Assembly: GCF_003841485.1 (NCBI RefSeq)
Contig: NZ_REFY01000004.1
Location: 186,001-250,000 of the forward strand
Source of the DNA: Natrarchaeobius halalkaliphilus
GTDB lineage: Archaea > Halobacteriota > Halobacteria > Halobacteriales > Natrialbaceae
Length of the DNA stretch: 64,000 nt
Reading direction: 5' to 3'
A program made the position numbers and the translations under genes. Positions within the stretch are counted from its first letter, which is position 1, and each line of letters begins with the position of its first letter. Below are positions 1 through 64,000 of the stretch, one piece after another. The notes under the pieces were generated by a model that searched no databases, was not told the DNA's origin, and saw only the letters and a program-made list of their open reading frames with translations.

Positions 1-48
1 TACAGTTTCCGCGACGCCCGCAAACAGGTGTACTTTCTCAACAACTGA
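1..48 (+). CDS. 3' end of a gene entering from upstream
   Basis: The first 16 codons read YSFRDARKQVYFLNN and then TGA. Only the last 15 residues lie in the window, so no family can be assigned. The frame has no competing stop before position 46. Confidence 0.5.
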   Translation, partial: YSFRDARKQVYFLNN

Positions 49-132
49 GTGGCCGAGCTGTTCATCGACTGAGTTACGCACGGAGTAAGGAACATCCGGT
101 AGGCCCTTTTCCCATCGAGGCCATACCGACGT

Positions 133-921
133 ATGGACGTCGTTCGTCGACCCGTTTCGGCTCCGACGCGGGCACCGGAGGGAGAGACCAACGCGTACGT
201 GCTCGGGACCGATCCGGCGATTCTCGTCGATCCCGCGAATCGTTCCGACGAACTCGACCGACTGGTCCGCGACCGCGAGATCGCACACGTTCTCGTCACC
301 CATGCGCATCCGGATCACGTCGGCGCGGTCGAGGCCTACGCGAGAGAAACGGGAGCGGCCGTCTGGGCCAGAGGCGGGCGAACGGATCGGTTTCGTGAGG
401 CGACCGGCAGACGACCAGACCGGAGATTCTCGTCGGGGACGACGATCACCCTCGGTGAGTCGTCCGTTCGCGTTCTCGAGACGCCCGGACACGCCTCCGA
501 CCACGTCGCACTCGAGGTCGGTCGGAACGGCCCGATTCTCTGTGGCGACTGCGCGGTTCGTGACGGCAGCGTCGTGGTCGGCGCGCCGGACGGAGACATG
601 CGCGCGTACGTGAGCACGCTCCGTCGGCTGTGGGCGATCGATCCGCCGGCTCTGTATCCCGGTCACGGCCCGGTCATCGAGCGACCCCGAGCGACGCTCG
701 AGCGCCACCTCTCGCATCGGCACGACCGCGAACGTCGGATCGAGGCGGCCGTCGACGATGGTGCGACGACGCTCGAGGGAATTCTCGAGGGTGCATACGA
801 GAAGGAACTCGCGGGCGTTCGAGATCTCGCGCGAGCGACGGTCATCGCCCATCTCGAGAAACTCGTCGTCGAGGACCGACTCGAGTGGGACGGCGAGCGG
901 GCGGGACCCGTTCGGGACTGA
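133..921 (+). CDS. MBL-fold metallo-hydrolase, LACTB2-like
   Basis: A 262-aa metallo-beta-lactamase-fold protein. The metal motif HAHPDH is at residues 57-62, a second histidine is in the TPGHASDH stretch near 119, and GD near 139 supplies the bridging aspartate. YPGHG near 176 is the last ligand region. About 85 residues follow with the H-x-x-HR-x-x-RE pattern and a winged-helix-like tail, the layout of LACTB2-type hydrolases and endoribonucleases, rather than the shorter glyoxalase II tail. It stands alone, with a divergent-looking 130-bp gap before the next gene. The substrate cannot be read from sequence; a thioester or RNA is possible. Confidence 0.85.
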   Translation: MDVVRRPVSAPTRAPEGETNAYVLGTDPAILVDPANRSDELDRLVRDREIAHVLVTHAHPDHVGAVEAYARETGAAVWARGGRTDRFREATGRRPDRRFSSGTTITLGESSVRVLETPGHASDHVALEVGRNGPILCGDCAVRDGSVVVGAPDGDMRAYVSTLRRLWAIDPPALYPGHGPVIERPRATLERHLSHRHDRERRIEAAVDDGATTLEGILEGAYEKELAGVRDLARATVIAHLEKLVVEDRLEWDGERAGPVRD

Positions 922-1030
922 GCGGGCGAGCAGGGTCGACGATGTGACCCCAGCGACGAGACGGTAACCGGCGGTATTTTCGATCCGAAAATACCCTGGC
1001 CAATAGTTGCGGAAACGGAAGCACCACAGC

Positions 1031-1038
1031 TATATATT
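1031..1038 (+). promoter_or_regulatory. TATA box of the Lrp/TrkA-C gene
   Basis: The sequence TATATATT lies 22-29 bp upstream of the ATG at 1060. In haloarchaea this spacing puts the transcription start at or next to the start codon, so the message is probably leaderless. Confidence 0.6.
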
Positions 1039-1059
1039 CAGCTATCGCACAGTACGCCC

Positions 1060-1848
1060 ATGGGCGATGGGATCGGCGGAAGCTATCGACTCGACGAGAT
1101 CGATCGGCGGATCGTCTACGCGTTGATGGGCGACGCCCGGAACACGTCAGCACCGGCGATCGCCGACGAGGTAAGCGTCTCCGGTGCGACGGTTCGCAAC
1201 CGGATCGCACAGCTCGAAGAGCACGGAATCATCGAGGGATACCACGCGACGGTCGACTTCGAACACGCCGACGGCTCGCTTATGAATCTGTTTCTGTGTC
1301 ACGCACCGTTCGGTGACGTCGAGGGCGTCGCCCGCAAGATCGGGACGATTCCGGGGATCATCAACGTCCGGGAACTGATGGGTGGTCGGATGAACCTCCA
1401 CGTGCTCGCGGTCGGGACCGACACGACCGATCTGCGACGGATCGGCCGAGAACTCGAGAACATCGACGTCGAGATCGAGGACGAATTTCTCTTGCAGAAC
1501 GAACACGACTTCCCGTATACGCCGTACGGACCGGCCGACAGCCGTCGGCTGGAACCGCTCGCGGACTACATCAGCCTCACTGGCGGTGCCAACATCGTCG
1601 AAGTAACCGTCTACGAGGACGCGCCGATCGCCGGTCGAACGCTCGAGGAGGCCGCTCGTGAGAAGGTTCTCGGTGAGGAAACGCTCGTCGTCGCGATCGA
1701 ACGCGATGATGCGGTCATCACGCCACACGGCGAAACGACGATCCGTCCACACGACGTCGTGACCGTGTTCTCCCCGGATGGAGCCGGCGAGTCCGCACTG
1801 AAGGGATTCGACGAGACCGACGGAACGCGATCGAGACGAATCGATTGA
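1060..1848 (+). CDS. Lrp/AsnC-family regulator fused to a TrkA-C domain
   Basis: A 262-aa regulator. Residues ~8-60 form an AsnC-type helix-turn-helix (LDEIDRRIVYALMGDARN, then the recognition helix with ATVRNRIAQLEEHGII). Residues ~65-150 are the Lrp ligand-sensing (RAM) domain. Residues ~170-250 match the RCK/TrkA C-terminal fold (VEVTVYEDAPIAGRTLEEAA, then IRPHDVVTVFSPDG), which binds small ligands in K+ channels and transporters. This fusion recurs in haloarchaea and suggests control of ion or nucleotide-responsive genes. The next gene starts 1 base after the stop, so the two are probably co-transcribed. Confidence 0.9.
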   Translation: MGDGIGGSYRLDEIDRRIVYALMGDARNTSAPAIADEVSVSGATVRNRIAQLEEHGIIEGYHATVDFEHADGSLMNLFLCHAPFGDVEGVARKIGTIPGIINVRELMGGRMNLHVLAVGTDTTDLRRIGRELENIDVEIEDEFLLQNEHDFPYTPYGPADSRRLEPLADYISLTGGANIVEVTVYEDAPIAGRTLEEAAREKVLGEETLVVAIERDDAVITPHGETTIRPHDVVTVFSPDGAGESALKGFDETDGTRSRRID

Positions 1849-1849
1849 T

Positions 1850-2086
1850 ATGCCAGTCGACAGACTCATCCCCGAGTTCCTCCAGCGGGAGGACGGGTCG
1901 GAAAGCGACGACGCGGTACTCCACGAGTGTCGACACTGCGGCTCGAAGTTCGAGGAGGCGATCGATCAGTGTCCGGTCTGTGGTGCGACCGAGATCGCGA
2001 CCTACGAGTTCGCGACCGACGAGGGATCGAGTGAAGACGCCGGCGCGAACTCGAATGAGAGATCCGATTCGGGGGACGACGAGTAG
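1850..2086 (+). CDS. small zinc-ribbon protein
   Basis: A 78-aa acidic protein with one zinc ribbon: C27-x2-C30 (CRHCG) and C41-x2-C44 (CPVCG). The rest is a charged, probably disordered tail rich in E, D, S and N. Its ATG is one base past the stop of the Lrp/TrkA-C gene, so it is translationally coupled to that regulator and may act with it. The function is unknown. Confidence 0.8.
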   Translation: MPVDRLIPEFLQREDGSESDDAVLHECRHCGSKFEEAIDQCPVCGATEIATYEFATDEGSSEDAGANSNERSDSGDDE

Positions 2087-2223
2087 CCCGACACCGCGTG
2101 CTGACCGGCGAGTGAGTGGGGGGCGATCCCCAGTCGTTCGTCGGAGGCCGAGGCGGAGACAGAGGAGAAAGCGGTGAGTATCGTTCCGACCGGCTTTTGC
2201 CCGTCGACCCGTTTTCAGTAGAC

Positions 2224-2964
2224 ATGCAATCGCTCGAGACCGAGCTGGCCGAGGCTCGATCGCTCGCGGTCACCGAACTCGCTGACGCGATCGAGTCCAT
2301 CGGATTCGAGTGTACCCGGTGTGGTGCCTGCTGTACGGCAGACGACGACGAAGACCACACGGCGACGGTGTTTCCCGACGAGGCTCGAGACCTCCAGAGC
2401 GCGTCTCAAAAGCAGCCGACGATCGACGCCGAAGGCGAGGCCCGATCCGGAGGTACGAAAACCCCGGCCGAGACGCCGGAATCGACGACTCGCGAGTGGC
2501 GAGACGTCGCGCGCCCGATGCCATACGGGCTCGACGAACGCGACGGCGCGCTCGAGGGCGAAACCTTCGAATGGGCGCTTCAGACCGATTCCTGTGGGGA
2601 CTGTGCGTTCTACTCGGAAAACGAAGAGGGCGTGGGATCGTGCGTCGTCCACCAGGATCGGCCGCTGATCTGTCGGACGTATCCGTTCAGCGTAGCGCTC
2701 GCGGGGACGAGCCAGCCGATGGGCGAAGCCGTCGACGAGAACGGGATCGTTCGCGCCCACGAGTGTGAGGGACTGGGTCGCGACATCTCTCGCGAGGACG
2801 CCGAATCGCTCGCGAACGCCCTGAAAGCGCGAGCCGTCCGCGAACTCGAGGAGGCGATCGCCGTCCGCGACGCCTTCGAACCGGCGAATCCGGGCCCCGG
2901 CGAGGTCGTGGTTCACGACTCCGAAGGGGCGAAGCGAGCGGACGGGACGTCGCTCGAGGAATAG
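2224..2964 (+). CDS. YkgJ-family cysteine-cluster protein
   Basis: A 246-aa protein starting MQSLETELAEA. An upstream in-frame start at 2116 would add 36 low-complexity residues and is rejected. A C30-x2-C33-x2-CC cluster (CTRCGACC) is followed by a second group near 120-155 (CGDC, then CVVHQDRPLICRTYPFS). Together they give the metal-binding pattern of the YkgJ/Fe-S oxidoreductase-like family (formerly UPF0153). The role of this family is poorly defined. A linker around residues 55-85 is low-complexity and probably disordered. Confidence 0.85.
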   Translation: MQSLETELAEARSLAVTELADAIESIGFECTRCGACCTADDDEDHTATVFPDEARDLQSASQKQPTIDAEGEARSGGTKTPAETPESTTREWRDVARPMPYGLDERDGALEGETFEWALQTDSCGDCAFYSENEEGVGSCVVHQDRPLICRTYPFSVALAGTSQPMGEAVDENGIVRAHECEGLGRDISREDAESLANALKARAVRELEEAIAVRDAFEPANPGPGEVVVHDSEGAKRADGTSLEE

Positions 2965-3076
2965 GTGGACCATCTCTTCCGCGGCGTGAATCGAATGCGT
3001 CCGAGTGCTTCGGACGGCGAAGCGGCGTTGCCGACGGATCGACCGTTCGAAAATTGCACAGTTCACCGCGCGTCTC

Positions 3077-3154
3077 ATACGGTCTGTTGTGCGCCAGTAC
3101 CGGTGGGACCGCGATCCGCCTGCGGTTGCATCGGTAATCCGGTACAGCAGTCCG
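3077..3154. repeat. palindromic element, diverged copy A
   Basis: The outer arms start ATACGGTCTGTTGT and end ACAGCAGTCCG. The inner part keeps ACCGGTGGGACCGC and TGCGGTTGCATCGGTAA. It aligns end to end with the three better-conserved copies (20990, 23455, 51666) but the stems have decayed. It sits between the convergent YkgJ and TRAM genes. Confidence 0.6.
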
Positions 3155-3235
3155 CCTCACTCCGGACGCTCGTAAATCGCTTCAACTGGTGCGTGCGCGG
3201 TCGGCCGGTGCCGACCCGAACGCAAACCGATCGGC

Positions 3236-3643
3236 CTAGAACGTTTCTTCGATGATCTCTCCCACGGCGAAGTTCGATTTAACCTCGCTGACTTCGATTT
3301 TGACCCGTTCACCGACTTCGGCCCCGGGAACGATGATGACGTAGCCCCGTTCGACGCGAGCGATTCCGTCACCTTGCTTGCCGATGTCCTCGATTTCGAC
3401 GTACCGCGTTTCGCCAACGTCGACCGGTGGCTGGGGCTCCGATGGTGCACTCTGTGGCTGCGTCGCCGTCGTTTCGCCGTCGGCGCTCTCTTCGTTTCGA
3501 GAGATGAGTGCAACCCGGTAGACCTCTCCCGGATCGACGTCTCCGGTTTCGATTTCTTGTCGTGGCACCTCGATGACGTATCGATCCTCCTCTGCTGAAA
3601 CCTCCGTACTGAACAGACACAGGAGTTTTTCAGATATTTCCAC
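3236..3643 (-). CDS. TRAM-domain RNA-binding protein
   Basis: I place the start at the GTG at 3643 (protein begins MEISEKLLCLFS, 135 aa), because haloarchaeal relatives begin at that point. A GTG at 3727 would add 28 atypical residues but would overlap the radical SAM stop by 4 bases (GTGA). The C-terminal ~60 residues are a TRAM domain (YVEIEDIGKQGDGIARVERG, then GERVKIEV), a beta-barrel that binds structured RNA. The N-terminal ~50 residues form a small conserved haloarchaeal domain. It lies downstream of the radical SAM gene and is probably in the same operon. TRAM proteins act as cold-shock-like RNA chaperones in other archaea. Confidence 0.85.
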   Translation of the reverse strand: MEISEKLLCLFSTEVSAEEDRYVIEVPRQEIETGDVDPGEVYRVALISRNEESADGETTATQPQSAPSEPQPPVDVGETRYVEIEDIGKQGDGIARVERGYVIIVPGAEVGERVKIEVSEVKSNFAVGEIIEETF

Positions 3644-3723
3644 AGGTAGACCCTCAATATCTTCTCTACTCCCCCTCCATAATAGAACTACCGACTGAAT
3701 GACTCGATAGCGACCGACTGAAC

Positions 3724-5466
3724 TCACTCGGCCCGCTCGAGCGGCCGGGCCGTCGCGAATCGCGTGAGATCGATCCCGACCTCGAGTGCAGCGTCGTCAA
3801 CCGCGTCGTACGGCCGATTGACGACGATATCGCCCGCCGTTCGGTTGCCGATGCCCGGGATCGCGGTGAGCTCGTCGAGCGACGCGTCGTTGAGATCGAG
3901 GGGATACGGAACCCCAGTCACGGAGCGATAGCCGTGATCGACGACAGCGACGTCCGCCGTCTGACCCAGCGGTCGTTCTCCCGGAATCCCGACGAGCAGC
4001 GGGTAGGTGCCGAGCTGTCGCCCGAACGTTCGCCCGTCCTGGTGGTACTCGAGGTGGACGTCGGGGAGGACGGTTCCCGGCGGGACAACGCGTCCGAGCA
4101 TCGGGTTGTCGATCTCCTCGCGGACCTGCCGTTTGTACCGCTTGAACAGCTTTTTGTGCTCGGTCGCGATCTCAGCGCCGGTGTCCGACATCTCGGTCCC
4201 GTCGAAGGACATCACCTGGCGAATGTTGATCCGGCGGAGCATGTAGCCCTCGTCGTAGACCCGCTCCAGGAACTCGCGGTTTCGGTCGTAGGTCTCTTCG
4301 CGTTCGCCCTTGAGACCGTGCAAGAGGTTGATCCCGGGCAGCAGTTTCGGGAGTCGGGTGGGTGTCCCTCCGCTCCCGGTACCGTCGTCGGAGAACGCGA
4401 CGGGGTCGCCGTTCTCGCCCGGACGCCAGCCAGCTTCCTCGTTGACGATTCGAACCGCCTCGAAGCACTCGTCGGCGCTGACGTTGAGGTTGTTCGCTTC
4501 CTGGACGACTGGATCGGCGGACTCGAGGCCGAAGGCGGCGGTGTCGCCCGCCGTGTTGTGTTCGGCAATGATCCGGATCCCCTCGCGGCTCTTTTCGGGC
4601 CAGTTGACGACCGTGATGGGGTTCATATTGTCCAGGTGCAAGGTCTCGAGGTCGGGAGCGACGTCGCGGATGCCGCCGTACAACTCCCGGAGTGCGTCCG
4701 GATTTGGTGCCTCGCCGTCGCCGCCGTAGGCGAGGATGTCGGCCTGGCGGCCGATTCGGAAATGTTTGACGCCGTGAGACGCGAGCGCGTCCACCTCCTC
4801 GACGACGGTCTCGGGCGGTCGAAACGTCGGATTCCCGTACAGCGGTTCGGTGCAGAACGAACAGCGGTAGGCACAGCCCCGCGAGGTCTCGAGTTCACAG
4901 ATCAGGTAGTCGGGATGGTTCGGATGATCTTCGACGACGAACGCGCCCTCTTTCGCCCACCGCGACACCTCCTCGACGTCGCGCATCCGGTTGTTGAAGC
5001 CCTCGAGACCGCTCTCGACCAGATCGAAGACGGCCGCCTCGACGTCACCTTTCGCGACGAAGTCGAAATCGAGATCCTGCCGACTCGTCTCGGTCGCGCC
5101 GGCGTTTTCGTCACCGACGCCGAACTTGATCGGCCCACCCATCAGGCTCGTTCCGTTCGCCGTCCAGGCGAGCTTTCTCACTTCGTCGGGCTCTGCGGGC
5201 GTCCCACCGACGTACTTTCCGGGTACCGTCATTCCGCCGAGATAGATCAGGAGATCAGCCTCGTCGACGTCGCGCCAGCGATTCGGCTCGTCTCGGAGGC
5301 CGTCGATCGTGTGGTACGTGATCCGCTCGCGCGGAACGCCCGCATCGACGAGCGCACCGGCCGTGTATCGCGGGTACGTCGAAACGTACGGCGGCACCCC
5401 GAAGTGTGCGGGTTCGTCGACGTAACCGTCGACGATCGTCACCGATAGCGACTCGGGGTCGGTCAT
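3724..5466 (-). CDS. radical SAM protein with C-terminal helix-hairpin-helix
   Basis: A 580-aa protein of the archaeal COG1031-type group. Residues 1-180 form a B12-binding-like N-terminal region. C198-x3-C202-x2-C205 (GCAYRCSFC) holds the [4Fe-4S] cluster that cleaves S-adenosylmethionine. The last ~50 residues contain a helix-hairpin-helix, LTAIPGIGNRTAGDIV, normally a nucleic-acid contact. Radical SAM chemistry, the HhH and a neighbouring TRAM protein together suggest a tRNA or rRNA modifying role. That is inference: no substrate is known to me. Confidence 0.85.
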   Translation of the reverse strand: MTDPESLSVTIVDGYVDEPAHFGVPPYVSTYPRYTAGALVDAGVPRERITYHTIDGLRDEPNRWRDVDEADLLIYLGGMTVPGKYVGGTPAEPDEVRKLAWTANGTSLMGGPIKFGVGDENAGATETSRQDLDFDFVAKGDVEAAVFDLVESGLEGFNNRMRDVEEVSRWAKEGAFVVEDHPNHPDYLICELETSRGCAYRCSFCTEPLYGNPTFRPPETVVEEVDALASHGVKHFRIGRQADILAYGGDGEAPNPDALRELYGGIRDVAPDLETLHLDNMNPITVVNWPEKSREGIRIIAEHNTAGDTAAFGLESADPVVQEANNLNVSADECFEAVRIVNEEAGWRPGENGDPVAFSDDGTGSGGTPTRLPKLLPGINLLHGLKGEREETYDRNREFLERVYDEGYMLRRINIRQVMSFDGTEMSDTGAEIATEHKKLFKRYKRQVREEIDNPMLGRVVPPGTVLPDVHLEYHQDGRTFGRQLGTYPLLVGIPGERPLGQTADVAVVDHGYRSVTGVPYPLDLNDASLDELTAIPGIGNRTAGDIVVNRPYDAVDDAALEVGIDLTRFATARPLERAE

Positions 5467-5807
5467 GAGCCGTGGGTAACTCCTCGAGCGGTAAAACGGT
5501 GACTATACTGGGAGATTTGCGCGTTTTCTGCTCGATGACAGTCCGTCCTGCCAGGATCGCGGCCCGGCCCGTCCGAAATGTGAAGCATGATCGTCAGCTA
5601 TGGTCAAACCGCTAGCTGATGGTGCTAGCGATCGCGAACAGGCAGACGGCGACGGCTTCTCGTCTGACGTTAATTTCCGCAGATCACAATCAATAAGAAC
5701 GTGGCGATCGTAGCTCTTTATCTAGACATGCTCCGTGTGCATTCACAGGTCCCTGCGTGCCGTCGCCCCGCGGCGAGAACTGGGTGTGTCGCCGTAGGTG
5801 GTCGCAG
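5467..5807. other. intergenic gap between divergent genes
   Basis: About 340 bp between the radical SAM and Hsp20 genes. A small inverted repeat, TCAGCTA (5594-5600) with TAGCTGA (5613-5619), lies mid-gap. A TATA-like CTTTATCTA at ~5714-5722 would place a transcription start near 5745 for the Hsp20 gene. I see no convincing ORF or RNA. Confidence 0.45.
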
Positions 5808-6296
5808 GTGAACCTGAACGATCTCAGAACGTCCGTCGCAGAGACGCTGTACCGGCAGGTCGGTCGAACGAACGGACGGATTCAAACTCACCGTCATCTA
5901 CCGGTTGACGTCCTCGAGGACGAGAGCTCCTATCTCGTCGTCTTCGACGCTCCGGGTACCGAACCGGACGACGTACAGGTCAGATACGTCGACGGAACGA
6001 TCAGGGTTCGATTCGACCGATTTCGCGAGTTCCGCGAGGGATTCGACATGCGATTTCCCGGCCGCGGAATGACCCTCGAGGGCGAAGTCGATCTCCCGGC
6101 GGACGCGATCGTCGACCCGGACACGGGGATGGCAACCCTTTCCGAAAGCGGAACGGTTCGCATCGAGATTCCGAAAGACAGCGCCGACTCGAGTGACGAA
6201 GGCGGAACGGCGACGGACGATCTCGAGTCGGACGCGTCCGACGACGACGTCGTCCCCGATCCCGCTGAACCGGGCGAACTCGCCGTCGAGGACTGA
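5808..6296 (+). CDS. Hsp20/alpha-crystallin family small heat-shock protein
   Basis: A 162-aa protein from the GTG at 5808 (MNLNDLRTSVAETLYRQVG), preceded by a GGTGG-like ribosome site. A GTG at 5757 would add 17 residues that look unlike the family. Residues ~30-120 have the alpha-crystallin pattern: LPVDVLEDESSYLVVFDAPG, then PDDVQVRYVDGTIRVRF and the LPADAIVDPDTGMATL strand pair. The last 40 residues are an acidic tail. Hsp20 proteins are ATP-independent holdases. Confidence 0.8.
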   Translation: MNLNDLRTSVAETLYRQVGRTNGRIQTHRHLPVDVLEDESSYLVVFDAPGTEPDDVQVRYVDGTIRVRFDRFREFREGFDMRFPGRGMTLEGEVDLPADAIVDPDTGMATLSESGTVRIEIPKDSADSSDEGGTATDDLESDASDDDVVPDPAEPGELAVED

Positions 6297-6344
6297 GGCG
6301 AATCGCGTTCACGCATCGCCGTCCGAGCCGACCGATTCGACGTA

Positions 6345-7547
6345 CTACTCCTCGAACGTCAGCGTCGTGCCCTCCGTCACGTCGAACTCCTCGTCACCGG
6401 CGAATCGGGTCGGGTCGTAGGCGTCTATTCCGGAGCCGCCGCTGATCTCTCGAGCGATTCGCTCCCCGATCGCCGGGGCGCGCATGAAGCCGTGTCCCTG
6501 GAATCCGGTTGCGACGTACACCCCCTCACGCAGCCGACCCACGAGCGGGTCTCGATCCGGCGTGGCCGTACAGAGGCCGGCCCACGCGCGCTCGAGTCCG
6601 AGTTCGACGTCCGGCAGCCGGTGTCGAATCCGCGTTTCGAGAGTCGCGGCGAATTCGGGATCCGCGTCGCGGTCGTAGCGCGCCGGATCGGCCTCCCGGT
6701 GTTCGGCTCCGTTACCGGCGAGAAGGCCGTCGAGATGTGGCCTAGCGTAGCACTCGTCGGTCGCGTCGTACCACATGGGTTCCTCGAAGTCACCGGATCC
6801 GATCAGCGCCTGCACCCGGTAGGGCTTCATGGCGATCGAGACGCCCGCATCGGCGAGCAACCGCTTCGTCCGTGCGCCCGCTGCGACGAGGACGGCGTCG
6901 AACTCCCGGCCTGCCCCGTTCTCGAGGACAACCCGCGGAGGCGTAGTCCGAACCGCGACGTCCGTCTCGGCCTCGAGGCGTGCCCCGGCACCGGTCGCCG
7001 CGGCGGCCATACAATCCGTGTACCGGGCCGGATCGGTATACCCCGCCGCGCCCGCGATCCCGGCCACGGCGATGTCGTCGGTTCGAAGCGACGGGAACCG
7101 CTCTCCGAGCGCCGAACCGTCGACCTCGAGAACCACGACGCCGTTTTCTTGCATCCGTCGTACCTGCCTGCGGACGGCATCGATGCGATCGTCGTCCCCC
7201 TCGCGTGCGAACCAGACGTACGGGCACTCGACGAACGGAAACGTCTCCTCGCCCGAAAGCGCACGAAACCGCTCGATCGATTCGGCCGCCAGCGTCGCCT
7301 CGAGCGAGTCAGCGAAGGCATCGTAACAGATCCCGGCCGCGCGTCCGCTCGCACCGCTTGCGACCGATCCGCGATCGTACAGCGTCACGTCCGCACCAGC
7401 GCGTGCCAGCGCGTACGCAGCGGTCGTTCCGACGGCACCGGCACCGATGACGGCAACCGTGAGGCTGGAATCGCCTTCGACAGCGGTGTCCGTGTCGGCG
7501 GCGAGGTGCTCTCTCGCTCCGTCCGAAACTCCACCGTCCTCAGTCAC
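6345..7547 (-). CDS. FAD-dependent oxidoreductase, DAO family
   Basis: A 400-aa flavoprotein. After ~28 residues of hydrophilic leader comes the dinucleotide motif VIGAGAVG (G35, G37, G40) followed by LYDRG. The C-terminal GFQGHGFMRAPAIGE is the FAD-contacting end typical of the D-amino-acid oxidase/glycine oxidase/sarcosine oxidase superfamily (COG0665). It is probably an amine or amino-acid oxidase or dehydrogenase. It stands alone between the Hsp20 and NUDIX genes. Confidence 0.88.
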   Translation of the reverse strand: MTEDGGVSDGAREHLAADTDTAVEGDSSLTVAVIGAGAVGTTAAYALARAGADVTLYDRGSVASGASGRAAGICYDAFADSLEATLAAESIERFRALSGEETFPFVECPYVWFAREGDDDRIDAVRRQVRRMQENGVVVLEVDGSALGERFPSLRTDDIAVAGIAGAAGYTDPARYTDCMAAAATGAGARLEAETDVAVRTTPPRVVLENGAGREFDAVLVAAGARTKRLLADAGVSIAMKPYRVQALIGSGDFEEPMWYDATDECYARPHLDGLLAGNGAEHREADPARYDRDADPEFAATLETRIRHRLPDVELGLERAWAGLCTATPDRDPLVGRLREGVYVATGFQGHGFMRAPAIGERIAREISGGSGIDAYDPTRFAGDEEFDVTEGTTLTFEE

Positions 7548-7686
7548 GGTTACTCACACAGGGATCGGAACTGAGACGAACGCGAGCGACCGATCCGCGA
7601 TTCGTTGCGCCACGGAGGCTCGATATCATAGTCGCACGTAGGGGTGGACGTTACTTACGTCTGGGTGGTCGGTTCCGACACCGTGG

Positions 7687-8274
7687 TCACAGCGTCGAGC
7701 GGTCGACCCGCTCGGGCGCTTCGAACGGCGTCGCCAACTCGAGCAACTGGACGAGTATTCGACCCGTTGCACCCCAGACCGTGTAGCCGTCGACGTGGAA
7801 GTAGTGGATGACGATGTCGCCGTAGTAGGGATGGTCACGTCGCTCGTACTCGTAGTTCTCCGGGTCGAGCAGCGCCGACACCGAGAGGAGGACGATCTCA
7901 GCGACCTCGTAGTCGTCGCGTTCATACGTCCGGTCGGGTACCCGTGCCACGAACGGCGTAACCGCGTACTCCGTCACCGTCCGAATGTCGTCGAGTTGTC
8001 CGACGACGTCGACCTCCGATCGATCGAGACCGATCTCCTCGTCCGCCTCCCTCAGAGCCGTCTCGAGGATCGACTCGTCGACGCGCTCGGCACCGCCGCC
8101 GGGAAAGCTCATCTGACCGGGATGCTCCCCGAGGTGGTCGGCCCGTCTGGTAAACAGGAGGTGGTCCTCACCGTCGCGGTCGACGATCGGGGCGAGGACG
8201 GCGGCGTCGTAGGGCTGATCGTCGATCGCCGTGGGCGCGTAAGCGGCGATCGGATCCAGGCTCAGGAGCGACAT
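7687..8274 (-). CDS. NUDIX hydrolase, CoA-pyrophosphatase-like
   Basis: A 195-aa protein with a complete Nudix box at residues ~61-83 (G-x5-E-x7-READEEIGL), which binds Mg2+ and hydrolyses nucleoside diphosphate-X compounds. The preceding MSFPGGG and the length resemble the CoA/acyl-CoA pyrophosphatase (NUDT7/YeaB) branch. The upstream gene ends 1 base before this start, so the pair is one transcript. Confidence 0.88.
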   Translation of the reverse strand: MSLLSLDPIAAYAPTAIDDQPYDAAVLAPIVDRDGEDHLLFTRRADHLGEHPGQMSFPGGGAERVDESILETALREADEEIGLDRSEVDVVGQLDDIRTVTEYAVTPFVARVPDRTYERDDYEVAEIVLLSVSALLDPENYEYERRDHPYYGDIVIHYFHVDGYTVWGATGRILVQLLELATPFEAPERVDRSTL

Positions 8275-8275
8275 C

Positions 8276-8743
8276 TCAGTCGAGTTCGGCCTCCAGACGC
8301 GTTCGTTCGTCGGTCAGGTCGATCGGTGCCCAGGCCTCGACGTCGTAGGTGACGTCGAGCAACTGACGCAGCCGATCGTCGTCCTCGTCTTCGATCGCCG
8401 CCTCGAGCGCCTCCGAAAACCGCCTGCGCGTCGACTCACCGAGCGCCTCGCGGTCCAGTCGACGCCGGTCGACGTCGAGAATGTGGGGGACGTCCTCTGC
8501 GTGGTCCGGAACGGTCGGAAACGCCGTTGGACCGGCGACCAACAGGGGTTTCCCCTCCCGGTCGTCGCTCACGAGCGCGAACGATTCCAGTGCATCCTCG
8601 ACCGCCGCCTCGACGGCGGCCTCGTCGACCGACGTCCCGTCCGCGCGGAACGCGGCCTCCGAGAGCGCCCGCTCGAGTTCGGAGCGGGTCAGCCCGCCGA
8701 AGAGATCGACGACGCCGGCCAGTTCGTCGGCGGTCACGTCCAT
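8276..8743 (-). CDS. conserved haloarchaeal protein (DUF7109-like)
   Basis: A 155-aa acidic, mostly helical protein starting MDVTADELAGVVDLFGGLTR. It has no catalytic motif. I believe it belongs to the haloarchaea-restricted family catalogued as DUF7109, but could not check. It is directly upstream of, and coupled to, the NUDIX gene, as is usual for this pair. Confidence 0.75.
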   Translation of the reverse strand: MDVTADELAGVVDLFGGLTRSELERALSEAAFRADGTSVDEAAVEAAVEDALESFALVSDDREGKPLLVAGPTAFPTVPDHAEDVPHILDVDRRRLDREALGESTRRRFSEALEAAIEDEDDDRLRQLLDVTYDVEAWAPIDLTDERTRLEAELD

Positions 8744-8876
8744 ACGCGTTCCAACGGGTGGTTCGCTGATAAAGATTGATAGGGCGCTCCGGTCGGCCCG
8801 TCGAACGGCCCCGCTGGACGAATCGACACCACCCCGTTACGAGTATCAGAAACCGACGTCTTTCCTACCACGACTA

Positions 8877-10001
8877 TCAGAAGCTGGCTTCTTCCTCGAG
8901 CCAGGGGCGCGTCGTCCGAAGCACCGCGTCCGGATCGACCGGCGCGTCCGTCCACGGTGGAAGCCGTCGATCCAGACCCGGCGGTGCGATCGACTCCGCA
9001 TACCGGGCGAGTTGGTCCCGTTCTCCGGCCGGATCGTACTCGAGTCCGTTGAACGCCGCGTCGGCGTGGTACTGCTCGATCAGCCGATCACCGACCGCAC
9101 AGTAGCGCTCCGGAAGCGTCTCGTAGGTCGGCTCGACGCCGCGTTCCTCGAGGACGCGAAGCAACGAGGCGGCGACTTCGCGGCTCATCCCCTCGAGTCC
9201 GGTTTCTCCGGCGACCGCGCGGTGGTCGTGGACGTGTCGACCGAGATCGACCTGTGCGGTCCCCACGAACCCGGCGTGATCGAAGGCGTCGCCGAGCGTT
9301 CCGACCTCGAGTCCCCAGGCTCGTGGCGGACGAAGCCGCTGGGCCAGCGTTCCCGTCACGGCGAACTCGCCGGCCAGTGCGTACCGAAACGCCCCGAGAT
9401 AGTCCAGAATCGCCGCGTCGTGATCGGTCGCGAGCGCGCCGATGAGCGGTTCGTAGAACAGTCGGAACAGCCGCCCGTAGAGTCGTTCCTCCTCGATCCG
9501 GGCGTAGTACCCCTTCGAAAACTCGAATCCCATCGTCAGCGGCGCGAGCAGACGGTGGACGTGACCCCGTTCGTAGCTGCGGGCATCCGCGTCGTGAACG
9601 ACGACGAACTCCGCCGCAGTCGCGGCCGGCCCGAGCGCGAGCCAGACGTCCCGACCCTTACCGAACCCGTTCGAGAGTCCGACATCAGCGAGCATCGTCT
9701 CGACGGTCGGCGCGTTACACCACAGGACTCGCATCGGAAGATCGAACGATTCGAGCCACTCTCGAATCGGTCCGATTCGATCGACCGGCGCTCGAACGGG
9801 AACGAAGACCGCCGCGAGACCGAGGTGCTCGAGTTCCGAGAGCACGGCTGTGGCGGCCGGACTCTCGTGTTCCCGGGCAGTCATCGGGACGACGACGGCC
9901 GTTCTGGCGACGGTGCGCTCGAGGCGGCCGTCCACGGCGGTCTGGGTCGCATTCCCGTCCAGATCGTGGAGCGTCGCGATTCGCTCCTGGACGTACTCCA
10001 T
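8877..10001 (-). CDS. family 2/81-like glycosyltransferase
   Basis: 374 aa from the ATG at 10001 (MEYVQERIATLHD). The fold signals are VVVPMTAREHES in the first strand, the metal/nucleotide-sugar motif HDADAR mid-protein, and GFEFSKGYYARI after it, as in glucosyl-3-phosphoglycerate synthases. It may make a compatible solute precursor or a cell-surface glycan. The 5' flank at 10002-10160 is divergent to the next gene. Confidence 0.8.
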   Translation of the reverse strand: MEYVQERIATLHDLDGNATQTAVDGRLERTVARTAVVVPMTAREHESPAATAVLSELEHLGLAAVFVPVRAPVDRIGPIREWLESFDLPMRVLWCNAPTVETMLADVGLSNGFGKGRDVWLALGPAATAAEFVVVHDADARSYERGHVHRLLAPLTMGFEFSKGYYARIEEERLYGRLFRLFYEPLIGALATDHDAAILDYLGAFRYALAGEFAVTGTLAQRLRPPRAWGLEVGTLGDAFDHAGFVGTAQVDLGRHVHDHRAVAGETGLEGMSREVAASLLRVLEERGVEPTYETLPERYCAVGDRLIEQYHADAAFNGLEYDPAGERDQLARYAESIAPPGLDRRLPPWTDAPVDPDAVLRTTRPWLEEEASF

Positions 10002-10164
10002 CGGTACACTGTTCGACCGAACGGATAAAACGGCCACGACTCCGGCGAATCAGACGGATCGACAGCTCGACCGAAAACTATCGTCGAACGTGATTGTACT
10101 ATATAGAAATAATTCTGTTATAAAGCCCCGGTCTTTTTCTCCCCGTCCTTCTTACAGACCGAAC

Positions 10165-10335
10165 ATGAAATCCGTCCGGAAGGCACTACGCGAAGGCGAA
10201 CTCGACAAGGACACCTACGACAGGCTCGTCTGCGGAGAGTGCGACCAGCCGTTGAAGACCGAAAACGACCCCAACGAGATCAAGACCGTCAGAAGCTGTC
10301 CGGACTGCGATCTCGAGTGGAAGGAGATCCGGTAA
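10165..10335 (+). CDS. HVO_0758-type small zinc-finger protein
   Basis: A 56-aa protein, MKSVRKALREGELDKDTYDR, followed by C-x2-C (CGEC) and C-x2-C (CPDC). Length and motif spacing match the haloarchaeal HVO_0758 family of one-domain zinc-finger proteins. The function is unknown; a nucleic-acid or protein adaptor is likely. AT-rich ATATAGAAATAATTC upstream (from ~10102) probably holds the promoter. Confidence 0.88.
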   Translation: MKSVRKALREGELDKDTYDRLVCGECDQPLKTENDPNEIKTVRSCPDCDLEWKEIR

Positions 10336-10357
10336 CGACTCCCGCTCACTCGAGAAA

Positions 10358-11572
10358 CTACCGTTCGCCCGAAAGTGCCGAGAAGAGCCGTTCTTCGAAC
10401 TCGGTCCTGTCGATTCCGTCCGAGGGACCGATTCCCCGCATGTGATCGACCGAGAGCTGTCCGCCGCCCATTCGAGCGTGCCCTCCCGCGTTCGCCATCG
10501 GGATGTCGCTGACGGCGTGACGAAGCGTCTCGCCCATGTGGACGCGATCGTCCCGCGAGCGACCCGAAAGGTGAATCGTGCCGTCGCTCTCGCCGTATAC
10601 GACGACCGCGGTGACTCCCTCGAGGTGCATCAGTTCGTCCGCGGCCTGTGGGATGGCATCGACGTTCGAGATCAGTCCGACGTCACAGATCGCAAAGGAG
10701 CCCTCGACCCGCTTTTCCGTGATCGCGGTTGCCTTGATCTGTAGGACGTCGTCGCTGACTTGCGGGTTCGCGATTCGTTCGAGAAGATCCTCGTCGATCG
10801 CGTCGAAGAGGTACGCGGCGGCGTCGAACTCGGCGTTCGAACAGCCGTTCGTGAGATGGTTCGTATCCGCCTGAATACCGTACAGGAGACCGGTCGCGAG
10901 TTCGGGTGAGAGGGTGAGCCCGCTCCCCGTGTCCTCGTCGTCGGTGACTTTCGTCGCACCGATCTCGCCGACGTACTCGACGAAGATCGTCGAAGCGGCA
11001 CCGTACTCCGTCCGAACGTCGGTGAATTTCGTGCCGGTGCCGTTTCCGGGATGGTGGTCGACGACCGCGACCGGTTCGATCGTCTGTGCGCCCGTGAACC
11101 CACGCGCCGTGTTGTGGTCGACCAGAACGACCGCGTCGGCGGCGAGCTCCGAACTCGACTCCACGTTCTCGAGATCGAGTTCGAGGACGGTCCGGAACGC
11201 ACGGTTTTCCTGGTGGCGGATTTCGCCGGAATACTGCAGCGTCGTCTCGGTGTCGACCGAGTCGGCAATCGCGGCCACGCCCATCGCACACGCCATCGCA
11301 TCGGGGTCCGGGTTGGGATGCATCAACACCGCAACTTCGTCGTACGAAGAGAGCAGACGCTGGAGGCGAACGCCGGCTGGCCGACGAAACCACCGAACGA
11401 GCCACCAGCCTCCGAGCAGGACGGCCACGATCGCGAGAATCAACAACGACAGAACGAGGGGATCGAGCGACTGGAGGGTATCGACGCCGGCCTCGAACGA
11501 CGAGGTCCCCGCCTCGAGAGAGCGTTCCCCCAGCGAGAGCACCTGCCGTGTCGAGGTGCTCGGATCGTTCAT
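10358..11572 (-). CDS. membrane-anchored DHH-family phosphoesterase
   Basis: 404 aa from MNDPSTSTRQ. One transmembrane helix near residues 35-60 (LVLSLLILAIVAVLLGGWW) is followed by a DHH domain: HPNPDPDA and later VLVDHN bind two metals. The end carries a DHHA1-type GGHARMGGG motif. The family includes RecJ-like, nanoRNase and cyclic-dinucleotide phosphodiesterases. The membrane anchor recalls GdpP-like c-di-AMP enzymes, but no GGDEF or PAS domain is present. Degradation of a small nucleotide is inferred. Confidence 0.85.
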   Translation of the reverse strand: MNDPSTSTRQVLSLGERSLEAGTSSFEAGVDTLQSLDPLVLSLLILAIVAVLLGGWWLVRWFRRPAGVRLQRLLSSYDEVAVLMHPNPDPDAMACAMGVAAIADSVDTETTLQYSGEIRHQENRAFRTVLELDLENVESSSELAADAVVLVDHNTARGFTGAQTIEPVAVVDHHPGNGTGTKFTDVRTEYGAASTIFVEYVGEIGATKVTDDEDTGSGLTLSPELATGLLYGIQADTNHLTNGCSNAEFDAAAYLFDAIDEDLLERIANPQVSDDVLQIKATAITEKRVEGSFAICDVGLISNVDAIPQAADELMHLEGVTAVVVYGESDGTIHLSGRSRDDRVHMGETLRHAVSDIPMANAGGHARMGGGQLSVDHMRGIGPSDGIDRTEFEERLFSALSGER

Positions 11573-11628
11573 ACCGCACACTCAGATCGAATAACCAAGA
11601 ATTTTCCCCTCTTTCCGAGCTGGTCCGG

Positions 11629-12516
11629 CTAGCTCGAGTACGCCTCGATCGCGTCGCGGTAGCCCTCGCGGAAGGTCGGATAGGAATACTCGTAGCCGAG
11701 CGTCCGCAGTTTTTGGTTCGAACAGCGCTTGCTCGTCAGGATCCGTCGACGAGCCGGCTCCGAGAGATCCTCCTCGGCAAGCCGATCCGCTTTCGTCCGC
11801 TTGGGCGGCGCGTCGAGTCCACACTGGTCGGCCAACCAATCCGCGAACGCCCACTTCTGGGCCGGTTCGTCGTCGACGATCTGAACGACTTCGCCGCGTG
11901 CGAGATCCGCAGAGAGCAGGAACCGAACCGCGCCGGCGGCGTCGTCCCGGTGAACCATGTTCAGATAGCCCTCGGTGACCGGCCCCTCGAGATAACGCTC
12001 GAGGCGATACCTACCCGGCCCGTACAGGCCCGCATACCGTGCGACCGTTCCCTCAAATGCGTACTCGGGCGGATACTCGAGGGCGATGCGTTCGGCCTCG
12101 GCGAGCACAGCCGTCTTCTCGGTCGTCGGCTCGACCGGCGTCTCCTCGTCGACCCAGTCGCCGCCGTGATCGCCGTGGACGCCCGTCGAGGAGGTGTAGA
12201 CGAGTCGCCCGGGCGGATCGTCGCGCGCGCCGAAGGCGTCGATCGCCGTCCGGAGCCCCTCGACGTACACGGCTCGCGCAGCGCCGGCTCCCCGTCCCCC
12301 GCTGCTCGCGGCGAAGACGATCGCGTCGACGTCCGGAACGGCTGCGAGATCATCACCGTCGGTTACGTCGGCCTGAACGGCCTCGAGTCCGGCATCCTCG
12401 AGCCGTCGAACGCCGTCGCCCGAACGCCGGACGCCGATCGCGTCGTGGCCGCGTTCGACGAGCTGTCGACCCAACTCGAGCCCGACGTATCCACAGCCCA
12501 GTATCGCGATCTTCAT
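11629..12516 (-). CDS. NAD-dependent epimerase/dehydratase family protein
   Basis: 295 aa from MKIAILGCGYVGLELGRQL; an upstream in-frame ATG would add 22 atypical residues. The N-terminal G-x-G-x-x-G loop binds NAD(P). Y and T/S residues in the VYTSSTGVHGDHGG region fit an atypical extended SDR, the YeeZ/COG0451-like group. Nucleotide-sugar or lipid substrates are possible. It ends 47 bp from the DHH gene's start and is transcribed in the same direction. Confidence 0.82.
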   Translation of the reverse strand: MKIAILGCGYVGLELGRQLVERGHDAIGVRRSGDGVRRLEDAGLEAVQADVTDGDDLAAVPDVDAIVFAASSGGRGAGAARAVYVEGLRTAIDAFGARDDPPGRLVYTSSTGVHGDHGGDWVDEETPVEPTTEKTAVLAEAERIALEYPPEYAFEGTVARYAGLYGPGRYRLERYLEGPVTEGYLNMVHRDDAAGAVRFLLSADLARGEVVQIVDDEPAQKWAFADWLADQCGLDAPPKRTKADRLAEEDLSEPARRRILTSKRCSNQKLRTLGYEYSYPTFREGYRDAIEAYSS

Positions 12517-12594
12517 AGGCGGTATTTCGACACCCGGAGAGCATAATATCACCGCTCTCGAGACTCGATACGGAATCGTCACGGCGGACGATCG

Positions 12595-13020
12595 TCACGG
12601 CACGCTGTCGACGATCACGTACTGAATGTGGACGAACTCATCGAACGACATCGGCGCGCGTCGCTCGATCTTCTGTTGAATCTCCTTTGCGTCCAGCTCG
12701 AGGTCGAGTTCGCTCTCGACCGCGTCGACGTCGAGGACGGCGGTCGACATCCCCAACAACAGGTGTTCACACGCCATCGTCACGATCGTCTCCGGATCCG
12801 CCGTTCCCTCCGCCAGCGACTGGATCTCGGCTGCCTCCTCGAGCGACAGATCGGGCGACTCGCCCGCCGAAAGCGCCTCGATATCCGTCCGGTCGACGTC
12901 GATCGCATCGCCAGCGGCCGACGGATCATCCCGCTCGAGCGCCGCCTGGAGGTCCGCGTCGTACTCCGCTCGCAGGCCGTCGGGCGAGTCGGGGACGGAC
13001 ATCCGCTGTTCGTGGAACAT
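12595..13020 (-). CDS. conserved haloarchaeal protein (DUF5791-like)
   Basis: 141 aa from MFHEQRMSVPDSPDGL. An acidic all-helical protein with EIQQKIERRAPMSFDEFVHI near the end, which I recognise as the family catalogued as DUF5791. No enzymatic motif. Its 5' end faces the cetZ promoter, so the two are divergent. Confidence 0.78.
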   Translation of the reverse strand: MFHEQRMSVPDSPDGLRAEYDADLQAALERDDPSAAGDAIDVDRTDIEALSAGESPDLSLEEAAEIQSLAEGTADPETIVTMACEHLLLGMSTAVLDVDAVESELDLELDAKEIQQKIERRAPMSFDEFVHIQYVIVDSVP

Positions 13021-13173
13021 ACCGGAACTGACAGCGTTCGGCTTCAAGTGGGTTACCATCCTGTTCGGACGGTCGTGTCGGCCGACAGCCCGTTGGTTTT
13101 GGACGTCTCATCAGTGTGCCAAATTTCACTAATCGGAACGTTCAACTTCCCCCATACGCATGACGTTCTATAT

Positions 13174-14256
13174 ATGAAAGTCGCCCTGATCGGAATCGGT
13201 CAGGCCGGTGGGAAAGTCACTGAGCGCCTCACCCGGTTCGACGCGAACATGGGGTTCGAGGCCGTTCAGGGTGCCCTGGCCCTAAACTCCGCGAAACCGG
13301 ACCTCCAGTCGATCGAGTTCGTCGACACGCAGTTAATTGGTGCCGACCGCGTCAACGGTCACGGCGTCGGCGGTGACAACGAACTCGGATCCGAAATCAT
13401 GCAATCGGACGTCCAGGAGGTACTCGGCGCCCTGGACGGTCGCATCACCTCCCGTTCGGACGCGATCGTCGTCGTGGCCGGACTCGGCGGTGGGACGGGC
13501 AGCGGTGGAGCCCCGGTCCTCGTCCACAACCTCCAGCAGGTGTACGACGTCCCGGTCTATGCGCTCGGAATCCTACCCGGCCGCAACGAGGGTGCGCTCT
13601 ATCAGGCAAACGCTGGCCGGTCGCTCAAGACGCTCCTCCGGGAAGCCGACTCGACGCTGTTGATCGACAACGACGCCTGGCACGAACAGGGCGAAAGCGT
13701 CGAGGATGCCTTCGAGACGATCAACGACAAGATCGCCCAGCGGGTGGGACTGTTGTTCGCCTCCGGCGAAATCATCGACGGCGTCGGGGAGAGCGTCGTC
13801 GATTCGAGTGAGATCATCAACACGCTTCGGTCCGGCGGCGTCTCGGTGCTCGGCTACGCGAGCGAGGTCGCAAGCGAGGACAGCAGCGAAAACATCAGAA
13901 CCGTCATGACCGTCGCGAGGCAGGCGCTGTTGACCGGAGCCAGTATGCCCGACGCGACCGCGGCCGACTCGGCACTGCTGGTGATCGCCGGACAGCCGGA
14001 TCGAATCCCACGAAAGGGCGTCGAGAAAGCCCGACGATGGCTCGAAGACGAAACCGAGAGCATGCAGGTCCGCGGCGGGGACTTCCCGCTCGAGAGCGAA
14101 CGGCTCGGCGCGCTCGTTCTCCTCGGCGGTGCCGAACGCTCCGAGCGAATCTCGGCGTTCATGGACCGCGCTCGCGAGGCGAACAAGACCCAGCAGTCGG
14201 AAGCGACCGACACTATCGACGACCTCACCGACGACCGACTCGAGAACCTCTTTTGA
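13174..14256 (+). CDS. cetZ: CetZ-type tubulin/FtsZ GTPase
   Basis: 360 aa starting MKVALIGIGQAGGKVTERL; the open frame extends upstream to 12628 but that part is antisense to the DUF5791 gene. The tubulin/FtsZ signature GGGTGSG is at residues 105-111, and NEGALYQAN follows as a later nucleotide contact. CetZ proteins are haloarchaeal cytoskeletal GTPases governing cell shape and motility rather than division. The C-terminus has a short acidic tail ending DDRLENLF. Which CetZ subtype it is cannot be judged here. Confidence 0.88.
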   Translation: MKVALIGIGQAGGKVTERLTRFDANMGFEAVQGALALNSAKPDLQSIEFVDTQLIGADRVNGHGVGGDNELGSEIMQSDVQEVLGALDGRITSRSDAIVVVAGLGGGTGSGGAPVLVHNLQQVYDVPVYALGILPGRNEGALYQANAGRSLKTLLREADSTLLIDNDAWHEQGESVEDAFETINDKIAQRVGLLFASGEIIDGVGESVVDSSEIINTLRSGGVSVLGYASEVASEDSSENIRTVMTVARQALLTGASMPDATAADSALLVIAGQPDRIPRKGVEKARRWLEDETESMQVRGGDFPLESERLGALVLLGGAERSERISAFMDRAREANKTQQSEATDTIDDLTDDRLENLF

Positions 14257-14332
14257 GGTGTATTCACGTCGGCGTCGTCGTGTCGGCTCCCGACCGTGAC
14301 TCCGCCGACATTTATATGGCCGTTCGTCGTCC

Positions 14333-14404
14333 ATGACAGTGTCCAACACGAGGGACGAGGCCCCTGCTAACTGTTTTCACGGTTCTCTGGATCGGTACAT
14401 TTAA
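14333..14404 (+). CDS. possible 23-aa leaderless small protein
   Basis: An ATG at 14333 opens a 23-codon frame, MTVSNTRDEAPANCFHG, ending TAA at 14402-14404. The TATA-like TTTATATGG at 14311 is ~22 bp upstream, the right distance for a leaderless mRNA. It may be a real small protein or a chance frame. Nothing in its sequence identifies a family. Confidence 0.3.
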   Translation: MTVSNTRDEAPANCFHGSLDRYI

Positions 14405-14613
14405 ATTACAAGCGACAGTAGTCACAGGTACCAGAACGCCACCGGGGCGCGTATCGCTCGACGATCGATGACAGGAAATCTTATTCACCGAGGTTTCGCA
14501 GATCGCAAGCGACCGCTTTTGACGGACGGCGCCGGCACACACAGCAGCTGTGCCGCGTTGCCCACCCGTAGTCCCGCTCCGGTGCGGGTATGGCACAGAG
14601 GTTTGAACAACAC
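14405..14613. other. upstream region of the coiled-coil gene
   Basis: The cetZ-to-coiled-coil gap (14257-14613) holds the small ORF above and a second TATA-like TTTAAATT at ~14399-14406. A short frame beginning at 14468 runs to the coiled-coil start and shows no family features. I see no stable hairpin. Confidence 0.35.
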
Positions 14614-15495
14614 ATGGTAGACGAATCGAAAAACATCGAACTGACGGAAGACGACCTCGAAAACAAATCGAAAGGGCAGCTCATCAAGATGGCCGGTCAA
14701 CTGCGAGACCGGCGAAACGAGCTCAACCAGATGGCATCCTCGCGAGCATCCAGCCGCGACGACCTCAACGCGAAGACGCGCGAGAAGGTCGACGAGGCTC
14801 AAGAGCACCGAGAAAAACGCGACGAGCTCAACGAGCAGGTCCAAGAGCACAAAGAGAGCCGAAACGAGCTCAACGCCGAGGCCAACGAGCTGTTCGACAA
14901 GGTCGAAAAGCTCAAATCGGATATGGAACTCGACGAGGGGAAAGATCTCGAGGAACTCGAAGACGAGATCGAACAACTCGAGTTCAAACAGCAGACCGAG
15001 GTCCTCTCGAGCGAGGAGGAAAAAGAACTGATCGAGAAGATCGAGGGAAAGCGCGAGGAGTACGAAGAGCGCAAACAGAAACTCGACCAGAACAGCGACC
15101 TCGAGGGACTCGTCGAAGAAGCCGAGGAGGTTCGGTCCGAGGCGTCCAAACACCACCAGAAGGTGACGGAACTCGCTGACAAGGCCCAGGAACATCACAA
15201 CCAGATGATCGAGGCCTACCGCGAGGCCGACGACATCCGTGATGAGGCCGACGACATGCACGAGCAGTTCGTCGAAGCCCAGGAGGCCGCAGACCAGCAC
15301 CACGAGGACTTCGTCCGCGTCCAGAAGCGTCTGCGAGAACTCGACAAGGAAGAAGAAAAAGAGCGCAAGTCCGCACGCGACAAAAAGAAAGAGGAGGCCA
15401 AAGAGGAAGCCGAGGAGATTTATCAGAAGTTCAAGGAGGGCGAGACCCTCGACACCGAGGACCTGATGAAGCTCCAGAAGACGGGACTACTCTAG
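14614..15495 (+). CDS. archaeal coiled-coil protein (COG1340-like)
   Basis: 293 aa from MVDESKNIELTEDDLENK; an ATG at 14590 would add eight residues. It is almost continuously helical with heptad-spaced hydrophobics and over half charged residues, so a long coiled coil runs from ~20 to ~260. The tail DLMKLQKTGLL is conserved in this archaeal family, once annotated as phosphoserine phosphatase-like without good reason. It is probably a structural or SMC-like scaffold. Confidence 0.82.
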   Translation: MVDESKNIELTEDDLENKSKGQLIKMAGQLRDRRNELNQMASSRASSRDDLNAKTREKVDEAQEHREKRDELNEQVQEHKESRNELNAEANELFDKVEKLKSDMELDEGKDLEELEDEIEQLEFKQQTEVLSSEEEKELIEKIEGKREEYEERKQKLDQNSDLEGLVEEAEEVRSEASKHHQKVTELADKAQEHHNQMIEAYREADDIRDEADDMHEQFVEAQEAADQHHEDFVRVQKRLRELDKEEEKERKSARDKKKEEAKEEAEEIYQKFKEGETLDTEDLMKLQKTGLL

Positions 15496-15705
15496 AGCGG
15501 CCGCTCGGTTCGTCTTCCGTCCGTTTTGTGGCCGGCGTTGTCCGCCAGTTAGGTGATCGTATAGCTCGAGCACCGGCTCGATGGCGACGCGTCGATGGTG
15601 GCACCGAAGAGCGAATGCACCGTCGACGATCCGACTGTCGTCGGAGACGACGATACTTTAACAGGCCGGCCGACCCAGAATCCGCTATGACTCGAGGTAC
15701 ACACG

Positions 15706-16698
15706 ATGGGTAGCACGACCGGAATCGAACGGCTCGCGGTCCTCGGTCTGGCGACGGCTGCGTTCGCCGTGATCGGAGTCGGGCTGTTCGTTCTCTATCC
15801 CGAAACGCTGGCGGACCTGCTCGGCGTGGCGTTCGCGCTGGTGGTGATACTCGTCGGCGTCAGGATCGCCGGCTCCATCGCCGCGTCGCTGTTTCCCGGC
15901 TACGACGTGGCTGAGGTCGCCGTCGAGGGACCGATCACGCGTGACGGCGGCGGACGATTTCCCTCGAGCCCGGGTTCGACGCCGGCCGACGATATCGTCG
16001 AACAGATCGACCGGGCCGACGAGGACGACAACGTCCGCGCACTCCTGGTGAAGCTGAACACGCCGGGCGGCGAGGTCGTCCCGAGCGACGACATCAGGCT
16101 CGCGGCCGAGCGCTTCGACGGGCCGACTGTAGCCTACACGACCGACGTCTGTGCGAGCGGCGGCTACTGGATCGCAAGCGGTTGCGACGAACTCTGGGCC
16201 AGGGAGGGATCGATCGTCGGCTCGATCGGCGTCATCGGTTCTCGGGTGAACGCGAGCGACCTCGCGGAGAAGGTCGGACTCTCTTACGAACGGTTCGCTG
16301 CCGGGGAGTACAAGGACGCCGGAACCCCGCTAAAGGAACTCGAGGAGGACGAACGAGCGTACCTCCAGGGACTGATCGACGACTACTACGAGACATTCGT
16401 CGAACGCGTCAGCGACGGTCGCGACCTCGAACCGGAGTTCGTCCGCGACACCGAAGCCCGAATCTATCTCGGCCAGACGGCTCACGAGATGGAACTGGTC
16501 GACGAACTCGGCACTCGTCGCGACCTCGAGGGAGAGCTCGCACAGCGCCTCGAGCGAGATGAGGTGACCGTCGAGGAGTTCGAACCGGAACGGCCGTTGA
16601 TGGCTCGCGTCGGTATGGGTGCACGCGGGATCGCCTACGCGTTCGGGGCGGGCCTCGCTGGCGTAATCAGTGAGGACAGGTTCCGACTGCGAACGTAG
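15706..16698 (+). CDS. sppA: SppA-type signal peptide peptidase (family S49)
   Basis: 330 aa. Two membrane helices (residues ~10-30 and ~38-62) precede the protease domain. The Ser-Lys dyad is visible: S151 in CASGGYW and K203 in GEYKDAGTP. KLNTPGGEV is the ClpP-fold oxyanion strand. It degrades residual signal peptides in the membrane. Strongest family match outside the information genes in this stretch. Confidence 0.92.
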   Translation: MGSTTGIERLAVLGLATAAFAVIGVGLFVLYPETLADLLGVAFALVVILVGVRIAGSIAASLFPGYDVAEVAVEGPITRDGGGRFPSSPGSTPADDIVEQIDRADEDDNVRALLVKLNTPGGEVVPSDDIRLAAERFDGPTVAYTTDVCASGGYWIASGCDELWAREGSIVGSIGVIGSRVNASDLAEKVGLSYERFAAGEYKDAGTPLKELEEDERAYLQGLIDDYYETFVERVSDGRDLEPEFVRDTEARIYLGQTAHEMELVDELGTRRDLEGELAQRLERDEVTVEEFEPERPLMARVGMGARGIAYAFGAGLAGVISEDRFRLRT

Positions 16699-16821
16699 GG
16701 CTGCATCCCACGCCAAATCGGATCCCACGCCGAAGCGCACCCGACGTCGGATTGCACCCCCACGTCGGATCGTACCGAACGAGTGAGTGGTTTTATCGTC
16801 ACACAGCATGGAACGGATACC

Positions 16822-18129
16822 GTGACAACGCTGGTCGTCTGCCTCGACCGGACCGACGACGTGGGCCGCAAGACCGGCCTCCGGTCACCGATCGTCGGCT
16901 GGGAGGCGGTTCGAGCGCTCGTGACCGATATCGGGCTCGCAGACCCGGAGGACTCGGGAGTCAATTCGCTGCTCGAAACGCTCCGCGTCGCTCAGGACCT
17001 TCGCGACGAGGACGAAGACGCCGTCGTCGCGGTCGTCTCGGGCGACCGTGAGTCGATGGTCTCCGCCGACAGGGCGGTCGCTCGCCAGCTCGACGATCTA
17101 ATCGCGGCACACGACCCGGATTCGGCTGTCGTCGTTATCGACAGCGCGGAGGACGAACGGCTGGTCCCCATCGTCGAGAGTCGGGTCCAGGTCGACTCCG
17201 TCGATCGCGTCGTCGTCCGACAGGCACGGGACATCGAGTCGACGTACTACCTGCTGAAACAGTTCCTCGCGGACGAAGAACTCCGGCAAACCGTTCTCGT
17301 TCCACTCGGTCTGACGCTGCTCGTCTTCCCGGTCCTCGCGATGCGGATCGGTGCCGCAGAGGGTGCAGCCGCGATCACCACCGTCATCGGACTGTTCTTG
17401 CTCTACAAAGGCTTCAATATCGACGAGATCATGACCGGCGTCGCCCACCAGGTGCGCGAGTCGCTGTACTCGGGACAGGTGTCGGTCGTCACCTACGTCG
17501 TCGCTGCGGGCCTGACGTTCGTCGGCCTCTTTGCGGGTGCACTCGGCGTTTCGAGTCTCGAGGAGACCCCCGGCGTCGTGATTCCCATCGTTCAGTTCAC
17601 GTTCGACAGCGTTCCGTGGCTCGCAGTGGCCGCACTCACCGCGAGTGCCGGGCGACTCCTCGACGAGACGATCAGCGAGGAGCCGATCCGGAGTTCGTTT
17701 CTGAACCTCCCGTTCGCGGTTCTCGCGGTGGGAATGGTCGTTCGGGGCTTTAGCGCGTATTTCCTCGAGCAACAGGGACTCATCGAACCGGTCGTCGTTC
17801 CGGCGATCGAGCAGGGCGTTCTCTCGATCGATAGCTTCGTCGTGACCGGCGGGGAACGGCTGGCGCTCTACGTGGTTACGGCGATCGTCGTGAGCATCGT
17901 CGGCGCTCGTATCGCGATGTATTTCAGCTCCGCCAACGTCGACGCAGAACCCGACGACGGAATGCAATCGGAGTCGACAGGTCGCTCGAACGCAGAATCC
18001 GAGGTGACCGACGGCGGTCCGCGACGGGACGATGGAGAACCGGACCGAGCTGCCGGCAGTCGTCACGAGCCGGTCTCCGATCCGAGCCACGGGTCCGACT
18101 CCGACCCGAACCCCGACTCGAGTTCGTGA
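16822..18129 (+). CDS. DUF373 family membrane protein
   Basis: 435 aa from the GTG at 16822 (MTTLVVCLDRTDDVGRKTGL); an earlier ATG at 16783 adds 13 unlikely residues. A cytosolic alpha/beta domain fills residues 1-165, followed by about six membrane helices to ~385 and a disordered acidic tail rich in S, D and P. This is the archaea-only DUF373 family. Its role is unknown; the N-terminal domain looks nucleotide- or ligand-binding. Confidence 0.88.
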   Translation: MTTLVVCLDRTDDVGRKTGLRSPIVGWEAVRALVTDIGLADPEDSGVNSLLETLRVAQDLRDEDEDAVVAVVSGDRESMVSADRAVARQLDDLIAAHDPDSAVVVIDSAEDERLVPIVESRVQVDSVDRVVVRQARDIESTYYLLKQFLADEELRQTVLVPLGLTLLVFPVLAMRIGAAEGAAAITTVIGLFLLYKGFNIDEIMTGVAHQVRESLYSGQVSVVTYVVAAGLTFVGLFAGALGVSSLEETPGVVIPIVQFTFDSVPWLAVAALTASAGRLLDETISEEPIRSSFLNLPFAVLAVGMVVRGFSAYFLEQQGLIEPVVVPAIEQGVLSIDSFVVTGGERLALYVVTAIVVSIVGARIAMYFSSANVDAEPDDGMQSESTGRSNAESEVTDGGPRRDDGEPDRAAGSRHEPVSDPSHGSDSDPNPDSSS

Positions 18130-18176
18130 CGGACTCGACCCGTCATCCATTTACTCGTGTGGCTGGTGCGTCCACC

Positions 18177-18908
18177 ATGAGCGATGCAGACGGTGATGGC
18201 GCGTGGGTGAGCCTCTTTTCCGGCGGGAAGGACTCCTCGTGGGCGCTCTATCGCGCTCTCGAAACGGGCTTCGATGTCCGACGGCTCGTCACCGTTCATC
18301 CGACGGACGAGTCGTACATGTATCACGTCCCCGCGACGGACCTCGCAACCCTCGCTGCCGAGAGTATCGGAATAGACCTGCTCGACGTCCACCCCGGCGA
18401 TCTCGAGGCCGGGTCAGCAACGGATTCGAGCGTCCAGGGTGACGACGAACTCGAACCCCTCGAAGCTGCCCTCACGGACCTCGACCGCGAACTCGAGGGC
18501 GGGCTCGCGGGCGTCACCGCCGGTGCCGTCGAGAGCGAGTACCAGACGAACCGGATCGAAGGCATGTGTAATCGACTCGATTGTGAGCTGTTCGCCCCGC
18601 TCTGGCAACGGGATCCGCGAACGCTCGCCGAGTCGATGCTCGAGGCCGGCTTCGAGATCGTGATCGTTCAGGTCGCCGCACGCGGACTCGACGAGTCCTG
18701 GCTGGGTCGAACGTTCGACCGCGATGCCCTCACAGAACTCGAGTCGCTCCACGAGGACTACGGCGTCCACGTGCTCGGAGAAGGCGGCGAGTTTGAGACG
18801 CTGGTGGTCGACGCGCCGCATATGTCCCGACGGATCGATCTCGAGTACGAGCCGGAGTGGGACGGAACGCGCGGATCGATCCGAGTTACCGACGCTCAGT
18901 TGCGGTAA
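18177..18908 (+). CDS. dph6: diphthine--ammonia ligase (Dph6)
   Basis: 243 aa. The PP-loop SLFSGGKDSSWAL near the N-terminus binds ATP. LAGVTAGAVESEYQTNRIEG mid-protein is the signature of the Dph6/ATP_bind_4 family, which amidates diphthine on elongation factor 2. The start at 18177 gives MSDADGDG; a GTG at 18126 overlaps the previous gene. It is convergent with the downstream zinc-finger gene. Confidence 0.9.
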   Translation: MSDADGDGAWVSLFSGGKDSSWALYRALETGFDVRRLVTVHPTDESYMYHVPATDLATLAAESIGIDLLDVHPGDLEAGSATDSSVQGDDELEPLEAALTDLDRELEGGLAGVTAGAVESEYQTNRIEGMCNRLDCELFAPLWQRDPRTLAESMLEAGFEIVIVQVAARGLDESWLGRTFDRDALTELESLHEDYGVHVLGEGGEFETLVVDAPHMSRRIDLEYEPEWDGTRGSIRVTDAQLR

Positions 18909-18976
18909 TCGACGACGGCGCTGAACGATCCTCCGTAGCGGCAGTTCCGTCGTCCGACGGTGAAAGCGGTGTACAA

Positions 18977-19150
18977 CTACGGATCGAACCACACCTGTGC
19001 CTGGGGCGTCCCACAGCAGTCACAGACGGCCGCCCTGTTTTCCTTGTACGTACTCCGCTCGAGCTTACCGTCGTGACAGGACGGACAGGGCCGTCCCTCG
19101 AGAGCCACAAGTACCCGTTCGTGATGCTGGTCGGACCGTGATTGTGACAT
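18977..19150 (-). CDS. HVO_A0556-type small zinc-finger protein
   Basis: 57 aa from MSQSRSDQHHERVLVALEG. Two CxxC knuckles (CPSC and CDCC) with TYKENRAAVCD between them match the haloarchaeal HVO_A0556 zinc-finger family. Unknown function. It is divergent from trmY. Confidence 0.85.
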   Translation of the reverse strand: MSQSRSDQHHERVLVALEGRPCPSCHDGKLERSTYKENRAAVCDCCGTPQAQVWFDP

Positions 19151-19285
19151 GCCGTTACTGGTTTGCATACGGAGGTAACGATTGAGCATGCCTATGCATG
19201 TAGAGCGCTCGGTCGACGCACTCGCGTCCAGGTCGCACATAAGTCAAACCGTGGCTGCTATCCCGATCGGGACGCTGGTTGACGT

Positions 19286-19882
19286 ATGCGCCAGTTCGTT
19301 CTCATCGGTCACGACGTCCCGACCGATCCGGAGTTCTCTCTCGACGATCTCGCGGGTGGTGCCGGACGGCTCGATGCACTCAGTCGGTCGATTACCGCCG
19401 CGTTCGTCACTTCCCACGGCATCCGCACCGACGTTCGAGTTCACCTCGTCGTCCGCGACGAACTCACCATCACGTTCGACGGACACGACCTCCGGCGGCT
19501 CAATCCCGACGAACGGAGTACGGCTGCCCTCGTCAAAAACGCACTCGAACACCGCGACGAAGCGATAGGTTCACTTCCAGCCGAGCCAAGCCCCGGTGTC
19601 GAACTCTACCGACGGGGGCTCGAGGACACGCTCGAAGCCATCGCCAGCGATGGACCCGTAATACAACTCCACGAAGACGGAGATCCCATATCCGACGCAG
19701 ATCCTCTGGAGGAGCCGATCTTCGTTCTCTCGGACCATCAGGATTTCACCGCCAGCGAACAGCGACTCCTCGATTCGTGGGTCGACCGACGGATTCGGCT
19801 GGGACCGCAGTTGTTGCACGCCGACCAGGCGATCACGGTCTCTCATCACTACCTCGATACCGACGGATACGAACGGATGTAG
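19286..19882 (+). CDS. trmY: tRNA (pseudouridine54-N1)-methyltransferase TrmY
   Basis: 198 aa, MRQFVLIGHDVPTDPEFSLDDL. The SPOUT-fold pattern, GGAGRLDALSRSITAAFVTSHGIR and later LNPDERSTAALVKNAL, is diagnostic of archaeal TrmY. The enzyme methylates pseudouridine 54 in the tRNA T-loop to give m1-pseudouridine, the archaeal replacement for ribothymidine. It lies ~180 bp upstream of a tRNA gene. Confidence 0.93.
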   Translation: MRQFVLIGHDVPTDPEFSLDDLAGGAGRLDALSRSITAAFVTSHGIRTDVRVHLVVRDELTITFDGHDLRRLNPDERSTAALVKNALEHRDEAIGSLPAEPSPGVELYRRGLEDTLEAIASDGPVIQLHEDGDPISDADPLEEPIFVLSDHQDFTASEQRLLDSWVDRRIRLGPQLLHADQAITVSHHYLDTDGYERM

Positions 19883-20059
19883 TTCGTCTCGGCTCGCCGT
19901 TGCAGTCGACAGACGGTCACGAATAACCAGTACACGAGTCGACCTGCCTCCCAGATCGTGGACGCGACGGATCGGTGGTGGCGATCACCTATCGTTTCGC
20001 ATCAGACACTGATAGCATCCGGAAGCGTTAACCTCGATGGAAGCGCACGGTCCGAGTGC

Positions 20060-20132
20060 GGGCCGGTGGGGTAGCTTGGTATCCTTCGGCCTTCGGGTGG
20101 CCGTAACCGCAGTTCGAATCTGCGCCGGCCCA
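20060..20132 (+). tRNA. tRNA-Pro (CGG)
   Basis: A complete cloverleaf. Acceptor GGGCCGG (20060-20066) pairs with CCGGCCC (20125-20131), with discriminator A. The anticodon stem CGGCC/GGCCG encloses loop TTCGGGT, anticodon CGG at 20094-20096. The T-arm is CGCAG-TTCGAAT-CTGCG. No intron and no encoded CCA. Its last 15 bases are repeated downstream at 20271. Confidence 0.93.
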
Positions 20133-20287
20133 CTATTCGTCCCGCATTCTATTGACGAGGAGCGTAGCGACGAGTCACGAATGCGGGCGAATCGTGAAGA
20201 GGTGCAGATTCGAACACGCGAGTCGCAGCGCGCGAACGCAGTGAGCGCGACCGTCTCGCATCTGTTCGACATCTGCGCCGGCCCACT
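20118..20287 (+). repeat. duplicated tRNA-Pro 3' end flanking a hairpin-rich insert
   Basis: The 17-mer ATCTGCGCCGGCCCACT occurs at 20118-20134 (inside the tRNA 3' end) and again exactly at 20271-20287. The 136 bp between contain an inverted repeat, ATTCGTCCCGCATTC (20134-20148) against GAATGCGGGCGAAT (20178-20192), and a second imperfect one around 20201-20275. A duplicated tRNA 3' end is the usual attL/attR footprint of an integrated element; here almost nothing remains between them. Confidence 0.75.
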
Positions 20288-20347
20288 GGATACACTCCCC
20301 TCCCAGCATCTGCTGACACGTAGCGGCTGTTCTGCGGGGTGGTCTGA

Positions 20348-20598
20348 GTGAGTTCTCCACCCTGGACACCGGTCGACCGATCGGCATGTCGTCACTGTGG
20401 AGCCCACGTTACCAACAGTTCGCGCGCGTCTTCGGTGACGATCGCGACCGCGCCTATCGCTGTGGCGAGTGCAGCAGATACGCCCGACTAAGCGAGGGTC
20501 TGCCGCCGGACTCGAGGTTCCGATTCCGGACCCGGAGACGTCGGAGGGACGACACGGAGGCGAGTCTCGTGAGCGGTAAATCACTCGCGCGTCGTTGA
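20348..20598 (+). pseudogene. frameshifted small zinc-ribbon gene (DUF7563-like)
   Basis: From the GTG at 20348 the first frame reads through CRHCGAHVTN. From about 20420 the matching continuation QFARVFGDDRDRAYRCGEC lies in the next frame. The intact paralogue at 44239 reads CRMCGSHVTPQFRRTHGDE with the same motif spacing, so the two halves belong together. Loss of one C in the AAC(C)AG stretch would explain the break. After CSRYARLSEG the paralogy ends and an Arg-rich tail continues. Family name from memory. Confidence 0.7.
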
Positions 20599-20609
20599 AA
20601 CAACGAAAC

Positions 20610-20768
20610 TCACTCAGAGATCTCTTCTTCCATGGCCACCGCTTCAGTGGCGACAAACTCCGCCAGCGTGTCCTTCGAGTGGTTGTGGTGTAGATGATCC
20701 ACAAGCTGCTCCCCCACCGCGATCTCCTGGTGACAAACGGGACATTCGAAGTTTGGTTTCGTTGCCAT
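20610..20768 (-). CDS. small C2H2 zinc-finger protein
   Basis: 52 aa from MATKPNFECPVCHQEI. One C2H2 finger: C-x2-C (CPVC) and H-x4-H (HLHHNH), then an acidic helix ending EEEISE. Such tiny C2H2 proteins are common in haloarchaeal proviruses and accessory regions. It lies in the tRNA-Pro accessory patch. A DNA-binding regulatory role is likely but unproven. Confidence 0.78.
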   Translation of the reverse strand: MATKPNFECPVCHQEIAVGEQLVDHLHHNHSKDTLAEFVATEAVAMEEEISE

Positions 20769-20989
20769 ACTGTAGTCAGAATCTGAGAGTACAAAAGAAG
20801 AAAGCCGGAAACTTCGCGCCCAGTGGATCTGACGCTGACCAGTCACTACAACCGAGCCCTGATCGTCCGTTCTCACAATCTGAGAACTCGAGCGGAAACG
20901 AAGGGGTTTCGCGATGGGGAGCCTCGTCGAACCCGACGAGTGTGAACGGTGCGATGCGTCTGTTCCAGCAACCCGCCGTCTTTGCCCTG

Positions 20990-21070
20990 ATACGGTCTAC
21001 TGTAAGTCGTTACCGGGGCGACCGCGAGCCGTCCTGCGGTCGCCCCGGTGAAAAGTCACAGCAAACCGAT
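20990..21070. repeat. palindromic element, copy B
   Basis: 81 bp. The inner stem ACCGGGGCGACCGC pairs perfectly with GCGGTCGCCCCGGT. The outer arms begin ATACGGTCTACTGT and end ACAGCAAACCGAT. Oriented opposite to copy C. The inner stem differs from copy C by one compensated base pair (A-T to G-C). It lies between the C2H2 and cupin genes. Confidence 0.85.
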
Positions 21071-21175
21071 GAGTGTGCTCGCGAAACACGTCGCGCTCGA
21101 GGGTGTCCACTGTGAGTTCTTCGTCGTGCTGGTGATCGTCGCAACGACGACGAAGTACCTGCCGCCACGACCGAC

Positions 21176-21661
21176 TTATTCGTCGGCCGGGAGTGGGCCG
21201 AAGAATTCGAAGCCGTGTTCCTCACCGGTTGCAAAGATCGCTTCGAGATCTGCGTTAGTCACTTCTCGGGGCTCGGGCAGGTTACGATCGGCGGCCGGTT
21301 CACCGACGGCCCGGAAAAAGTCCTCGGCCCCCGCCGGCGACATGACGATGAGCACGCGCAGCACCTCGTCTCCTTCGACGCGCATACCGTGGCGCTCGCC
21401 CGCGGAGACGTATCCGGTCATTCCCGGTTTGAGGTACTGCGTCTCGCCATCGACGTAAAGCAACATCTCACCGTCGATGACGTGGAAGACCTCGGCCGGT
21501 TCGTGGGTGTGCAACCCATTCTCGAATCCCGGTGGCGCGAGCATGTTCTTGACAGAAAACTCCCCATCCGTGTCGTCGCTGTCGGCTGTAATGGTAATCG
21601 TCGCGCCGAGCACGTGTAGATGCTCCGTAGTCGATTCCGATTTTATTATCTCTTCTGACAT
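21176..21661 (-). CDS. cupin-domain protein
   Basis: 161 aa. A single beta-barrel with cupin motif 1 (GLHTHEPAEVFHVIDGEM, two H and one E as metal ligands) and motif 2 (GYVSAGERHGM). It is probably a small-molecule binding protein or dioxygenase-like enzyme. Located inside the 20-24 kb accessory patch; gene neighbours give no hint of substrate. Confidence 0.85.
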   Translation of the reverse strand: MSEEIIKSESTTEHLHVLGATITITADSDDTDGEFSVKNMLAPPGFENGLHTHEPAEVFHVIDGEMLLYVDGETQYLKPGMTGYVSAGERHGMRVEGDEVLRVLIVMSPAGAEDFFRAVGEPAADRNLPEPREVTNADLEAIFATGEEHGFEFFGPLPADE

Positions 21662-22093
21662 TTAAACCGCCAGAGAGTGATACGCCACAGGCCGTATTAA
21701 GGCTGCCTCAGAACCGTTTACGTTGTCGATACGTTATTTGTGATGAAATACTAATACGTCCTCAATCTGTAGATTTGCCATCTATCGCATCACACCGTTC
21801 TCCTACACTGGCCGTAGATCAACGGTCCGACTTTCGGGATTCATCCCTTCATCGATCTCCTGTGCGGGGTTGCTACGAATGCATACGACATTCTCGATGT
21901 ATGCACCAGCGGGAGTTGACCGCCAACGAGAACGTGAACTACCCCCACCTACCGCGCTCGGGGTTGCTCACCCCTCGCTTGTTGAGGTGGGGGCTTCCTC
22001 GTTCAACGACGCGACTTGCAGATTCACACGGAATCCACAGCGGTCGCAGTCTCCAGAGGGGATCCAGAACCACGAACTCCGTGACTGGATCTT
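21662..22093. other. intergenic gap with transposon-like hairpins
   Basis: About 430 bp without a convincing gene. It holds the inverted repeat TGCATAC (21880-21886)/GTATGCA (21899-21905) and a larger hairpin at 21939-21994, listed separately. Weak short frames run through it but none resembles a known protein. Confidence 0.5.
21939..21994. repeat. IS200/IS605-type end hairpin (remnant)
   Basis: CTACCCCCACCT at 21939-21950 pairs with AGGTGGGGGC at 21985-21994. Read on the minus strand it is GCCCCCACCT, a loop, then AGGTGGGGGTAG and TTCAC. Hairpins of this form mark the ends of IS200/IS605 (IS1341-type) elements and the related non-coding palindromic elements of haloarchaea. No transposase is next to it, so it is a remnant or a non-autonomous copy. 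Confidence 0.55.
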
Positions 22094-22522
22094 CTACGTG
22101 AAGTCGTACTCTTGACTCGTCACGAGCGTCTCCCGATCACCGCCGACAGCAACGGCTGCAACGGTTCCTGATTCACCATCAGACTCGAGATCGTTCTCGC
22201 TGATTCGAAGCGATTCTCCCACCTCGAGTTCCTGGAAGTCCTCTTCCTCGAGCGAACTGCCACCCTCGAGGTGATTGAATGGATCACCAGTTATATTGAC
22301 GTATTCGGCGGATCCCAGTGTCGTCACCTGGATGTCAATGTATTGTGGGTCGTGCTCGACGGTGATCGACACACCGGCCTGAACCTCCTCATTGACGGAT
22401 TCCCCAACGTCGTAGACTATCCCAGCAACGACTGCAGCGAGGATGACAGTTATGGCAACGACAAGGATGATTCCGACAACGGATGAAACGGCACGATTTG
22501 ACTCTTGGACGGTTTCTATCAT
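22094..22522 (-). CDS. type IV pilin-like protein
   Basis: 142 aa. The N-terminus has a short charged leader then [20 protein letters not shown], the type III signal/H-domain processed by the prepilin peptidase PibD. After ~40 residues comes an acidic beta-rich extracellular domain with DPQYIDIQVTTLGSAEYV. It is a paralogue of the next gene upstream and probably forms part of an adhesion pilus. No pilus ATPase or membrane platform gene lies nearby. Confidence 0.85.
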   Translation of the reverse strand: MIETVQESNRAVSSVVGIILVVAITVILAAVVAGIVYDVGESVNEEVQAGVSITVEHDPQYIDIQVTTLGSAEYVNITGDPFNHLEGGSSLEEEDFQELEVGESLRISENDLESDGESGTVAAVAVGGDRETLVTSQEYDFT

Positions 22523-22575
22523 AGTCGGTTACACGTGTGTACGGCTGTTCGAATCGAAAATAGAACGATGTCTAT

Positions 22576-22995
22576 CTATTCGCTGAAGTCGTAACTTTCA
22601 CTTGCGACTTGCGTTCGAGTGTCGCTTTCGTTTATAACTGCAATTGCAGTAACTGTTCCGTTTGTACCAAGGTCATGTTCTGAATTGTTTAAGACCTGCA
22701 CATCACCCACATTCAAATTCTCATCAAAATCTGCATCTCCACCTATTTCGACGTGGTCAGAATTACCAATTGAGCTAACTTCGACTTGAACTTCACCATC
22801 ATTATTGTCAACTTCCATTGACACACCAGCCTGTGCTTCCTGGCCGACACTGCCGCCAAGATCGAGAACGAATGCAGCGATCACTGCGGCCAAAATCACA
22901 GTGATTGCCACCATGAGTATAACTCCGATGACCGGAGATACTGCCCGTTCTTCTTCGCTACCCACTAGTTTATTGCGGATTTGCTTACCGTTCAT
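22576..22995 (-). CDS. type IV pilin-like protein, AT-rich paralogue
   Basis: 139 aa. After [19 protein letters not shown] comes the canonical [19 protein letters not shown]-domain. The exposed domain ends [13 protein letters not shown], like the neighbouring pilin's TSQEYDFT. Its coding sequence is clearly richer in A and T than the flanking genes (for example 22680-22740), pointing to recent acquisition or diversifying exchange. It is 53 bp upstream of the other pilin and probably in the same operon. Confidence 0.86.
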
Positions 22996-23454
22996 TGTAT
23001 ATCCAGCACCCGCAGACGGTCAGAAAGGTTATGCCTAATGACGTGAATGACTCACGTAGCGCCTGGGGATGGGGGATCCAACCACAACCCGGCGCACCCT
23101 TGCTGCCGCTTTGTTTGGTGCTGATTCTTACCAGTGTAACCACGGTATATATAACTACTCGTTAGTATATTTTGATGGAAAAATAACTATCAGCTATGGC
23201 TTTCAGTATTGATAATTGGTAATTTGATAACGGCTACAATACGTCCTTGAACCGGTTCCTTCGTGCGATTTTGAAAGAAGGGTCTAAATCAGAATTTTCA
23301 GTATATCTTCGCTCTCAAGCACCGCTATGAGCGGCGATGAACTGTTGATCGGTGATCGAGATCTCACGAAGACGACGACAGAAGTGGCGCTACATCGATG
23401 GGAATAATCGCAGCGACCCGTGTCTGCCAACCTCAGGTCTTCGCTGTCCCTTTC
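22996..23454. other. AT-rich gap upstream of the pilins
   Basis: About 460 bp, unusually AT-rich at 23140-23300. On the minus strand TATATATACC near 23146-23155 could drive the pilins. An open minus-strand frame ending IAVLESEDILKILI (stop at 23284) has no start codon I trust and matches nothing I know. Confidence 0.4.
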
Positions 23455-23536
23455 ATACGGTTTGCTGTGACTTTTTACCGGAGCGACCGCAGAACGGCTC
23501 GCGGTCGCTCCGGTAACGACTTACAGTAGACCGTAT
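23455..23536. repeat. palindromic element, copy C
   Basis: 82 bp. The outer arms ATACGGTTTGCTGT and ACAGTAGACCGTAT are complementary at 12 of 14 positions. The inner stem ACCGGAGCGACCGC pairs perfectly with GCGGTCGCTCCGGT around a 10-nt loop, AGAACGGCTC. It abuts the transposase remnant at 23537. Confidence 0.88.
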
Positions 23537-23668
23537 GAGATACGCGGTGAGTTTGTCCTTCGAGATGTCTCGATGCGGCGAGAGCCACCGTCGCACTAGC
23601 GCGAAGATCGTGCCGGTCTTGTCGTTGAACGTGCGTCCACAATTTTCACAGGCTCTTGAAGAGTATTG
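23537..23668 (-). pseudogene. internally deleted IS1595-type transposase remnant
   Basis: The minus strand reads CENCGRTFNDKTGTIFA, the zinc-ribbon end of the N-terminal part of IS1595-family transposases. It then runs directly into WLSPHRDISKDKLTAYL, which belongs near the C-terminus of the same family. The whole DDE core between the two is missing. The palindromic copy C replaces what should follow. No intact start is present. Confidence 0.65.
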
Positions 23669-23814
23669 CGCACTGCCGACGGAAACGGTGGCCACGGAGG
23701 TCGGTGATAGCGTCACAGTCACCCGAGAACGTCGTACTTGGAATGCACGAGCGTGTATAGATCCCGTCCGAAGAAAGAGCAACGCTTACAGGTTCGTGCG
23801 TTCCGATATCGAGC

Positions 23815-25152
23815 ATGCGAGAGACCGTACTCCTGATCGGTGGTGGCGGGCGCGAACACGCCATCGCCCGCGCGCTCGAGGACAGTGAGGCGCGAGGCGC
23901 CTCAAGCAGTCGGACGCAGGCCGACGGCAACGAGGTCGACCTCTACGCCTGTGCTGGCAACCGAAACCCCGGTATCGCACGGATCGCGACGGGATTCAAA
24001 TCGCTCGAGACGACGGACCCAGCGGCGGTCGTCGAGTACGCCGAGGACGTGGGTGCAACGATTGCTGTTATCGGGCCGGAAGCCCCGCTCGAGGCCGGCG
24101 TTGCCGACGCACTCGAGGACGCGGGCGTCTACGCCTTCGGACCGAAAAAAGCGGACGCACGCATCGAGACGGACAAGGCGTTCCAGCGACGGTTTATGGA
24201 GGAAAACGACGTTCCGGGGTGTCCGGATTTCGAAACGTTCGACGATATGGAGGCCGCCTGTGCGTTCATCGACGACTACGAGGGCGACCTCGCGATCAAA
24301 CCCGCTGGACTTACCGGCGGAAAAGGCGTCAAAGTCATCGGCGACCAGGTCACGGCCGAAGAAGGAACGGAGTACGTTCGCGACTCCGAATACGACCGGA
24401 TCGTCCTCGAGGAGCGACTGATCGGTGAGGAGTTCACCGTTCAGGCGTTCGTCGCGAACGGGGAGTTCGAGACCGCGCCCGCCGTTCAGGATCACAAACG
24501 CGCCTACGAGGGGGACGAGGGGCCCAACACCGGCGGAATGGGGAGCTATTCGGACGCGACGGTTTCCCTCCCGTTTATGACCGAATCGGACTACGAGGAA
24601 GCCGTCTCGATCATCGAAGCGACTGTCGACGCGCTCGAGGACTATCGTGGAATCCTCTACGGCCAGTTCATGCTCACGGCCGAGGGACCGAAAGTGATCG
24701 AGTTCAACGCTCGCTTCGGTGATCCCGAGGCGATGAACACGCTTCCGGTACTGGAGACGGACTTCCTCGACGTGCTGGTCGCTGCCCGCGACGGGGAGGG
24801 GCCACCGGAACTCGAGTTCGCAGATCAGGCGACGGTCTGTAAGTACGGCGTGCCGGAGGGGTATCCGACGGATCCCAAAGCGGGAGCGAAAGTGAGGGTC
24901 GACGAAGAGAGCGCGGGTGATGCGCTGCTCTACTACGCCAGCGTCGACGAGCGGGGCGACGGCATCTACACGACGACCTCGCGCTCGTTCGCCGTCGTCG
25001 GCATCGCGGACTCGATCACCGAGGCCGAAGTGATCGCGGAGGACGCACTCGAAGTCGCTGGCGACGAGGGACTGCACATGCGCCACGATATCGGCAAACC
25101 CGACCTCGTCCAGCGACGGATCGATCACGTCGAATCGCTTCGGGACGATTGA
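23815..25152 (+). CDS. purD: phosphoribosylamine--glycine ligase
   Basis: 445 aa. The N-terminal LLIGGGGREHAIARAL begins the pre-ATP-grasp domain, with ATP-grasp signatures KPAGLTGGKGVKVIG and IEFNARFGDPEAMNTL. It catalyses the second step of purine biosynthesis. Odd point: after ALEDSE about 15 residues (RGASSSRTQADGNE) are inserted before the conserved DLYACAGNRNPGIA; haloarchaeal relatives I recall lack or vary this. Alone, without other pur genes. Confidence 0.95.
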   Translation: MRETVLLIGGGGREHAIARALEDSEARGASSSRTQADGNEVDLYACAGNRNPGIARIATGFKSLETTDPAAVVEYAEDVGATIAVIGPEAPLEAGVADALEDAGVYAFGPKKADARIETDKAFQRRFMEENDVPGCPDFETFDDMEAACAFIDDYEGDLAIKPAGLTGGKGVKVIGDQVTAEEGTEYVRDSEYDRIVLEERLIGEEFTVQAFVANGEFETAPAVQDHKRAYEGDEGPNTGGMGSYSDATVSLPFMTESDYEEAVSIIEATVDALEDYRGILYGQFMLTAEGPKVIEFNARFGDPEAMNTLPVLETDFLDVLVAARDGEGPPELEFADQATVCKYGVPEGYPTDPKAGAKVRVDEESAGDALLYYASVDERGDGIYTTTSRSFAVVGIADSITEAEVIAEDALEVAGDEGLHMRHDIGKPDLVQRRIDHVESLRDD

Positions 25153-25173
25153 TACGGGCGCTGATTGTTCCCT

Positions 25174-26466
25174 TCAGATGACGATCAGCACGGATGCCGC
25201 TCCGCCGCCGAGCAACAACACCGCGCTGTAGGCGGCCACCTGATTTCGAAAGGCGTCGTTGGTCGACGTCGCTGCAAGCATCGCTTTGACGACGATGCTC
25301 GAGACCGTTGCGAGGAGGATCGCGATCGTCGCTTCGGCGGCACCAAGCTGACCGCCACGGTAGAGGACGACCGCGGACGTCGTCGCACCGGCACTCGAGA
25401 CGAAGCCGCTGGCAACGGCGGTCGCGTAGAACCCGAGCGTGCCGAACCAGGTTTCTGCGAGGGAGCCAAAGACGAGGACGACGAGGAACACCGCACCGAA
25501 GGCGAGCGCGTTTTTCATCGAGAACGGGCTTCGAAGTTCCATCGGGCCGGACTCCGCCCAGTCGGCGATCGCGCCAGCGATGGCGAACGCGATCACGATG
25601 ACGGCCCCGAGCGGGACGACCGCCTCGAGAAGGATGTCGGTGCCGGTTCCCACGGTAAAGCCGACGGCGATCGCGAGATTGCGAGCGGCCATCGCGGCGT
25701 TCGCGAGCAGGATCGCCGCGACGGCATAGGTCGCGGCCTCCGGTCGCTGTCGGACGTGATCGAGCATCGTTCCGACGACGGCAGTCGACGAAGCGAGTCC
25801 ACCGAAAAACCCCGTGATCGCGATCCCTCGACCGCCGTACGTCGAGACGATGGCGTAGTTGACGATACCGATTCCCGCGACTGCGACGACCATAAGCCAG
25901 ATGATCTGTGGCTCGAGCGGAATCGTCAGGACGCCGAGGTGGAGTTCGGTCTCGGCCGGCAACAGCGGATAGATGACGAACGCGAGGATAGCGAACTCGA
26001 TCGTCGAACGCATCTCTTCGCGAGAGAGCCCCCACGCGAACTCGTGGAGTTCGCGCTTCAACACGAGCAAGAGCGACGAGAGGACGGCGACGGTGACTCC
26101 CTCGATGATGAATCCGGCGGCGACGAGCGCGCCGATACCGTACGCGACGAGCATCGAGACCGACGTCGTCAACGAGAGACCGGCGTCCCCCTCACCGGCA
26201 AGCCCCCGTATCGCGAGCAGAACCCCTTGAACGATCACGAGCGCTCCACCCAGTATCAACAGCCCGTTCCCCAGAGCCGTCTCGAGCGCCAGAAGGGTAA
26301 AGACGGCAGCGAGCAGACTGATCAGCGAGAAGGTTCGGATACCGGCAGATTTCTGCGACCACTCGCGCTCGAGGCCGAGGAACAGACCGAGTGCACCGGC
26401 GAGAGCGATCCGGACGACGGACTCATCGAGTGGCGCGTCCGCGATCTGCAGTGCGGCCTCGTTCAC
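25174..26466 (-). CDS. MgtC/SapB-DUF4010 family membrane protein
   Basis: 430 aa with about a dozen membrane helices. The N-terminal GLFLGLEREW with GIRTFSLISLLAA is the MgtC/SapB signature. The C-terminal two thirds is DUF4010 (GFFGGLASSTAVVGTMLDHV). Members are linked to Mg2+ limitation in bacteria, but the haloarchaeal role is unknown. Convergent with purD, 21 bp apart. Confidence 0.88.
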   Translation of the reverse strand: MNEAALQIADAPLDESVVRIALAGALGLFLGLEREWSQKSAGIRTFSLISLLAAVFTLLALETALGNGLLILGGALVIVQGVLLAIRGLAGEGDAGLSLTTSVSMLVAYGIGALVAAGFIIEGVTVAVLSSLLLVLKRELHEFAWGLSREEMRSTIEFAILAFVIYPLLPAETELHLGVLTIPLEPQIIWLMVVAVAGIGIVNYAIVSTYGGRGIAITGFFGGLASSTAVVGTMLDHVRQRPEAATYAVAAILLANAAMAARNLAIAVGFTVGTGTDILLEAVVPLGAVIVIAFAIAGAIADWAESGPMELRSPFSMKNALAFGAVFLVVLVFGSLAETWFGTLGFYATAVASGFVSSAGATTSAVVLYRGGQLGAAEATIAILLATVSSIVVKAMLAATSTNDAFRNQVAAYSAVLLLGGGAASVLIVI

Positions 26467-26535
26467 GCCGAAAGGCTTCCATACGCGCGTACATAAGCGG
26501 CCTGCCGGCTCGAACGCTCTGCGAACGGACGGACG

Positions 26536-26811
26536 TTAGAGGTCGACGTACTGTGCTTCCCACTCCCGGCGAGCCTCGAGCTCTCGGCGGCCACGGCGGG
26601 TAAGTGTATAGAAGTTCGTCCGGCGATCTCTGGTCCCTTTCTCGACCAGGCCTTTGTCGACGAGCGTATCGAGGTTGGGATAGAGACGTCCGTGATGGAT
26701 CTCCTTTTCGTAGTATTGTTCGAGTTCCTCTTTGATGGCAAGTCCGTGCGGTTCCTCCTCGCCAGCGATGACGTAAAGCAAGTCACGCTGAAATCCTGTC
26801 AAATCGTACAT
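26536..26811 (-). CDS. PadR-family transcriptional regulator
   Basis: 91 aa. A winged helix: MYDLTGFQRDLLYVIAG, then HGRLYPNLDTLVDKGLV as recognition helix and RRTNFYTLTRRGRREL as the wing. It resembles the short haloarchaeal PadR/phiH1-repressor-like proteins, which lack a long dimerisation helix. The AAAATTCGACAGT region just upstream probably holds its promoter. The target is unknown. Confidence 0.9.
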   Translation of the reverse strand: MYDLTGFQRDLLYVIAGEEEPHGLAIKEELEQYYEKEIHHGRLYPNLDTLVDKGLVEKGTRDRRTNFYTLTRRGRRELEARREWEAQYVDL

Positions 26812-27074
26812 TGGGAAAGTACCATCCGTACTTACTGTCGAATTTTAATAAGGCTATCGGGTCGTTACGACGGAAAGAGCGGCTATTACCGACGAGGGAA
26901 CGGTATTCGCAGATCACGAAATGATAACGACCATGATGGATCGGTCACCGATCCACCTTTAACGCGGAGTTCATGTTTACTGTGCGTGTATTTCTGCGCG
27001 GGATAATACTGCGACGGAAGTGACAGAACTAGCCGTCCGAAGAAATGTAACTAGCAGTGAGTATCGTAAACAGG
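26812..27074. other. intergenic gap between PadR and the RNA candidate
   Basis: About 260 bp, moderately AT-rich. No ORF with family features. It probably contains the PadR promoter (AATAAG/TAAAAT-like tracts at ~26840-26860). Confidence 0.4.
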
Positions 27075-27168
27075 AAAGCAAATCGCGTGGCGGAAAAATG
27101 CCACGCGATCGCTTGCCGCCCTGAATTGGTCCCCGCTGACGCTTCGGCCCTCCAAGCGAAGCGTCACC
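27075..27168 (-). ncRNA. candidate small structured RNA
   Basis: On the minus strand a perfect 10-bp hairpin, TGACGCTTCG/CGAAGCGTCA (27166-27137), has the loop CTTGGAGGGC. After a ~28-nt linker comes a perfect 9-bp hairpin, TCGCGTGGC/GCCACGCGA (27108-27083), followed by TTTGCTTTCC, terminator-like. CTTTAAG at 27196-27190 would start transcription near 27166, at the base of the first hairpin. No start codon lies in the element. Strand choice rests on this promoter. Confidence 0.55.
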
Positions 27169-27189
27169 TGATAGGTTTCGCTGGTCCGA

Positions 27190-27196
27190 CTTAAAG
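27190..27196 (-). promoter_or_regulatory. TATA box for the candidate RNA
   Basis: On the minus strand this is CTTTAAG, about 25 bp upstream of the first hairpin. It is also downstream of the small gene at 27300, so it would give the RNA its own promoter. Confidence 0.45.
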
Positions 27197-27226
27197 GTAA
27201 CGACACAACCTGAAATCGTGATATGT

Positions 27227-27260
27227 TCGGTCGGGAGAACGATCGAACGATCCCGACCGA
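27227..27260 (-). terminator. hairpin downstream of the 48-aa gene
   Basis: A perfect 10-bp inverted repeat, TCGGTCGGGA (27227-27236) with TCCCGACCGA (27251-27260), 14-nt loop. It lies 40 bp past the stop of the minus-strand gene at 27300 and just before the RNA promoter, so it probably separates the two transcripts. Confidence 0.5.
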
Positions 27261-27299
27261 GGATCGGTGTATATCGGATCTCCGTCGGCGAGAACGAGA

Positions 27300-27446
27300 C
27301 TAGATGTGTTCTTCCTCGAGCACCCAGCCGATCGCGCGTTTATAGTGCGTGAACATCTCCCTGACGCCATCGTGGCGCATCTCTTCGCTCTCTAGGTTCT
27401 CTGCGAGGAACTCGTACTGTTCTCTGATCTCTGCTTCGTCGCGCAT
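27300..27446 (-). CDS. conserved haloarchaeal 48-aa protein
   Basis: MRDEAEIREQYEFLAENL, ending GWVLEEEHI. It is all-helical and acidic with a conserved MFTHYKRAIGWVLEEE end. I recognise the sequence type as conserved in haloarchaea, but it has no named function. The longer frame reaching 27566 adds 40 residues of GC-rich noise and is rejected. Confidence 0.7.
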   Translation of the reverse strand: MRDEAEIREQYEFLAENLESEEMRHDGVREMFTHYKRAIGWVLEEEHI

Positions 27447-27623
27447 ACTCGTCGGTGGGTCTCGATACCCAAAAAGCGAAGGGGTGGTTCCGAAGGATCG
27501 CCGTTGACCGACGTTCAGACGGTCTGTCGTACCGATGCACGCCGATCGTAGCGGGTTCGCGGTCACGTCAGAACTGACGTGCCACAGGTCGCACGCATCG
27601 AGCCGTCGTTTCGGCGGAACTGG

Positions 27624-28295
27624 TTAGATCCCGTCGTCTTCGTCCTCGTCGTCGCCCATGCCGTCGTCAGCTTCGTCGTCGGTCTCGGCTTCTTCACCGA
27701 GCGTGAGGGTGAGTTCTTCGTCATCGCCGTCTATCTCGACGTCGTCTTCGGCCTCGTCGCCCTCGTACTCGGCGCGGGCCGTGTACTCACCGTCCTCGAG
27801 GTCTTCGAACTCGACCTGGCCGTCCTCGTCCGTCTCTTCTTCCCACTCCTCTTCGTCTTCGTCATCGAGTCCGTTCTCGTCCTCGTCGTCGTCCATCCCG
27901 TCGTCTTCATCATCGAGTCCGTTCTCGTCCTCGTCATCGTCCATCCCGTCGTCTTCATCATCGAGTCCGTTCTCGTCCTCGTCATCGTCCATTGCACCGT
28001 CTTCTTCGAGCGTGACGGTCGCTCCCTCGACGGGTTCGGCTTCGTCGTCTTCAACCGTGACCGTAAGTGTATAGGTCTCGTCTTCGTCCTCGTCGTCGTC
28101 CATCGGATCGTCGTCTTCGTCCTCGAGTCCGTTCTCGTCCTCGTCGTCGTCCATCGGATCGTCGTCGGGATCGTCTGCCGCAGGGTCATCATCTTCGTCA
28201 CCGGGACCCTCGTCGGCACAGCCGGCCAGAACGAGCGCACTTGCAGTACCTGCCGCGACAACGAACTTGCGTCGGTTGAGTCTTGGGTGGGACAT
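27624..28295 (-). CDS. exported acidic repeat lipoprotein
   Basis: 223 aa, extremely acidic. The N-terminus carries a twin-arginine signal (RRKFVVAAG) and lipobox LAGC with C26 as the predicted lipidated residue. A beta-sandwich of the carboxypeptidase-regulatory/Cna-B type (TYTLTVTVEDDEAEPVEGAT, then DGQVEFEDLEDGEYTARAEY) is split by three near-identical 16-residue units, MDDDEDENGLDDEDDG. Two related 17-residue units precede the domain. It is anchored outside the membrane and may bind divalent cations; that is inference. Confidence 0.85.
   Translation of the reverse strand: MSHPRLNRRKFVVAAGTASALVLAGCADEGPGDEDDDPAADDPDDDPMDDDEDENGLEDEDDDPMDDDEDEDETYTLTVTVEDDEAEPVEGATVTLEEDGAMDDDEDENGLDDEDDGMDDDEDENGLDDEDDGMDDDEDENGLDDEDEEEWEEETDEDGQVEFEDLEDGEYTARAEYEGDEAEDDVEIDGDDEELTLTLGEEAETDDEADDGMGDDEDEDDGI
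27856..28000 (-). repeat. 48-bp coding tandem repeat, three units
   Basis: Three nearly identical 48-bp units inside the lipoprotein gene encode (A/G)MDDDEDENGLDDEDD. The near-identity at the DNA level points to recent duplication or slippage, so copy number may vary between strains. Boundaries are approximate. Confidence 0.7.
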
Positions 28296-28454
28296 ATCTC
28301 TGGATAGAACGTTCCCGCTGGTTTCAGTGCGGCCTGCAACTGCCGTACGTTAATGACCTGTTGTACGTCGTGTCCGCTCCGGTGACTGTCTTCGGTTGCC
28401 ACAGATATCGACCGGCGTTGATCGTCCGATCGTCTCGGCGGCGAACCAAACGGG

Positions 28455-28462
28455 TTTTAAAC
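28455..28462 (+). promoter_or_regulatory. TATA box of the rpl44e operon
   Basis: TTTTAAAC lies 33-40 bp upstream of the rpl44e ATG, giving a short leader. It would drive rpl44e, rps27e, aIF2 alpha and nop10 together. Confidence 0.55.
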
Positions 28463-28494
28463 GGCGCTGTCTTAGCCGTCGCCAAGAGATAACC

Positions 28495-28776
28495 ATGCAG
28501 ATGCCACGCCGATTCAATACGTACTGTCCGCACTGCCACGAACACCACGAGCACGAAGTCGAAAAGGTCCGAACGGGCCGTTCCTCGGGAATGAAATGGG
28601 ACGCGCGCCGAACGCGTCGAAACACCGCCGTGATCGGTAACGCTGGACGTTTCTCGAAGGTCCCCGGCGGTAACAAACCCACCAAGAAGACCGACCTCAA
28701 GTACCGCTGCGGCGAGTGTGGGAAGGCCCACCTCCGCGAAGGATGGCGAACCGGTCGACTCGAGTTCCAGGAGTGA
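28495..28776 (+). CDS. rpl44e: 50S ribosomal protein L44e
   Basis: 93 aa from [20 protein letters not shown]. Two zinc knuckles, CPHC and CGEC, and the basic [17 protein letters not shown] core are the L44e pattern. Large-subunit protein near the E site. First gene of the conserved archaeal cluster rpl44e-rps27e-aIF2a-nop10-PAC2. The earlier in-frame ATG at 28396 is not used. Confidence 0.96.
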
Positions 28777-28781
28777 TTCAC

Positions 28782-28955
28782 ATGGCAGGAAATTTCTACA
28801 GCGTCCGTTGCAGTGACTGTGAGAACGAACAGACCGTCTTCGGCAAAGCGTCGACCGAGGTCGCCTGTGCCGTCTGCGGAACGACCCTCGCACGGCCGAC
28901 TGGAGGCAAAGCCGAGATCGAACACGAGATCATCGAGACAGTCGAGTCACGATGA
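28782..28955 (+). CDS. rps27e: 30S ribosomal protein S27e
   Basis: 57 aa, [20 protein letters not shown]. Its C4 zinc ribbon is CSDC with CAVC, the standard for archaeal S27e. It begins 5 bp after rpl44e and its stop overlaps the next ATG (ATGA). Confidence 0.96.
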
Positions 28956-29752
28956 AGTTCAGCGGCTGGCCCGACGCCGGCGAACTCGTCGTCGGCAAGA
29001 TCGACGAAATCGAAGACTTCGGCGTCTTCGTCGATCTCGAGGAGTACGAAGACAAACGTGGGTTGATCCACATCTCCGAGGTCGCGAGCGGCTGGATCAA
29101 GAACGTTCGTGATCACGTGCGCGAGGGACAGATCGTCGTCTGCAAAGTCCTCGACGTCGACGAAGGGCACGAGCAGATCGACCTCTCGCTCAAAGACGTC
29201 AACGACCACCAGCGCTCGGAGAAAATCCAGCAGTGGAAAAACGAGCAAAAAGCCGACAACTGGATGGACCTGGCCGTTGGCGAAGAGATCGACGACGAAG
29301 AGTACACCGCGATCGCTACCGAACTCATCGGCGTCCACGGCAGCCTATACGACGGGTTCAAACAGGCCGCGATCCACGGCGAAGAGGCGCTTTCGGACAC
29401 CGATCTCTCGGCCGACGAGATCGATGCGATCGTCGAAACCGCTCGCGAAAACGTCTCGGTACCGTACGTCACCGTCACCGGCTACGTCGACCTCGAGAAC
29501 CCCTCACCATCCGGCGTCGACGGCATCCGCAAGGCGCTCGAAGCGGGACAGGGCAACGGCGACATTCCCGACGAGATCGATCTCGAGGTGAGCTACGTCG
29601 GTGCACCGGAGTACCGGATCAAAGTCAAGGCACCGAACTACAAGACCGCCGAATCCCAGCTCGAAGCGAGCGCGGACCGCGCGGTCACCACCATCGAGAG
29701 CCACGGTGGCGAAGGCGAGTTCCACCGAGAGCGACGGACCGACGACGAGTAA
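28952..29752 (+). CDS. eif2a: translation initiation factor aIF2 subunit alpha
   Basis: 266 aa. The N-terminal S1/OB domain ([35 protein letters not shown]) is followed by a helical domain and a C-terminal alpha/beta domain ([18 protein letters not shown]). Part of the aIF2 heterotrimer delivering initiator tRNA. The start overlaps the rps27e stop by 4 bases, implying coupling. Confidence 0.95.
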
Positions 29753-29758
29753 CGAGAC

Positions 29759-29938
29759 ATGAAGTCGGATATTCGGGTGTGTTCGGCGTGGCGAGACCGA
29801 CACGAGCGCCCGGTATACTCCCTGTCTTCTACCTGTCCCGTCTGTGACGCGGACACCGAAAACAGCGCCCCGGCACCGTTCGATCCCACCGACGCCTACG
29901 GCGAGTACCGACGCGCTCTTAAACGTCGCAGTCGCTGA
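29759..29938 (+). CDS. nop10: H/ACA RNP protein Nop10
   Basis: 59 aa, MKSDIRVCSAWRDRHERPVY, with CPVC and the conserved PAPFDPTDAYGEYRRALKRR tail. Nop10 stabilises Cbf5 in the pseudouridylation complex. Zinc ligation looks partial: the first knuckle has only one Cys (VCSAW), as in haloarchaea generally. CTTAAACG near its 3' end could be an internal promoter for the next gene. Confidence 0.93.
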   Translation: MKSDIRVCSAWRDRHERPVYSLSSTCPVCDADTENSAPAPFDPTDAYGEYRRALKRRSR

Positions 29939-29944
29939 TACGGT

Positions 29945-30715
29945 ATGGACGAACTCGAGATCGACGCAGTCGCCGAGGTCGACCTGGACGACCCCGTCCT
30001 CGTCGAGGGATTGCCGGGCGTCGGTCACGTCGGAAAGCTCGCAGTCGATCACTTCCTCGAGGAACTCGAAGACGAGAGCACGCTCGTTCGACGCATTTAC
30101 TCACAGGAGTTCCCCCCGCAGGTGAGCATCGAAGACGGTGTTTCGGAGCTTACCTGTGCGGAGCTCTACGCCGTCTCCGTGCCGGACGGACGCGACTTGC
30201 TCTTGTTGACGGGTGACCACCAGGCACAGACCAACGAGGGTCACTACCTGCTGACCGATGCCTTCCTCGACGTCGCCCAGGAGTTCGGTGCCTCGGAGCT
30301 GTACGCACTCGGTGGCGTTCCGACCGGCGAGCTCATCGACGAGTACGCCGTCGTCGGCGCGGTCAGCCACGAGCCGATGCTCGCGGAACTCGAGGGCGAC
30401 GGCGTCGAGTTCCGCGAGGACGAACCCGCAGGCGGCATCGTCGGCGTCTCTGGACTCCTGCTCGGACTCGGTGAGCGCCGAGGCTTCGAAGCGGCCTGCC
30501 TGATGGGTGAAACGAGCGGATACCTGGTCGATCCGAAAAGCGCCCGTGCGGTTCTCGAGGTACTCGAAGCGCGTCTCGACATCGAACTCGACTACGAGTC
30601 CCTCGACGAGCGCGCCGACGAGATGGAGGACGTCATCGGCAAGATCCAGGAGATGGAACAGCAACAACAGGGAATGGAGATGCCGACGGACGACGACCTG
30701 CGCTACATCGGGTAG
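29945..30715 (+). CDS. PAC2-family proteasome assembly chaperone homologue
   Basis: 256 aa. PVLVEGLPGVGHVGKLAVDH begins the PAC2 fold, with LLLLTGDHQAQTNEGHYLL and LYALGGVPTGEL following. Archaeal members are proteasome-assembly-chaperone-like (COG2047). The C-terminus is a Gln/Met-rich coiled helix. Six bp after nop10, so in the same operon, as in most archaea. Confidence 0.92.
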   Translation: MDELEIDAVAEVDLDDPVLVEGLPGVGHVGKLAVDHFLEELEDESTLVRRIYSQEFPPQVSIEDGVSELTCAELYAVSVPDGRDLLLLTGDHQAQTNEGHYLLTDAFLDVAQEFGASELYALGGVPTGELIDEYAVVGAVSHEPMLAELEGDGVEFREDEPAGGIVGVSGLLLGLGERRGFEAACLMGETSGYLVDPKSARAVLEVLEARLDIELDYESLDERADEMEDVIGKIQEMEQQQQGMEMPTDDDLRYIG

Positions 30716-30904
30716 CGTCGAAATCGGTTCGCGGAGCTATTGACACCCGCCATCGAAACATCGGATCCGCTGGCAGTCAGTGAACGTCACTGCGCTCCCG
30801 CTTGCGAACTGGTTGGCAGTACCGAGCGTGCTGGCCGCTCAAGTGCGAGCGGTGAGCGACTGGTTTCGACGAGTACTAGTGGAACGGAGTTCACCGAACG
30901 TCGA

Positions 30905-32200
30905 CTACTGGGCGGCTCCTTTCTTCTCCCGTTTCTTTTCTTCTTTCTCCCGTTGTTCCTCGAGTGCCAACTCGACCGCCGTCGCGACGTCGACGAGCCC
31001 GGATCCCTGGTGTTCGGACGGGAGACTGATATCCTCCGCCGTGGCGTTCAGAATCTCCCTCGTTTCGGAGGCCGAGTAGCCGAGCGACATGATGATCGCC
31101 CCGGCACCTGCGACGTGAGGGGCGGCCATCGACGTCCCTTCGTAGGCGGCGTAACCGTCCTGTGGGACCGTCGAGAGGACATCGACGCCGGGTGCGGCGA
31201 GTTCGACCTCCGGCCCTCTGTTCGAAAACCACGCCAGCGTGTCGTCGGGAGTAGTCGCGCTCACTGCGATCACCTCGTCGTAAGCCGCGGGGTACAGAAC
31301 GGGTGCCCCTTCGTTCTGAGCCGACGCGACCAGCAACACGCCCTGTTCGTGTGCGTATTCGACGCCCGCCCGCTTTAGTTCCGTGTCGACGCCCCCGAGA
31401 CTCATGTTGGCAACGTCGAACTCGAAAAACCCTGCAAACGCCAGACCGTTCGCGATGTCGGAGTGGAACCCGACACCGTTCTGATCGAGTACTTTGACCG
31501 CGTGGAGCGTTACGTCCGGTCCGACGCCGACCACGCCGAGATCGTTATCGAGCGCACCGACGGTTCCCGCGACGTGCGTGCCGTGACCGCTCTCCCTGTC
31601 GTCGCTCCACGGTTCTTCACACTCCCACGGCACCAGATCACCCTGACATTCGGTGTACGCGGCTCCGTCGCCCAGATTCGCAGCCAGGTCTTCGTGCGAC
31701 GGATCGATTCCCGTATCGAGAACGCAAACGTCGACGTCGTCGCCCGTGATCCCCATCTCGTGAACGTCTCGTGCGCCGATCCGTTCGATCCCCCACGGAA
31801 CGGTCTGTCCGTTCGTCTCCTGTTGAACCTCGACCTCCTGGGGCGGTAACTCCACCTCGAGTTGGCGATCCACCTCGACGTATTCGATATCGTCGTTCTC
31901 CTCGAGCGTCTGCAAGCCGTCGAGATCCGACTCGATGGTCAGTGCGTCGAGCGGATCGATGTCGTAGTAGACCGTCGTTGCGACGTCCTTGGCCGTTTTC
32001 GCACCGTCGCCGTTCTTGTATCCGACGTTGTACCGCTGATCGTGATCGCCCACGGAGAGTTCGGTCCAGTTCTCGTCCGATCCGGCCGCGGCCGATCCAC
32101 TCGTTCCAGCGATACCACCCAGCGCGAGACCGCCCGCGCCAATCGTCTGGAGAACCGTTCGTCGGTTGGGCGTGGTAACCCGTGAAGAGTCGTGTTCCAT
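30905..32200 (-). CDS. secreted subtilisin-like serine protease (S8)
   Basis: 431 aa from MEHDSSRVTTPNRR. The twin-arginine signal (NRRTVLQTIGAGGLALGGIAG) is followed by an I9-like propeptide to ~130. The triad is D162 (VLDTGID), H206 (GHGTHVAG) and S357 (GTSMAAPHVAG). The oxyanion Asn is N296 in SAQNEG, where most subtilases have AGN. The protein ends in a charged EEKKREKKGAAQ tail instead of the C-terminal domain of halolysins. Confidence 0.92.
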   Translation of the reverse strand: MEHDSSRVTTPNRRTVLQTIGAGGLALGGIAGTSGSAAAGSDENWTELSVGDHDQRYNVGYKNGDGAKTAKDVATTVYYDIDPLDALTIESDLDGLQTLEENDDIEYVEVDRQLEVELPPQEVEVQQETNGQTVPWGIERIGARDVHEMGITGDDVDVCVLDTGIDPSHEDLAANLGDGAAYTECQGDLVPWECEEPWSDDRESGHGTHVAGTVGALDNDLGVVGVGPDVTLHAVKVLDQNGVGFHSDIANGLAFAGFFEFDVANMSLGGVDTELKRAGVEYAHEQGVLLVASAQNEGAPVLYPAAYDEVIAVSATTPDDTLAWFSNRGPEVELAAPGVDVLSTVPQDGYAAYEGTSMAAPHVAGAGAIIMSLGYSASETREILNATAEDISLPSEHQGSGLVDVATAVELALEEQREKEEKKREKKGAAQ

Positions 32201-32406
32201 CACATCAGCGTCTACCAAGATATCGATGTTTGTAATATCAGATCTACTGAGAGGTATCGATCTGATACTCTTCGTCACCAACCGCCTATCTCGAAGAAAT
32301 CACAGTATTCCCGTGACCGTCACGAACGTCGATACGACAGCGGGGTCGTCAGACCGAATGCTCGGGCGAGAGGGGGGTCCCCGAGAATACCGTACGGAAC
32401 GGCAGA

Positions 32407-33186
32407 TTAGCCCTCGAGCACTTCGTGAGAAACGTCCGCGTCCCGCAGCGAGTCGGTGACGCGGCCGACGGCATCGGTCGTGACGACCGCGGTCACCTCG
32501 AGTCCGCGTTCGGCGGCGTCGGCCGCGACGTCTCCGACGGCGAATCTGACGTCGGAATCTGCGTTCGCGCGCCGGCAGGCGACGACGGCTTCGACGCCGG
32601 TTGCGACGACCAGATCGGCGTCGGCACAGACCTCACTAACGGTGTCGATGGAGACGGTTCGACTCCCGCCGGTTCGAACGGTCGGCACCTGGAGGACGGT
32701 CACCGCACCGGGCTCGAGTTCGATGACGCCCTCGAAGCTGGTGACGCCGACGTCGGTCCCCGCCTCGGCGTCGGTCGTCGCGATACCGGTTGCGGGCCCC
32801 TCCTCGCCCGGCGTGGCGTGAAGCAATCCGTCCTGTAACGTGAGCGAGACGGTGTCGCCTTCGTCGATGTCTCCGGTCGCGATGGCGGCGTCCTCGCTCA
32901 TCGCACCGAGGACGTCACCGGTGACGTGATCGGCAAACCGACGGACGTCCTCGGCGGCCCCAAAGAGCCAGTCGACGCCCTCCGGGGTCACGCGGTAGCG
33001 CGACCGGCCCTCCTTCTCGACGAGACCCTCTTCGACGAGATCGCGGATGTACTCGCTGACCGCCTGACTCGTGACGCCGACTTCCCCGGCGATCTCCCCC
33101 TGGCTGACGGCGGGCTGACGCTCTGCGATCTGGACGAGGATCCGAAACCGCGTCGCGGCCCGTTTGTTATCGAGGACGTCGACCAT
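32407..33186 (-). CDS. MarR-like wHTH regulator, COG1497 type
   Basis: 259 aa from MVDVLDNKRAATRFRIL. The winged helix (SQGEIAGEVGVTSQAVSEYI, then YRVTPEGVDWLF) fills residues ~10-80. The rest is an alpha/beta sensor-like region with many A, D and V, typical of this archaeal regulator group. Effector unknown. It is divergent from the reductase gene at 33392. Confidence 0.85.
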   Translation of the reverse strand: MVDVLDNKRAATRFRILVQIAERQPAVSQGEIAGEVGVTSQAVSEYIRDLVEEGLVEKEGRSRYRVTPEGVDWLFGAAEDVRRFADHVTGDVLGAMSEDAAIATGDIDEGDTVSLTLQDGLLHATPGEEGPATGIATTDAEAGTDVGVTSFEGVIELEPGAVTVLQVPTVRTGGSRTVSIDTVSEVCADADLVVATGVEAVVACRRANADSDVRFAVGDVAADAAERGLEVTAVVTTDAVGRVTDSLRDADVSHEVLEG

Positions 33187-33391
33187 ATCCGTCCCTTGTG
33201 AGGACTGATGCAAAAAGGTACGCGATCACGGCTCGCGACGAATCCAGGATATTCGCCGGTCAATCACCGATTAGTACCTGCTGTTCTCGAGATTTCAGCG
33301 GAAAGCGGCGACAAAACGTGGTATTTACCGGACGGGGTCGATGCGACGACGACTGAACAAACTCATTAGGGTTGGACACAGTCTCGAGTGC

Positions 33392-34636
33392 ATGAACGAC
33401 CGCTACGACGTGGTGATCGCCGGTGCCGGACCGGCCGGTTCCCAGTGTGCGCGTGACCTTGCCGCCCGAGGCTACGACGTCGTCGTGCTCGAGACGGAGC
33501 CCGAAGACCAGTTCCCACGCCAGAGCAACAAATCGACCGCGGGAACGTTCCCCTCGATGATGGCCTCGTTCGGTATTCCCGACGACGTGGTGATGCAATA
33601 TACCGACAGCGTCGTCCTCGAGTCGCCAACCGACCATTACGTTCGCGAACAGCCCGGTGCAGTCCTCGAGTTCGCTGAGTTCAAGCGATTTCTCGTCAGC
33701 GATGGCCGGGCCGACGGAGCCGAGTACCGATTCGACGCGCGCGTGACCGCGCCGATCATGGACGGCGGCGAGATCGTCGGCGTCACCTACAACGGTGACG
33801 AGGAGGTGTACGGCGAGATCGTCGTCGACGCGACGGGGCCGGCCGCGCCGCTCGCGAAAAAACTCGACCTCGTCGAACTCGAACGCGAGAACCACGCGAT
33901 CGGCATCGAGTACGAGTTCGAAGGAATCGACATCGATCGTCCGGGTTTCGCGGACTTACACGACGCGATGATGCTTCGACTCGATCACGCGATCGCACCC
34001 GGGGGCTACTCGTGGATCTTCCACACGGGCGAGGACACCGCCAAGGTGGGCCTCTGTTACATCCAGAACGACATTCACCAGCGCTACGCCCGCGAGAGCT
34101 TCACGATCGACGACTATCTGGATCACTGGCTCGAGACCGATCCTCGGTTCCAGAACGCAGAACGCCTCGAGGGGAAACAACACCGCGGCTCGGCACACAT
34201 CCAGAGGCCGGGGAAGATGCATACCGATCGGTTCATGGCCATCGGAGACACCGTTCCGACGGTCGATCCGCTCTGGGGAGAGGGGATCAACAAGTGCATG
34301 CAATCCGGTCGGATGGCCGCTGCCGCGGCCGACAGTTGTCTGAAACACGGCGATCTCGAACCGACTGCCGACAATCTCGAGGTTTACGAAACGCTCTGGC
34401 ACCGCGAGGTCGCACCGAACGTCCGAAGCAGGCTGTGGATGACCAAACTCCTCTATTTCGCCTCGAACGAGCGCTACAACACGCTCATGGAGGATTTGAA
34501 CCGCTTCGACAACGAAACGCTGGCGAAGGCGAACCGCGGAAATCCGTTCGCCGTCGCGAAACTCCTCCAGCTCGGTGACATACCAATGCTCGCGCGGCTG
34601 GTCGCCCAGGAGTACGGATTCGGCAGTCCTCAGTAG
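33392..34636 (+). CDS. geranylgeranyl reductase-family flavoprotein
   Basis: 414 aa from MNDRYDVVIAGAGPAGSQCA, the FAD-binding loop. GGYSWIFHTGEDTAKVGLCY and AIGDTVPTVDPLWGEGINKC are the family's mid and C-terminal FAD motifs. The family includes digeranylgeranylglycerophospholipid reductase, which saturates archaeal lipid chains, and FixC-like dehydrogenases. The exact substrate is not certain. The in-frame ATG at 33341 is rejected. Confidence 0.87.
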   Translation: MNDRYDVVIAGAGPAGSQCARDLAARGYDVVVLETEPEDQFPRQSNKSTAGTFPSMMASFGIPDDVVMQYTDSVVLESPTDHYVREQPGAVLEFAEFKRFLVSDGRADGAEYRFDARVTAPIMDGGEIVGVTYNGDEEVYGEIVVDATGPAAPLAKKLDLVELERENHAIGIEYEFEGIDIDRPGFADLHDAMMLRLDHAIAPGGYSWIFHTGEDTAKVGLCYIQNDIHQRYARESFTIDDYLDHWLETDPRFQNAERLEGKQHRGSAHIQRPGKMHTDRFMAIGDTVPTVDPLWGEGINKCMQSGRMAAAAADSCLKHGDLEPTADNLEVYETLWHREVAPNVRSRLWMTKLLYFASNERYNTLMEDLNRFDNETLAKANRGNPFAVAKLLQLGDIPMLARLVAQEYGFGSPQ

Positions 34637-34679
34637 CGTTCGGAAAGACGTCAGACCGGACGCGGGTCTGTCGCGCCGA

Positions 34680-34886
34680 TCAGAGACGGCGCTGCTCACC
34701 GAGTATCTCCGCGGCTGTGATTATCGTGGCGAACTCGCCGTCGAGTTGTGCGAGCGTCGTCCGGTGGATCGTCCCCGCGTCGACGGACTCCCCGTCGTAC
34801 GTTCGGTCGAAGCTCGCGGTCGCGTCGTCGACGACGAGGACGTCGAACCCGCGGTTCGTCGCAGCTCGAGCGATCGTCGCCACGCC
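34680..34886 (-). pseudogene. C-terminal remnant of an isochorismatase-family hydrolase
   Basis: About 68 residues, VATIARAATNRGFDVLVVDD then DGEFATIITAAEI, match the last third of cysteine hydrolases of the isochorismatase family. The upstream sequence reads as unrelated codons to a stop near 34917, and the catalytic DHC or DCC just before VAT is missing (HFG instead). The N-terminal two thirds are gone. The downstream SDR gene may have been joined at the breakpoint. Confidence 0.7.
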
Positions 34887-34916
34887 GAAGTGAATGGCCG
34901 GCGGCCGCGACCGTGG

Positions 34917-35657
34917 TCAGACGCTCTCGGGGAGCCAACCACCGTCGATTTCGATGTTCTCGCCGCTCACGTAGCCGGCGTCGTCGTCGAGGAAGAACAA
35001 TAACGGTCGCGTGACGTCCTCGAAGCGCGCGGGTCTGCCACGCGGCAGTTCGTCCGGGAACTCCGCGGAGTTCTCGACGACGTACGGCGAGATCGCGTTG
35101 ACGGTGATCCCGTCGTCTTGCGTATCGGCTGCAAGCATTCGCGTAAACATCAGTACGCCCGTTTTCGCGACGAAGTACGGGAAGTTTTTCGGGCTCACGA
35201 GCCCCCGTTCGGCGGAGGCGTAGCCGACGTTGACGATGCGGCCGTAGCCGTTCTCACGCATCGCCGGTAGCGCCCGTTTCGAACACAGATACGTGCCGTT
35301 GAGGTTAGTCTCGAGCACCCGGTTCCAGGTTTCGAACTCGAGATCAGCCCAGTGAGTCGGTGCGAAGTCACCGACGTTGTTGACGAGAACGTCGACCGTT
35401 CCGATATCGGATTCGACGGCCGCGAAGATGTCATCGACGCTGTCGGGATCGGTGACGTCCCCCTGGACGGTCGTCGTCTCGCCCGCACCGCGTTCGCTCG
35501 CTCTGGCGACAACGTCGCGGGCGTCGTCGTCACTCGTGTGATAGTGGACGGCAGTGCTCGCACCGCAGTCGGCCGTCGCCAACAGGAGTTCGCGACCGAC
35601 ACCGGTCGCACTCCCTGTGACGAGCACCGTCTGACCCTCGAGATCCGGTTCGTACAT
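34917..35657 (-). CDS. SDR-family oxidoreductase
   Basis: 246 aa classical short-chain dehydrogenase. TGSATGVG binds NAD(P), NNVG is the adenine-side motif, and YFVAK supplies the catalytic Tyr and Lys. The C-terminal NIEIDGGWLPES is the usual SDR end. It resembles 3-oxoacyl-ACP-reductase-like enzymes; substrate unknown. The isochorismatase remnant lies just past its stop. Confidence 0.88.
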   Translation of the reverse strand: MYEPDLEGQTVLVTGSATGVGRELLLATADCGASTAVHYHTSDDDARDVVARASERGAGETTTVQGDVTDPDSVDDIFAAVESDIGTVDVLVNNVGDFAPTHWADLEFETWNRVLETNLNGTYLCSKRALPAMRENGYGRIVNVGYASAERGLVSPKNFPYFVAKTGVLMFTRMLAADTQDDGITVNAISPYVVENSAEFPDELPRGRPARFEDVTRPLLFFLDDDAGYVSGENIEIDGGWLPESV

Positions 35658-35725
35658 AGCTGACTGTCGGCGGGCACATGGAAAAAAGTCAGGAATTTAA
35701 GTATAGGCCGAGCGATATCCGAGCA

Positions 35726-36184
35726 ATGACACTCGAGACAATCCTGCTTGCAGTCGGTCCCGGCGATACCGAACGAAGCGACGAACTCGCAAACGCGGTC
35801 ATCGAAGTCGCAGAGCCGACCGGCGCGAGCGTCGTCCTCGCTCACGTATTCACCGAATCCGAGTACGACGAGGTCATCACTCGCCTCGATTTCGACACCG
35901 ACCGCGATGAGATCGGATCGGACGAGGTCGCGGCTCGTCACTCGACGATACGACAGCTTCAGACCGCCCTCGAGGAACACGACATCGAGTACAGCATTCA
36001 GGGTGCGGTTGGCGAACACGGCCCGACGATCGTGGATCTCGCGAGCGAGTCCGCCGCCGACCGCGTCGTCGTCGGTGGCAGACGACGATCCCCGACCGGA
36101 AAGGCGGTGTTCGGATCGACGGCACAGGAGGTCCTGTTATCCTCACCCTGTCCGGTGACGTTCGTTCGAAGCGACCAGGGGTAG
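35726..36184 (+). CDS. universal stress protein (UspA family)
   Basis: 152 aa from MTLETILLAVGPGD. The ATP-type loop GGRRRSPTGKAVFGSTAQEV and the following LSSPCPVTFVR are UspA hallmarks. TTTAAGTA at ~35695 is 24-31 bp upstream of the ATG, so a leaderless message is likely. Haloarchaea have many Usp paralogues. The next gene is on the same strand but has its own TATA box. Confidence 0.9.
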   Translation: MTLETILLAVGPGDTERSDELANAVIEVAEPTGASVVLAHVFTESEYDEVITRLDFDTDRDEIGSDEVAARHSTIRQLQTALEEHDIEYSIQGAVGEHGPTIVDLASESAADRVVVGGRRRSPTGKAVFGSTAQEVLLSSPCPVTFVRSDQG

Positions 36185-36272
36185 CGGCCGTCGGGCGGGC
36201 GTCCCGTCGAGACCGCCGTCGGAAACCGCCAGTGGAACGGTCGCCTCGAGCGTGACGGCGTGGCGTCCGACA

Positions 36273-36280
36273 GTATAAAT
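36273..36280 (+). promoter_or_regulatory. TATA box of the ROK kinase gene
   Basis: GTATAAAT-type box 27-34 bp upstream of the ATG at 36307, so a leaderless or very short-leader transcript is expected. Confidence 0.55.
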
Positions 36281-36306
36281 GGTCCGACGGCCGTACTCCA
36301 GACAGC

Positions 36307-37281
36307 ATGGACTACTATGCGGGCGTCGACCTCGGTGCGACGAACGTCCGGGCGGTCGTCGCCACAGACGACGGGACGACGATCGGTGAGGGCCACAGTG
36401 CGACGCCGCGCGGTCCGACGGGGATTGACGTGACGGAGGGCGTTCTCGAGACGGTTCGTGACGCCTGTGATGGCGCGGACATCACGCCCGATGCGATCGA
36501 TGCCGCGGGCATCGGCTCGATCGGTCCGTTGGATCTCGCGGAGGGTGCCGTGATCGACCCTGCTAACTTGCCCGACTCGATCGATCGGATTCCGCTGACC
36601 GGTCCGGTCGAAAAGCTGATCGGGAGCGACGAGGTCTACCTCCACAACGACACGAACGCGGGCGTCATCGGAGAGCGTTTTCACGCGAGACGCAATCCCG
36701 ACGATATGGTGTACCTCACGATTTCGTCTGGGATCGGTGCCGGCGTCTGTTGTGACGGCCACATCGTAGACGGCTGGGACGGCAACGCCGGCGAAGTCGG
36801 TCACTGCATCGTCGATCCACAGGGTCGAGTGACCTGTGGCTGTGGTCGAGACGGTCACTGGGAAGCGTACTGCTCCGGCAACGGTATCCCGGAGTACACT
36901 CGATTGCTCGCGGAGGACGACCCCACGATATCGACGCAGTTACCGCTCGAGGACCCAGATTTCGCGGCAAAAGACGTGTTCGAGCTCGCGGGCGGTGACG
37001 AACTGGCCGACTATACGATCGAGCAGTTGACCCACTGGAACGCGATCGGCGTCGCGAACGTGATCCACTCCTATGCCCCGATCGTCGTCTCCTTCGGCGG
37101 GGCCGTTGCCCTGTACAACGAAGCGCTCGTCGTCGACCCTATTCGCGAGCGCATCTCGGAGATGATCATGGCGAACGTGCCGGAGATCCGCGTCACCGAT
37201 CTCGGAGACGACGTCGTTCTCGAGGGGGCGCTGGCAAGCGCGCTGACGCGGGGAACGGGAGATCGACGGCACCTCGAGTGA
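36307..37281 (+). CDS. ROK-family glucokinase
   Basis: 324 aa. DLGATNVRAVV is the phosphate-binding N-terminal strand, HNDTNAGVIGE contains the catalytic Asp, and CGCGRDGHWEAYCSGNG has the ROK zinc cysteines. Family members phosphorylate glucose with ATP. The trailing IVVSFGGAVALYNE contacts the nucleotide. Sugar specificity cannot be read with certainty. Confidence 0.9.
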   Translation: MDYYAGVDLGATNVRAVVATDDGTTIGEGHSATPRGPTGIDVTEGVLETVRDACDGADITPDAIDAAGIGSIGPLDLAEGAVIDPANLPDSIDRIPLTGPVEKLIGSDEVYLHNDTNAGVIGERFHARRNPDDMVYLTISSGIGAGVCCDGHIVDGWDGNAGEVGHCIVDPQGRVTCGCGRDGHWEAYCSGNGIPEYTRLLAEDDPTISTQLPLEDPDFAAKDVFELAGGDELADYTIEQLTHWNAIGVANVIHSYAPIVVSFGGAVALYNEALVVDPIRERISEMIMANVPEIRVTDLGDDVVLEGALASALTRGTGDRRHLE

Positions 37282-37498
37282 CCGCTCTCGAATCGGATGG
37301 TCGAGTCATCTCGAGTGACCGCTCGTAGATTGAAGTATCGCCGGCTCAGTCGGTCGAATGATCGGGCGGTCGACGGTCTGACGATCGGTACCTCAACGGA
37401 GGCGGTTCGCGTCAGCCTCGTCCCTGGTCGTTCGTCACCCGTCTCGGCACGTATCAGACCACCCCACGCTATTTATTCGTTCGTTTCTTGATGGACGT

Positions 37499-39121
37499 AT
37501 GCAGCGGAGAGCGCTCCTCCGACGAGGAGTCACAGTTCCTCTCGCTCTGACCGTCCCACACTCGGCGGCAGCCACACCCCGTTCTCGCGTCTCGAGGTCG
37601 TCCGTTCCCGCTTCGCGTGCGTCGGACGACTCGACGGACCCGGACGGCTACGAACCGCTCGGTCGGGTTCCCGTGGAAGGAGCTGCCGAAGCCGTCGTCG
37701 GTGACGACGGCGAAGTCGCGTACGTCGCCGCGACGACCGGGTTCGCAACCGTCGATATCGGAGATCCCGCCGATCCGACGGTGCTCGCGAGCGAGCACGA
37801 TATCAGCGTCGACGGTGCGCCGCTCCTCGAGATCCTCGATCTGAAGGTCGACGGGGATCTGTTGATCGTTCCGGGGCCTGCAAATCGAGCCTCGAGCGAC
37901 CTGTTCCACGGCTTCGCTCGCTACGACGTGAGCGATCCCGCCGAACCACAGCTCATCGGAGAGCCCTACGAAACGGGCGATCACATTCACAACTGCTTTC
38001 TCCAGGACGAGATCCTCTACGTGGTAATAAACGGGCGAGACGAGAATCCACTCGTCGTCTTCGACGTCGGCGGCGACGAACCCGAAGAGATCGGTCGCTG
38101 GTCGCTACTCGAGCACGAACCCGGCTGGCGCGACGTCGACTGGCTCGCTCGGTACCTACACGACGTCTACGTCCACGACGGAATCGCCTACCTGGCTCAC
38201 TGGAACGCCGGAACCTACCTGCTCGACGTGAGCGATCCGACCGATCCGACGTACGTTTCCCGGGTGACCGATACCGACCTCGAGGAGCAACTCGAGATGG
38301 ACGACGACGAGGAGGCACGGTTGGGGCTGCCCGGAAACGACCACTACGCAGCCGTCGACGAGACGGGCGACCTACTCGGCGTCGGCCGTGAGGCCTGGGC
38401 GACCGGCGGCGACGAACCCGACGGTCCGGGCGGTATCGACCTCTACGACGTGAGCGATTCCACAGATCCCGAGCTTCGAGCGACGATCGAGCCACCGCGG
38501 GCGGCCGACGAGCGGTACTACGGCCCGCTGTGGACGACGGCACACAACTTCGAGCTTCGCGACGGCGAACTCTACGCCTCGTGGTATCAGGGTGGTGTGA
38601 CGATTCACGACGTGAGCGATCCCGCCGCGCCGGACGAAGTCGCGTCCTGGCGCGACCCCGAGACGTCGGGGTTCTGGACCGCCCGCGTCTCCGAACCCGG
38701 AGCCATTTTCGTCGCGAGTAGCACCCAGGCGATCCCCCACGGGCTGACCGAAGGCGCACTGTACACGTTCCCGATCCGCGCCGGCGAACAGGTCGACCAG
38801 CCCTCCCTCACCGACCTCGAGGAACTCGATCTGGGAGACGAGGACGCAGAGACGAGCGATCCGACGACGGACGACGGCAACACTGGATCGGGGGACGACA
38901 GCGGGAGTGACGCGGACGCTCCGATCGACGGCGGGGGCGCTCCGATCGAGTCGACCGACGGCGACGATGGGAACGCGACCGGGACCGGCTCCGAAAGCGA
39001 TCCGATTCCCGGATTTAGCGTCGCCGGCACCGCGGTCGGCGTCGCCGGCGGGATCGCCTCACTCGAGTGGCTCCGTCGACATCGGAGCGCCGATGAGAGT
39101 AACGGACAACGAGAGTCGTAA
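37499..39121 (+). CDS. LVIVD-repeat surface protein
   Basis: 540 aa. A twin-arginine-like signal (MQRRALLRRGVTVPLALTV) leads to ~380 residues of LVIVD-type beta-propeller repeats, each ending in a D(V/I)SDP motif such as YDVSDPAEPQ, LDVSDPTDPT and HDVSDPAAPD. A D/S/G/T-rich stalk (~410-500) and the C-terminal hydrophobic segment FSVAGTAVGVAGGIASLEWL with basic end suggest anchoring at the cell surface. Function unknown, probably adhesion or scaffolding. Confidence 0.85.
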   Translation: MQRRALLRRGVTVPLALTVPHSAAATPRSRVSRSSVPASRASDDSTDPDGYEPLGRVPVEGAAEAVVGDDGEVAYVAATTGFATVDIGDPADPTVLASEHDISVDGAPLLEILDLKVDGDLLIVPGPANRASSDLFHGFARYDVSDPAEPQLIGEPYETGDHIHNCFLQDEILYVVINGRDENPLVVFDVGGDEPEEIGRWSLLEHEPGWRDVDWLARYLHDVYVHDGIAYLAHWNAGTYLLDVSDPTDPTYVSRVTDTDLEEQLEMDDDEEARLGLPGNDHYAAVDETGDLLGVGREAWATGGDEPDGPGGIDLYDVSDSTDPELRATIEPPRAADERYYGPLWTTAHNFELRDGELYASWYQGGVTIHDVSDPAAPDEVASWRDPETSGFWTARVSEPGAIFVASSTQAIPHGLTEGALYTFPIRAGEQVDQPSLTDLEELDLGDEDAETSDPTTDDGNTGSGDDSGSDADAPIDGGGAPIESTDGDDGNATGTGSESDPIPGFSVAGTAVGVAGGIASLEWLRRHRSADESNGQRES

Positions 39122-39194
39122 CGTTCAGGGTCGTTCCTGACGGTTTCGGGCAATAGACCAAACCTATTCACTACTCGAGCCCCTAGGTCACCCA

Positions 39195-39560
39195 ATGACC
39201 GAATCCGACGCCGACCCGTCGCTCCGAGAGCGGGTCGAACGCTGGCTCGGACGCGAGATGCCGATCATCCAGATGCACGGCGGAACGAGTGCAGTTCGAG
39301 AGGCCGATCCCGACACGGGCGAAGTCATCATCGAACTCGGCGGCGGCTGTTCCGGGTGTTCGGTCAGCGATATTACCACGGGAAACATCGAGGCCGAACT
39401 CACCACGTGGCCGGAGATCGACGAGGTCACGGTTCGTGTCCCGGATCCGCGAGAAAGCCTGGGCGGTCCGGAACAGGCCGAGTCGATAATGGGAGTCGAC
39501 CGAACGGAAGGCGGGCGCGGCGACTGGGGATCGTCGAACCCGGGTAAAGACCACCTCTAG
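39195..39560 (+). CDS. NifU-domain Fe-S scaffold protein
   Basis: 121 aa. C52-x2-C55 in GGCSGCSVSDITTGNI is the NifU C-terminal cluster motif, preceded by IIQMHGGTSAV. A short variable tail follows. It probably carries a labile Fe-S cluster to target proteins. Alone on its transcript. Confidence 0.88.
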   Translation: MTESDADPSLRERVERWLGREMPIIQMHGGTSAVREADPDTGEVIIELGGGCSGCSVSDITTGNIEAELTTWPEIDEVTVRVPDPRESLGGPEQAESIMGVDRTEGGRGDWGSSNPGKDHL

Positions 39561-39683
39561 AAACGCATGGTTCTCGTTGACACGGGCGGCTAGTTTTGGG
39601 AACGACTATATGCTTTTACGCCGCAACACCGGAGTCGTACACAATGACGACGCGTGGACGCTCCGACGCAGGAGGTGACGACG

Positions 39684-40277
39684 ATGGTTGACGACCCCGC
39701 CGAGAACGTTGATTCCGTCGAGGGAACAGCGGCGACAGACGGAGAGGAGCCCGAAACCGACGGCGGCGTTCGCGCCTACACCGTTCGTCTCGAGCTCGTC
39801 GACGAGCCCGGCGAGTTGCTCCGCGCGCTCGCGCCGATCTCGGAGAACGGCGGAAATCTGCTGAGCATCCACCACGAACGCGGCAACATCACTCCCCGTG
39901 GCCACATTCCCGTCGAAGTCGATCTGGAATGTCCGCCCGACCGATTCGACGATATCGTCGGCGCGCTTCGCGACGCCGGTGTCAACGTTATTCAGGCCGG
40001 TGCCGAACACTACGGCGAGGAGATCAGCGTCGTCCTGGTCGGTCATCTCGTCGAGAGCGATCTCTCGGATACGCTCTCGCGGATCGAAGCCGACGTCGAC
40101 GCGGTCCTCCTCGACCTCTCGCTCGCCGCACCCGACGGAACGGATGCGATCTCGAGTGCGAGAGCCCGTCTCGCGATCGACTCCGGACGATCCGACGAGG
40201 CGCTCGAGGCGATCCGGGCGATCGGCTCCGAGAAGGAACTGACGGTCGTCGAACCGCTGCTCGGAGGTGAGGCCTGA
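39684..40277 (+). CDS. ACT-domain regulatory protein upstream of hom
   Basis: 197 aa from MVDDPAENVDSVEGT, with GGAGGTGA at 39670-39677 as ribosome site. Two ACT-like regions: YTVRLELVDEPGELLRALAP near 45, and a second half ISVVLVGHLVESDLS. ACT domains bind amino acids. The gene overlaps the next ATG (TGATG), so this is likely the regulatory partner of homoserine dehydrogenase, an arrangement common in haloarchaea. Confidence 0.9.
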   Translation: MVDDPAENVDSVEGTAATDGEEPETDGGVRAYTVRLELVDEPGELLRALAPISENGGNLLSIHHERGNITPRGHIPVEVDLECPPDRFDDIVGALRDAGVNVIQAGAEHYGEEISVVLVGHLVESDLSDTLSRIEADVDAVLLDLSLAAPDGTDAISSARARLAIDSGRSDEALEAIRAIGSEKELTVVEPLLGGEA

Positions 40278-41224
40278 TGCGACTCGCGATCCTCGGTGCC
40301 GGCGACGTCGGTCGGTCGGTGGCCGATCTCGCCTCCGAGTACGGCCACGAAGTCGTCGCCATCGCGGACTCGAGCGATGCCGCAGTCGATCCGTCCGGAA
40401 TCGACGTCGAACGTACGCTCGAGCGGAAGGTCGGGAACGAACCCGTCGGAACCGCAGCCCCCGAAGACGTCTTCGAGACGGAGTACGACGTCCTCATCGA
40501 GGCGACCCCAACGACGCTCGACGACGCCGAACCCGGCTTTACGCACACCAAGCGCGCGCTCGAAGCCGATCGCCACGTCGTCCTGGCGAACAAAGGCCCC
40601 GTCGCGGAACGCTACGGCGAACTTCGCGCGCTCGAGGCCGAAAGCGCGGGTTCGATCCGGTTCGAGGCGACCGTCGGCGGCGCGATTCCGGTACTGTCGA
40701 CCATCGAGGACAGCACTCCGCAGGCGGTCACGACAGTTCGCGGCGTGTTGAACGGCACGGCGAACTTCATACTCACCCGGATGGCCGCCGAAGGTCTCGA
40801 CTACGAACACGTCCTCGCGGAAGCACAGGATCTGGGCGTTGCGGAGGCCGATCCGACCTTCGACGTCGACGGCACCGACGCCGCGCTCAAGTTCGTCATC
40901 CTCGCCAACGTCCTCTCGGACGGCGGCTTCTCGCTTTCGGATGCCACGGTCGAGGGGATCCAGAACATTCCAGGGAGCGCACTCGACCTCGCCGCCGAAG
41001 ACGGTCGAACGATTCGACTCATCGGTGAGGCGACGCGCGAGAGCGTCCGCGTCGGGCCGCGACTCGTCCCGGAGAACGGAGCGCTCGCGGTGACGGGCAC
41101 CCGAAACATCGTCCAGATCGAAACCCGACACGCCGGCTCGCTCGCCTCGAGCGGCCGGGGTGCTGGCGGCCCCGAAACCGCGACCGCAGTGCTGTCGGAC
41201 GTCGGTCGATTGCCAACCCGATAA
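40277..41224 (+). CDS. hom: homoserine dehydrogenase
   Basis: 315 aa. LAILGAGDVG binds NAD(P); LANKGPVA, GAIPVLSTIE and GVLNGTANFILTRM are the family motifs, with the catalytic Lys in LGVAEADPTFDVDGTDAALK. It lacks the C-terminal ACT domain of many bacterial enzymes, consistent with a separate ACT protein immediately upstream. Makes homoserine for Thr and Met. Confidence 0.94.
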   Translation: MRLAILGAGDVGRSVADLASEYGHEVVAIADSSDAAVDPSGIDVERTLERKVGNEPVGTAAPEDVFETEYDVLIEATPTTLDDAEPGFTHTKRALEADRHVVLANKGPVAERYGELRALEAESAGSIRFEATVGGAIPVLSTIEDSTPQAVTTVRGVLNGTANFILTRMAAEGLDYEHVLAEAQDLGVAEADPTFDVDGTDAALKFVILANVLSDGGFSLSDATVEGIQNIPGSALDLAAEDGRTIRLIGEATRESVRVGPRLVPENGALAVTGTRNIVQIETRHAGSLASSGRGAGGPETATAVLSDVGRLPTR

Positions 41225-41371
41225 CGCACTGCTCGAACCGAACGATCCGTTCTCGAGTCGCCGTCGGACGTCCGTCGAAACCGTGCGCACGAGACACAAA
41301 CCGCAAGCAGGCGCCGGGTTCGACTGAATACGCTTTCGAAATGGTTTTAACCGCAACGAGCCAAAGAGACC

Positions 41372-41379
41372 GATATAAG
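41372..41379 (+). promoter_or_regulatory. TATA box of the EF-1 alpha operon
   Basis: GATATAAG 25-32 bp upstream of the EF-1 alpha ATG. This predicts a leader of a few bases at most. Confidence 0.6.
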
Positions 41380-41403
41380 CGCCTCTGCGCGTGAGCTACA
41401 ACA

Positions 41404-42666
41404 ATGAGCGAACAACACCAGAACCTGGCCATCATCGGCCACGTCGACCACGGGAAGAGTACGCTCGTGGGACGCCTCCTTTACGAGACGGGGAGCGTAC
41501 CAGAGCACGTCATCGAACAGCACCGCGAAGAAGCCGAGGAGAAAGGCAAAGGCGGATTCGAGTTCGCATACGTCATGGACAACCTCGCTGAGGAGCGAGA
41601 GCGTGGTGTCACCATCGACATCGCCCACCAGGAGTTCTCGACCGACGAGTACGACTTCACCATCGTCGACTGTCCTGGCCACCGCGACTTCGTCAAGAAC
41701 ATGATCACTGGCGCGAGCCAGGCCGACAACGCCGTTCTCGTCGTCGCCGCCGACGACGGTGTTGCGCCCCAGACCCAGGAGCACGTCTTCCTGGCACGCA
41801 CCCTGGGTATCGACGAACTCATCATCGGCATCAACAAGATGGACATCGTCGACTACAAGGAAGACACCTACGAGGACGTCGTCGACGAGGTTACCCAGCT
41901 GCTACAGCAGGTCCAGTTCAACACGGACGACGCCGAGTTCATTCCGATCTCGGCGTTCGAAGGCGACAACATCGCTGATACCTCTGACAACACCTCCTGG
42001 TACGACGGCAACATCCTGCTCGACGCGCTCAACGCGCTCCCAGAGCCCGAGCCACCAACGGATGCACCGCTGCGACTCCCGATCCAGGACGTCTACACGA
42101 TTTCGGGTATCGGTACCGTCCCCGTCGGACGTATCGAGACCGGTGTCATGAACGTCGGTGACAACGTCTCCTTCCAGCCCAGCGACGTGGGTGGCGAAGT
42201 CAAGACGATCGAAATGCACCACGAAGAGGTGCCAAAAGCCGAACCCGGCGACAACGTCGGATTCAACGTTCGCGGCCTCGGCAAGGACGACATCCGCCGC
42301 GGTGACGTCTGCGGTCCCGCAGACGAGCCACCGAGCGTCGCGGAGACGTTCCAGGCACAGGTCGTCGTCATGCAACACCCATCGGTCATCACGGCCGGCT
42401 ACACGCCGGTCTTCCACGCACACACGGCGCAGGTCGCGTGTACGATCGAGTCCATCGACAAGAAGATGGACCCGTCCAGTGGTGAGGTCGCAGAGGAGAA
42501 CCCCGACTTCATCCAGTCGGGCGACGCTGCCGTGGTCACGATCCGACCACAAAAGCCTCTCAGTATCGAGCCATCCAGCGAAATTCCAGAACTCGGGAGC
42601 TTCGCCATCCGCGACATGGGTCAGACCATCGCGGCCGGAAAGGTCCTCAGCGTCAACGAGAAATAA
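41404..42666 (+). CDS. tef1a: translation elongation factor EF-1 alpha
   Basis: 420 aa. The five G motifs are present: GHVDHGKST (12-20), [12 protein letters not shown], and the switch-I GVTIDIAH. Domains 2 and 3 complete the GTPase that brings aminoacyl-tRNA to the ribosome. Codon use is strongly biased to C-ending codons. rps10 begins the base after its stop. Confidence 0.97.
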
Positions 42667-42978
42667 ATGCAGCAGGCACGCGTTCGACTCGCGGGCACGA
42701 GTCCAGACGACTTAGACGACATCTGCGACGATGTCCGCGAGATCGCGAACAACACCGGCGTCAACCTGAGCGGTCCGATCCCGCTGCCGACGAAGACTCT
42801 CGAGGTGCCGACCCGGAAGTCGCCTGACGGCGAAGGCACCGCGACGTGGGAGCACTGGGAGATGCGCGTCCACAAGCGCCTGATCGATCTGGACGCCGAC
42901 GAACGCGCTCTCCGACAGCTCATGCGCATTCAGGTTCCAAACGACGTCTCCATCGAGATCGTTCTCGAGGACAACTAG
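42667..42978 (+). CDS. rps10: 30S ribosomal protein S10
   Basis: 103 aa, [39 protein letters not shown] is the S10 loop and [11 protein letters not shown] the end. The universal archaeal pairing with EF-1 alpha makes the call secure. It starts directly after TAA with no gap. Confidence 0.97.
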
Positions 42979-43188
42979 ACCCACCGCTTTCCGACGAGTT
43001 TTGACGCGTATTTGCCGGTCGACAGCGTCGGCTCCGAGACGTCGGGTCGTTCAGGGCAACAGATACGCCGATGGAGACCGATCGCACCATTTCTGCGTAC
43101 TCGGATAGCCGGTGGCGATCCATCGCTCCGATATCACGCAGTGAGCCGACAGCGCAGACTTTTTGCGATCGATAACTCAGTATCCGGT

Positions 43189-43863
43189 ATGGCGAACCGA
43201 TCGCGGACGCAACCCACCCAGAGCGTCGGATCGGAGCCGCGAGCGAGTGGCGACTCCGGGTCAACCGGTCCGATCATCGAACTGCTCGTCGTCTTCGCCG
43301 TCGTCTTCGCCCTCCAGTCGATCACGGCCGTCGTAGGCGTGATGACCGGGCTGTTCGTTCTCAGCCCTCCGCTTTCGGACAGCCCGTGGACCATCGTTAC
43401 GAGCGTCTACGCCCACGGCAGTCTCTGGCATCTCCTGTCGAACAGCCTCGCACTGGTCGTCTTCGGATGGCCCGTCGCTCGAGCGACGACCAGACTCCGA
43501 TTTCACACGTTCTTTCTGATGACCGGCGCGCTGGCAGGAGTCGCCCAGGTCGGCCTGACGGGATTCGCCGCGACGCTGTCGCTCGTTCCCGCGACACCGA
43601 CGGCGGGCGTCCTCGGGGCCAGCGGTGCCGTCTTCGCGCTACTCGGATACCTGGTCGCCTCGAACCGGCTCTCGGATGGGTTGGCGTCGTTCGTCGACAT
43701 CCCGCGCTGGCTGACCATCCTCGTCTTTGCCGTCCTCGCCGGGATCCTCACGCTGGCGACCGCCGCACCCGGCGTCGCGTTGATCGCTCACTTCACCGGG
43801 TTCCTGGTCGGAGCCGTCGCCGGCCGCGCTCGAGTGCTCCACGTTCGCTCGCCCGCACGCTGA
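43189..43863 (+). CDS. rhomboid-family intramembrane serine protease
   Basis: 224 aa from MANRSRTQPTQ with about six membrane helices. The catalytic pair is S145 in GASG and H201 in AHFTG; HGSLWHLLSN is the loop-1/TM2 signature. Rhomboids cleave membrane proteins within or next to the bilayer. A leading 60-codon extension upstream of 43189 is rejected. It lies just before tRNA-Ala. Confidence 0.88.
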   Translation: MANRSRTQPTQSVGSEPRASGDSGSTGPIIELLVVFAVVFALQSITAVVGVMTGLFVLSPPLSDSPWTIVTSVYAHGSLWHLLSNSLALVVFGWPVARATTRLRFHTFFLMTGALAGVAQVGLTGFAATLSLVPATPTAGVLGASGAVFALLGYLVASNRLSDGLASFVDIPRWLTILVFAVLAGILTLATAAPGVALIAHFTGFLVGAVAGRARVLHVRSPAR

Positions 43864-43960
43864 CGCGCGGGTGACTCGAGCGCTATACCTCTGTGGGTGT
43901 GTTTCACGGCCGTCCTCGAAACACAAGCTACAAATAGAAACCGAAGGTAAGAACGGATGC

Positions 43961-44032
43961 GGGCTCGTAGATCAGCGGTAGATCGCTTCCTTCGCAAGGA
44001 AGAGGCCCTGGGTTCAAATCCCAGCGAGTCCA
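43961..44032 (+). tRNA. tRNA-Ala (CGC)
   Basis: Acceptor GGGCTCG pairs with CGAGTCC (one G-U) plus discriminator A. The anticodon stem CTTCC/GGAAG encloses TTCGCAA, anticodon CGC. T-arm CTGGG-TTCAAAT-CCCAG. No intron; CCA not encoded. The second accessory patch begins right after it. Confidence 0.93.
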
Positions 44033-44238
44033 TATCGGTTTTGTGATAGTTCGAACTATCCAGCGAGTTGCATCGTCACCGGTCAGCAAGACAATTTACT
44101 GACTGCGACTGTTCGAAATATTCTGCCCACTTTTGTGAGTGATTACCCTCGCGGTGATCGCCTCGCCGCATTCATGCGATTAGATCGAAGGAGACCGGCC
44201 ACCACGAGGTTGTTGGCATGATGCGCTTCGGATGCGAT

Positions 44239-44502
44239 ATGTCTGACAAGACCAAGTGCCGAATGTGTGGGTCGCACGTTACCCCGCAGTTCCGCAGAAC
44301 GCACGGCGACGAAAATCAGGTTGCCCATCGCTGTATCGAGTGCGACACTGACGAGAGGCTCGGAGAAGGGGGTGCTGCTGGCCAAGAGCTCGAAAAGGCC
44401 GATCCGATCGACGAACCCGAGCGGTTCAACTGCGGTTTTGATGTTCCGGCTCCCGTCCAGGAGGTCGTCGCGACTGACAGGGGTGAGTCGAATGGGGAGT
44501 GA
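44239..44502 (+). CDS. small zinc-ribbon protein (DUF7563-like)
   Basis: 87 aa, MSDKTKCRMCGSHVTPQFRR. C-x2-C-G-x-H-V-T and RCIEC form a zinc ribbon, followed by GEGGAAGQELEK and an acidic tail. The broken copy at 20348 is its paralogue. Both lie close to tRNA genes, so the family travels with integrated elements here. Its stop overlaps the start of a short ORF. Confidence 0.75.
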   Translation: MSDKTKCRMCGSHVTPQFRRTHGDENQVAHRCIECDTDERLGEGGAAGQELEKADPIDEPERFNCGFDVPAPVQEVVATDRGESNGE

Positions 44503-44595
44503 CGGCGGCAACTGTACGAGCGGTACCGAGTCCAACGGAGGAAATTCGTGATGTCTGGAGACGGTACCGAGTCCAACGGAGGGGATTCGCGATGA
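44494..44595 (+). other. chain of overlapping micro-ORFs
   Basis: Two tiny frames follow the zinc-ribbon gene, each overlapping the next by 1-4 bases: MGSDGGNCTSGTESNGGNS (ATG ~44493, TGA ~44552) then MSGDGTESNGGDSR (ATG 44551-44553, TGA ~44593). A third ATG at 44592 opens MSRLVGSIECDRS and runs into the TnpB region. The overlaps suggest coupling, the repeated GTESNGG suggests duplication. Weak as real genes. Confidence 0.35.
44521..44594 (+). repeat. 33-bp direct repeat, two units
   Basis: CGGTACCGAGTCCAACGGAG is identical at 44521-44540 and 44562-44581, and the similarity continues to an ATG (44551-44553 and 44592-44594). The period is 41 bp. Confidence 0.75.
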
Positions 44596-44665
44596 GCCGC
44601 CTCGTCGGATCCATCGAGTGTGACCGGAGTCCACACCGAGCACCGAGTGAGAACGCGAGTCGCTG

Positions 44666-45895
44666 TTGGGTGTCTTGGGCGGCCTCGAGCAGCTCGGGTG
44701 GGCCGCCTCAAAACTCTGGAACGTCGGTCGCTACTACACACAAGAACAGTGGGATGAGACGGGCGAGATTCCCGATGACAGGGAACTCAAGACCGAACTC
44801 AAAGGCCACGAACGCTACACGGACTTACATTCTCAATCCAGTCAGCGCGTTCTCGAAGAACTCGCTGAAGCGTTCAACGGCTGGTTCGGCAAGCGTCGGA
44901 ACGGCGATGACCGCGCCCGACCGCCCGGCTACCGCAAAAATGGAGACTCCCACCCGCGTTCAACCGTGTCGTTCAAAGCGGCTGGCTTCAAGCACGACGC
45001 ACAGTTCAACCGCGTCCGCCTCTCAAAAGGCCGAAACCTCAAAGAACACCGTTCGGACTTCATCCTGTGCGAGTACCAGACGCGCCCGGATGTTGACCTG
45101 ACCGAGTGGGACATTCAACAGGTTCGCGCGATCTACAAGCGCGACGAGTGGCGGCTTCAATTCGTCTGTCGCACCACTATCGACCCGGAACCGCCGGGTG
45201 ACGAAGTGGGTGGTGTTGACCTCGGGATTTGCAATTTCGCCGCCGTCTCGTTCGGCAGTGAGTCGGTGTTGTATCCCGGTGGCGGACTCAAAGAGGACGA
45301 ATACTACTTCACGAAGAAGAAAGCCAAGTGCGACGATTCTTCGTCCCGTGAGGCTACTCGTATTGACCGGAAGCGGACTGGTCGGCGGACACACTTCTTG
45401 CACGCACTCTCGAAAGCAATCGTAGAGGAGTGCATCGAACGAGGTGTCGGTACTCTTGTCATTGGCGACCTCGATGGCATCCGAGAAGACGACGAGAACG
45501 GCGAACCACGCAACTGGGGCGACCACGGCAATCTCGACTTGCACGGGTGGGCGTTCGACCGCTTCACAACGCTACTTGACTACAAGGCGGAAGCCGAAGG
45601 TATCGACGTGGAGTTGGTGTCCGAACGCGATACATCGAAGTCCTGTTCGGCGTGCGGCCACACAGATGACAACCAACGTGTCAAACGTGGATTGTACGTG
45701 TGTGAGAAGTGCAATACGGTTGCGAACGCGGACGTGAATGGTGCGGAGAACATTCGGCAAAAGGTACTCCCGAGTCTCGCCACGGATGGCGGTGATAGGG
45801 ATAACGGCTGGTTAGCACAGCCAGCGATTCATCTGTTCGACCGTAGTGAGGGACGTTTCGCCCCACGAGAACAGGTCGTGAACCGCGAACCTTAA
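44666..45895 (+). CDS. tnpB: TnpB (IS1341-type), 5'-truncated
   Basis: 409 aa from a TTG. N-terminal sequence picks up the family at LGWAASKLWNVGRYYTQEQW, so ~20 residues of the usual start are missing and an in-frame TGA at 44648 blocks extension. RuvC motif I is D185 (GVDLGICNF), motif III D356 (NADVNGAEN). Motif II reads VIGDLDG with G267 where canonical TnpB has Glu. Zinc cysteines are C327, C330, C346, C349. TnpB is an RNA-guided nuclease. No TnpA is adjacent. Confidence 0.88.
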   Translation: MGVLGGLEQLGWAASKLWNVGRYYTQEQWDETGEIPDDRELKTELKGHERYTDLHSQSSQRVLEELAEAFNGWFGKRRNGDDRARPPGYRKNGDSHPRSTVSFKAAGFKHDAQFNRVRLSKGRNLKEHRSDFILCEYQTRPDVDLTEWDIQQVRAIYKRDEWRLQFVCRTTIDPEPPGDEVGGVDLGICNFAAVSFGSESVLYPGGGLKEDEYYFTKKKAKCDDSSSREATRIDRKRTGRRTHFLHALSKAIVEECIERGVGTLVIGDLDGIREDDENGEPRNWGDHGNLDLHGWAFDRFTTLLDYKAEAEGIDVELVSERDTSKSCSACGHTDDNQRVKRGLYVCEKCNTVANADVNGAENIRQKVLPSLATDGGDRDNGWLAQPAIHLFDRSEGRFAPREQVVNREP

Positions 45896-45957
45896 TATCC
45901 CAACTCAGCGGTGCGGTGCCGTGGGATTCCCGCGTCTTCAGGCGCGGGAGGATGTCA
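45780..45957 (+). ncRNA. probable TnpB guide-RNA scaffold (3' end of tnpB)
   Basis: Haloarchaeal TnpB loci make a sense RNA overlapping the 3' end of the gene and ending at the element boundary. Here the tail is a hairpin, CCCGCG (45929-45934)/CGCGGG (45943-45948), followed by AGGATGTCA at 45949-45957. The boundary and hence guide start are inferred from the family's usual end. 5' limit is a guess. Confidence 0.5.
45929..45957 (+). mobile_element. right end of the TnpB element
   Basis: A subterminal hairpin (CCCGCG-TCTTCAGG-CGCGGG) and terminal GGAGGATGTCA are typical of haloarchaeal IS1341-type right ends. The matching left end upstream of 44666 was not recognised. Confidence 0.55.
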
Positions 45958-45958
45958 A

Positions 45959-46066
45959 TCAGTGAGAGCGAAACAGCGCACAGTTTGGACACCATACAGA
46001 CGTATCAGCGCGAATCTTCTGCTTGCCACCACAGTCGGGACAGTTCTCCTCCGCGTAGGAAACCAT
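45959..46066 (-). CDS. possible 35-aa zinc-ribbon peptide
   Basis: MVSYAEENCPDCGGKQKI, then CPNC and a short tail. Two CxxC pairs form a mini zinc ribbon. GATATATT ~24 bp upstream of its ATG would give a leaderless mRNA. Its stop lies next to the TnpB element boundary, so the insertion may have cut the gene's original 3' end. A longer frame to 46237 exists but looks like noise. Confidence 0.45.
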   Translation of the reverse strand: MVSYAEENCPDCGGKQKIRADTSVWCPNCALFRSH

Positions 46067-46299
46067 ACCATTCCTCGCAAGAACACGAATATATCTCTTG
46101 TGCCTCAGTATTCGTCGCACGAGCGCGACTGTTCCTACTTTTTGAAAGTCTCGCGGCGGAATCATCGTCACTCGAGTCCTCGCTCTCGAGAACGTCACCG
46201 GAACCTGACAGTCACAGGGTGTGGCAGTACGCGTCATCTGCCCGGTGCACGAGGCGATAGCGATGGACGTCTCACAGCGGAACGCCGAGTCGAATTTCC
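46067..46299. other. gap between the tiny zinc ORF and the MFS gene
   Basis: About 230 bp. It probably contains the tiny ORF's promoter and the MFS 3' untranslated end. No further gene seen. Confidence 0.4.
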
Positions 46300-47505
46300 T
46301 CAGTCGCTGTCGGGCATCCAGAACGTGAACACGACGACGATGGCCGTGACCGCAGCGAGGACGAGATAGCCCTCGTTGAAATAGCCGTAGTCAGCGATCA
46401 CGCCGAAGAGAACCGGTCCGCCGGAGGCGAGCGTTAACGTGATCGTTTTGACGGTTCCGAGCCCGGTTCCCTTGACCTCGTTCGAAAACGAATCAGCGAG
46501 GTACGGCTGCGTGACCGCACCCGAGCCGAGCATCGTACTCACGAGCGCAGTGATGCCGACGAGGAGCCAGACGTTGTCGACGAACGGAAGGAGGGCAAAT
46601 CCCGCGACTGGCGGGACGAGGATTGCGATGAGCGAGATTCGCGCGCCAATACGATCGTAGGCAGCGCCGGCGAGCGGTTTGATTAACACACCCGCCGCGA
46701 AGAACGAACCAAAGAGGAGACTCGAGACCGACGGCGAGAGCCCTTTCACGGTCGTCAGGTACGTGGGGTAGAACGCCGTGAACGACTGCCAGATGAAAAA
46801 GTAGAGAAACAGGATACCGGTCATGTACGCCATCGCCGGCGTGCGAAACTCCGGCAGGACGTCGAGTGCGTCCCGGAGCGACCCGGAACCGGTCGGGTGA
46901 TCGCTTCCGTCCCGATCGGAAAGAATGACGAAAAGGCCGATCCCGGCGAGAACGAACAACGGGATCATGAACCCGAGTCCGGCCTGCCAGGCGACCGTCA
47001 CGGCGAGAACGGTGGCGATCGGCGGGAACACGGTCTGGCCGACGTCAGCCGTCGCCATCGTCAGCCCGAGTGCGCTACCGAGTCGCTCGGTGTAGAGGTT
47101 CGAGAGAAACGTAATCCGAGCGATGGGGTACAGCGACGAGCCCAGCCCCCACAGCGCCGTCGCGAGAAACAGGACGAGCGGCGTGGGAGCGGTGATGACG
47201 AGCGCGAGCGCCACCGCGACGACGATGACGCTGCCCGCCATGATCGTGCGTTCGTCGTATTTATCCGCGAGCACGCCGCCGGGTAACTGGCCGACGGACG
47301 CAAAGAGCCACAGAACGCTCACCAGCAGGCCGGCGACCGTAAGGCTCAGCCCGTGAACGGTCTGGAGATACGGGATGATGACCGGGAGGATCATCCGGCT
47401 TCCCATGAGCAGCCCCCACCCGATCGCGATCACCGCGAGCGAGACTCCCCGGCCGTCTCCCCACACCGCCTTCAGTTCTCGCCCAACGACTGTCCGGACC
47501 TTCAT
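46300..47505 (-). CDS. MFS transporter
   Basis: 401 aa, twelve membrane helices. GGVLADKYDERTIM is the loop 2-3 MFS signature and GAAYDRIGARIS the duplicate in the second half. It resembles the anion/oxalate-formate-like and multidrug branches; substrate unknown. It flanks the TnpB patch. Confidence 0.87.
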   Translation of the reverse strand: MKVRTVVGRELKAVWGDGRGVSLAVIAIGWGLLMGSRMILPVIIPYLQTVHGLSLTVAGLLVSVLWLFASVGQLPGGVLADKYDERTIMAGSVIVVAVALALVITAPTPLVLFLATALWGLGSSLYPIARITFLSNLYTERLGSALGLTMATADVGQTVFPPIATVLAVTVAWQAGLGFMIPLFVLAGIGLFVILSDRDGSDHPTGSGSLRDALDVLPEFRTPAMAYMTGILFLYFFIWQSFTAFYPTYLTTVKGLSPSVSSLLFGSFFAAGVLIKPLAGAAYDRIGARISLIAILVPPVAGFALLPFVDNVWLLVGITALVSTMLGSGAVTQPYLADSFSNEVKGTGLGTVKTITLTLASGGPVLFGVIADYGYFNEGYLVLAAVTAIVVVFTFWMPDSD

Positions 47506-47634
47506 CGAGAGTGTGGCAGAGCGTCGGTTCTACGGAGGCAAAGCCGCTGGTTTTCCACCAGTATTCTCCTGATTTCTTCTTGACAATCCGATCGACAACC
47601 GGCGGAACAACCGTGCGCGAGTTTCGAAACTCCG

Positions 47635-48321
47635 TCACTCGTTCTCGAGGGTCGCGATCAGTCGCGAGAGCGTCTCGAGATCGTACTGGCCGGGAGCGGT
47701 CGCCTCGGCGGGATCGACGGGCGCGTAGCCGATTTTCGAGCCGTAGACGGGAGCGACGGCTCGCGTGTGGCTGCCAGCCTCGCCCATCGCCATCGTCGCG
47801 ACCGTCCGTCCGCTCTCGGTGAGCCGGTGAGTGACGGCGAGCAGCGCGAGCGTGTCGGCTCGCGTCTCGGCCGTCGTGGCGAGCTTTCCGACGTCGGCGC
47901 GCTCGCAGGCATCCGAGAGCGTGTCCATCAACTCGATCTCGTCTGGCGTCGCCTCGAAGTCGTGGGCAGAGGCGACGACGGAGACGCCGTGGTCGCGCGC
48001 CGACGTGCGGAGGTCGGTCGCCGCGCCGGAGCGCAGCGACTCGAGTTCGACGTCGATGGCTTCGACGGCGTCGGTCGCCAGAGCCTCCTCGAGGGCCGCG
48101 AGGCGCTCGTCGTCGTCGCCGTCCCACTCGCCGCCCTCCCAGGCGGCGCGGTTAGTGGCCAGAATCGGCAACTCGCCGTCGTACGCCCGAAGTCCCTCGA
48201 GAGGATCGGCGGCGAGGTCCATCCGGTACTCGACGGCGTCGGCGTGTTCACGAGCGGCGGGCTCGTCGTCGAGGTCGGCGGTCGCGGCAGTGAGAACGAA
48301 CGAATCGAAATCGATGCCCAT
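47635..48321 (-). CDS. aroD: 3-dehydroquinate dehydratase, type I
   Basis: 228 aa. EYRMDL near 35, ASAHDFEATP (catalytic His) and VGKLATTAE (Schiff-base Lys) are the type I dehydroquinase residues. Third step of the shikimate pathway. The protein is strongly acidic. The TFB gene lies 66 bp upstream of its start side on the same strand. Confidence 0.92.
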   Translation of the reverse strand: MGIDFDSFVLTAATADLDDEPAAREHADAVEYRMDLAADPLEGLRAYDGELPILATNRAAWEGGEWDGDDDERLAALEEALATDAVEAIDVELESLRSGAATDLRTSARDHGVSVVASAHDFEATPDEIELMDTLSDACERADVGKLATTAETRADTLALLAVTHRLTESGRTVATMAMGEAGSHTRAVAPVYGSKIGYAPVDPAEATAPGQYDLETLSRLIATLENE

Positions 48322-48387
48322 AGCTGTCCGATTCGAGTACGGGCACTCGAAAAACAGTATCGGTTCGAGAGATCGGGCGAGTCGAGA

Positions 48388-49368
48388 TCAGGCGACGCCG
48401 AGCGTTTCCTCGGCCTCGAGCAACTCGTGGTAGCGGTTCCGAATAGTGACCTCGGAAATGTCTGCCACGTCAGAGACGGCGGCCTGAGTGGTTTTTTCGT
48501 TGGTCAGCAAGGCTGCCGCATAGACCGCCGCGGCGGCGAGACCGACCGGCGATTTCCCGGAGTGGACGCCCTTTTCCTTTGCGTTCTGGAGGAGACCGCG
48601 GGCGCGGTGTTCGGCTTCGTCCGAGAGGTCGAGCCCCGAGGCGAACCGCGGGACGTAGCTCTCTGGATCGGCGGGCTGGACCTCGAGACCGAGTTCGCGG
48701 ACCACGTAGCGGTACGTGCGGGCGATCTCGTTTTTCTCGACGCGGGAGACGTCAGCGATCTCGTCGAGCGAGCGAGGAACGCCGGCCTGTCGGGCGGCGG
48801 CGTAGACGCAGGCGGTCGAGACGCCCTCGATGGAGCGTCCGGGAAGCAGGTCCTCGTCGAGCGCGCGCCGGTAGATAACCGAGGCGGTCTCGCGGACGTT
48901 AGTCGGCAGGCCGAGCGCGCTGGCCATGCGGTCGATCTCTCCGAGTGCCTGTTTCAGGTTGCGTTCCTTGGAGTCGCGGGTTCGAAAGCGCTCGTTCCAC
49001 TTGCGAAGGCGCTGCATCTTCTCTCGCTGGCGGGAGCCAAGCGAGTTTCCGTAGGCGTCTTTGTTACGCCAGTCGATGTTGGTCGAGAGCCCCTTGTCGT
49101 GCATCGTGTTCGTCGTGGGTGCGCCCACGCGGGACTTCTCGTTCTTCTCGGCGGCGTCGAACGCTCGCCACTCGGGGCCGCGGTCGACCGAATCCTCTTC
49201 GACGACGAGACCGCAGTCCTCACAGACCGTCTCTCCGTGTTCGTCGTCGACGATGAGATTGCCGCTACATTCGGGGCAGGCGAGGTCGCTCTGTTCGTGT
49301 TCCGTTTGTTCGTCCGTCTGTTCGTGTTCGCTACGCCGTACTCTGGTGTTTGCTGGTGCGTTGGTCAT
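48388..49368 (-). CDS. tfb: transcription initiation factor IIB (TFB)
   Basis: 326 aa from the ATG at 49368; the frame stays open upstream but that part is promoter. The zinc ribbon is C31-x2-C34 and C49-x2-C52, then the B-reader/linker (RGPEWRAFDAAEKNEKSRVG), then two cyclin folds (ERNLKQALGEIDRMASALGL and RHRARGLLQNA-type). TFB recruits RNA polymerase to TBP-bound promoters. Haloarchaea carry several. Confidence 0.95.
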   Translation of the reverse strand: MTNAPANTRVRRSEHEQTDEQTEHEQSDLACPECSGNLIVDDEHGETVCEDCGLVVEEDSVDRGPEWRAFDAAEKNEKSRVGAPTTNTMHDKGLSTNIDWRNKDAYGNSLGSRQREKMQRLRKWNERFRTRDSKERNLKQALGEIDRMASALGLPTNVRETASVIYRRALDEDLLPGRSIEGVSTACVYAAARQAGVPRSLDEIADVSRVEKNEIARTYRYVVRELGLEVQPADPESYVPRFASGLDLSDEAEHRARGLLQNAKEKGVHSGKSPVGLAAAAVYAAALLTNEKTTQAAVSDVADISEVTIRNRYHELLEAEETLGVA

Positions 49369-49826
49369 ACGATGGCAGATACTGCCCGAACGGGGGGTCG
49401 CAAAAGCCCGGACAGATTCGTTACCTACTCCGTTCAAAGACTCGAGGTATAAGGATTTCGAAATCGGCGTCAGATATCGTCCGAAGACCGGTAATTCGAC
49501 CGATCTGGTATGTGAAGCCAAAACATTCAAGCAGAGAACTGACCGAGAATCGAGGTTCTCGAACAGGCGGCCCCGTGTGCGTTCGGACCGTACCTCGTTC
49601 GCGCGTACGACCGGTAATAACGTCTTTCCGCCTGAAACGGCGGGCTTTCCCGCTGAAACGGTCACTGTGGCGTGACAGTCCTCAGAACGGACCGGTTAAC
49701 CGGCCGTACCAAGAGATGGTTTCGATCGGATTATTGTATGATTACTCGGCGTGAAAATCACCAGACAGGGCCGTGTTAGCCGTGCGTACCAAACCCCCTA
49801 AGAACGTCGCCGTCGTCCGACGACGT
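49369..49826. other. divergent promoter region between TFB and a DUF7123 gene
   Basis: About 460 bp. A palindrome, CCGGTTAACCGG, lies at 49692-49703. Short repeats occur: CTGAAACGG at ~49632 and ~49651, and CCGTACCAA/GCGTACCAA at ~49704 and ~49786. Such repeats are candidate operators for the TFB gene or its neighbour. No ORF with family features. Confidence 0.45.
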
Positions 49827-50060
49827 ATGAGCACTGCAACGACGCCAACCCTCACCGCGAAACAGCAACAGATCCTGAGCTACCTCCGGAACAACGCGGC
49901 GACCAAGACGTACTTCAAATCCCGACTCATCGGGAAGGAACTCGGAATGACCGCAAAGGAGGTCGGCTCGAACATTACCGCACTGCAGGAGGGCGACCAC
50001 GGCGTCGAGATCGAAAAGTGGGGCTACTCCTCGAGTACGACGTGGAAAGTCCAGCTGTAA
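49827..50060 (+). CDS. DUF7123 family winged-helix-like protein
   Basis: 77 aa, MSTATTPTLTAKQQQILSYL. TKTYFKSRLIGKELGMTAKE and EKWGYSSSTTWKV are the hallmark of this haloarchaeal family. It looks like a small winged helix, so it is probably DNA-binding. It is divergent from TFB. Confidence 0.88.
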   Translation: MSTATTPTLTAKQQQILSYLRNNAATKTYFKSRLIGKELGMTAKEVGSNITALQEGDHGVEIEKWGYSSSTTWKVQL

Positions 50061-50163
50061 CGCGTCCGATCACTGGCCGTCGAATCCGTAGCTCATACCG
50101 TCGTCGGTGCGTTTCGTGTGGTATCCGATAAGGTATTGAGCGACGAGTCCGATTCATCGATGG

Positions 50164-50814
50164 ATGTCGCCACCGATTCTCTTCGATATGGACGGAGTTA
50201 TTCTCGAGGGGGCACGGACACCGCTGTCGGTGTATCGTGACGCGACGGGTGATGCGCTCGTCGACCTCGGCGTCGAGCCGTCTCCGGACCAGCGCCGGGT
50301 TCTCGATGGTCACGACATCGAGCGGATCACCGACCACTCCCACGACCTCGGAATCGATCCCGTTCGATACTGGAAACTGCGCGAACGGTACGCCTCCGAA
50401 CGGACGCACGATCGGATTCGATCCGGTGTCCGCGGTCTGTACGACGACGTCGACGCGATTGCCGACCTCGGGGAACGAACGTCGATCTCGCTCGTGAGCA
50501 ACAACCGCCAGCAGACAGTGGAGTTCGTCGCCGACTACGTGGAAGTGGAGTTCGACGTCGTTCGGGGACGCGATCCGACGTTCGAGGGATTTCGACGCCG
50601 GAAGCCGAACCCGTACTACATCGAGGAGTCACTCGCAGAACTCGGGGCCGAGACCGGAATCTACGTCGGGGATTCGCAAACGGACGTCGAAGCGGGACAC
50701 GCGGCGGGTCTCGAGACCGCGCTCATCCGTCGACCGCACAACCGCGACCTCGAGTGTCCGGATCCGCCGACCGAAGAACTCGAGTCGCTTCGGGAGCTGC
50801 TGGATTTCGTCTGA
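50164..50814 (+). CDS. HAD-superfamily hydrolase
   Basis: 216 aa. FDMDGVI has the nucleophile DxD, SLVSNNRQ the Ser/Thr of motif II, KPNPYYIEESL the Lys and YVGDSQTDVEAGHAAG the acidic motif IV. A helical cap between residues ~15 and ~85 fits phosphoglycolate-phosphatase-like enzymes. Confidence 0.88.
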   Translation: MSPPILFDMDGVILEGARTPLSVYRDATGDALVDLGVEPSPDQRRVLDGHDIERITDHSHDLGIDPVRYWKLRERYASERTHDRIRSGVRGLYDDVDAIADLGERTSISLVSNNRQQTVEFVADYVEVEFDVVRGRDPTFEGFRRRKPNPYYIEESLAELGAETGIYVGDSQTDVEAGHAAGLETALIRRPHNRDLECPDPPTEELESLRELLDFV

Positions 50815-50824
50815 TCGTCGTCGG

Positions 50825-51523
50825 TCACTCCTGTGAAAGGACGTATCGCATCACGAGCTGTAAGATGTGGACGAAGACACCGGCGACGGCGATGTAGACG
50901 CCGATCGTCTGCAGCGTCGCGGAGGCGTCCCGTCTGTCCCGAACCTGCCAGATTTCGTATCCGAGTCGAAGGAGGAATCCGAGGAAGATGAAGACGAATC
51001 CGACGGCCAACAGAGCTGGCAGGACGAACGTTCCGATCGCGATCACGACGACACCGCCGATGAACGCGAGGTTAGCGAACCGACCCCAGTGTTCGAACGT
51101 CGTCGAACGGGCGTAGACGTACCCCGAGATAATCGCCGTCGCGACGGCTGTTACGGCCGCCGTGAGTCCGAGTATCGTGAGGTGAGCCTCCGCCGGTGCG
51201 AACGAGATGACGCCCGCTCCGAAGACGCCGAACGCGAGCTGCAAGAGGGCGACGCCCGCGAAGGCCACGCCCATATCGCCACTCGTGACGCCGCGTTCAG
51301 CGATCAGCTCGCCGACCATGATGGCCGCCCCATAAACCAGGACGCCGAGGATCGGCGCGGCGAACAGGTAGTCGTTGACGACGGCGAGCGGCGTCGAGAC
51401 GAAGACGTACATCAACGCGACGTTGATCGCCATCAACGCGCTTGCGCCGCCGATGACCCGTGCCTCGCGACTCGAGAGACCGAATCCACGTCCGGTCTCG
51501 TGTGGCGTTTCGAACGAACTCAT
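50825..51523 (-). CDS. Bax-inhibitor-1/YccA-like membrane protein
   Basis: 232 aa from the ATG at 51523, which has GGAGAG 8-13 bases upstream; 51541 and 51568 are other ATGs. Seven membrane helices, with IIMVGELIAERG-type loops and an FLGFLLRLGYEIW segment, match the haloarchaeal BI-1/YccA-like group. It may be a pH-sensitive ion or calcium leak channel. Function in archaea unknown. Confidence 0.75.
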   Translation of the reverse strand: MSSFETPHETGRGFGLSSREARVIGGASALMAINVALMYVFVSTPLAVVNDYLFAAPILGVLVYGAAIMVGELIAERGVTSGDMGVAFAGVALLQLAFGVFGAGVISFAPAEAHLTILGLTAAVTAVATAIISGYVYARSTTFEHWGRFANLAFIGGVVVIAIGTFVLPALLAVGFVFIFLGFLLRLGYEIWQVRDRRDASATLQTIGVYIAVAGVFVHILQLVMRYVLSQE

Positions 51524-51665
51524 CGTCTCTCCGTTGTCCATCGGCGCTGAAAAGGGTACCTCTTGCATGCGGGCGATTCCGCGGCCGTCTCTCCGCGTCG
51601 ACGGCTTCCTCGATGGTATTTGCGAGCGACGGGTGCGCAGGCGACGACGAGACGCGAATCCACTC

Positions 51666-51748
51666 AGACGGTTTGCTGTGACCTTTTTACCGGAGCGACC
51701 GCGAGCCGTCCTGCGGTCGCTCCCGTAACGACTCACGGTAGACCGTAT
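51666..51748. repeat. palindromic element, copy D
   Basis: 83 bp. Outer arms as in copy C (AGACGGTTTGCTGT and ACGGTAGACCGTAT). Inner arms ACCGGAGCGACCGC and GCGGTCGCTCCCGT enclose loop GAGCCGTCCT, which is the reverse complement of the loop in copy B and, but for one base, of copy C when the outer arms are aligned. Its last base is the first base of the DMT stop codon (reverse strand). Confidence 0.85.
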
Positions 51749-53604
51749 CAGGTCAGACCGACCGACCGCAAGTAGATCAGTCCGATCATCAGGGAGATTC
51801 CGAGACCGACCAGCGCGAGGAGACTGTATCTCACGTAGAGGTGCGGAGCGAGATCTTTTACGATCGCCGTCTCGTGGTCCTCACCGAGCCGTACGCTGTC
51901 GTTTTCGTTCATCGTCTTGACGTATCCTCCGTCGAGAACCATCTCTTTGGACGGAAAGTACGGTTCGCGTTCAATCTGCAGGATAACGTCCTGTTCGACC
52001 AGCGCTTTTTCCGTTCCGGTCCGGTTGAAGTTGTAATCGCGTATTTTCAGGATGATGAAGATGATCACGCCGCTGAGAGCGATCGCGATCACGTTCTCGA
52101 GGAATCCACTCCCCATGTTCACGATGAACAAGACGATCGTAACGGTCCCAAGGATCCACAGGATACCCATCTCACCGCGGCTCACGCCCTCTTGATTCAG
52201 CATGAGCCAGTTGTTGACGTCCTTGCGGAACTGCATCGAGAGCTCGGTCGCACGGCGTTCGTAGCCCGTCTCCGCAAACAGTCCGGTTGCCGTCTCGTGA
52301 AACTCGTTGATATCGGTGTGGACCTGTCGGGAGAGTGCGAACCGCTCCGACGCGTCTTTCAGGTAATTCAACTCGAGAATCGAGATCATGACGGCGTCGA
52401 TCTGTTCGACGAACGCCTCGCGATCCTCCCGTTCGAGTTCGTCGAGGATCGGAAGGAACTGTTCCATCGTGTTGTTCATCTCGACGACGTACTCGTTCTC
52501 GCTCTGGTTCATTCGCCAGACGCGCTCGAGCATGAACCCCGCGAGGATCGCGAAGATCGTCGCAACGAATCCCTCGAAGACACCGATAGACGTCTCACTG
52601 CCGCCGAGTGACGGGTCGACGAAGAGGACGATCGAAACGGCGAAGATGCCGATTACAGCGCCTCGAGCGGAGGAAACGTGCCGAAACGAGTCGTTCAACA
52701 ACACGTTCGCGACGATGATCAGGGTTCCGCCGGCGGCCATGCTCTGGGTGAGCGTGGCGTCGACGAGCACGAACAGAAAGAGCGTACTCAGGATGGGCGT
52801 CAGATACGCAAGCGCCGAGATGACGACCTTGTTTCCTCTCGTGATCGCACGCCCCCACGCGAACTGTCCGCCCACGAACACCACGATCCCATAGAGGACG
52901 ATGATCGGCAGCGAATCCGCGGTCGCCTGAACCGTGAGTTCGAAGATCGGGACCGAAACGAGGAGGAACGGAAACGCGAACAGGATCCCGAGAAAGTACG
53001 TCAGGGAGATCGAGGGGATGTAATCCTGTGCGACGTCGAGCGCGTTGAGATAGAGCGCGGCGGCGATCGACGCGACGAACGCTGCCAGGTAACTGAATCG
53101 CAACTCCATGGATGCGAGGTCCGTTCCGCCGGAAAAGTCCCAGACGGCGATGATCGCCCCCAGGAAAGCGAGCAACAGCGCTCCGATCTTGTACGCGGTG
53201 ATCTCGTCGTTCGGCCGACGAAAGAGAAAGACGGCGAAGATCGGCGTCAACATGGGCCAGAGGTAATTGATGAGGTTCGCGGGAATGCTCGGTCCGGTCT
53301 GGATGGCGAAGTAAAACGTCAGGTCGTAGATCGCCAACAGTACGCCGAACAGAAAGACGAACGAGAGGAACGTCGCCTTCTCCCGGCGATCCAGTCGAAC
53401 GAAGCCGGTACGAAGCCGATCTCGCTTTCGGTAACAGTCGGCTCCGAAGAGTACGATTCCGCAGACGAAGATTCCGATCGTAAACGCGAGATAGTTCACC
53501 TGTCCGGTGAGAAAGTCGGCAAGGCTGGCGAAGAGGCTCCACAGGAAAATCGAAAAGAGTCCGTACGAGAGGGGAGCAAAGAGATCGGAAGATCTATCAG
53601 ACAT
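51748..53604 (-). CDS. DMT/EamA-type permease with long C-terminal extension
   Basis: 618 aa. Ten N-terminal helices (to ~345) hold two EamA repeats: PANLINYLWPMLTPIFAVFL and GRAITRGNKVVISALAYLTP. The remaining ~270 residues carry a coiled, acidic cytosolic domain (~365-475) and three further helices, not part of normal 300-aa EamA proteins. The extension could sense or couple substrate. No relatives of it are recognised. Its stop overlaps palindrome D. Confidence 0.8.
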   Translation of the reverse strand: MSDRSSDLFAPLSYGLFSIFLWSLFASLADFLTGQVNYLAFTIGIFVCGIVLFGADCYRKRDRLRTGFVRLDRREKATFLSFVFLFGVLLAIYDLTFYFAIQTGPSIPANLINYLWPMLTPIFAVFLFRRPNDEITAYKIGALLLAFLGAIIAVWDFSGGTDLASMELRFSYLAAFVASIAAALYLNALDVAQDYIPSISLTYFLGILFAFPFLLVSVPIFELTVQATADSLPIIVLYGIVVFVGGQFAWGRAITRGNKVVISALAYLTPILSTLFLFVLVDATLTQSMAAGGTLIIVANVLLNDSFRHVSSARGAVIGIFAVSIVLFVDPSLGGSETSIGVFEGFVATIFAILAGFMLERVWRMNQSENEYVVEMNNTMEQFLPILDELEREDREAFVEQIDAVMISILELNYLKDASERFALSRQVHTDINEFHETATGLFAETGYERRATELSMQFRKDVNNWLMLNQEGVSRGEMGILWILGTVTIVLFIVNMGSGFLENVIAIALSGVIIFIILKIRDYNFNRTGTEKALVEQDVILQIEREPYFPSKEMVLDGGYVKTMNENDSVRLGEDHETAIVKDLAPHLYVRYSLLALVGLGISLMIGLIYLRSVGLT

Positions 53605-53763
53605 ACGGTATGTGAACAGGACTGTCTCAGTCGTTAAATCGATTTTCTTTCGGGAGCTACTCTCGACTCATCTCGAGCCCCCCATGGGTTGGAGTCGCCA
53701 CACAAGGACTATACGCTCTCGCTGATTGAACATACCGGACGAACACCGGTGCGTACGAATTCG

Positions 53764-56700
53764 ATGCAGCCCTCACCGAGCTACCGAACGAACCGCGGCC
53801 TGTTCTCCGACCGCTTCGAGGGTCGACTCCCCGACACGACGCTCTGGAGCGACGTGAACGACGACGAACTCGGACGATCGTACGACGAGGTCAGGTCGAT
53901 CTGGGGACGCGAACGAGAGGGCGCACCGACGGACGGGATGTCCGAACTCGCGGAGTCACTCGTCCGACCGGTACTGGAAACGCTCGGTCTGTCGGTCGTC
54001 CGTGGGGAATCCGAGCCGCCACCTGATCGACCGCAACGACGGCCGACGTACGCCGTTCGCGAGTCGACGGCGACGGTCGACACCGCCGCCGAAGACGATG
54101 GAACGGGGTCGTCCTTCGAGAGTGCGGTCGCCGGTGTCGACGTGCGGCGATGGGGTCGCTCGCTCGAGTCGATCGGTGAGCGCGGAGACGAACGCGGGTT
54201 CGAAAACCCGGCTCGCCGAATGGTCACGTCTCTGGGGAGACTCCCCGTCCGCTGGGGGATCCTCACGGACGGCAAGCGGTGGCGACTCTACGCCGACGAC
54301 GCCGGCGGCCGACTCGACACGTACTACGAAATCGACCTCGAGCGCCTCCTCGAGACGGGTGACCTGGACGACTTCAAATACTTCTACTGCGTGTTTCGCC
54401 ACGCGATCGTCCGGAGTGATTCGGGAAGCGATCCGGTTTTCGAGCGTGCTATCGACGCGACCGACGGGTCGCGAGAGCTGTCCGTCGAACACAGAGAGCG
54501 CCTCCACGAGGCGACCCCAGCGGTCGCTCGAGCGGTCCTCGAGCACCGCGGTTCCGGCGAATCCGATCCGCGATCGGAGCCGATCGAGACGGACGAGCTG
54601 TCGGCGGTGTACGATCAGGCGGTTCGGTGGCTTTGTCGACTCGTCGCGGACGGTATCGACTGGAACGAGAGCCAGCAACGCTCGTCGGTCCACCTCGGAG
54701 ACGCCGATAATTCCTCCCCCGGTCGAGCGGGCAGCGACGGTCGTTTCACCGATCAGTTGGACGTCGACGTGAGGCGGTTTACGGGTGTCGCGTCGATCGA
54801 TAGCCGGCATCTGGGTTCGGTCTACGAGACGCTGCTCGAGTACCGACTCGCAGTGACCGAGCAACCGTGTGTACTCGGTGACGACGACTGCATCGTGTAC
54901 GAGGCTGACGGCGGGAGCGAGGCGGGCGATACCGGGGAGAACGACGGCGAGGAGATCGAAGGAAGCGACGGGGGCGTCCGGATCGAAGCGGGGACGGTGT
55001 ATCTCACTCGAGACGCGAGCGACCGGAAGGCGACCGGCTCGTACTACACGCCCGACCACGTCGTCGAGTACGTCGTGGAACGGACGCTTTCTCCCCTGCT
55101 CGAGGAGATTGGCTCGGATCTCGACGGCACCGTCGATTCGGACGCGGCGTATCTGGACGCGTTCGTCGAGCGGCTGCTCGCTCTCCGCATCCTCGATCCG
55201 GCGATGGGATGTGGTTACTTTCTCGCGAGCGCGGCCGACTACCTCGTCGGTGAACTCGTCACCCTCCGAGAGCGCGTGGCGGCCCGGTCGGGCGTCGGGG
55301 CGGTCGATACGGACCGCACTGTCGACTGGATCCGTCGTCGGATCGTCGCGAACTGTCTCTACGGTGTCGATCTCGATCCGACCGCAGTCGAGATCGCTCG
55401 ACTCGTTCTTCGCGGCCGAACGGACGACGATCGGACGAGTTCGCGGGCGCTCGAGCGTCACCTGACCGTCGGGAACGCCCTCGTCGGAGCCGACCTCGGG
55501 ACGTTCGACGACCTGGAGATCGAACCGGCGGCGACCAGCAGTAGTGACGCGAACGCAGAGGGGGCGACCGACGGACGGGAGTCGATCGAAATCGGAGAGG
55601 AGACGCTTCGCCGGCGACTCGAGGCGGTCGCAAACGTCCGGACGGCACAGGCGTTCGACCTCGATGCGGGGGACGACGCCGTCGACCAGTTGCTGGCGGC
55701 GCTGACGGACGACGAGGCGTGGCGTAGCCTCGTCGAAACGTCGTGGTTTGCGGACGCACAGCGGCTGGCGGCGTCCGAGAGATACGTCCACTGGCCGCTC
55801 GCGTTTCCCGACGTGTTCGCCGGCTCGGATCTCGCCACCGAAATCGACGCGCTTACCCCCGGAAACGAGGCGTCGAACGGCGCGTCGGGATTCGACGCCG
55901 TCGTCGCGAATCCGCCCTGGGTGACGACCGCAGGGCGTGGGTCGATCAGCGCCGCGATCGATTCCAGGCTTCGATCCTATCTCGAGGCCGAATTCGAAAC
56001 CACCGAGCGCCAGTTCGACCTCTACGTCGCGTTCTACGAGCGGGCGGTCCGACAGGCGGGCGACGGACGTGTGGGATTCGTCGTCCCCGACTCGATCCTC
56101 GCGCGGGAGGGGGCTGAACCCATCCGCGAGTACTTGCTCGAGAACGCACCACCCTCGTGGATCGTCCGCATCGGGACGGCCTTCGAGAGCGCCGAAACGG
56201 GCGCGGTCGTCCTGGTGAGCGGTGACGATACCGAAGACGTCGCGTGTGCCGATGCGAGCGATGCGGAGGAATTGCGGTCGATTACCTACGAGGAGATTCC
56301 GCGGACAGTCTTCGAACGACAGCCCGCGAACCGATTCTTGCTTGGGTTAGACGAGACCACGCGCACGGTCCTCTCCCGAGTGGCCGGCCATCCCCCACTC
56401 GAGACGTCCGTCGAGATCGGTCGCGGAGAGGAGATTAGCAAGCGAGCGCCGTTCCTTCGCGACGATCCCACGGCGAACGCGCGACCGATCGCACCCGGGA
56501 GCGCGATCCTCGAGTACGGAATCGACGAGAGCGAACTCCGGTACGTCGATCCTGACGACATCGAGAAAGCCGACCGCTGGTACCGGAGCCCGAAGCTGGT
56601 CTTCAGACAGACCAGCGATTCCCTCGTCGGAACGCTCGACACCGACGGACTGGTGACGGTCAAATCGGCCTACACGATCCATCTGACGGACGACGTTCAG

Positions 56701-57642
56701 CAGCCGAGAGAAACGTACGCACATCTCCTCGGCGTACTCACGTCGCCGCTGCTCGAGTACTACCACTACTACAGACACGCGGCGTACCGATCGGTCTTCC
56801 CACAGATCAACCAGTCGACGTTCGAGGCGTTTCCGATCGCGATGGACGACGGACCCGATTCGAAACTCGTCGACGCGGTCGAACGGCGACTCGAGTCGAC
56901 GGCGGAACGAATCGAGATCGATTCGGCCATCGAGACGTATCTAGGTCGGTACGACGACGGCCCGTCGCTCGGAGACCGTCGAAGCTGTCGAGCCGTGGCC
57001 GGCAACGGGATGGGAGAACGGTCCGTCGGTGCGGACTGTGGAGGCGTCGGTGCGGGGGATGGGACGTCGGCGGCCACGATGCTCACCGCGACGACGGAGG
57101 AATTGCCGACGCTCCGGATCGGGTCGGCCCACGTCGACCGAACCGAACGCGGCGTCGTCGTCTCGGTGACGCTCCGGTACAAGCCGGGCCGAGGGACGAC
57201 CGACGGCGACTCAGTCGCGAAGTGCGACGTCGACACCGACCGGTGGGGATACACGGAAACGGAGCCCGTTCCAGCGCTTGAACTCGCGGGAATCGACGAC
57301 GGGATGGCAACGCTCGTCGAGACGTTCGTTCCCTACGCAGTCGACACTGGGAGCGGGTTTGCGGGGTTCAGAGAAACCGCAACGAAAACGATATCGCCGC
57401 TCGAGCGCCTGGAGGCGCTTGGCGTTCCACGTCTCGAGGACGTCGCGGACGAACTGGCCGAGTACCGAGCGGCACGCGAGCGCACTCGAGAACTCGACGA
57501 ACGAATCGCCGCTCTCGACAGCACGATCCACGAACGCGTCTGTACGCTCTACGGCGTTCCGGCGGAGGAGCGTTCGATCGTCGCTCGCGGGTTCGGACCC
57601 GACACCGGGGGCGCATCCGACACGAGCGAACGGCTCGAGTAG
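53764..57642 (+). CDS. type IIG/IIL-like DNA adenine methyltransferase
   Basis: 1292 aa from the ATG at 53764. Residues ~60-190 are the nuclease-like N-terminal domain, ending GILTDGKRWRLY. Motif I DPAMGCGYF begins at D478 and motif IV NPPW at N716, giving a gamma-type N6-adenine methyltransferase of the Eco57I group. The C-terminal ~450 residues are a TaqI-like target-recognition region and a coiled tail. The expected (D/E)-x-K of the nuclease reads D126-V-R128 (VDVRRWGRSLE), so it probably does not cut. No separate nuclease is adjacent. Confidence 0.85.
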   Translation: MQPSPSYRTNRGLFSDRFEGRLPDTTLWSDVNDDELGRSYDEVRSIWGREREGAPTDGMSELAESLVRPVLETLGLSVVRGESEPPPDRPQRRPTYAVRESTATVDTAAEDDGTGSSFESAVAGVDVRRWGRSLESIGERGDERGFENPARRMVTSLGRLPVRWGILTDGKRWRLYADDAGGRLDTYYEIDLERLLETGDLDDFKYFYCVFRHAIVRSDSGSDPVFERAIDATDGSRELSVEHRERLHEATPAVARAVLEHRGSGESDPRSEPIETDELSAVYDQAVRWLCRLVADGIDWNESQQRSSVHLGDADNSSPGRAGSDGRFTDQLDVDVRRFTGVASIDSRHLGSVYETLLEYRLAVTEQPCVLGDDDCIVYEADGGSEAGDTGENDGEEIEGSDGGVRIEAGTVYLTRDASDRKATGSYYTPDHVVEYVVERTLSPLLEEIGSDLDGTVDSDAAYLDAFVERLLALRILDPAMGCGYFLASAADYLVGELVTLRERVAARSGVGAVDTDRTVDWIRRRIVANCLYGVDLDPTAVEIARLVLRGRTDDDRTSSRALERHLTVGNALVGADLGTFDDLEIEPAATSSSDANAEGATDGRESIEIGEETLRRRLEAVANVRTAQAFDLDAGDDAVDQLLAALTDDEAWRSLVETSWFADAQRLAASERYVHWPLAFPDVFAGSDLATEIDALTPGNEASNGASGFDAVVANPPWVTTAGRGSISAAIDSRLRSYLEAEFETTERQFDLYVAFYERAVRQAGDGRVGFVVPDSILAREGAEPIREYLLENAPPSWIVRIGTAFESAETGAVVLVSGDDTEDVACADASDAEELRSITYEEIPRTVFERQPANRFLLGLDETTRTVLSRVAGHPPLETSVEIGRGEEISKRAPFLRDDPTANARPIAPGSAILEYGIDESELRYVDPDDIEKADRWYRSPKLVFRQTSDSLVGTLDTDGLVTVKSAYTIHLTDDVQQPRETYAHLLGVLTSPLLEYYHYYRHAAYRSVFPQINQSTFEAFPIAMDDGPDSKLVDAVERRLESTAERIEIDSAIETYLGRYDDGPSLGDRRSCRAVAGNGMGERSVGADCGGVGAGDGTSAATMLTATTEELPTLRIGSAHVDRTERGVVVSVTLRYKPGRGTTDGDSVAKCDVDTDRWGYTETEPVPALELAGIDDGMATLVETFVPYAVDTGSGFAGFRETATKTISPLERLEALGVPRLEDVADELAEYRAARERTRELDERIAALDSTIHERVCTLYGVPAEERSIVARGFGPDTGGASDTSERLE

Positions 57643-57651
57643 CGAAGCGAC

Positions 57652-57969
57652 CTACGTCGACGACTCCGTGTCGACCATCTCGACGGCGTCAGCGTGACGA
57701 GGCGCGTCGATCAACGAAATCTCGGTTTCGCCGGCAACTCCGGTACTCTCGACCGTAATTGTCCAGCCGGCATAGAGGAACTCGAAAGCGGTCGGTCCGG
57801 AGCTGGACTCACAGATCGAATCGAGCGCATCGGGATCGATCGCGTGATACAGCGGATCGAGGTCGAGGGGATCGACGTCGTCCATCCGGGCGACGAGGTC
57901 GACGATGGCCAAACTCGTCGCCTGGTCGGCAGGGACCCGAACCGTCCTCGAGGAGCGATAAGAGTTCAT
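57652..57969 (-). CDS. HalOD1 output-domain protein
   Basis: 105 aa from MNSYRSSRTVRVP. The pattern LDPLYHAIDPDALDSI and FEFLYAGWTITV is the HalOD1 fold, a haloarchaeal output domain usually at the end of signalling proteins and here free-standing. Convergent with the methyltransferase, 9 bp apart. Partner unknown. Confidence 0.85.
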   Translation of the reverse strand: MNSYRSSRTVRVPADQATSLAIVDLVARMDDVDPLDLDPLYHAIDPDALDSICESSSGPTAFEFLYAGWTITVESTGVAGETEISLIDAPRHADAVEMVDTESST

Positions 57970-58233
57970 AACTAACGCTGTCGGGGTCAGTAGTAAAGAA
58001 CGTGACCCAATATTCCGTCCACAGGTTTCCCGAGGAAAGAACAGGTCGATTTCCCGCCAGGTGTAGGACGAAAATTCCACCGGCTTACCGATCCTGATGA
58101 GGCGCGTTCGAAACGGATGGCTCGTTTTCGATCACGTTCCCGTTTCGCGTCTCGAACTGGCGTTACGGTCGATCACGTCCGAAACGCACGGCGCACGTGG
58201 TGGTAGCCGAAGCCCACGCGAAACAGGGGATCA

Positions 58234-59133
58234 CTATTCGCGCCGAGGAACCTCGTGGCGTCCGAACCCGTATCGGAGTCGGTTGGCGAGTCGTCGAGAG
58301 AACCGGCCGTCGTCGGCTCGCGAGTCGAAGCGCTCGCCCAGGGCCGTGTAAATCAGCGGCAGGGGGACCTCCTGCTCGAGAGCTTCCTGGACGGTCCAGG
58401 TTCCGGTGGAACCGCCTTCGATGCGATCAGCGACGGTGCCGAGATCGGAACCCTCCTCGCGAAACGCCTCCTCACAGAGTTCGAGCAGCCACGACCGGAT
58501 CACCGCGCCGTTGTTCCAGACCGACGCAACCGACTCTAAGTCGAGGTCGTACCGACCCTCGTGGAGCAACTCGAACCCCTCGCCGTAGGTCTGCATCAGC
58601 GCGTACTCGACGCCGTTGTGGACCATCTTGACGTAGTGGCCCGAACCCGATTCGCCCATCCGCTCGTGACCGTCGGGTCCGGTCGCGACGGCGTCGAACA
58701 CCGACTCGAGTTCCGCGTAGGCCCACTCGGGGCCGCCGACCATCAGCGAGAACCCGAGTTCGGCACCGGCCGGGCCGCCGGAGGTGCCACAGTCGAGGTA
58801 GGCGGCGGAACACGACTCCGCCCGTCGGACGGAGTCCTCGAAGTAGGAGTTGCCCCCGTCGACGACGACGTCGTCCGGTCCGAGGTGGGACTCGAGTTCC
58901 TCGAGGGTAACGTCCACCGCCTCACCCGCGGGCACCATCAGCCAGATCCGTTTCTCCTCGTCCAGTCGATCGACCAGATCGGAGATCGAATCGGCCGACT
59001 CCGCACCGGCGTCTGCCGCCGTCGCGACCGCCTCAGCGTCGAGGTCGAAAGCCACGACGTCGTGGTCGGCTCCGAGTACGCGGTCGACGACGATCTGTCC
59101 CATCCGTCCGAGTCCGATTACGCCCAGTTGCAT
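58234..59133 (-). CDS. gnd: 6-phosphogluconate dehydrogenase (short type)
   Basis: 299 aa. VIGLGRMG binds the cofactor, DGGNSYFEDS and GTSGGPAG precede the catalytic Lys in YVKMVHNGVEYAL. The length is that of the archaeal/GntZ-like short family, usually NAD+-linked. It oxidises 6-phosphogluconate to ribulose 5-phosphate. Confidence 0.9.
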   Translation of the reverse strand: MQLGVIGLGRMGQIVVDRVLGADHDVVAFDLDAEAVATAADAGAESADSISDLVDRLDEEKRIWLMVPAGEAVDVTLEELESHLGPDDVVVDGGNSYFEDSVRRAESCSAAYLDCGTSGGPAGAELGFSLMVGGPEWAYAELESVFDAVATGPDGHERMGESGSGHYVKMVHNGVEYALMQTYGEGFELLHEGRYDLDLESVASVWNNGAVIRSWLLELCEEAFREEGSDLGTVADRIEGGSTGTWTVQEALEQEVPLPLIYTALGERFDSRADDGRFSRRLANRLRYGFGRHEVPRRE

Positions 59134-59238
59134 GCTGGTGGCTCCGTCCAGGAGAGAGGTAGTGGTTGTGATTCTCGGCCGTGGGCCACCCGCCGAATGC
59201 GTCCGTCGTCGTTTCGACCGCGTATCGTCTCGAGTCGA

Positions 59239-59676
59239 TCAGTACAGCGATTCCTCGAGACGGGCCCAGCCGATCGCATCGAGAACGACGAACCGGTTTT
59301 CGTAGTGGACGTAGACGCCGTTGTACCGGCTGTCGGACCCGTCGTAGTACGGCAGCGAATCGCGGATCGCGTCGACGACCGACCAGGCACCGCCGCGGTC
59401 CAGCGTCACGTGCTCCCAGTCTTCGCGTGCGCGGTTTCGAACGGCGCGTTCGATCGCGCGCCGAGCGCCAGGAATCTCGTCCAGTCGGCGCGAGGAGACG
59501 TCGACGACCGTCGCGTCGGCGGGAATCTCGTCTCTATCTACCAGGCGCGCACCGAGATCCGCCTTCGACCGCGGGGAGTCGTCCCGCGACCGACTCGAGC
59601 GAAGCAGATAGCCGGCGACCGCCGCCGTCCCGACCGCGAGCAGCGAGACCGCCATGTCCTTGCCCCTGATGATCAT
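59239..59676 (-). CDS. conserved haloarchaeal membrane-anchored protein
   Basis: 145 aa. A single N-terminal helix (MAVSLLAVGTAAVAGYLL) then a basic/acidic soluble domain ending NRFVVLDAIGWARLEESLY. It is a family I have seen in haloarchaea without a known role. It lies just upstream of gnd on the same strand. Confidence 0.65.
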   Translation of the reverse strand: MIIRGKDMAVSLLAVGTAAVAGYLLRSSRSRDDSPRSKADLGARLVDRDEIPADATVVDVSSRRLDEIPGARRAIERAVRNRAREDWEHVTLDRGGAWSVVDAIRDSLPYYDGSDSRYNGVYVHYENRFVVLDAIGWARLEESLY

Positions 59677-59787
59677 GGGAATACGTTACAGTAACCGGCT
59701 AAGTATCTTTCGTACGACTGTCTCTCTTCGATGAGAGACCGATTTTCGAACAGTATCGGACCCGGACGGCCGATAACGGATCGAATC

Positions 59788-60252
59788 TCAGACCACTGCC
59801 TGTACGTTCGTCGTGATCGCTCCGGCGACGACGAGCAACGCGATCGCCACGACGGCCGCTACCCGGTAGAGTCCCAGGACGTCCGCTGCTGGCTCACGAA
59901 GTTTCTTGCCGTTGAGTCCGGCCTCGAGTCGTTTCGCGCCGATCTCGACGAGCGCCGCCAGCAGGAGCCAGAGCGCGACCATCACCAACACGAGCTGACC
60001 GTTGATCGAGTTGAACAGGCTCTCCGCGGTGTATCGCGTCCCGGCGAGGTGACCGCCGGTGAGAAGCAAGACGAGCGCACTCACCCGCGATATCATCGTG
60101 AGTTTGCCCGAAATCGCCTCGAGCGGCTTCGTCGTGTTGAACGCGCCGTCTCGAGCCAGCGGCAACACGACGACGGCGACGTAAAAGACGCTACCGGCCC
60201 AGATCGAAGCGAACACGAGGTGCGTCGTCTGTGCGAGAAACGTATCGACCAT
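59788..60252 (-). CDS. four-helix membrane protein (CopD-like)
   Basis: 154 aa from MVDTFLAQTTHLVFASIWAG. Four hydrophobic helices with His at the start of helix 1 (THLVFASIWAGSVFYV) and TGGHLAGTRYTAES. It resembles CopD-type copper/heme membrane proteins. A longer frame upstream is shadow. Confidence 0.72.
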   Translation of the reverse strand: MVDTFLAQTTHLVFASIWAGSVFYVAVVVLPLARDGAFNTTKPLEAISGKLTMISRVSALVLLLTGGHLAGTRYTAESLFNSINGQLVLVMVALWLLLAALVEIGAKRLEAGLNGKKLREPAADVLGLYRVAAVVAIALLVVAGAITTNVQAVV

Positions 60253-60416
60253 GTCCGTGGCTTGGGTGGCGATGGTATCAGCGTTCCGACTTGCCGGCGA
60301 ACGGGACAGTACGGCGAGCGGGACCGTCTCCGCCGTAGAGAGGAAATGGAGCGGGACGACCCCGTATCGGAGAGGATGCAGAGGGAAACGACGACGCGAC
60401 CGATCGATCACACCAC

Positions 60417-60971
60417 TCACTCGAGCCAGTCGGGCGTCCATGCGGTCAATCGCCGCCGAAGGAGAGCGTAGACGACCGTGATCGGGACGCCGACTGCGAC
60501 GACGGCGGTGACCCAGCCGTCGAAGATTACCAGCACGGGAGCCGCGAGCGACAGCGCGAGGATCGCATCCTCGGGTGCGCCATCGTAGCGAACGACGCGA
60601 CGCGGCTCGATCCACCGGCCCCGAACGTGATCGTAGACCGCACGCTCGGTTCGGTCGTTCCAGGGATCCATCTCGGGACCGCCGCCGAGCGCGTCGCTTG
60701 CGGCATGAAGCCACGCTGTGAAGGCAACGGCTGCGAGCGCGACGGTGAACGTAGCGGTAGCGACGAGTGCGACCGCGGCGAGCGGTGTGGCGATAACGAG
60801 GCCGGCGACCGGAAAATGAAGGGTCCGCCGGTGCTCGAGAACGAGGTCGAAATCGGGTGCAATCGCGCCGACGACGGCACCCAGCGCGAGCGGACCCGCA
60901 AACTCCGGGACCACGAGTGCGACCGGAGCGACGGCGGCGAGTCCGGCGAACACGTGGGTGGTCGCCATCAT
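60417..60971 (-). CDS. YdjM/DUF457-like membrane metal-dependent hydrolase
   Basis: 184 aa with four to five helices. TTHVFAGLAAVAP has the N-terminal His, GAIAPDFDLVLEHRRTLHFP the acidic/His metal ligands, and AWLHAASDALGG the second site. The family (LexA-binding, inner-membrane hydrolases) has no firm substrate. Confidence 0.82.
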   Translation of the reverse strand: MMATTHVFAGLAAVAPVALVVPEFAGPLALGAVVGAIAPDFDLVLEHRRTLHFPVAGLVIATPLAAVALVATATFTVALAAVAFTAWLHAASDALGGGPEMDPWNDRTERAVYDHVRGRWIEPRRVVRYDGAPEDAILALSLAAPVLVIFDGWVTAVVAVGVPITVVYALLRRRLTAWTPDWLE

Positions 60972-61151
60972 GTGTGGTCACCGATCATATCGAGCCCTTC
61001 GGTCCGATGGGCGAAAAGTGAGACGGCACCCACTGGATGGCTGGAGATCGAACGGACCGTTGTCCCTCAGCTCCGGCGCGATCACGAACAGTCCGGGTGA
61101 ATCGGTAGACAGGTACGGACAGTTCGAACCGTTCGTTCACAGACGTTGAAA

Positions 61152-61640
61152 TCAATCGTTCTCGAGGTTTTCGCCCTGGTAACTTCCGTCGTAGACGTCC
61201 TCGTGGCTTGCCTCCGCGAACACCAGCTGAGCGATTCGCGCCCCGCGTTCGATCTCGATGTCGTGGTGGACCTGTAACAACCCCTCGCCGCGGCCCTCGT
61301 AGCCCGCATCCCAGACCGCCGTGTTCAACATACAGGAGTTGCGCATCAGCGACGAGCGCGGATAGACGAAGCCGACGTGTCCGTCGGGAATCTCGATTCG
61401 CTCGCCGTACCGGGCGATGTACGCACCGCGAGGCAGGTAGTAGGTATCGGGATCCTTGCGCTCGAGTTCCTCGAGCGGGCGGGCGACGCGATCACCGATC
61501 TGTTTGCCGTCACGGCCGATTCTCCCCGGCTCGAGTTGCTCGAAGACGACATCGAGGGTGAGGTCGACGCCGTTTGGCTGGACCTGATCGTCGGTCGTCG
61601 GTGAAATATAGTCGGCTACGAACGCACCGGAGCGAAACAT
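61152..61640 (-). CDS. dCTP deaminase/dUTPase-family protein
   Basis: 162 aa from MFRSGAFVADYISPTTDD. QPNGVDLTLD (motif 1), VYPRSSLMRN (motif 2) and NTAVWDAGYEGRGEG (motif 3) make the trimeric dUTPase/dCTP-deaminase fold. Whether it deaminates dCTP or hydrolyses dUTP is undecided from sequence. Aconitase is divergent, 184 bp from this start. Confidence 0.85.
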   Translation of the reverse strand: MFRSGAFVADYISPTTDDQVQPNGVDLTLDVVFEQLEPGRIGRDGKQIGDRVARPLEELERKDPDTYYLPRGAYIARYGERIEIPDGHVGFVYPRSSLMRNSCMLNTAVWDAGYEGRGEGLLQVHHDIEIERGARIAQLVFAEASHEDVYDGSYQGENLEND

Positions 61641-61824
61641 GAGCGTATCACCACGGCGGTGTGCGAGCGAGAAAAGCGTATCCGTTCGAGACGGGGGTCG
61701 ATTCGATGTCGCGCCAGTTGAATTCGAAAGCGTGTGAAAACTGCCGCAACGGCGGGAGTAACACGGTTGATCGCCACAGAAACACGCTGGATTTATCAAG
61801 CCGGACAGCCCAGTTTCGGCTGCT

Positions 61825-63795
61825 ATGGGACAGACACTCACCGAGAAAATTCTCGACGATCACCTCGTCGAAGGAGAACTCGAGACCGGCGAAGAGATCG
61901 GGATCGAGATCGACCAGGTGCTCACTCAGGACACGACCGGGACGATGGTCTGGCTCCAGTTCGAAGCGATGGGACTGGACGAGGTTCAGACCGAGATCGC
62001 CGCTCAGTACTGTGATCACCAGACGTATCAGTTCGACTTTAAAAACACGGACGATCATCGTTTCCTCCGCTCTGCTGCGGGTACGTACGGCGCTCACTTC
62101 TCTCGCCCCGGTAACGGCATCTGTCACAACGTCCACCGCGAGAACTTCGCGGCACCGGGCAAGACGCTGCTCGGATCGGACTCACACACCCCGACCCCCG
62201 GCGGCCTCGGTGAACTCGCCATCGGCGCTGGCGGGATCGACGTCACCGTCGCGATGGGCGGCGCTCCCTACTACATCGAGATGCCCGAGATCGTCAGCGT
62301 CCGTCTCGAGGGCGAACTCCCCGAGTGGGCCACGGCGAAAGACGTCATTCTCGAGCTCCTGCGACGGCTCTCCGTCAAAGGCGGCGTCGGCAAGATCCTC
62401 GAGTACACCGGCCCGGGTGTCGAAACGCTCACCGCACCCGAACGGATGACGATCACCAACATGGGGACGGAACTCGGCGCGACGACGTCGATCTTCCCGA
62501 CCGACGAACAGACCGAGGACTACCTAGAGCGCGTCGGCCGCGGCGAGGAGTACGTCGAACTCCAGCCCGACGACGACGCCGAGTACGACGACGAGATCGT
62601 CGTCGACCTCTCGGATCTCGAGCCGCTGATCGCCCAGCCGTCGATGCCTGACAAGGTCGTTCCCGTCAGCGAGGTCGCCGGCGAGTCCGTCGAACAGGTC
62701 ATCGTCGGCTCCTGTACGAACGGCGGCTACGAGGACATCCTTCCCGTCGCCAAGATGCTCGAGGGTCGCGAAACGTCGATGGAGACCGAAACGATCGTCG
62801 CTCCCGGCTCCAAGCAGGCCTCCGAGATGCTCGCCCGCGAGGGGTGGGTCGCGGAGATGATGGCCGCTGGCGTCAACTTCTCCGAGGCGACCTGCGGGGC
62901 CTGTATCGGCATCGGCCACGTCCCCGCCTCCGATTCGGTCTCGCTGCGGACGTTCAACCGCAACTTCGAGGGACGGTCGGGTATCGAAGACGACAACGTC
63001 TACCTCTGTTCGCCGGAAGTCGCCGCGGCCGCGTCGATCGCCGGCGAGATCGTCGATCCGCGCGACCTCGCGGACGAACTCGGTGACCTGGAGGATCCCG
63101 GCGTCGAGCTTCCGGACGAGTACGACGGCTCCAAGACGGACCTCATCAGCCCCGACGAGGCCGTCGACGACGAACTGATCAAGGGCCCGAACATCGGAGA
63201 CGTCCCGATCCGCGACCAGCTCGGCTCCGAGATCGAAGGCGACGCGCTGCTCAAGATGGAGGACAACATCACGACCGATCACATCATCCCGGCGACCCAG
63301 GACATCCTGATGTACCGGTCGAACGTACCCAAACTCTCCGAGTTTACCCTCTCTCGAGTCGACGAGACGTTTGCCGAGCGCGCGCTCGAGGCCGACGGCG
63401 GCTTCCTCGTCGCCGGCGAGAACTACGGTCAGGGATCCTCGCGCGAACACGCCGCTCTCTGTCCGATGTACCTCGGTATCGAGGGCGTCCTCGCACAGAG
63501 TTTCGCACGTATTCACCGCGCAAACCTGTTCAACTTCGGAATCGTTCCGCTGACGATCGACGAAGAGACCTACGCGAACATCGATCAGGGCGACGAGATC
63601 GAAGTCGTCGACGACGTCTACGAGGCCGTTACCACCGGCCAGGAGGAGTTCACCGTCCGCATCAACGACGACTACGAAGTCACGGCGACCCTCGACGCCT
63701 CCGAGCGTGAGCGCGACATCCTCGCCGCCGGCGGCAAGCTCGCCTGGACGAAAGAACAGGCCGAAGAAAGCGGCGCTGCACCGGCTGACGACTGA
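61825..63795 (+). CDS. acn: aconitate hydratase
   Basis: 656 aa. The Fe-S cysteines are in VGSCTNGG and TCGACIGIG; GSDSHTPTPGGLG and the C-terminal swivel YGQGSSREHAAL complete the aconitase fold. The arrangement and length match the short archaeal/mAcnA-like aconitases of the TCA cycle. ATTTATC ~30 bp upstream is a likely TATA box. Confidence 0.94.
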   Translation: MGQTLTEKILDDHLVEGELETGEEIGIEIDQVLTQDTTGTMVWLQFEAMGLDEVQTEIAAQYCDHQTYQFDFKNTDDHRFLRSAAGTYGAHFSRPGNGICHNVHRENFAAPGKTLLGSDSHTPTPGGLGELAIGAGGIDVTVAMGGAPYYIEMPEIVSVRLEGELPEWATAKDVILELLRRLSVKGGVGKILEYTGPGVETLTAPERMTITNMGTELGATTSIFPTDEQTEDYLERVGRGEEYVELQPDDDAEYDDEIVVDLSDLEPLIAQPSMPDKVVPVSEVAGESVEQVIVGSCTNGGYEDILPVAKMLEGRETSMETETIVAPGSKQASEMLAREGWVAEMMAAGVNFSEATCGACIGIGHVPASDSVSLRTFNRNFEGRSGIEDDNVYLCSPEVAAAASIAGEIVDPRDLADELGDLEDPGVELPDEYDGSKTDLISPDEAVDDELIKGPNIGDVPIRDQLGSEIEGDALLKMEDNITTDHIIPATQDILMYRSNVPKLSEFTLSRVDETFAERALEADGGFLVAGENYGQGSSREHAALCPMYLGIEGVLAQSFARIHRANLFNFGIVPLTIDEETYANIDQGDEIEVVDDVYEAVTTGQEEFTVRINDDYEVTATLDASERERDILAAGGKLAWTKEQAEESGAAPADD

Positions 63796-64000
63796 TCGTC
63801 GGTCGAGTGCGAGCCGTTCCGTTTTCGTTCGGTTTCGTATATCCTTGCTCGCTTTCGCTCGTTTCCGATTGATTCTGCTCGTTTCCCGTCTTCACTCGCG
63901 TCTACGCGTTCGATTTCGTCCGTTCGCATTCGCTCCCGTTCGTTTCGTTATCTGTTCGTTCGGTTTCGACCGCTTTCGCTCGGGGGAACTCGACCCAGAT
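63796..64000. other. low-complexity tract downstream of aconitase
   Basis: About 200 bp built of loosely repeated CGTTCG/TTTCG(T/C)TCG words. On the minus strand it is purine-rich GAACGAA. It codes for nothing convincing: a minus-strand frame over it is dominated by R, E and K. Confidence 0.5.

Follow-up and report, generated by a model that had tools for sequence, protein, structure and literature searches.

The window is a 64,000-nt stretch of the Natrarchaeobius halalkaliphilus genome, and on its minus strand a candidate gene for a small non-coding RNA lies between the genes for a 48-aa protein and a PadR-family regulator. The features of the locus, all on the minus strand, are as follows, with the evidence for each in brackets.

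27066 to 27169, minus: predicted small non-coding RNA gene, about 100 nt (match to covariance model R1 at 27069-27166, 122 bits; ends predicted)
27190 to 27202, minus: putative promoter, BRE and TATA box CGTTACCTTTAAG (logo over 70 loci)
27169 to 27170, minus: predicted transcription start, initiator CA with the A at 27169 (logo)
27137 to 27166, minus: 5' hairpin TGACGCTTCG-CTTGGAGGGC-CGAAGCGTCA, with UGGAGGGC invariant in the loop (aligned copies; stem compensations in L138/L273 and L270)
27115 to 27136, minus: purine-rich single-stranded linker GCGGGGACCAATTCAGGGCGGC, its GCGGGGACC part near-invariant (aligned copies)
27077 to 27114, minus: 3' hairpin AAGC-ATCGCGTGGC / GCCACGCGAT-GCTT, variable in sequence and conserved in structure (covariation)
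27093 to 27098, minus: U-run T5C inside the 3' hairpin loop, possibly a terminator or Lsm site (sequence; U-run counts; PMC7237163)
27066 to 27080, minus: pyrimidine-rich 3' end GCTTTCCTGTTTAC, the likely terminus of a long form (aligned copies)
27300 to 27446, minus: upstream neighbour, 48-aa protein MRDEAEIREQYEFLAENLE... (conserved across the class, in 31/70 loci)
26536 to 26811, minus: downstream neighbour, PadR-family regulator of 91 aa, hsRosR homologue (PF03551; 6qfd, E 4e-25; 40/70 loci)

Read on the minus strand from 27169 to 27066, the order is AGG-TGACGCTTCG-CTTGGAGGGC-CGAAGCGTCA-GCGGGGACCAATTCAGGGCGGC-AAGCGATCGCGTGGC-ATTTTTCC-GCCACGCGATTTGCTT-TCCTGTTTAC. At numerous loci in the class the RNA sits between the 48-aa and PadR genes; DUF7117 is often found upstream and an Amphi-Trp protein encoded on the opposite strand. 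The 48-aa protein matched no family in Pfam or NCBIfam. Adjoining the 48-aa gene (27624-28295, minus) is a lipoprotein-like ORF that contains near-perfect copies of an acidic repeat, DDDEDENGLDDEDDGM. Elsewhere in the window (44666-45949, plus) lies a TnpB-like ORF, IS1341 type by appearance, whose 3' end carries Rfam sot0042 (RF02656, 112 bits), an ordinary transposon-associated RNA.

Structure, strand and coding potential

The preliminary description, made from the letters of the window, had proposed two perfect hairpins behind a TATA box. Its 10-bp first stem is present on the minus strand, TGACGCTTCG pairing with CGAAGCGTCA around CTTGGAGGGC; the second stem is perfect as claimed, with 10 pairs (ATCGCGTGGC/GCCACGCGAT) instead of 9 and an extension through AAGC/GCTT; the T-rich end falls into two parts, T5C in loop 2 (27098-27093) and CTTTCCTGTTT past the stem; and the box given as CTTTAAG, 25 bp ahead of stem 1, is found as TTTAAG at 27195-27190, at a distance of 23 nt. 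Against dinucleotide shuffles the fold scores z -4.4 on the minus strand and z -5.1 on the plus strand, and since folding alone indicates neither strand nor function, we relied on comparative analysis.

In the aligned copies the 5' hairpin and linker are almost invariant, reading TGACGCTTCG-YYTGGAGGGC-CGAAGCGTCA-GCGGGGACC, a stretch of about 40 nt that includes both arms of helix 1; one such alignment includes loci fetched by the motif itself, and the loci selected with R1, chosen otherwise, agree with it. The linker had been called conserved-looking and the first loop had been said to expose GGAGG, both of which the copies bear out, the loop being invariant for UGGAGG. The rare variants of helix 1 still pair, either through G-U wobbles in the 5' arm or through double compensation, CTCTG/CAGAG in L138 and L273 and CTCCG/CGGAG in L270 (Halorubrum lacusprofundi pHLAC01). 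In the 3' hairpin, an alignment of the whole class, fitted to the structure, has 20 pairs with two-sided changes over 278 cells, with 94% of cells paired, a result reached by 0/500 shuffles and compared with 27-47% in slid controls; a structure-free MAFFT alignment of 30 copies from close relatives (A1) agrees, with 9 pairs showing compensatory change. The covariation search in other haloarchaea that had been suggested at the outset thus found both stems conserved with compensatory changes, and covarying pairs exceed the shuffled and slid controls, as in a structured non-coding RNA. The loop of the 3' hairpin has a longest U-run of at least 3 in 81/97 copies. An outer helix, CAGG/CCTG, is paired in 79% of cells class-wide and finds support only near the window's family, so we rejected it as a class-wide feature; a loop-linker pseudoknot (UUGG/CCAA) was also rejected, because variants in the loop (CUGG) and in the linker (CCUA) show, judged by eye, no sign of changing together.

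Upstream of the RNA, a logo over 70 loci aligned at the RNA start, paralogs included, has C and G (.89 each) at -36/-35, A (.94) at -32, TT (1.00/.97) and A (.99) at -28 to -26, and an initiator C (.69) and A (.81) at -4/-3, about 23 nt past the TATA centre. A conserved start therefore has a BRE/TATA motif 25-30 nt ahead of it, as in an independent archaeal transcription unit, and most paralogs outside the chromosomal site have the same BRE/TATA and initiator. As predicted from this logo, the RNA gene is in possession of its own BRE/TATA promoter. The compact minus-strand unit of about 95 nt starting near 27166 that had been proposed is consistent with the fixed BRE/TATA, the compensated stems and the near-universal presence in the class. 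The accompanying idea that the plus strand would expose an anti-Shine-Dalgarno-like CCTCC lacks support because the conserved promoter is found on the minus strand only.

Two readings would dispense with a non-coding RNA altogether. The first is a short leaderless coding gene starting with GTG or TTG at 27167, for which one could cite a GTG that in most relatives coincides in part with the predicted start, and a frame that is open in the window copy. However, the loop of hairpin 1 is 10, 11 or 12 nt long, which puts the invariant 3' part into frames that differ between species (43/25/1 of 69 copies) while its nucleotides are unchanged, and an NTG is missing at the start position in 20/216 copies. 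Because these 1-nt indels shift the frame within invariant nucleotides, and because the RNA has no ATG (the absence of a start codon had been noted earlier), we regard it as non-coding; the indel pattern effectively refutes the coding gene, the least probable of all the readings considered here. The second is a palindromic DNA-level element, such as a site for recombination, replication or regulator binding. Both arms of hairpin 1 are invariant in sequence, so that conservation of the 5' module would, by itself, be expected of a DNA site too, and there are plasmid copies, one of them with an integrase gene about 4 kb away. Against this stand the BRE/TATA and initiator ahead of the copies, paralogs included, and the transcription of one paralog (sRNAhts10, below). 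Pairing is also kept by compensatory changes, both in the 3' hairpin and in those copies of hairpin 1 that have diverged, and this very improbable reading is largely refuted.

Two known archaeal RNA classes did not accommodate the RNA: it contains neither a C box (RUGAUGA) nor a D box (CUGA) of a C/D box sRNA, and an H/ACA guide is rejected because ACA is missing and there is no Rfam match. A search of 26850-27350 on both strands against Rfam 15 gave no match at the gathering score or at E up to 5, and a literature search for the sequence string of the RNA gave none. Searches for a viral or phage origin likewise returned no matches.

Distribution in the Halobacteria and additional copies

A DNA search located the element in 123/125 genomes of the window's family, with main matches of at least 82% identity and nearly always a single copy; the 2 genomes without it are incomplete. 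With R1, the covariance model built from the 30 copies of A1, we found matches in 387/391 genomes of the class, in 375/377 of good quality and in 83/86 genera. In a sample of the phylum the RNA is present in 80/81 class members by R1, and a repeat with a broader model, R2, agrees; neither model matched any of about 312 phylum genomes outside the class. When named genomes were scanned for an exact 26-base match, at least 119 stretches were recovered, and all titles among the matches listed are haloarchaea or uncultured archaea. Conservation in 123/125 family and 387/391 class genomes shows that the element is not a product of chance. By R1 it is missing in the class from G142 and three members of family f11 (G286, G337 and G409), where a search for diverged homologues found nothing convincing. 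All four of these genomes are small (1.9-2.3 Mb).

Family f4, which includes Haloferax and Halorubrum, has two copies as a rule. Second copies adjoin unrelated genes: an FMN monooxygenase, TrkA/DUF and a transducer, or an apparent radA/atpD pair. Plasmid copies (L262, L263, L270, L271) occur in Haloarcula sp. GH36, near ParA, and twice on H. lacusprofundi pHLAC01, and an extra copy at about 5727 of L265 (G109:C5:137000-149000) precedes a BREX operon, brxA-brxC-brxB (PADLOC), by about 200 bp. Each of the two pHLAC01 copies adjoins a related 325-aa hypothetical gene on the opposite strand. At L038-L041 (G012, G074, G006, G055) we also observed short repeats, GGAGGGYCGMASCGTCAGCGGG, sometimes in tandem, that resemble the loop, 3' arm and linker without the 5' stem arm.

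We therefore consider it probable, at about 0.88, a figure given jointly for the explanation as a whole, that the locus truly encodes a small non-coding RNA belonging to the class Halobacteria, one copy of which keeps a fixed place on the chromosome while some families have additional copies elsewhere, and that its product, about 100 nt long, folds into a near-invariant 5' hairpin and, beyond a purine-rich linker, a 3' hairpin that is conserved in structure and mostly has a U-rich loop.

The sRNAhts10 paralog of Haloferax

One member of this family has been seen before. sRNAhts10 is reportedly the HVO_2213s of Haloferax volcanii described by Heyer et al. in 2012. According to a study of H. volcanii sRNAs, sequencing and bioinformatics revealed it as a forward-strand RNA; it is shared by 18 other haloarchaea as a conserved RNA, and its deletion gave mild phenotypes (PMC3956466). 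In the Haloferax locus L258, genes run in the order CetZ1, oadhA4, TrkA, 78-aa protein, DUF, RNA, transducer; CetZ1 corresponds to HVO_2204 (identity confirmed by PDB 4b46), oadhA4 to HVO_2209 and the 78-aa protein to HVO_2212. The second copy follows the ninth gene past CetZ1, which by synteny in this relative of H. volcanii places it on the forward strand, with HVO_2213 and HVO_2214 on either side. Like sRNAhts10, this TrkA-side paralog is intergenic after HVO_2213 and on the same strand. Because the gene order and the three anchors fit, the second Haloferax copy is almost certainly sRNAhts10/HVO_2213s, on the basis of gene order in a relative; H225.2R was rejected as the TrkA-side copy because its locus number does not fit.

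The Haloferax copies at this site (L127, L142, L258) have a 5' module identical to that of the family. The TrkA-side paralog differs from the locus described here in its neighbourhood and in a 3' hairpin loop without a U-run, and its annotated length is 161 nt, as against about 100 nt here, so the ends of the RNA may vary. For hts10, the available part of PMC3956466 describes neither a structure nor a family and contains no promoter logo or class-wide distribution. The earlier statement that the RNA matches no known class holds for Rfam, from which the family is missing. The family is not wholly new, one paralog having been sequenced and deleted before. As short intergenic RNAs conserved among haloarchaea, its members resemble H225.2R (HVO_1727s2), H3.2 and HVO_2908s of H. 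volcanii; RNAs like H3.2 and HVO_2908s are enriched in vesicles (PMC10927574).

How the RNA may act

Paralogs in unrelated neighbourhoods share one 5' module, and the constancy of this module amid changing neighbours argues for action in trans. Control of the neighbours by pairing was rejected, since duplex energies of the RNA with the PadR mRNAs (n=40) and the 48-aa mRNAs (n=31) are no better than those of shuffles. What the module would contact is a more tentative matter. One possibility, with a probability of about a third in our estimate, is a base-pairing sRNA, the UGGAGGG loop and GCGGGGACC linker serving as seeds for C-rich mRNA sites and the 3' hairpin as stabiliser and terminator. The accessible purine-rich loop and linker, the modular build and the paralogs with a constant 5' part would fit, as would the often mild and pleiotropic effects of Haloferax sRNA deletions (PMC3956466). 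However, about 40 invariant nt with both stem arms exceed what a seed requires, and there is no excess complementarity to the PadR mRNA, the 48-aa mRNA or the rRNA operon, in which complements of 7-9 nt are no more frequent than for shuffles; the last result also led us to reject an antisense to rRNA.

A function of GGAGG through the anti-Shine-Dalgarno sequence is possible. The RNA might bind ribosomes, its GGAGG loop acting as a decoy Shine-Dalgarno on the 16S anti-SD and favouring leaderless over SD-led initiation. UGGAGG is invariant in the loop, and at its 3' end the host 16S reads ...GGATCACCTCC (CACCTCC); moreover, 72% of Haloferax mRNAs are leaderless (PMC4983044) and H. volcanii has non-coding sRNAs with ribosome occupancy (PMC12482152). 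Yet the match is just 5-6 bp, CCTCC is easily matched by G-rich loops, complementarity to the rRNA operon is at chance level, and a decoy does not explain why the C that follows, the stem and the linker are invariant as well. We therefore consider a decoy improbable.

Because the arms of helix 1 are kept letter for letter while the 3' hairpin is free to vary, recognition of shape and sequence together is favoured over a short antisense seed, and binding of a protein or the 30S subunit is the mode of action that we would tentatively prefer, at somewhat less than even odds. In that case a conserved haloarchaeal protein, or the 30S subunit, would dock on the UGGAGGGC loop, the 3' stem arm and the GCGGGGACC linker that make up the 5' module, through which the RNA would act in trans, and the 3' hairpin would mark and protect the RNA end, its U-rich loop possibly serving as an Lsm site or a pause/termination signal. 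T5C is a 95% efficient terminator in Haloferax (PMC7237163). Transcription could possibly stop at T5C within loop 2 and yield a short form of about 76 nt, which would be a puzzle because selection keeps the downstream 3' arm. A broader proposal, doubtful at present, is a class-wide housekeeping RNP in which a single-copy RNA with a protein- or 30S-bound 5' module would tune translation globally (for example, SD-led versus leaderless initiation) and would have been copied to plasmids and beside defence genes.

Analogies exist in distant systems. RNAs of the CsrB/RsmZ type, which act as protein sponges, expose GGA in an array of hairpin loops; the RNA here likewise carries GGA in a hairpin loop and linker, in a single hairpin rather than an array. 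To our knowledge, archaea lack CsrA. Alphaproteobacterial double-hairpin sRNAs of the NfeR1/alpha-r14 type, with CCUCCUCCC loops, share an SD/anti-SD-related conserved loop motif (PMC10746234, PMC3927594), but with opposite polarity (GGAGGG here, CCUCC there), in another domain of life and without homology, so that the likeness is one of analogy only.

Fast evolution has been ascribed to haloarchaeal sRNAs, 22 of 27 tested being restricted to H. volcanii (PMC3956466), and a nearly class-universal RNA with about 40 nt almost unchanged contrasts with this picture. The core of the preliminary description, a candidate RNA that now appears near-universal in haloarchaea, is supported by the comparative data. 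Automatic annotation has missed it because it is absent from Rfam; the covariance models and the promoter map now define the RNA family. The single deletion of sRNAhts10 was mild, but a second copy was still present, and the two Haloferax loci are identified here as joint targets. Its near-universality in the class and the roughly 40 nt that have hardly changed make a basic role for this RNA in haloarchaea probable.
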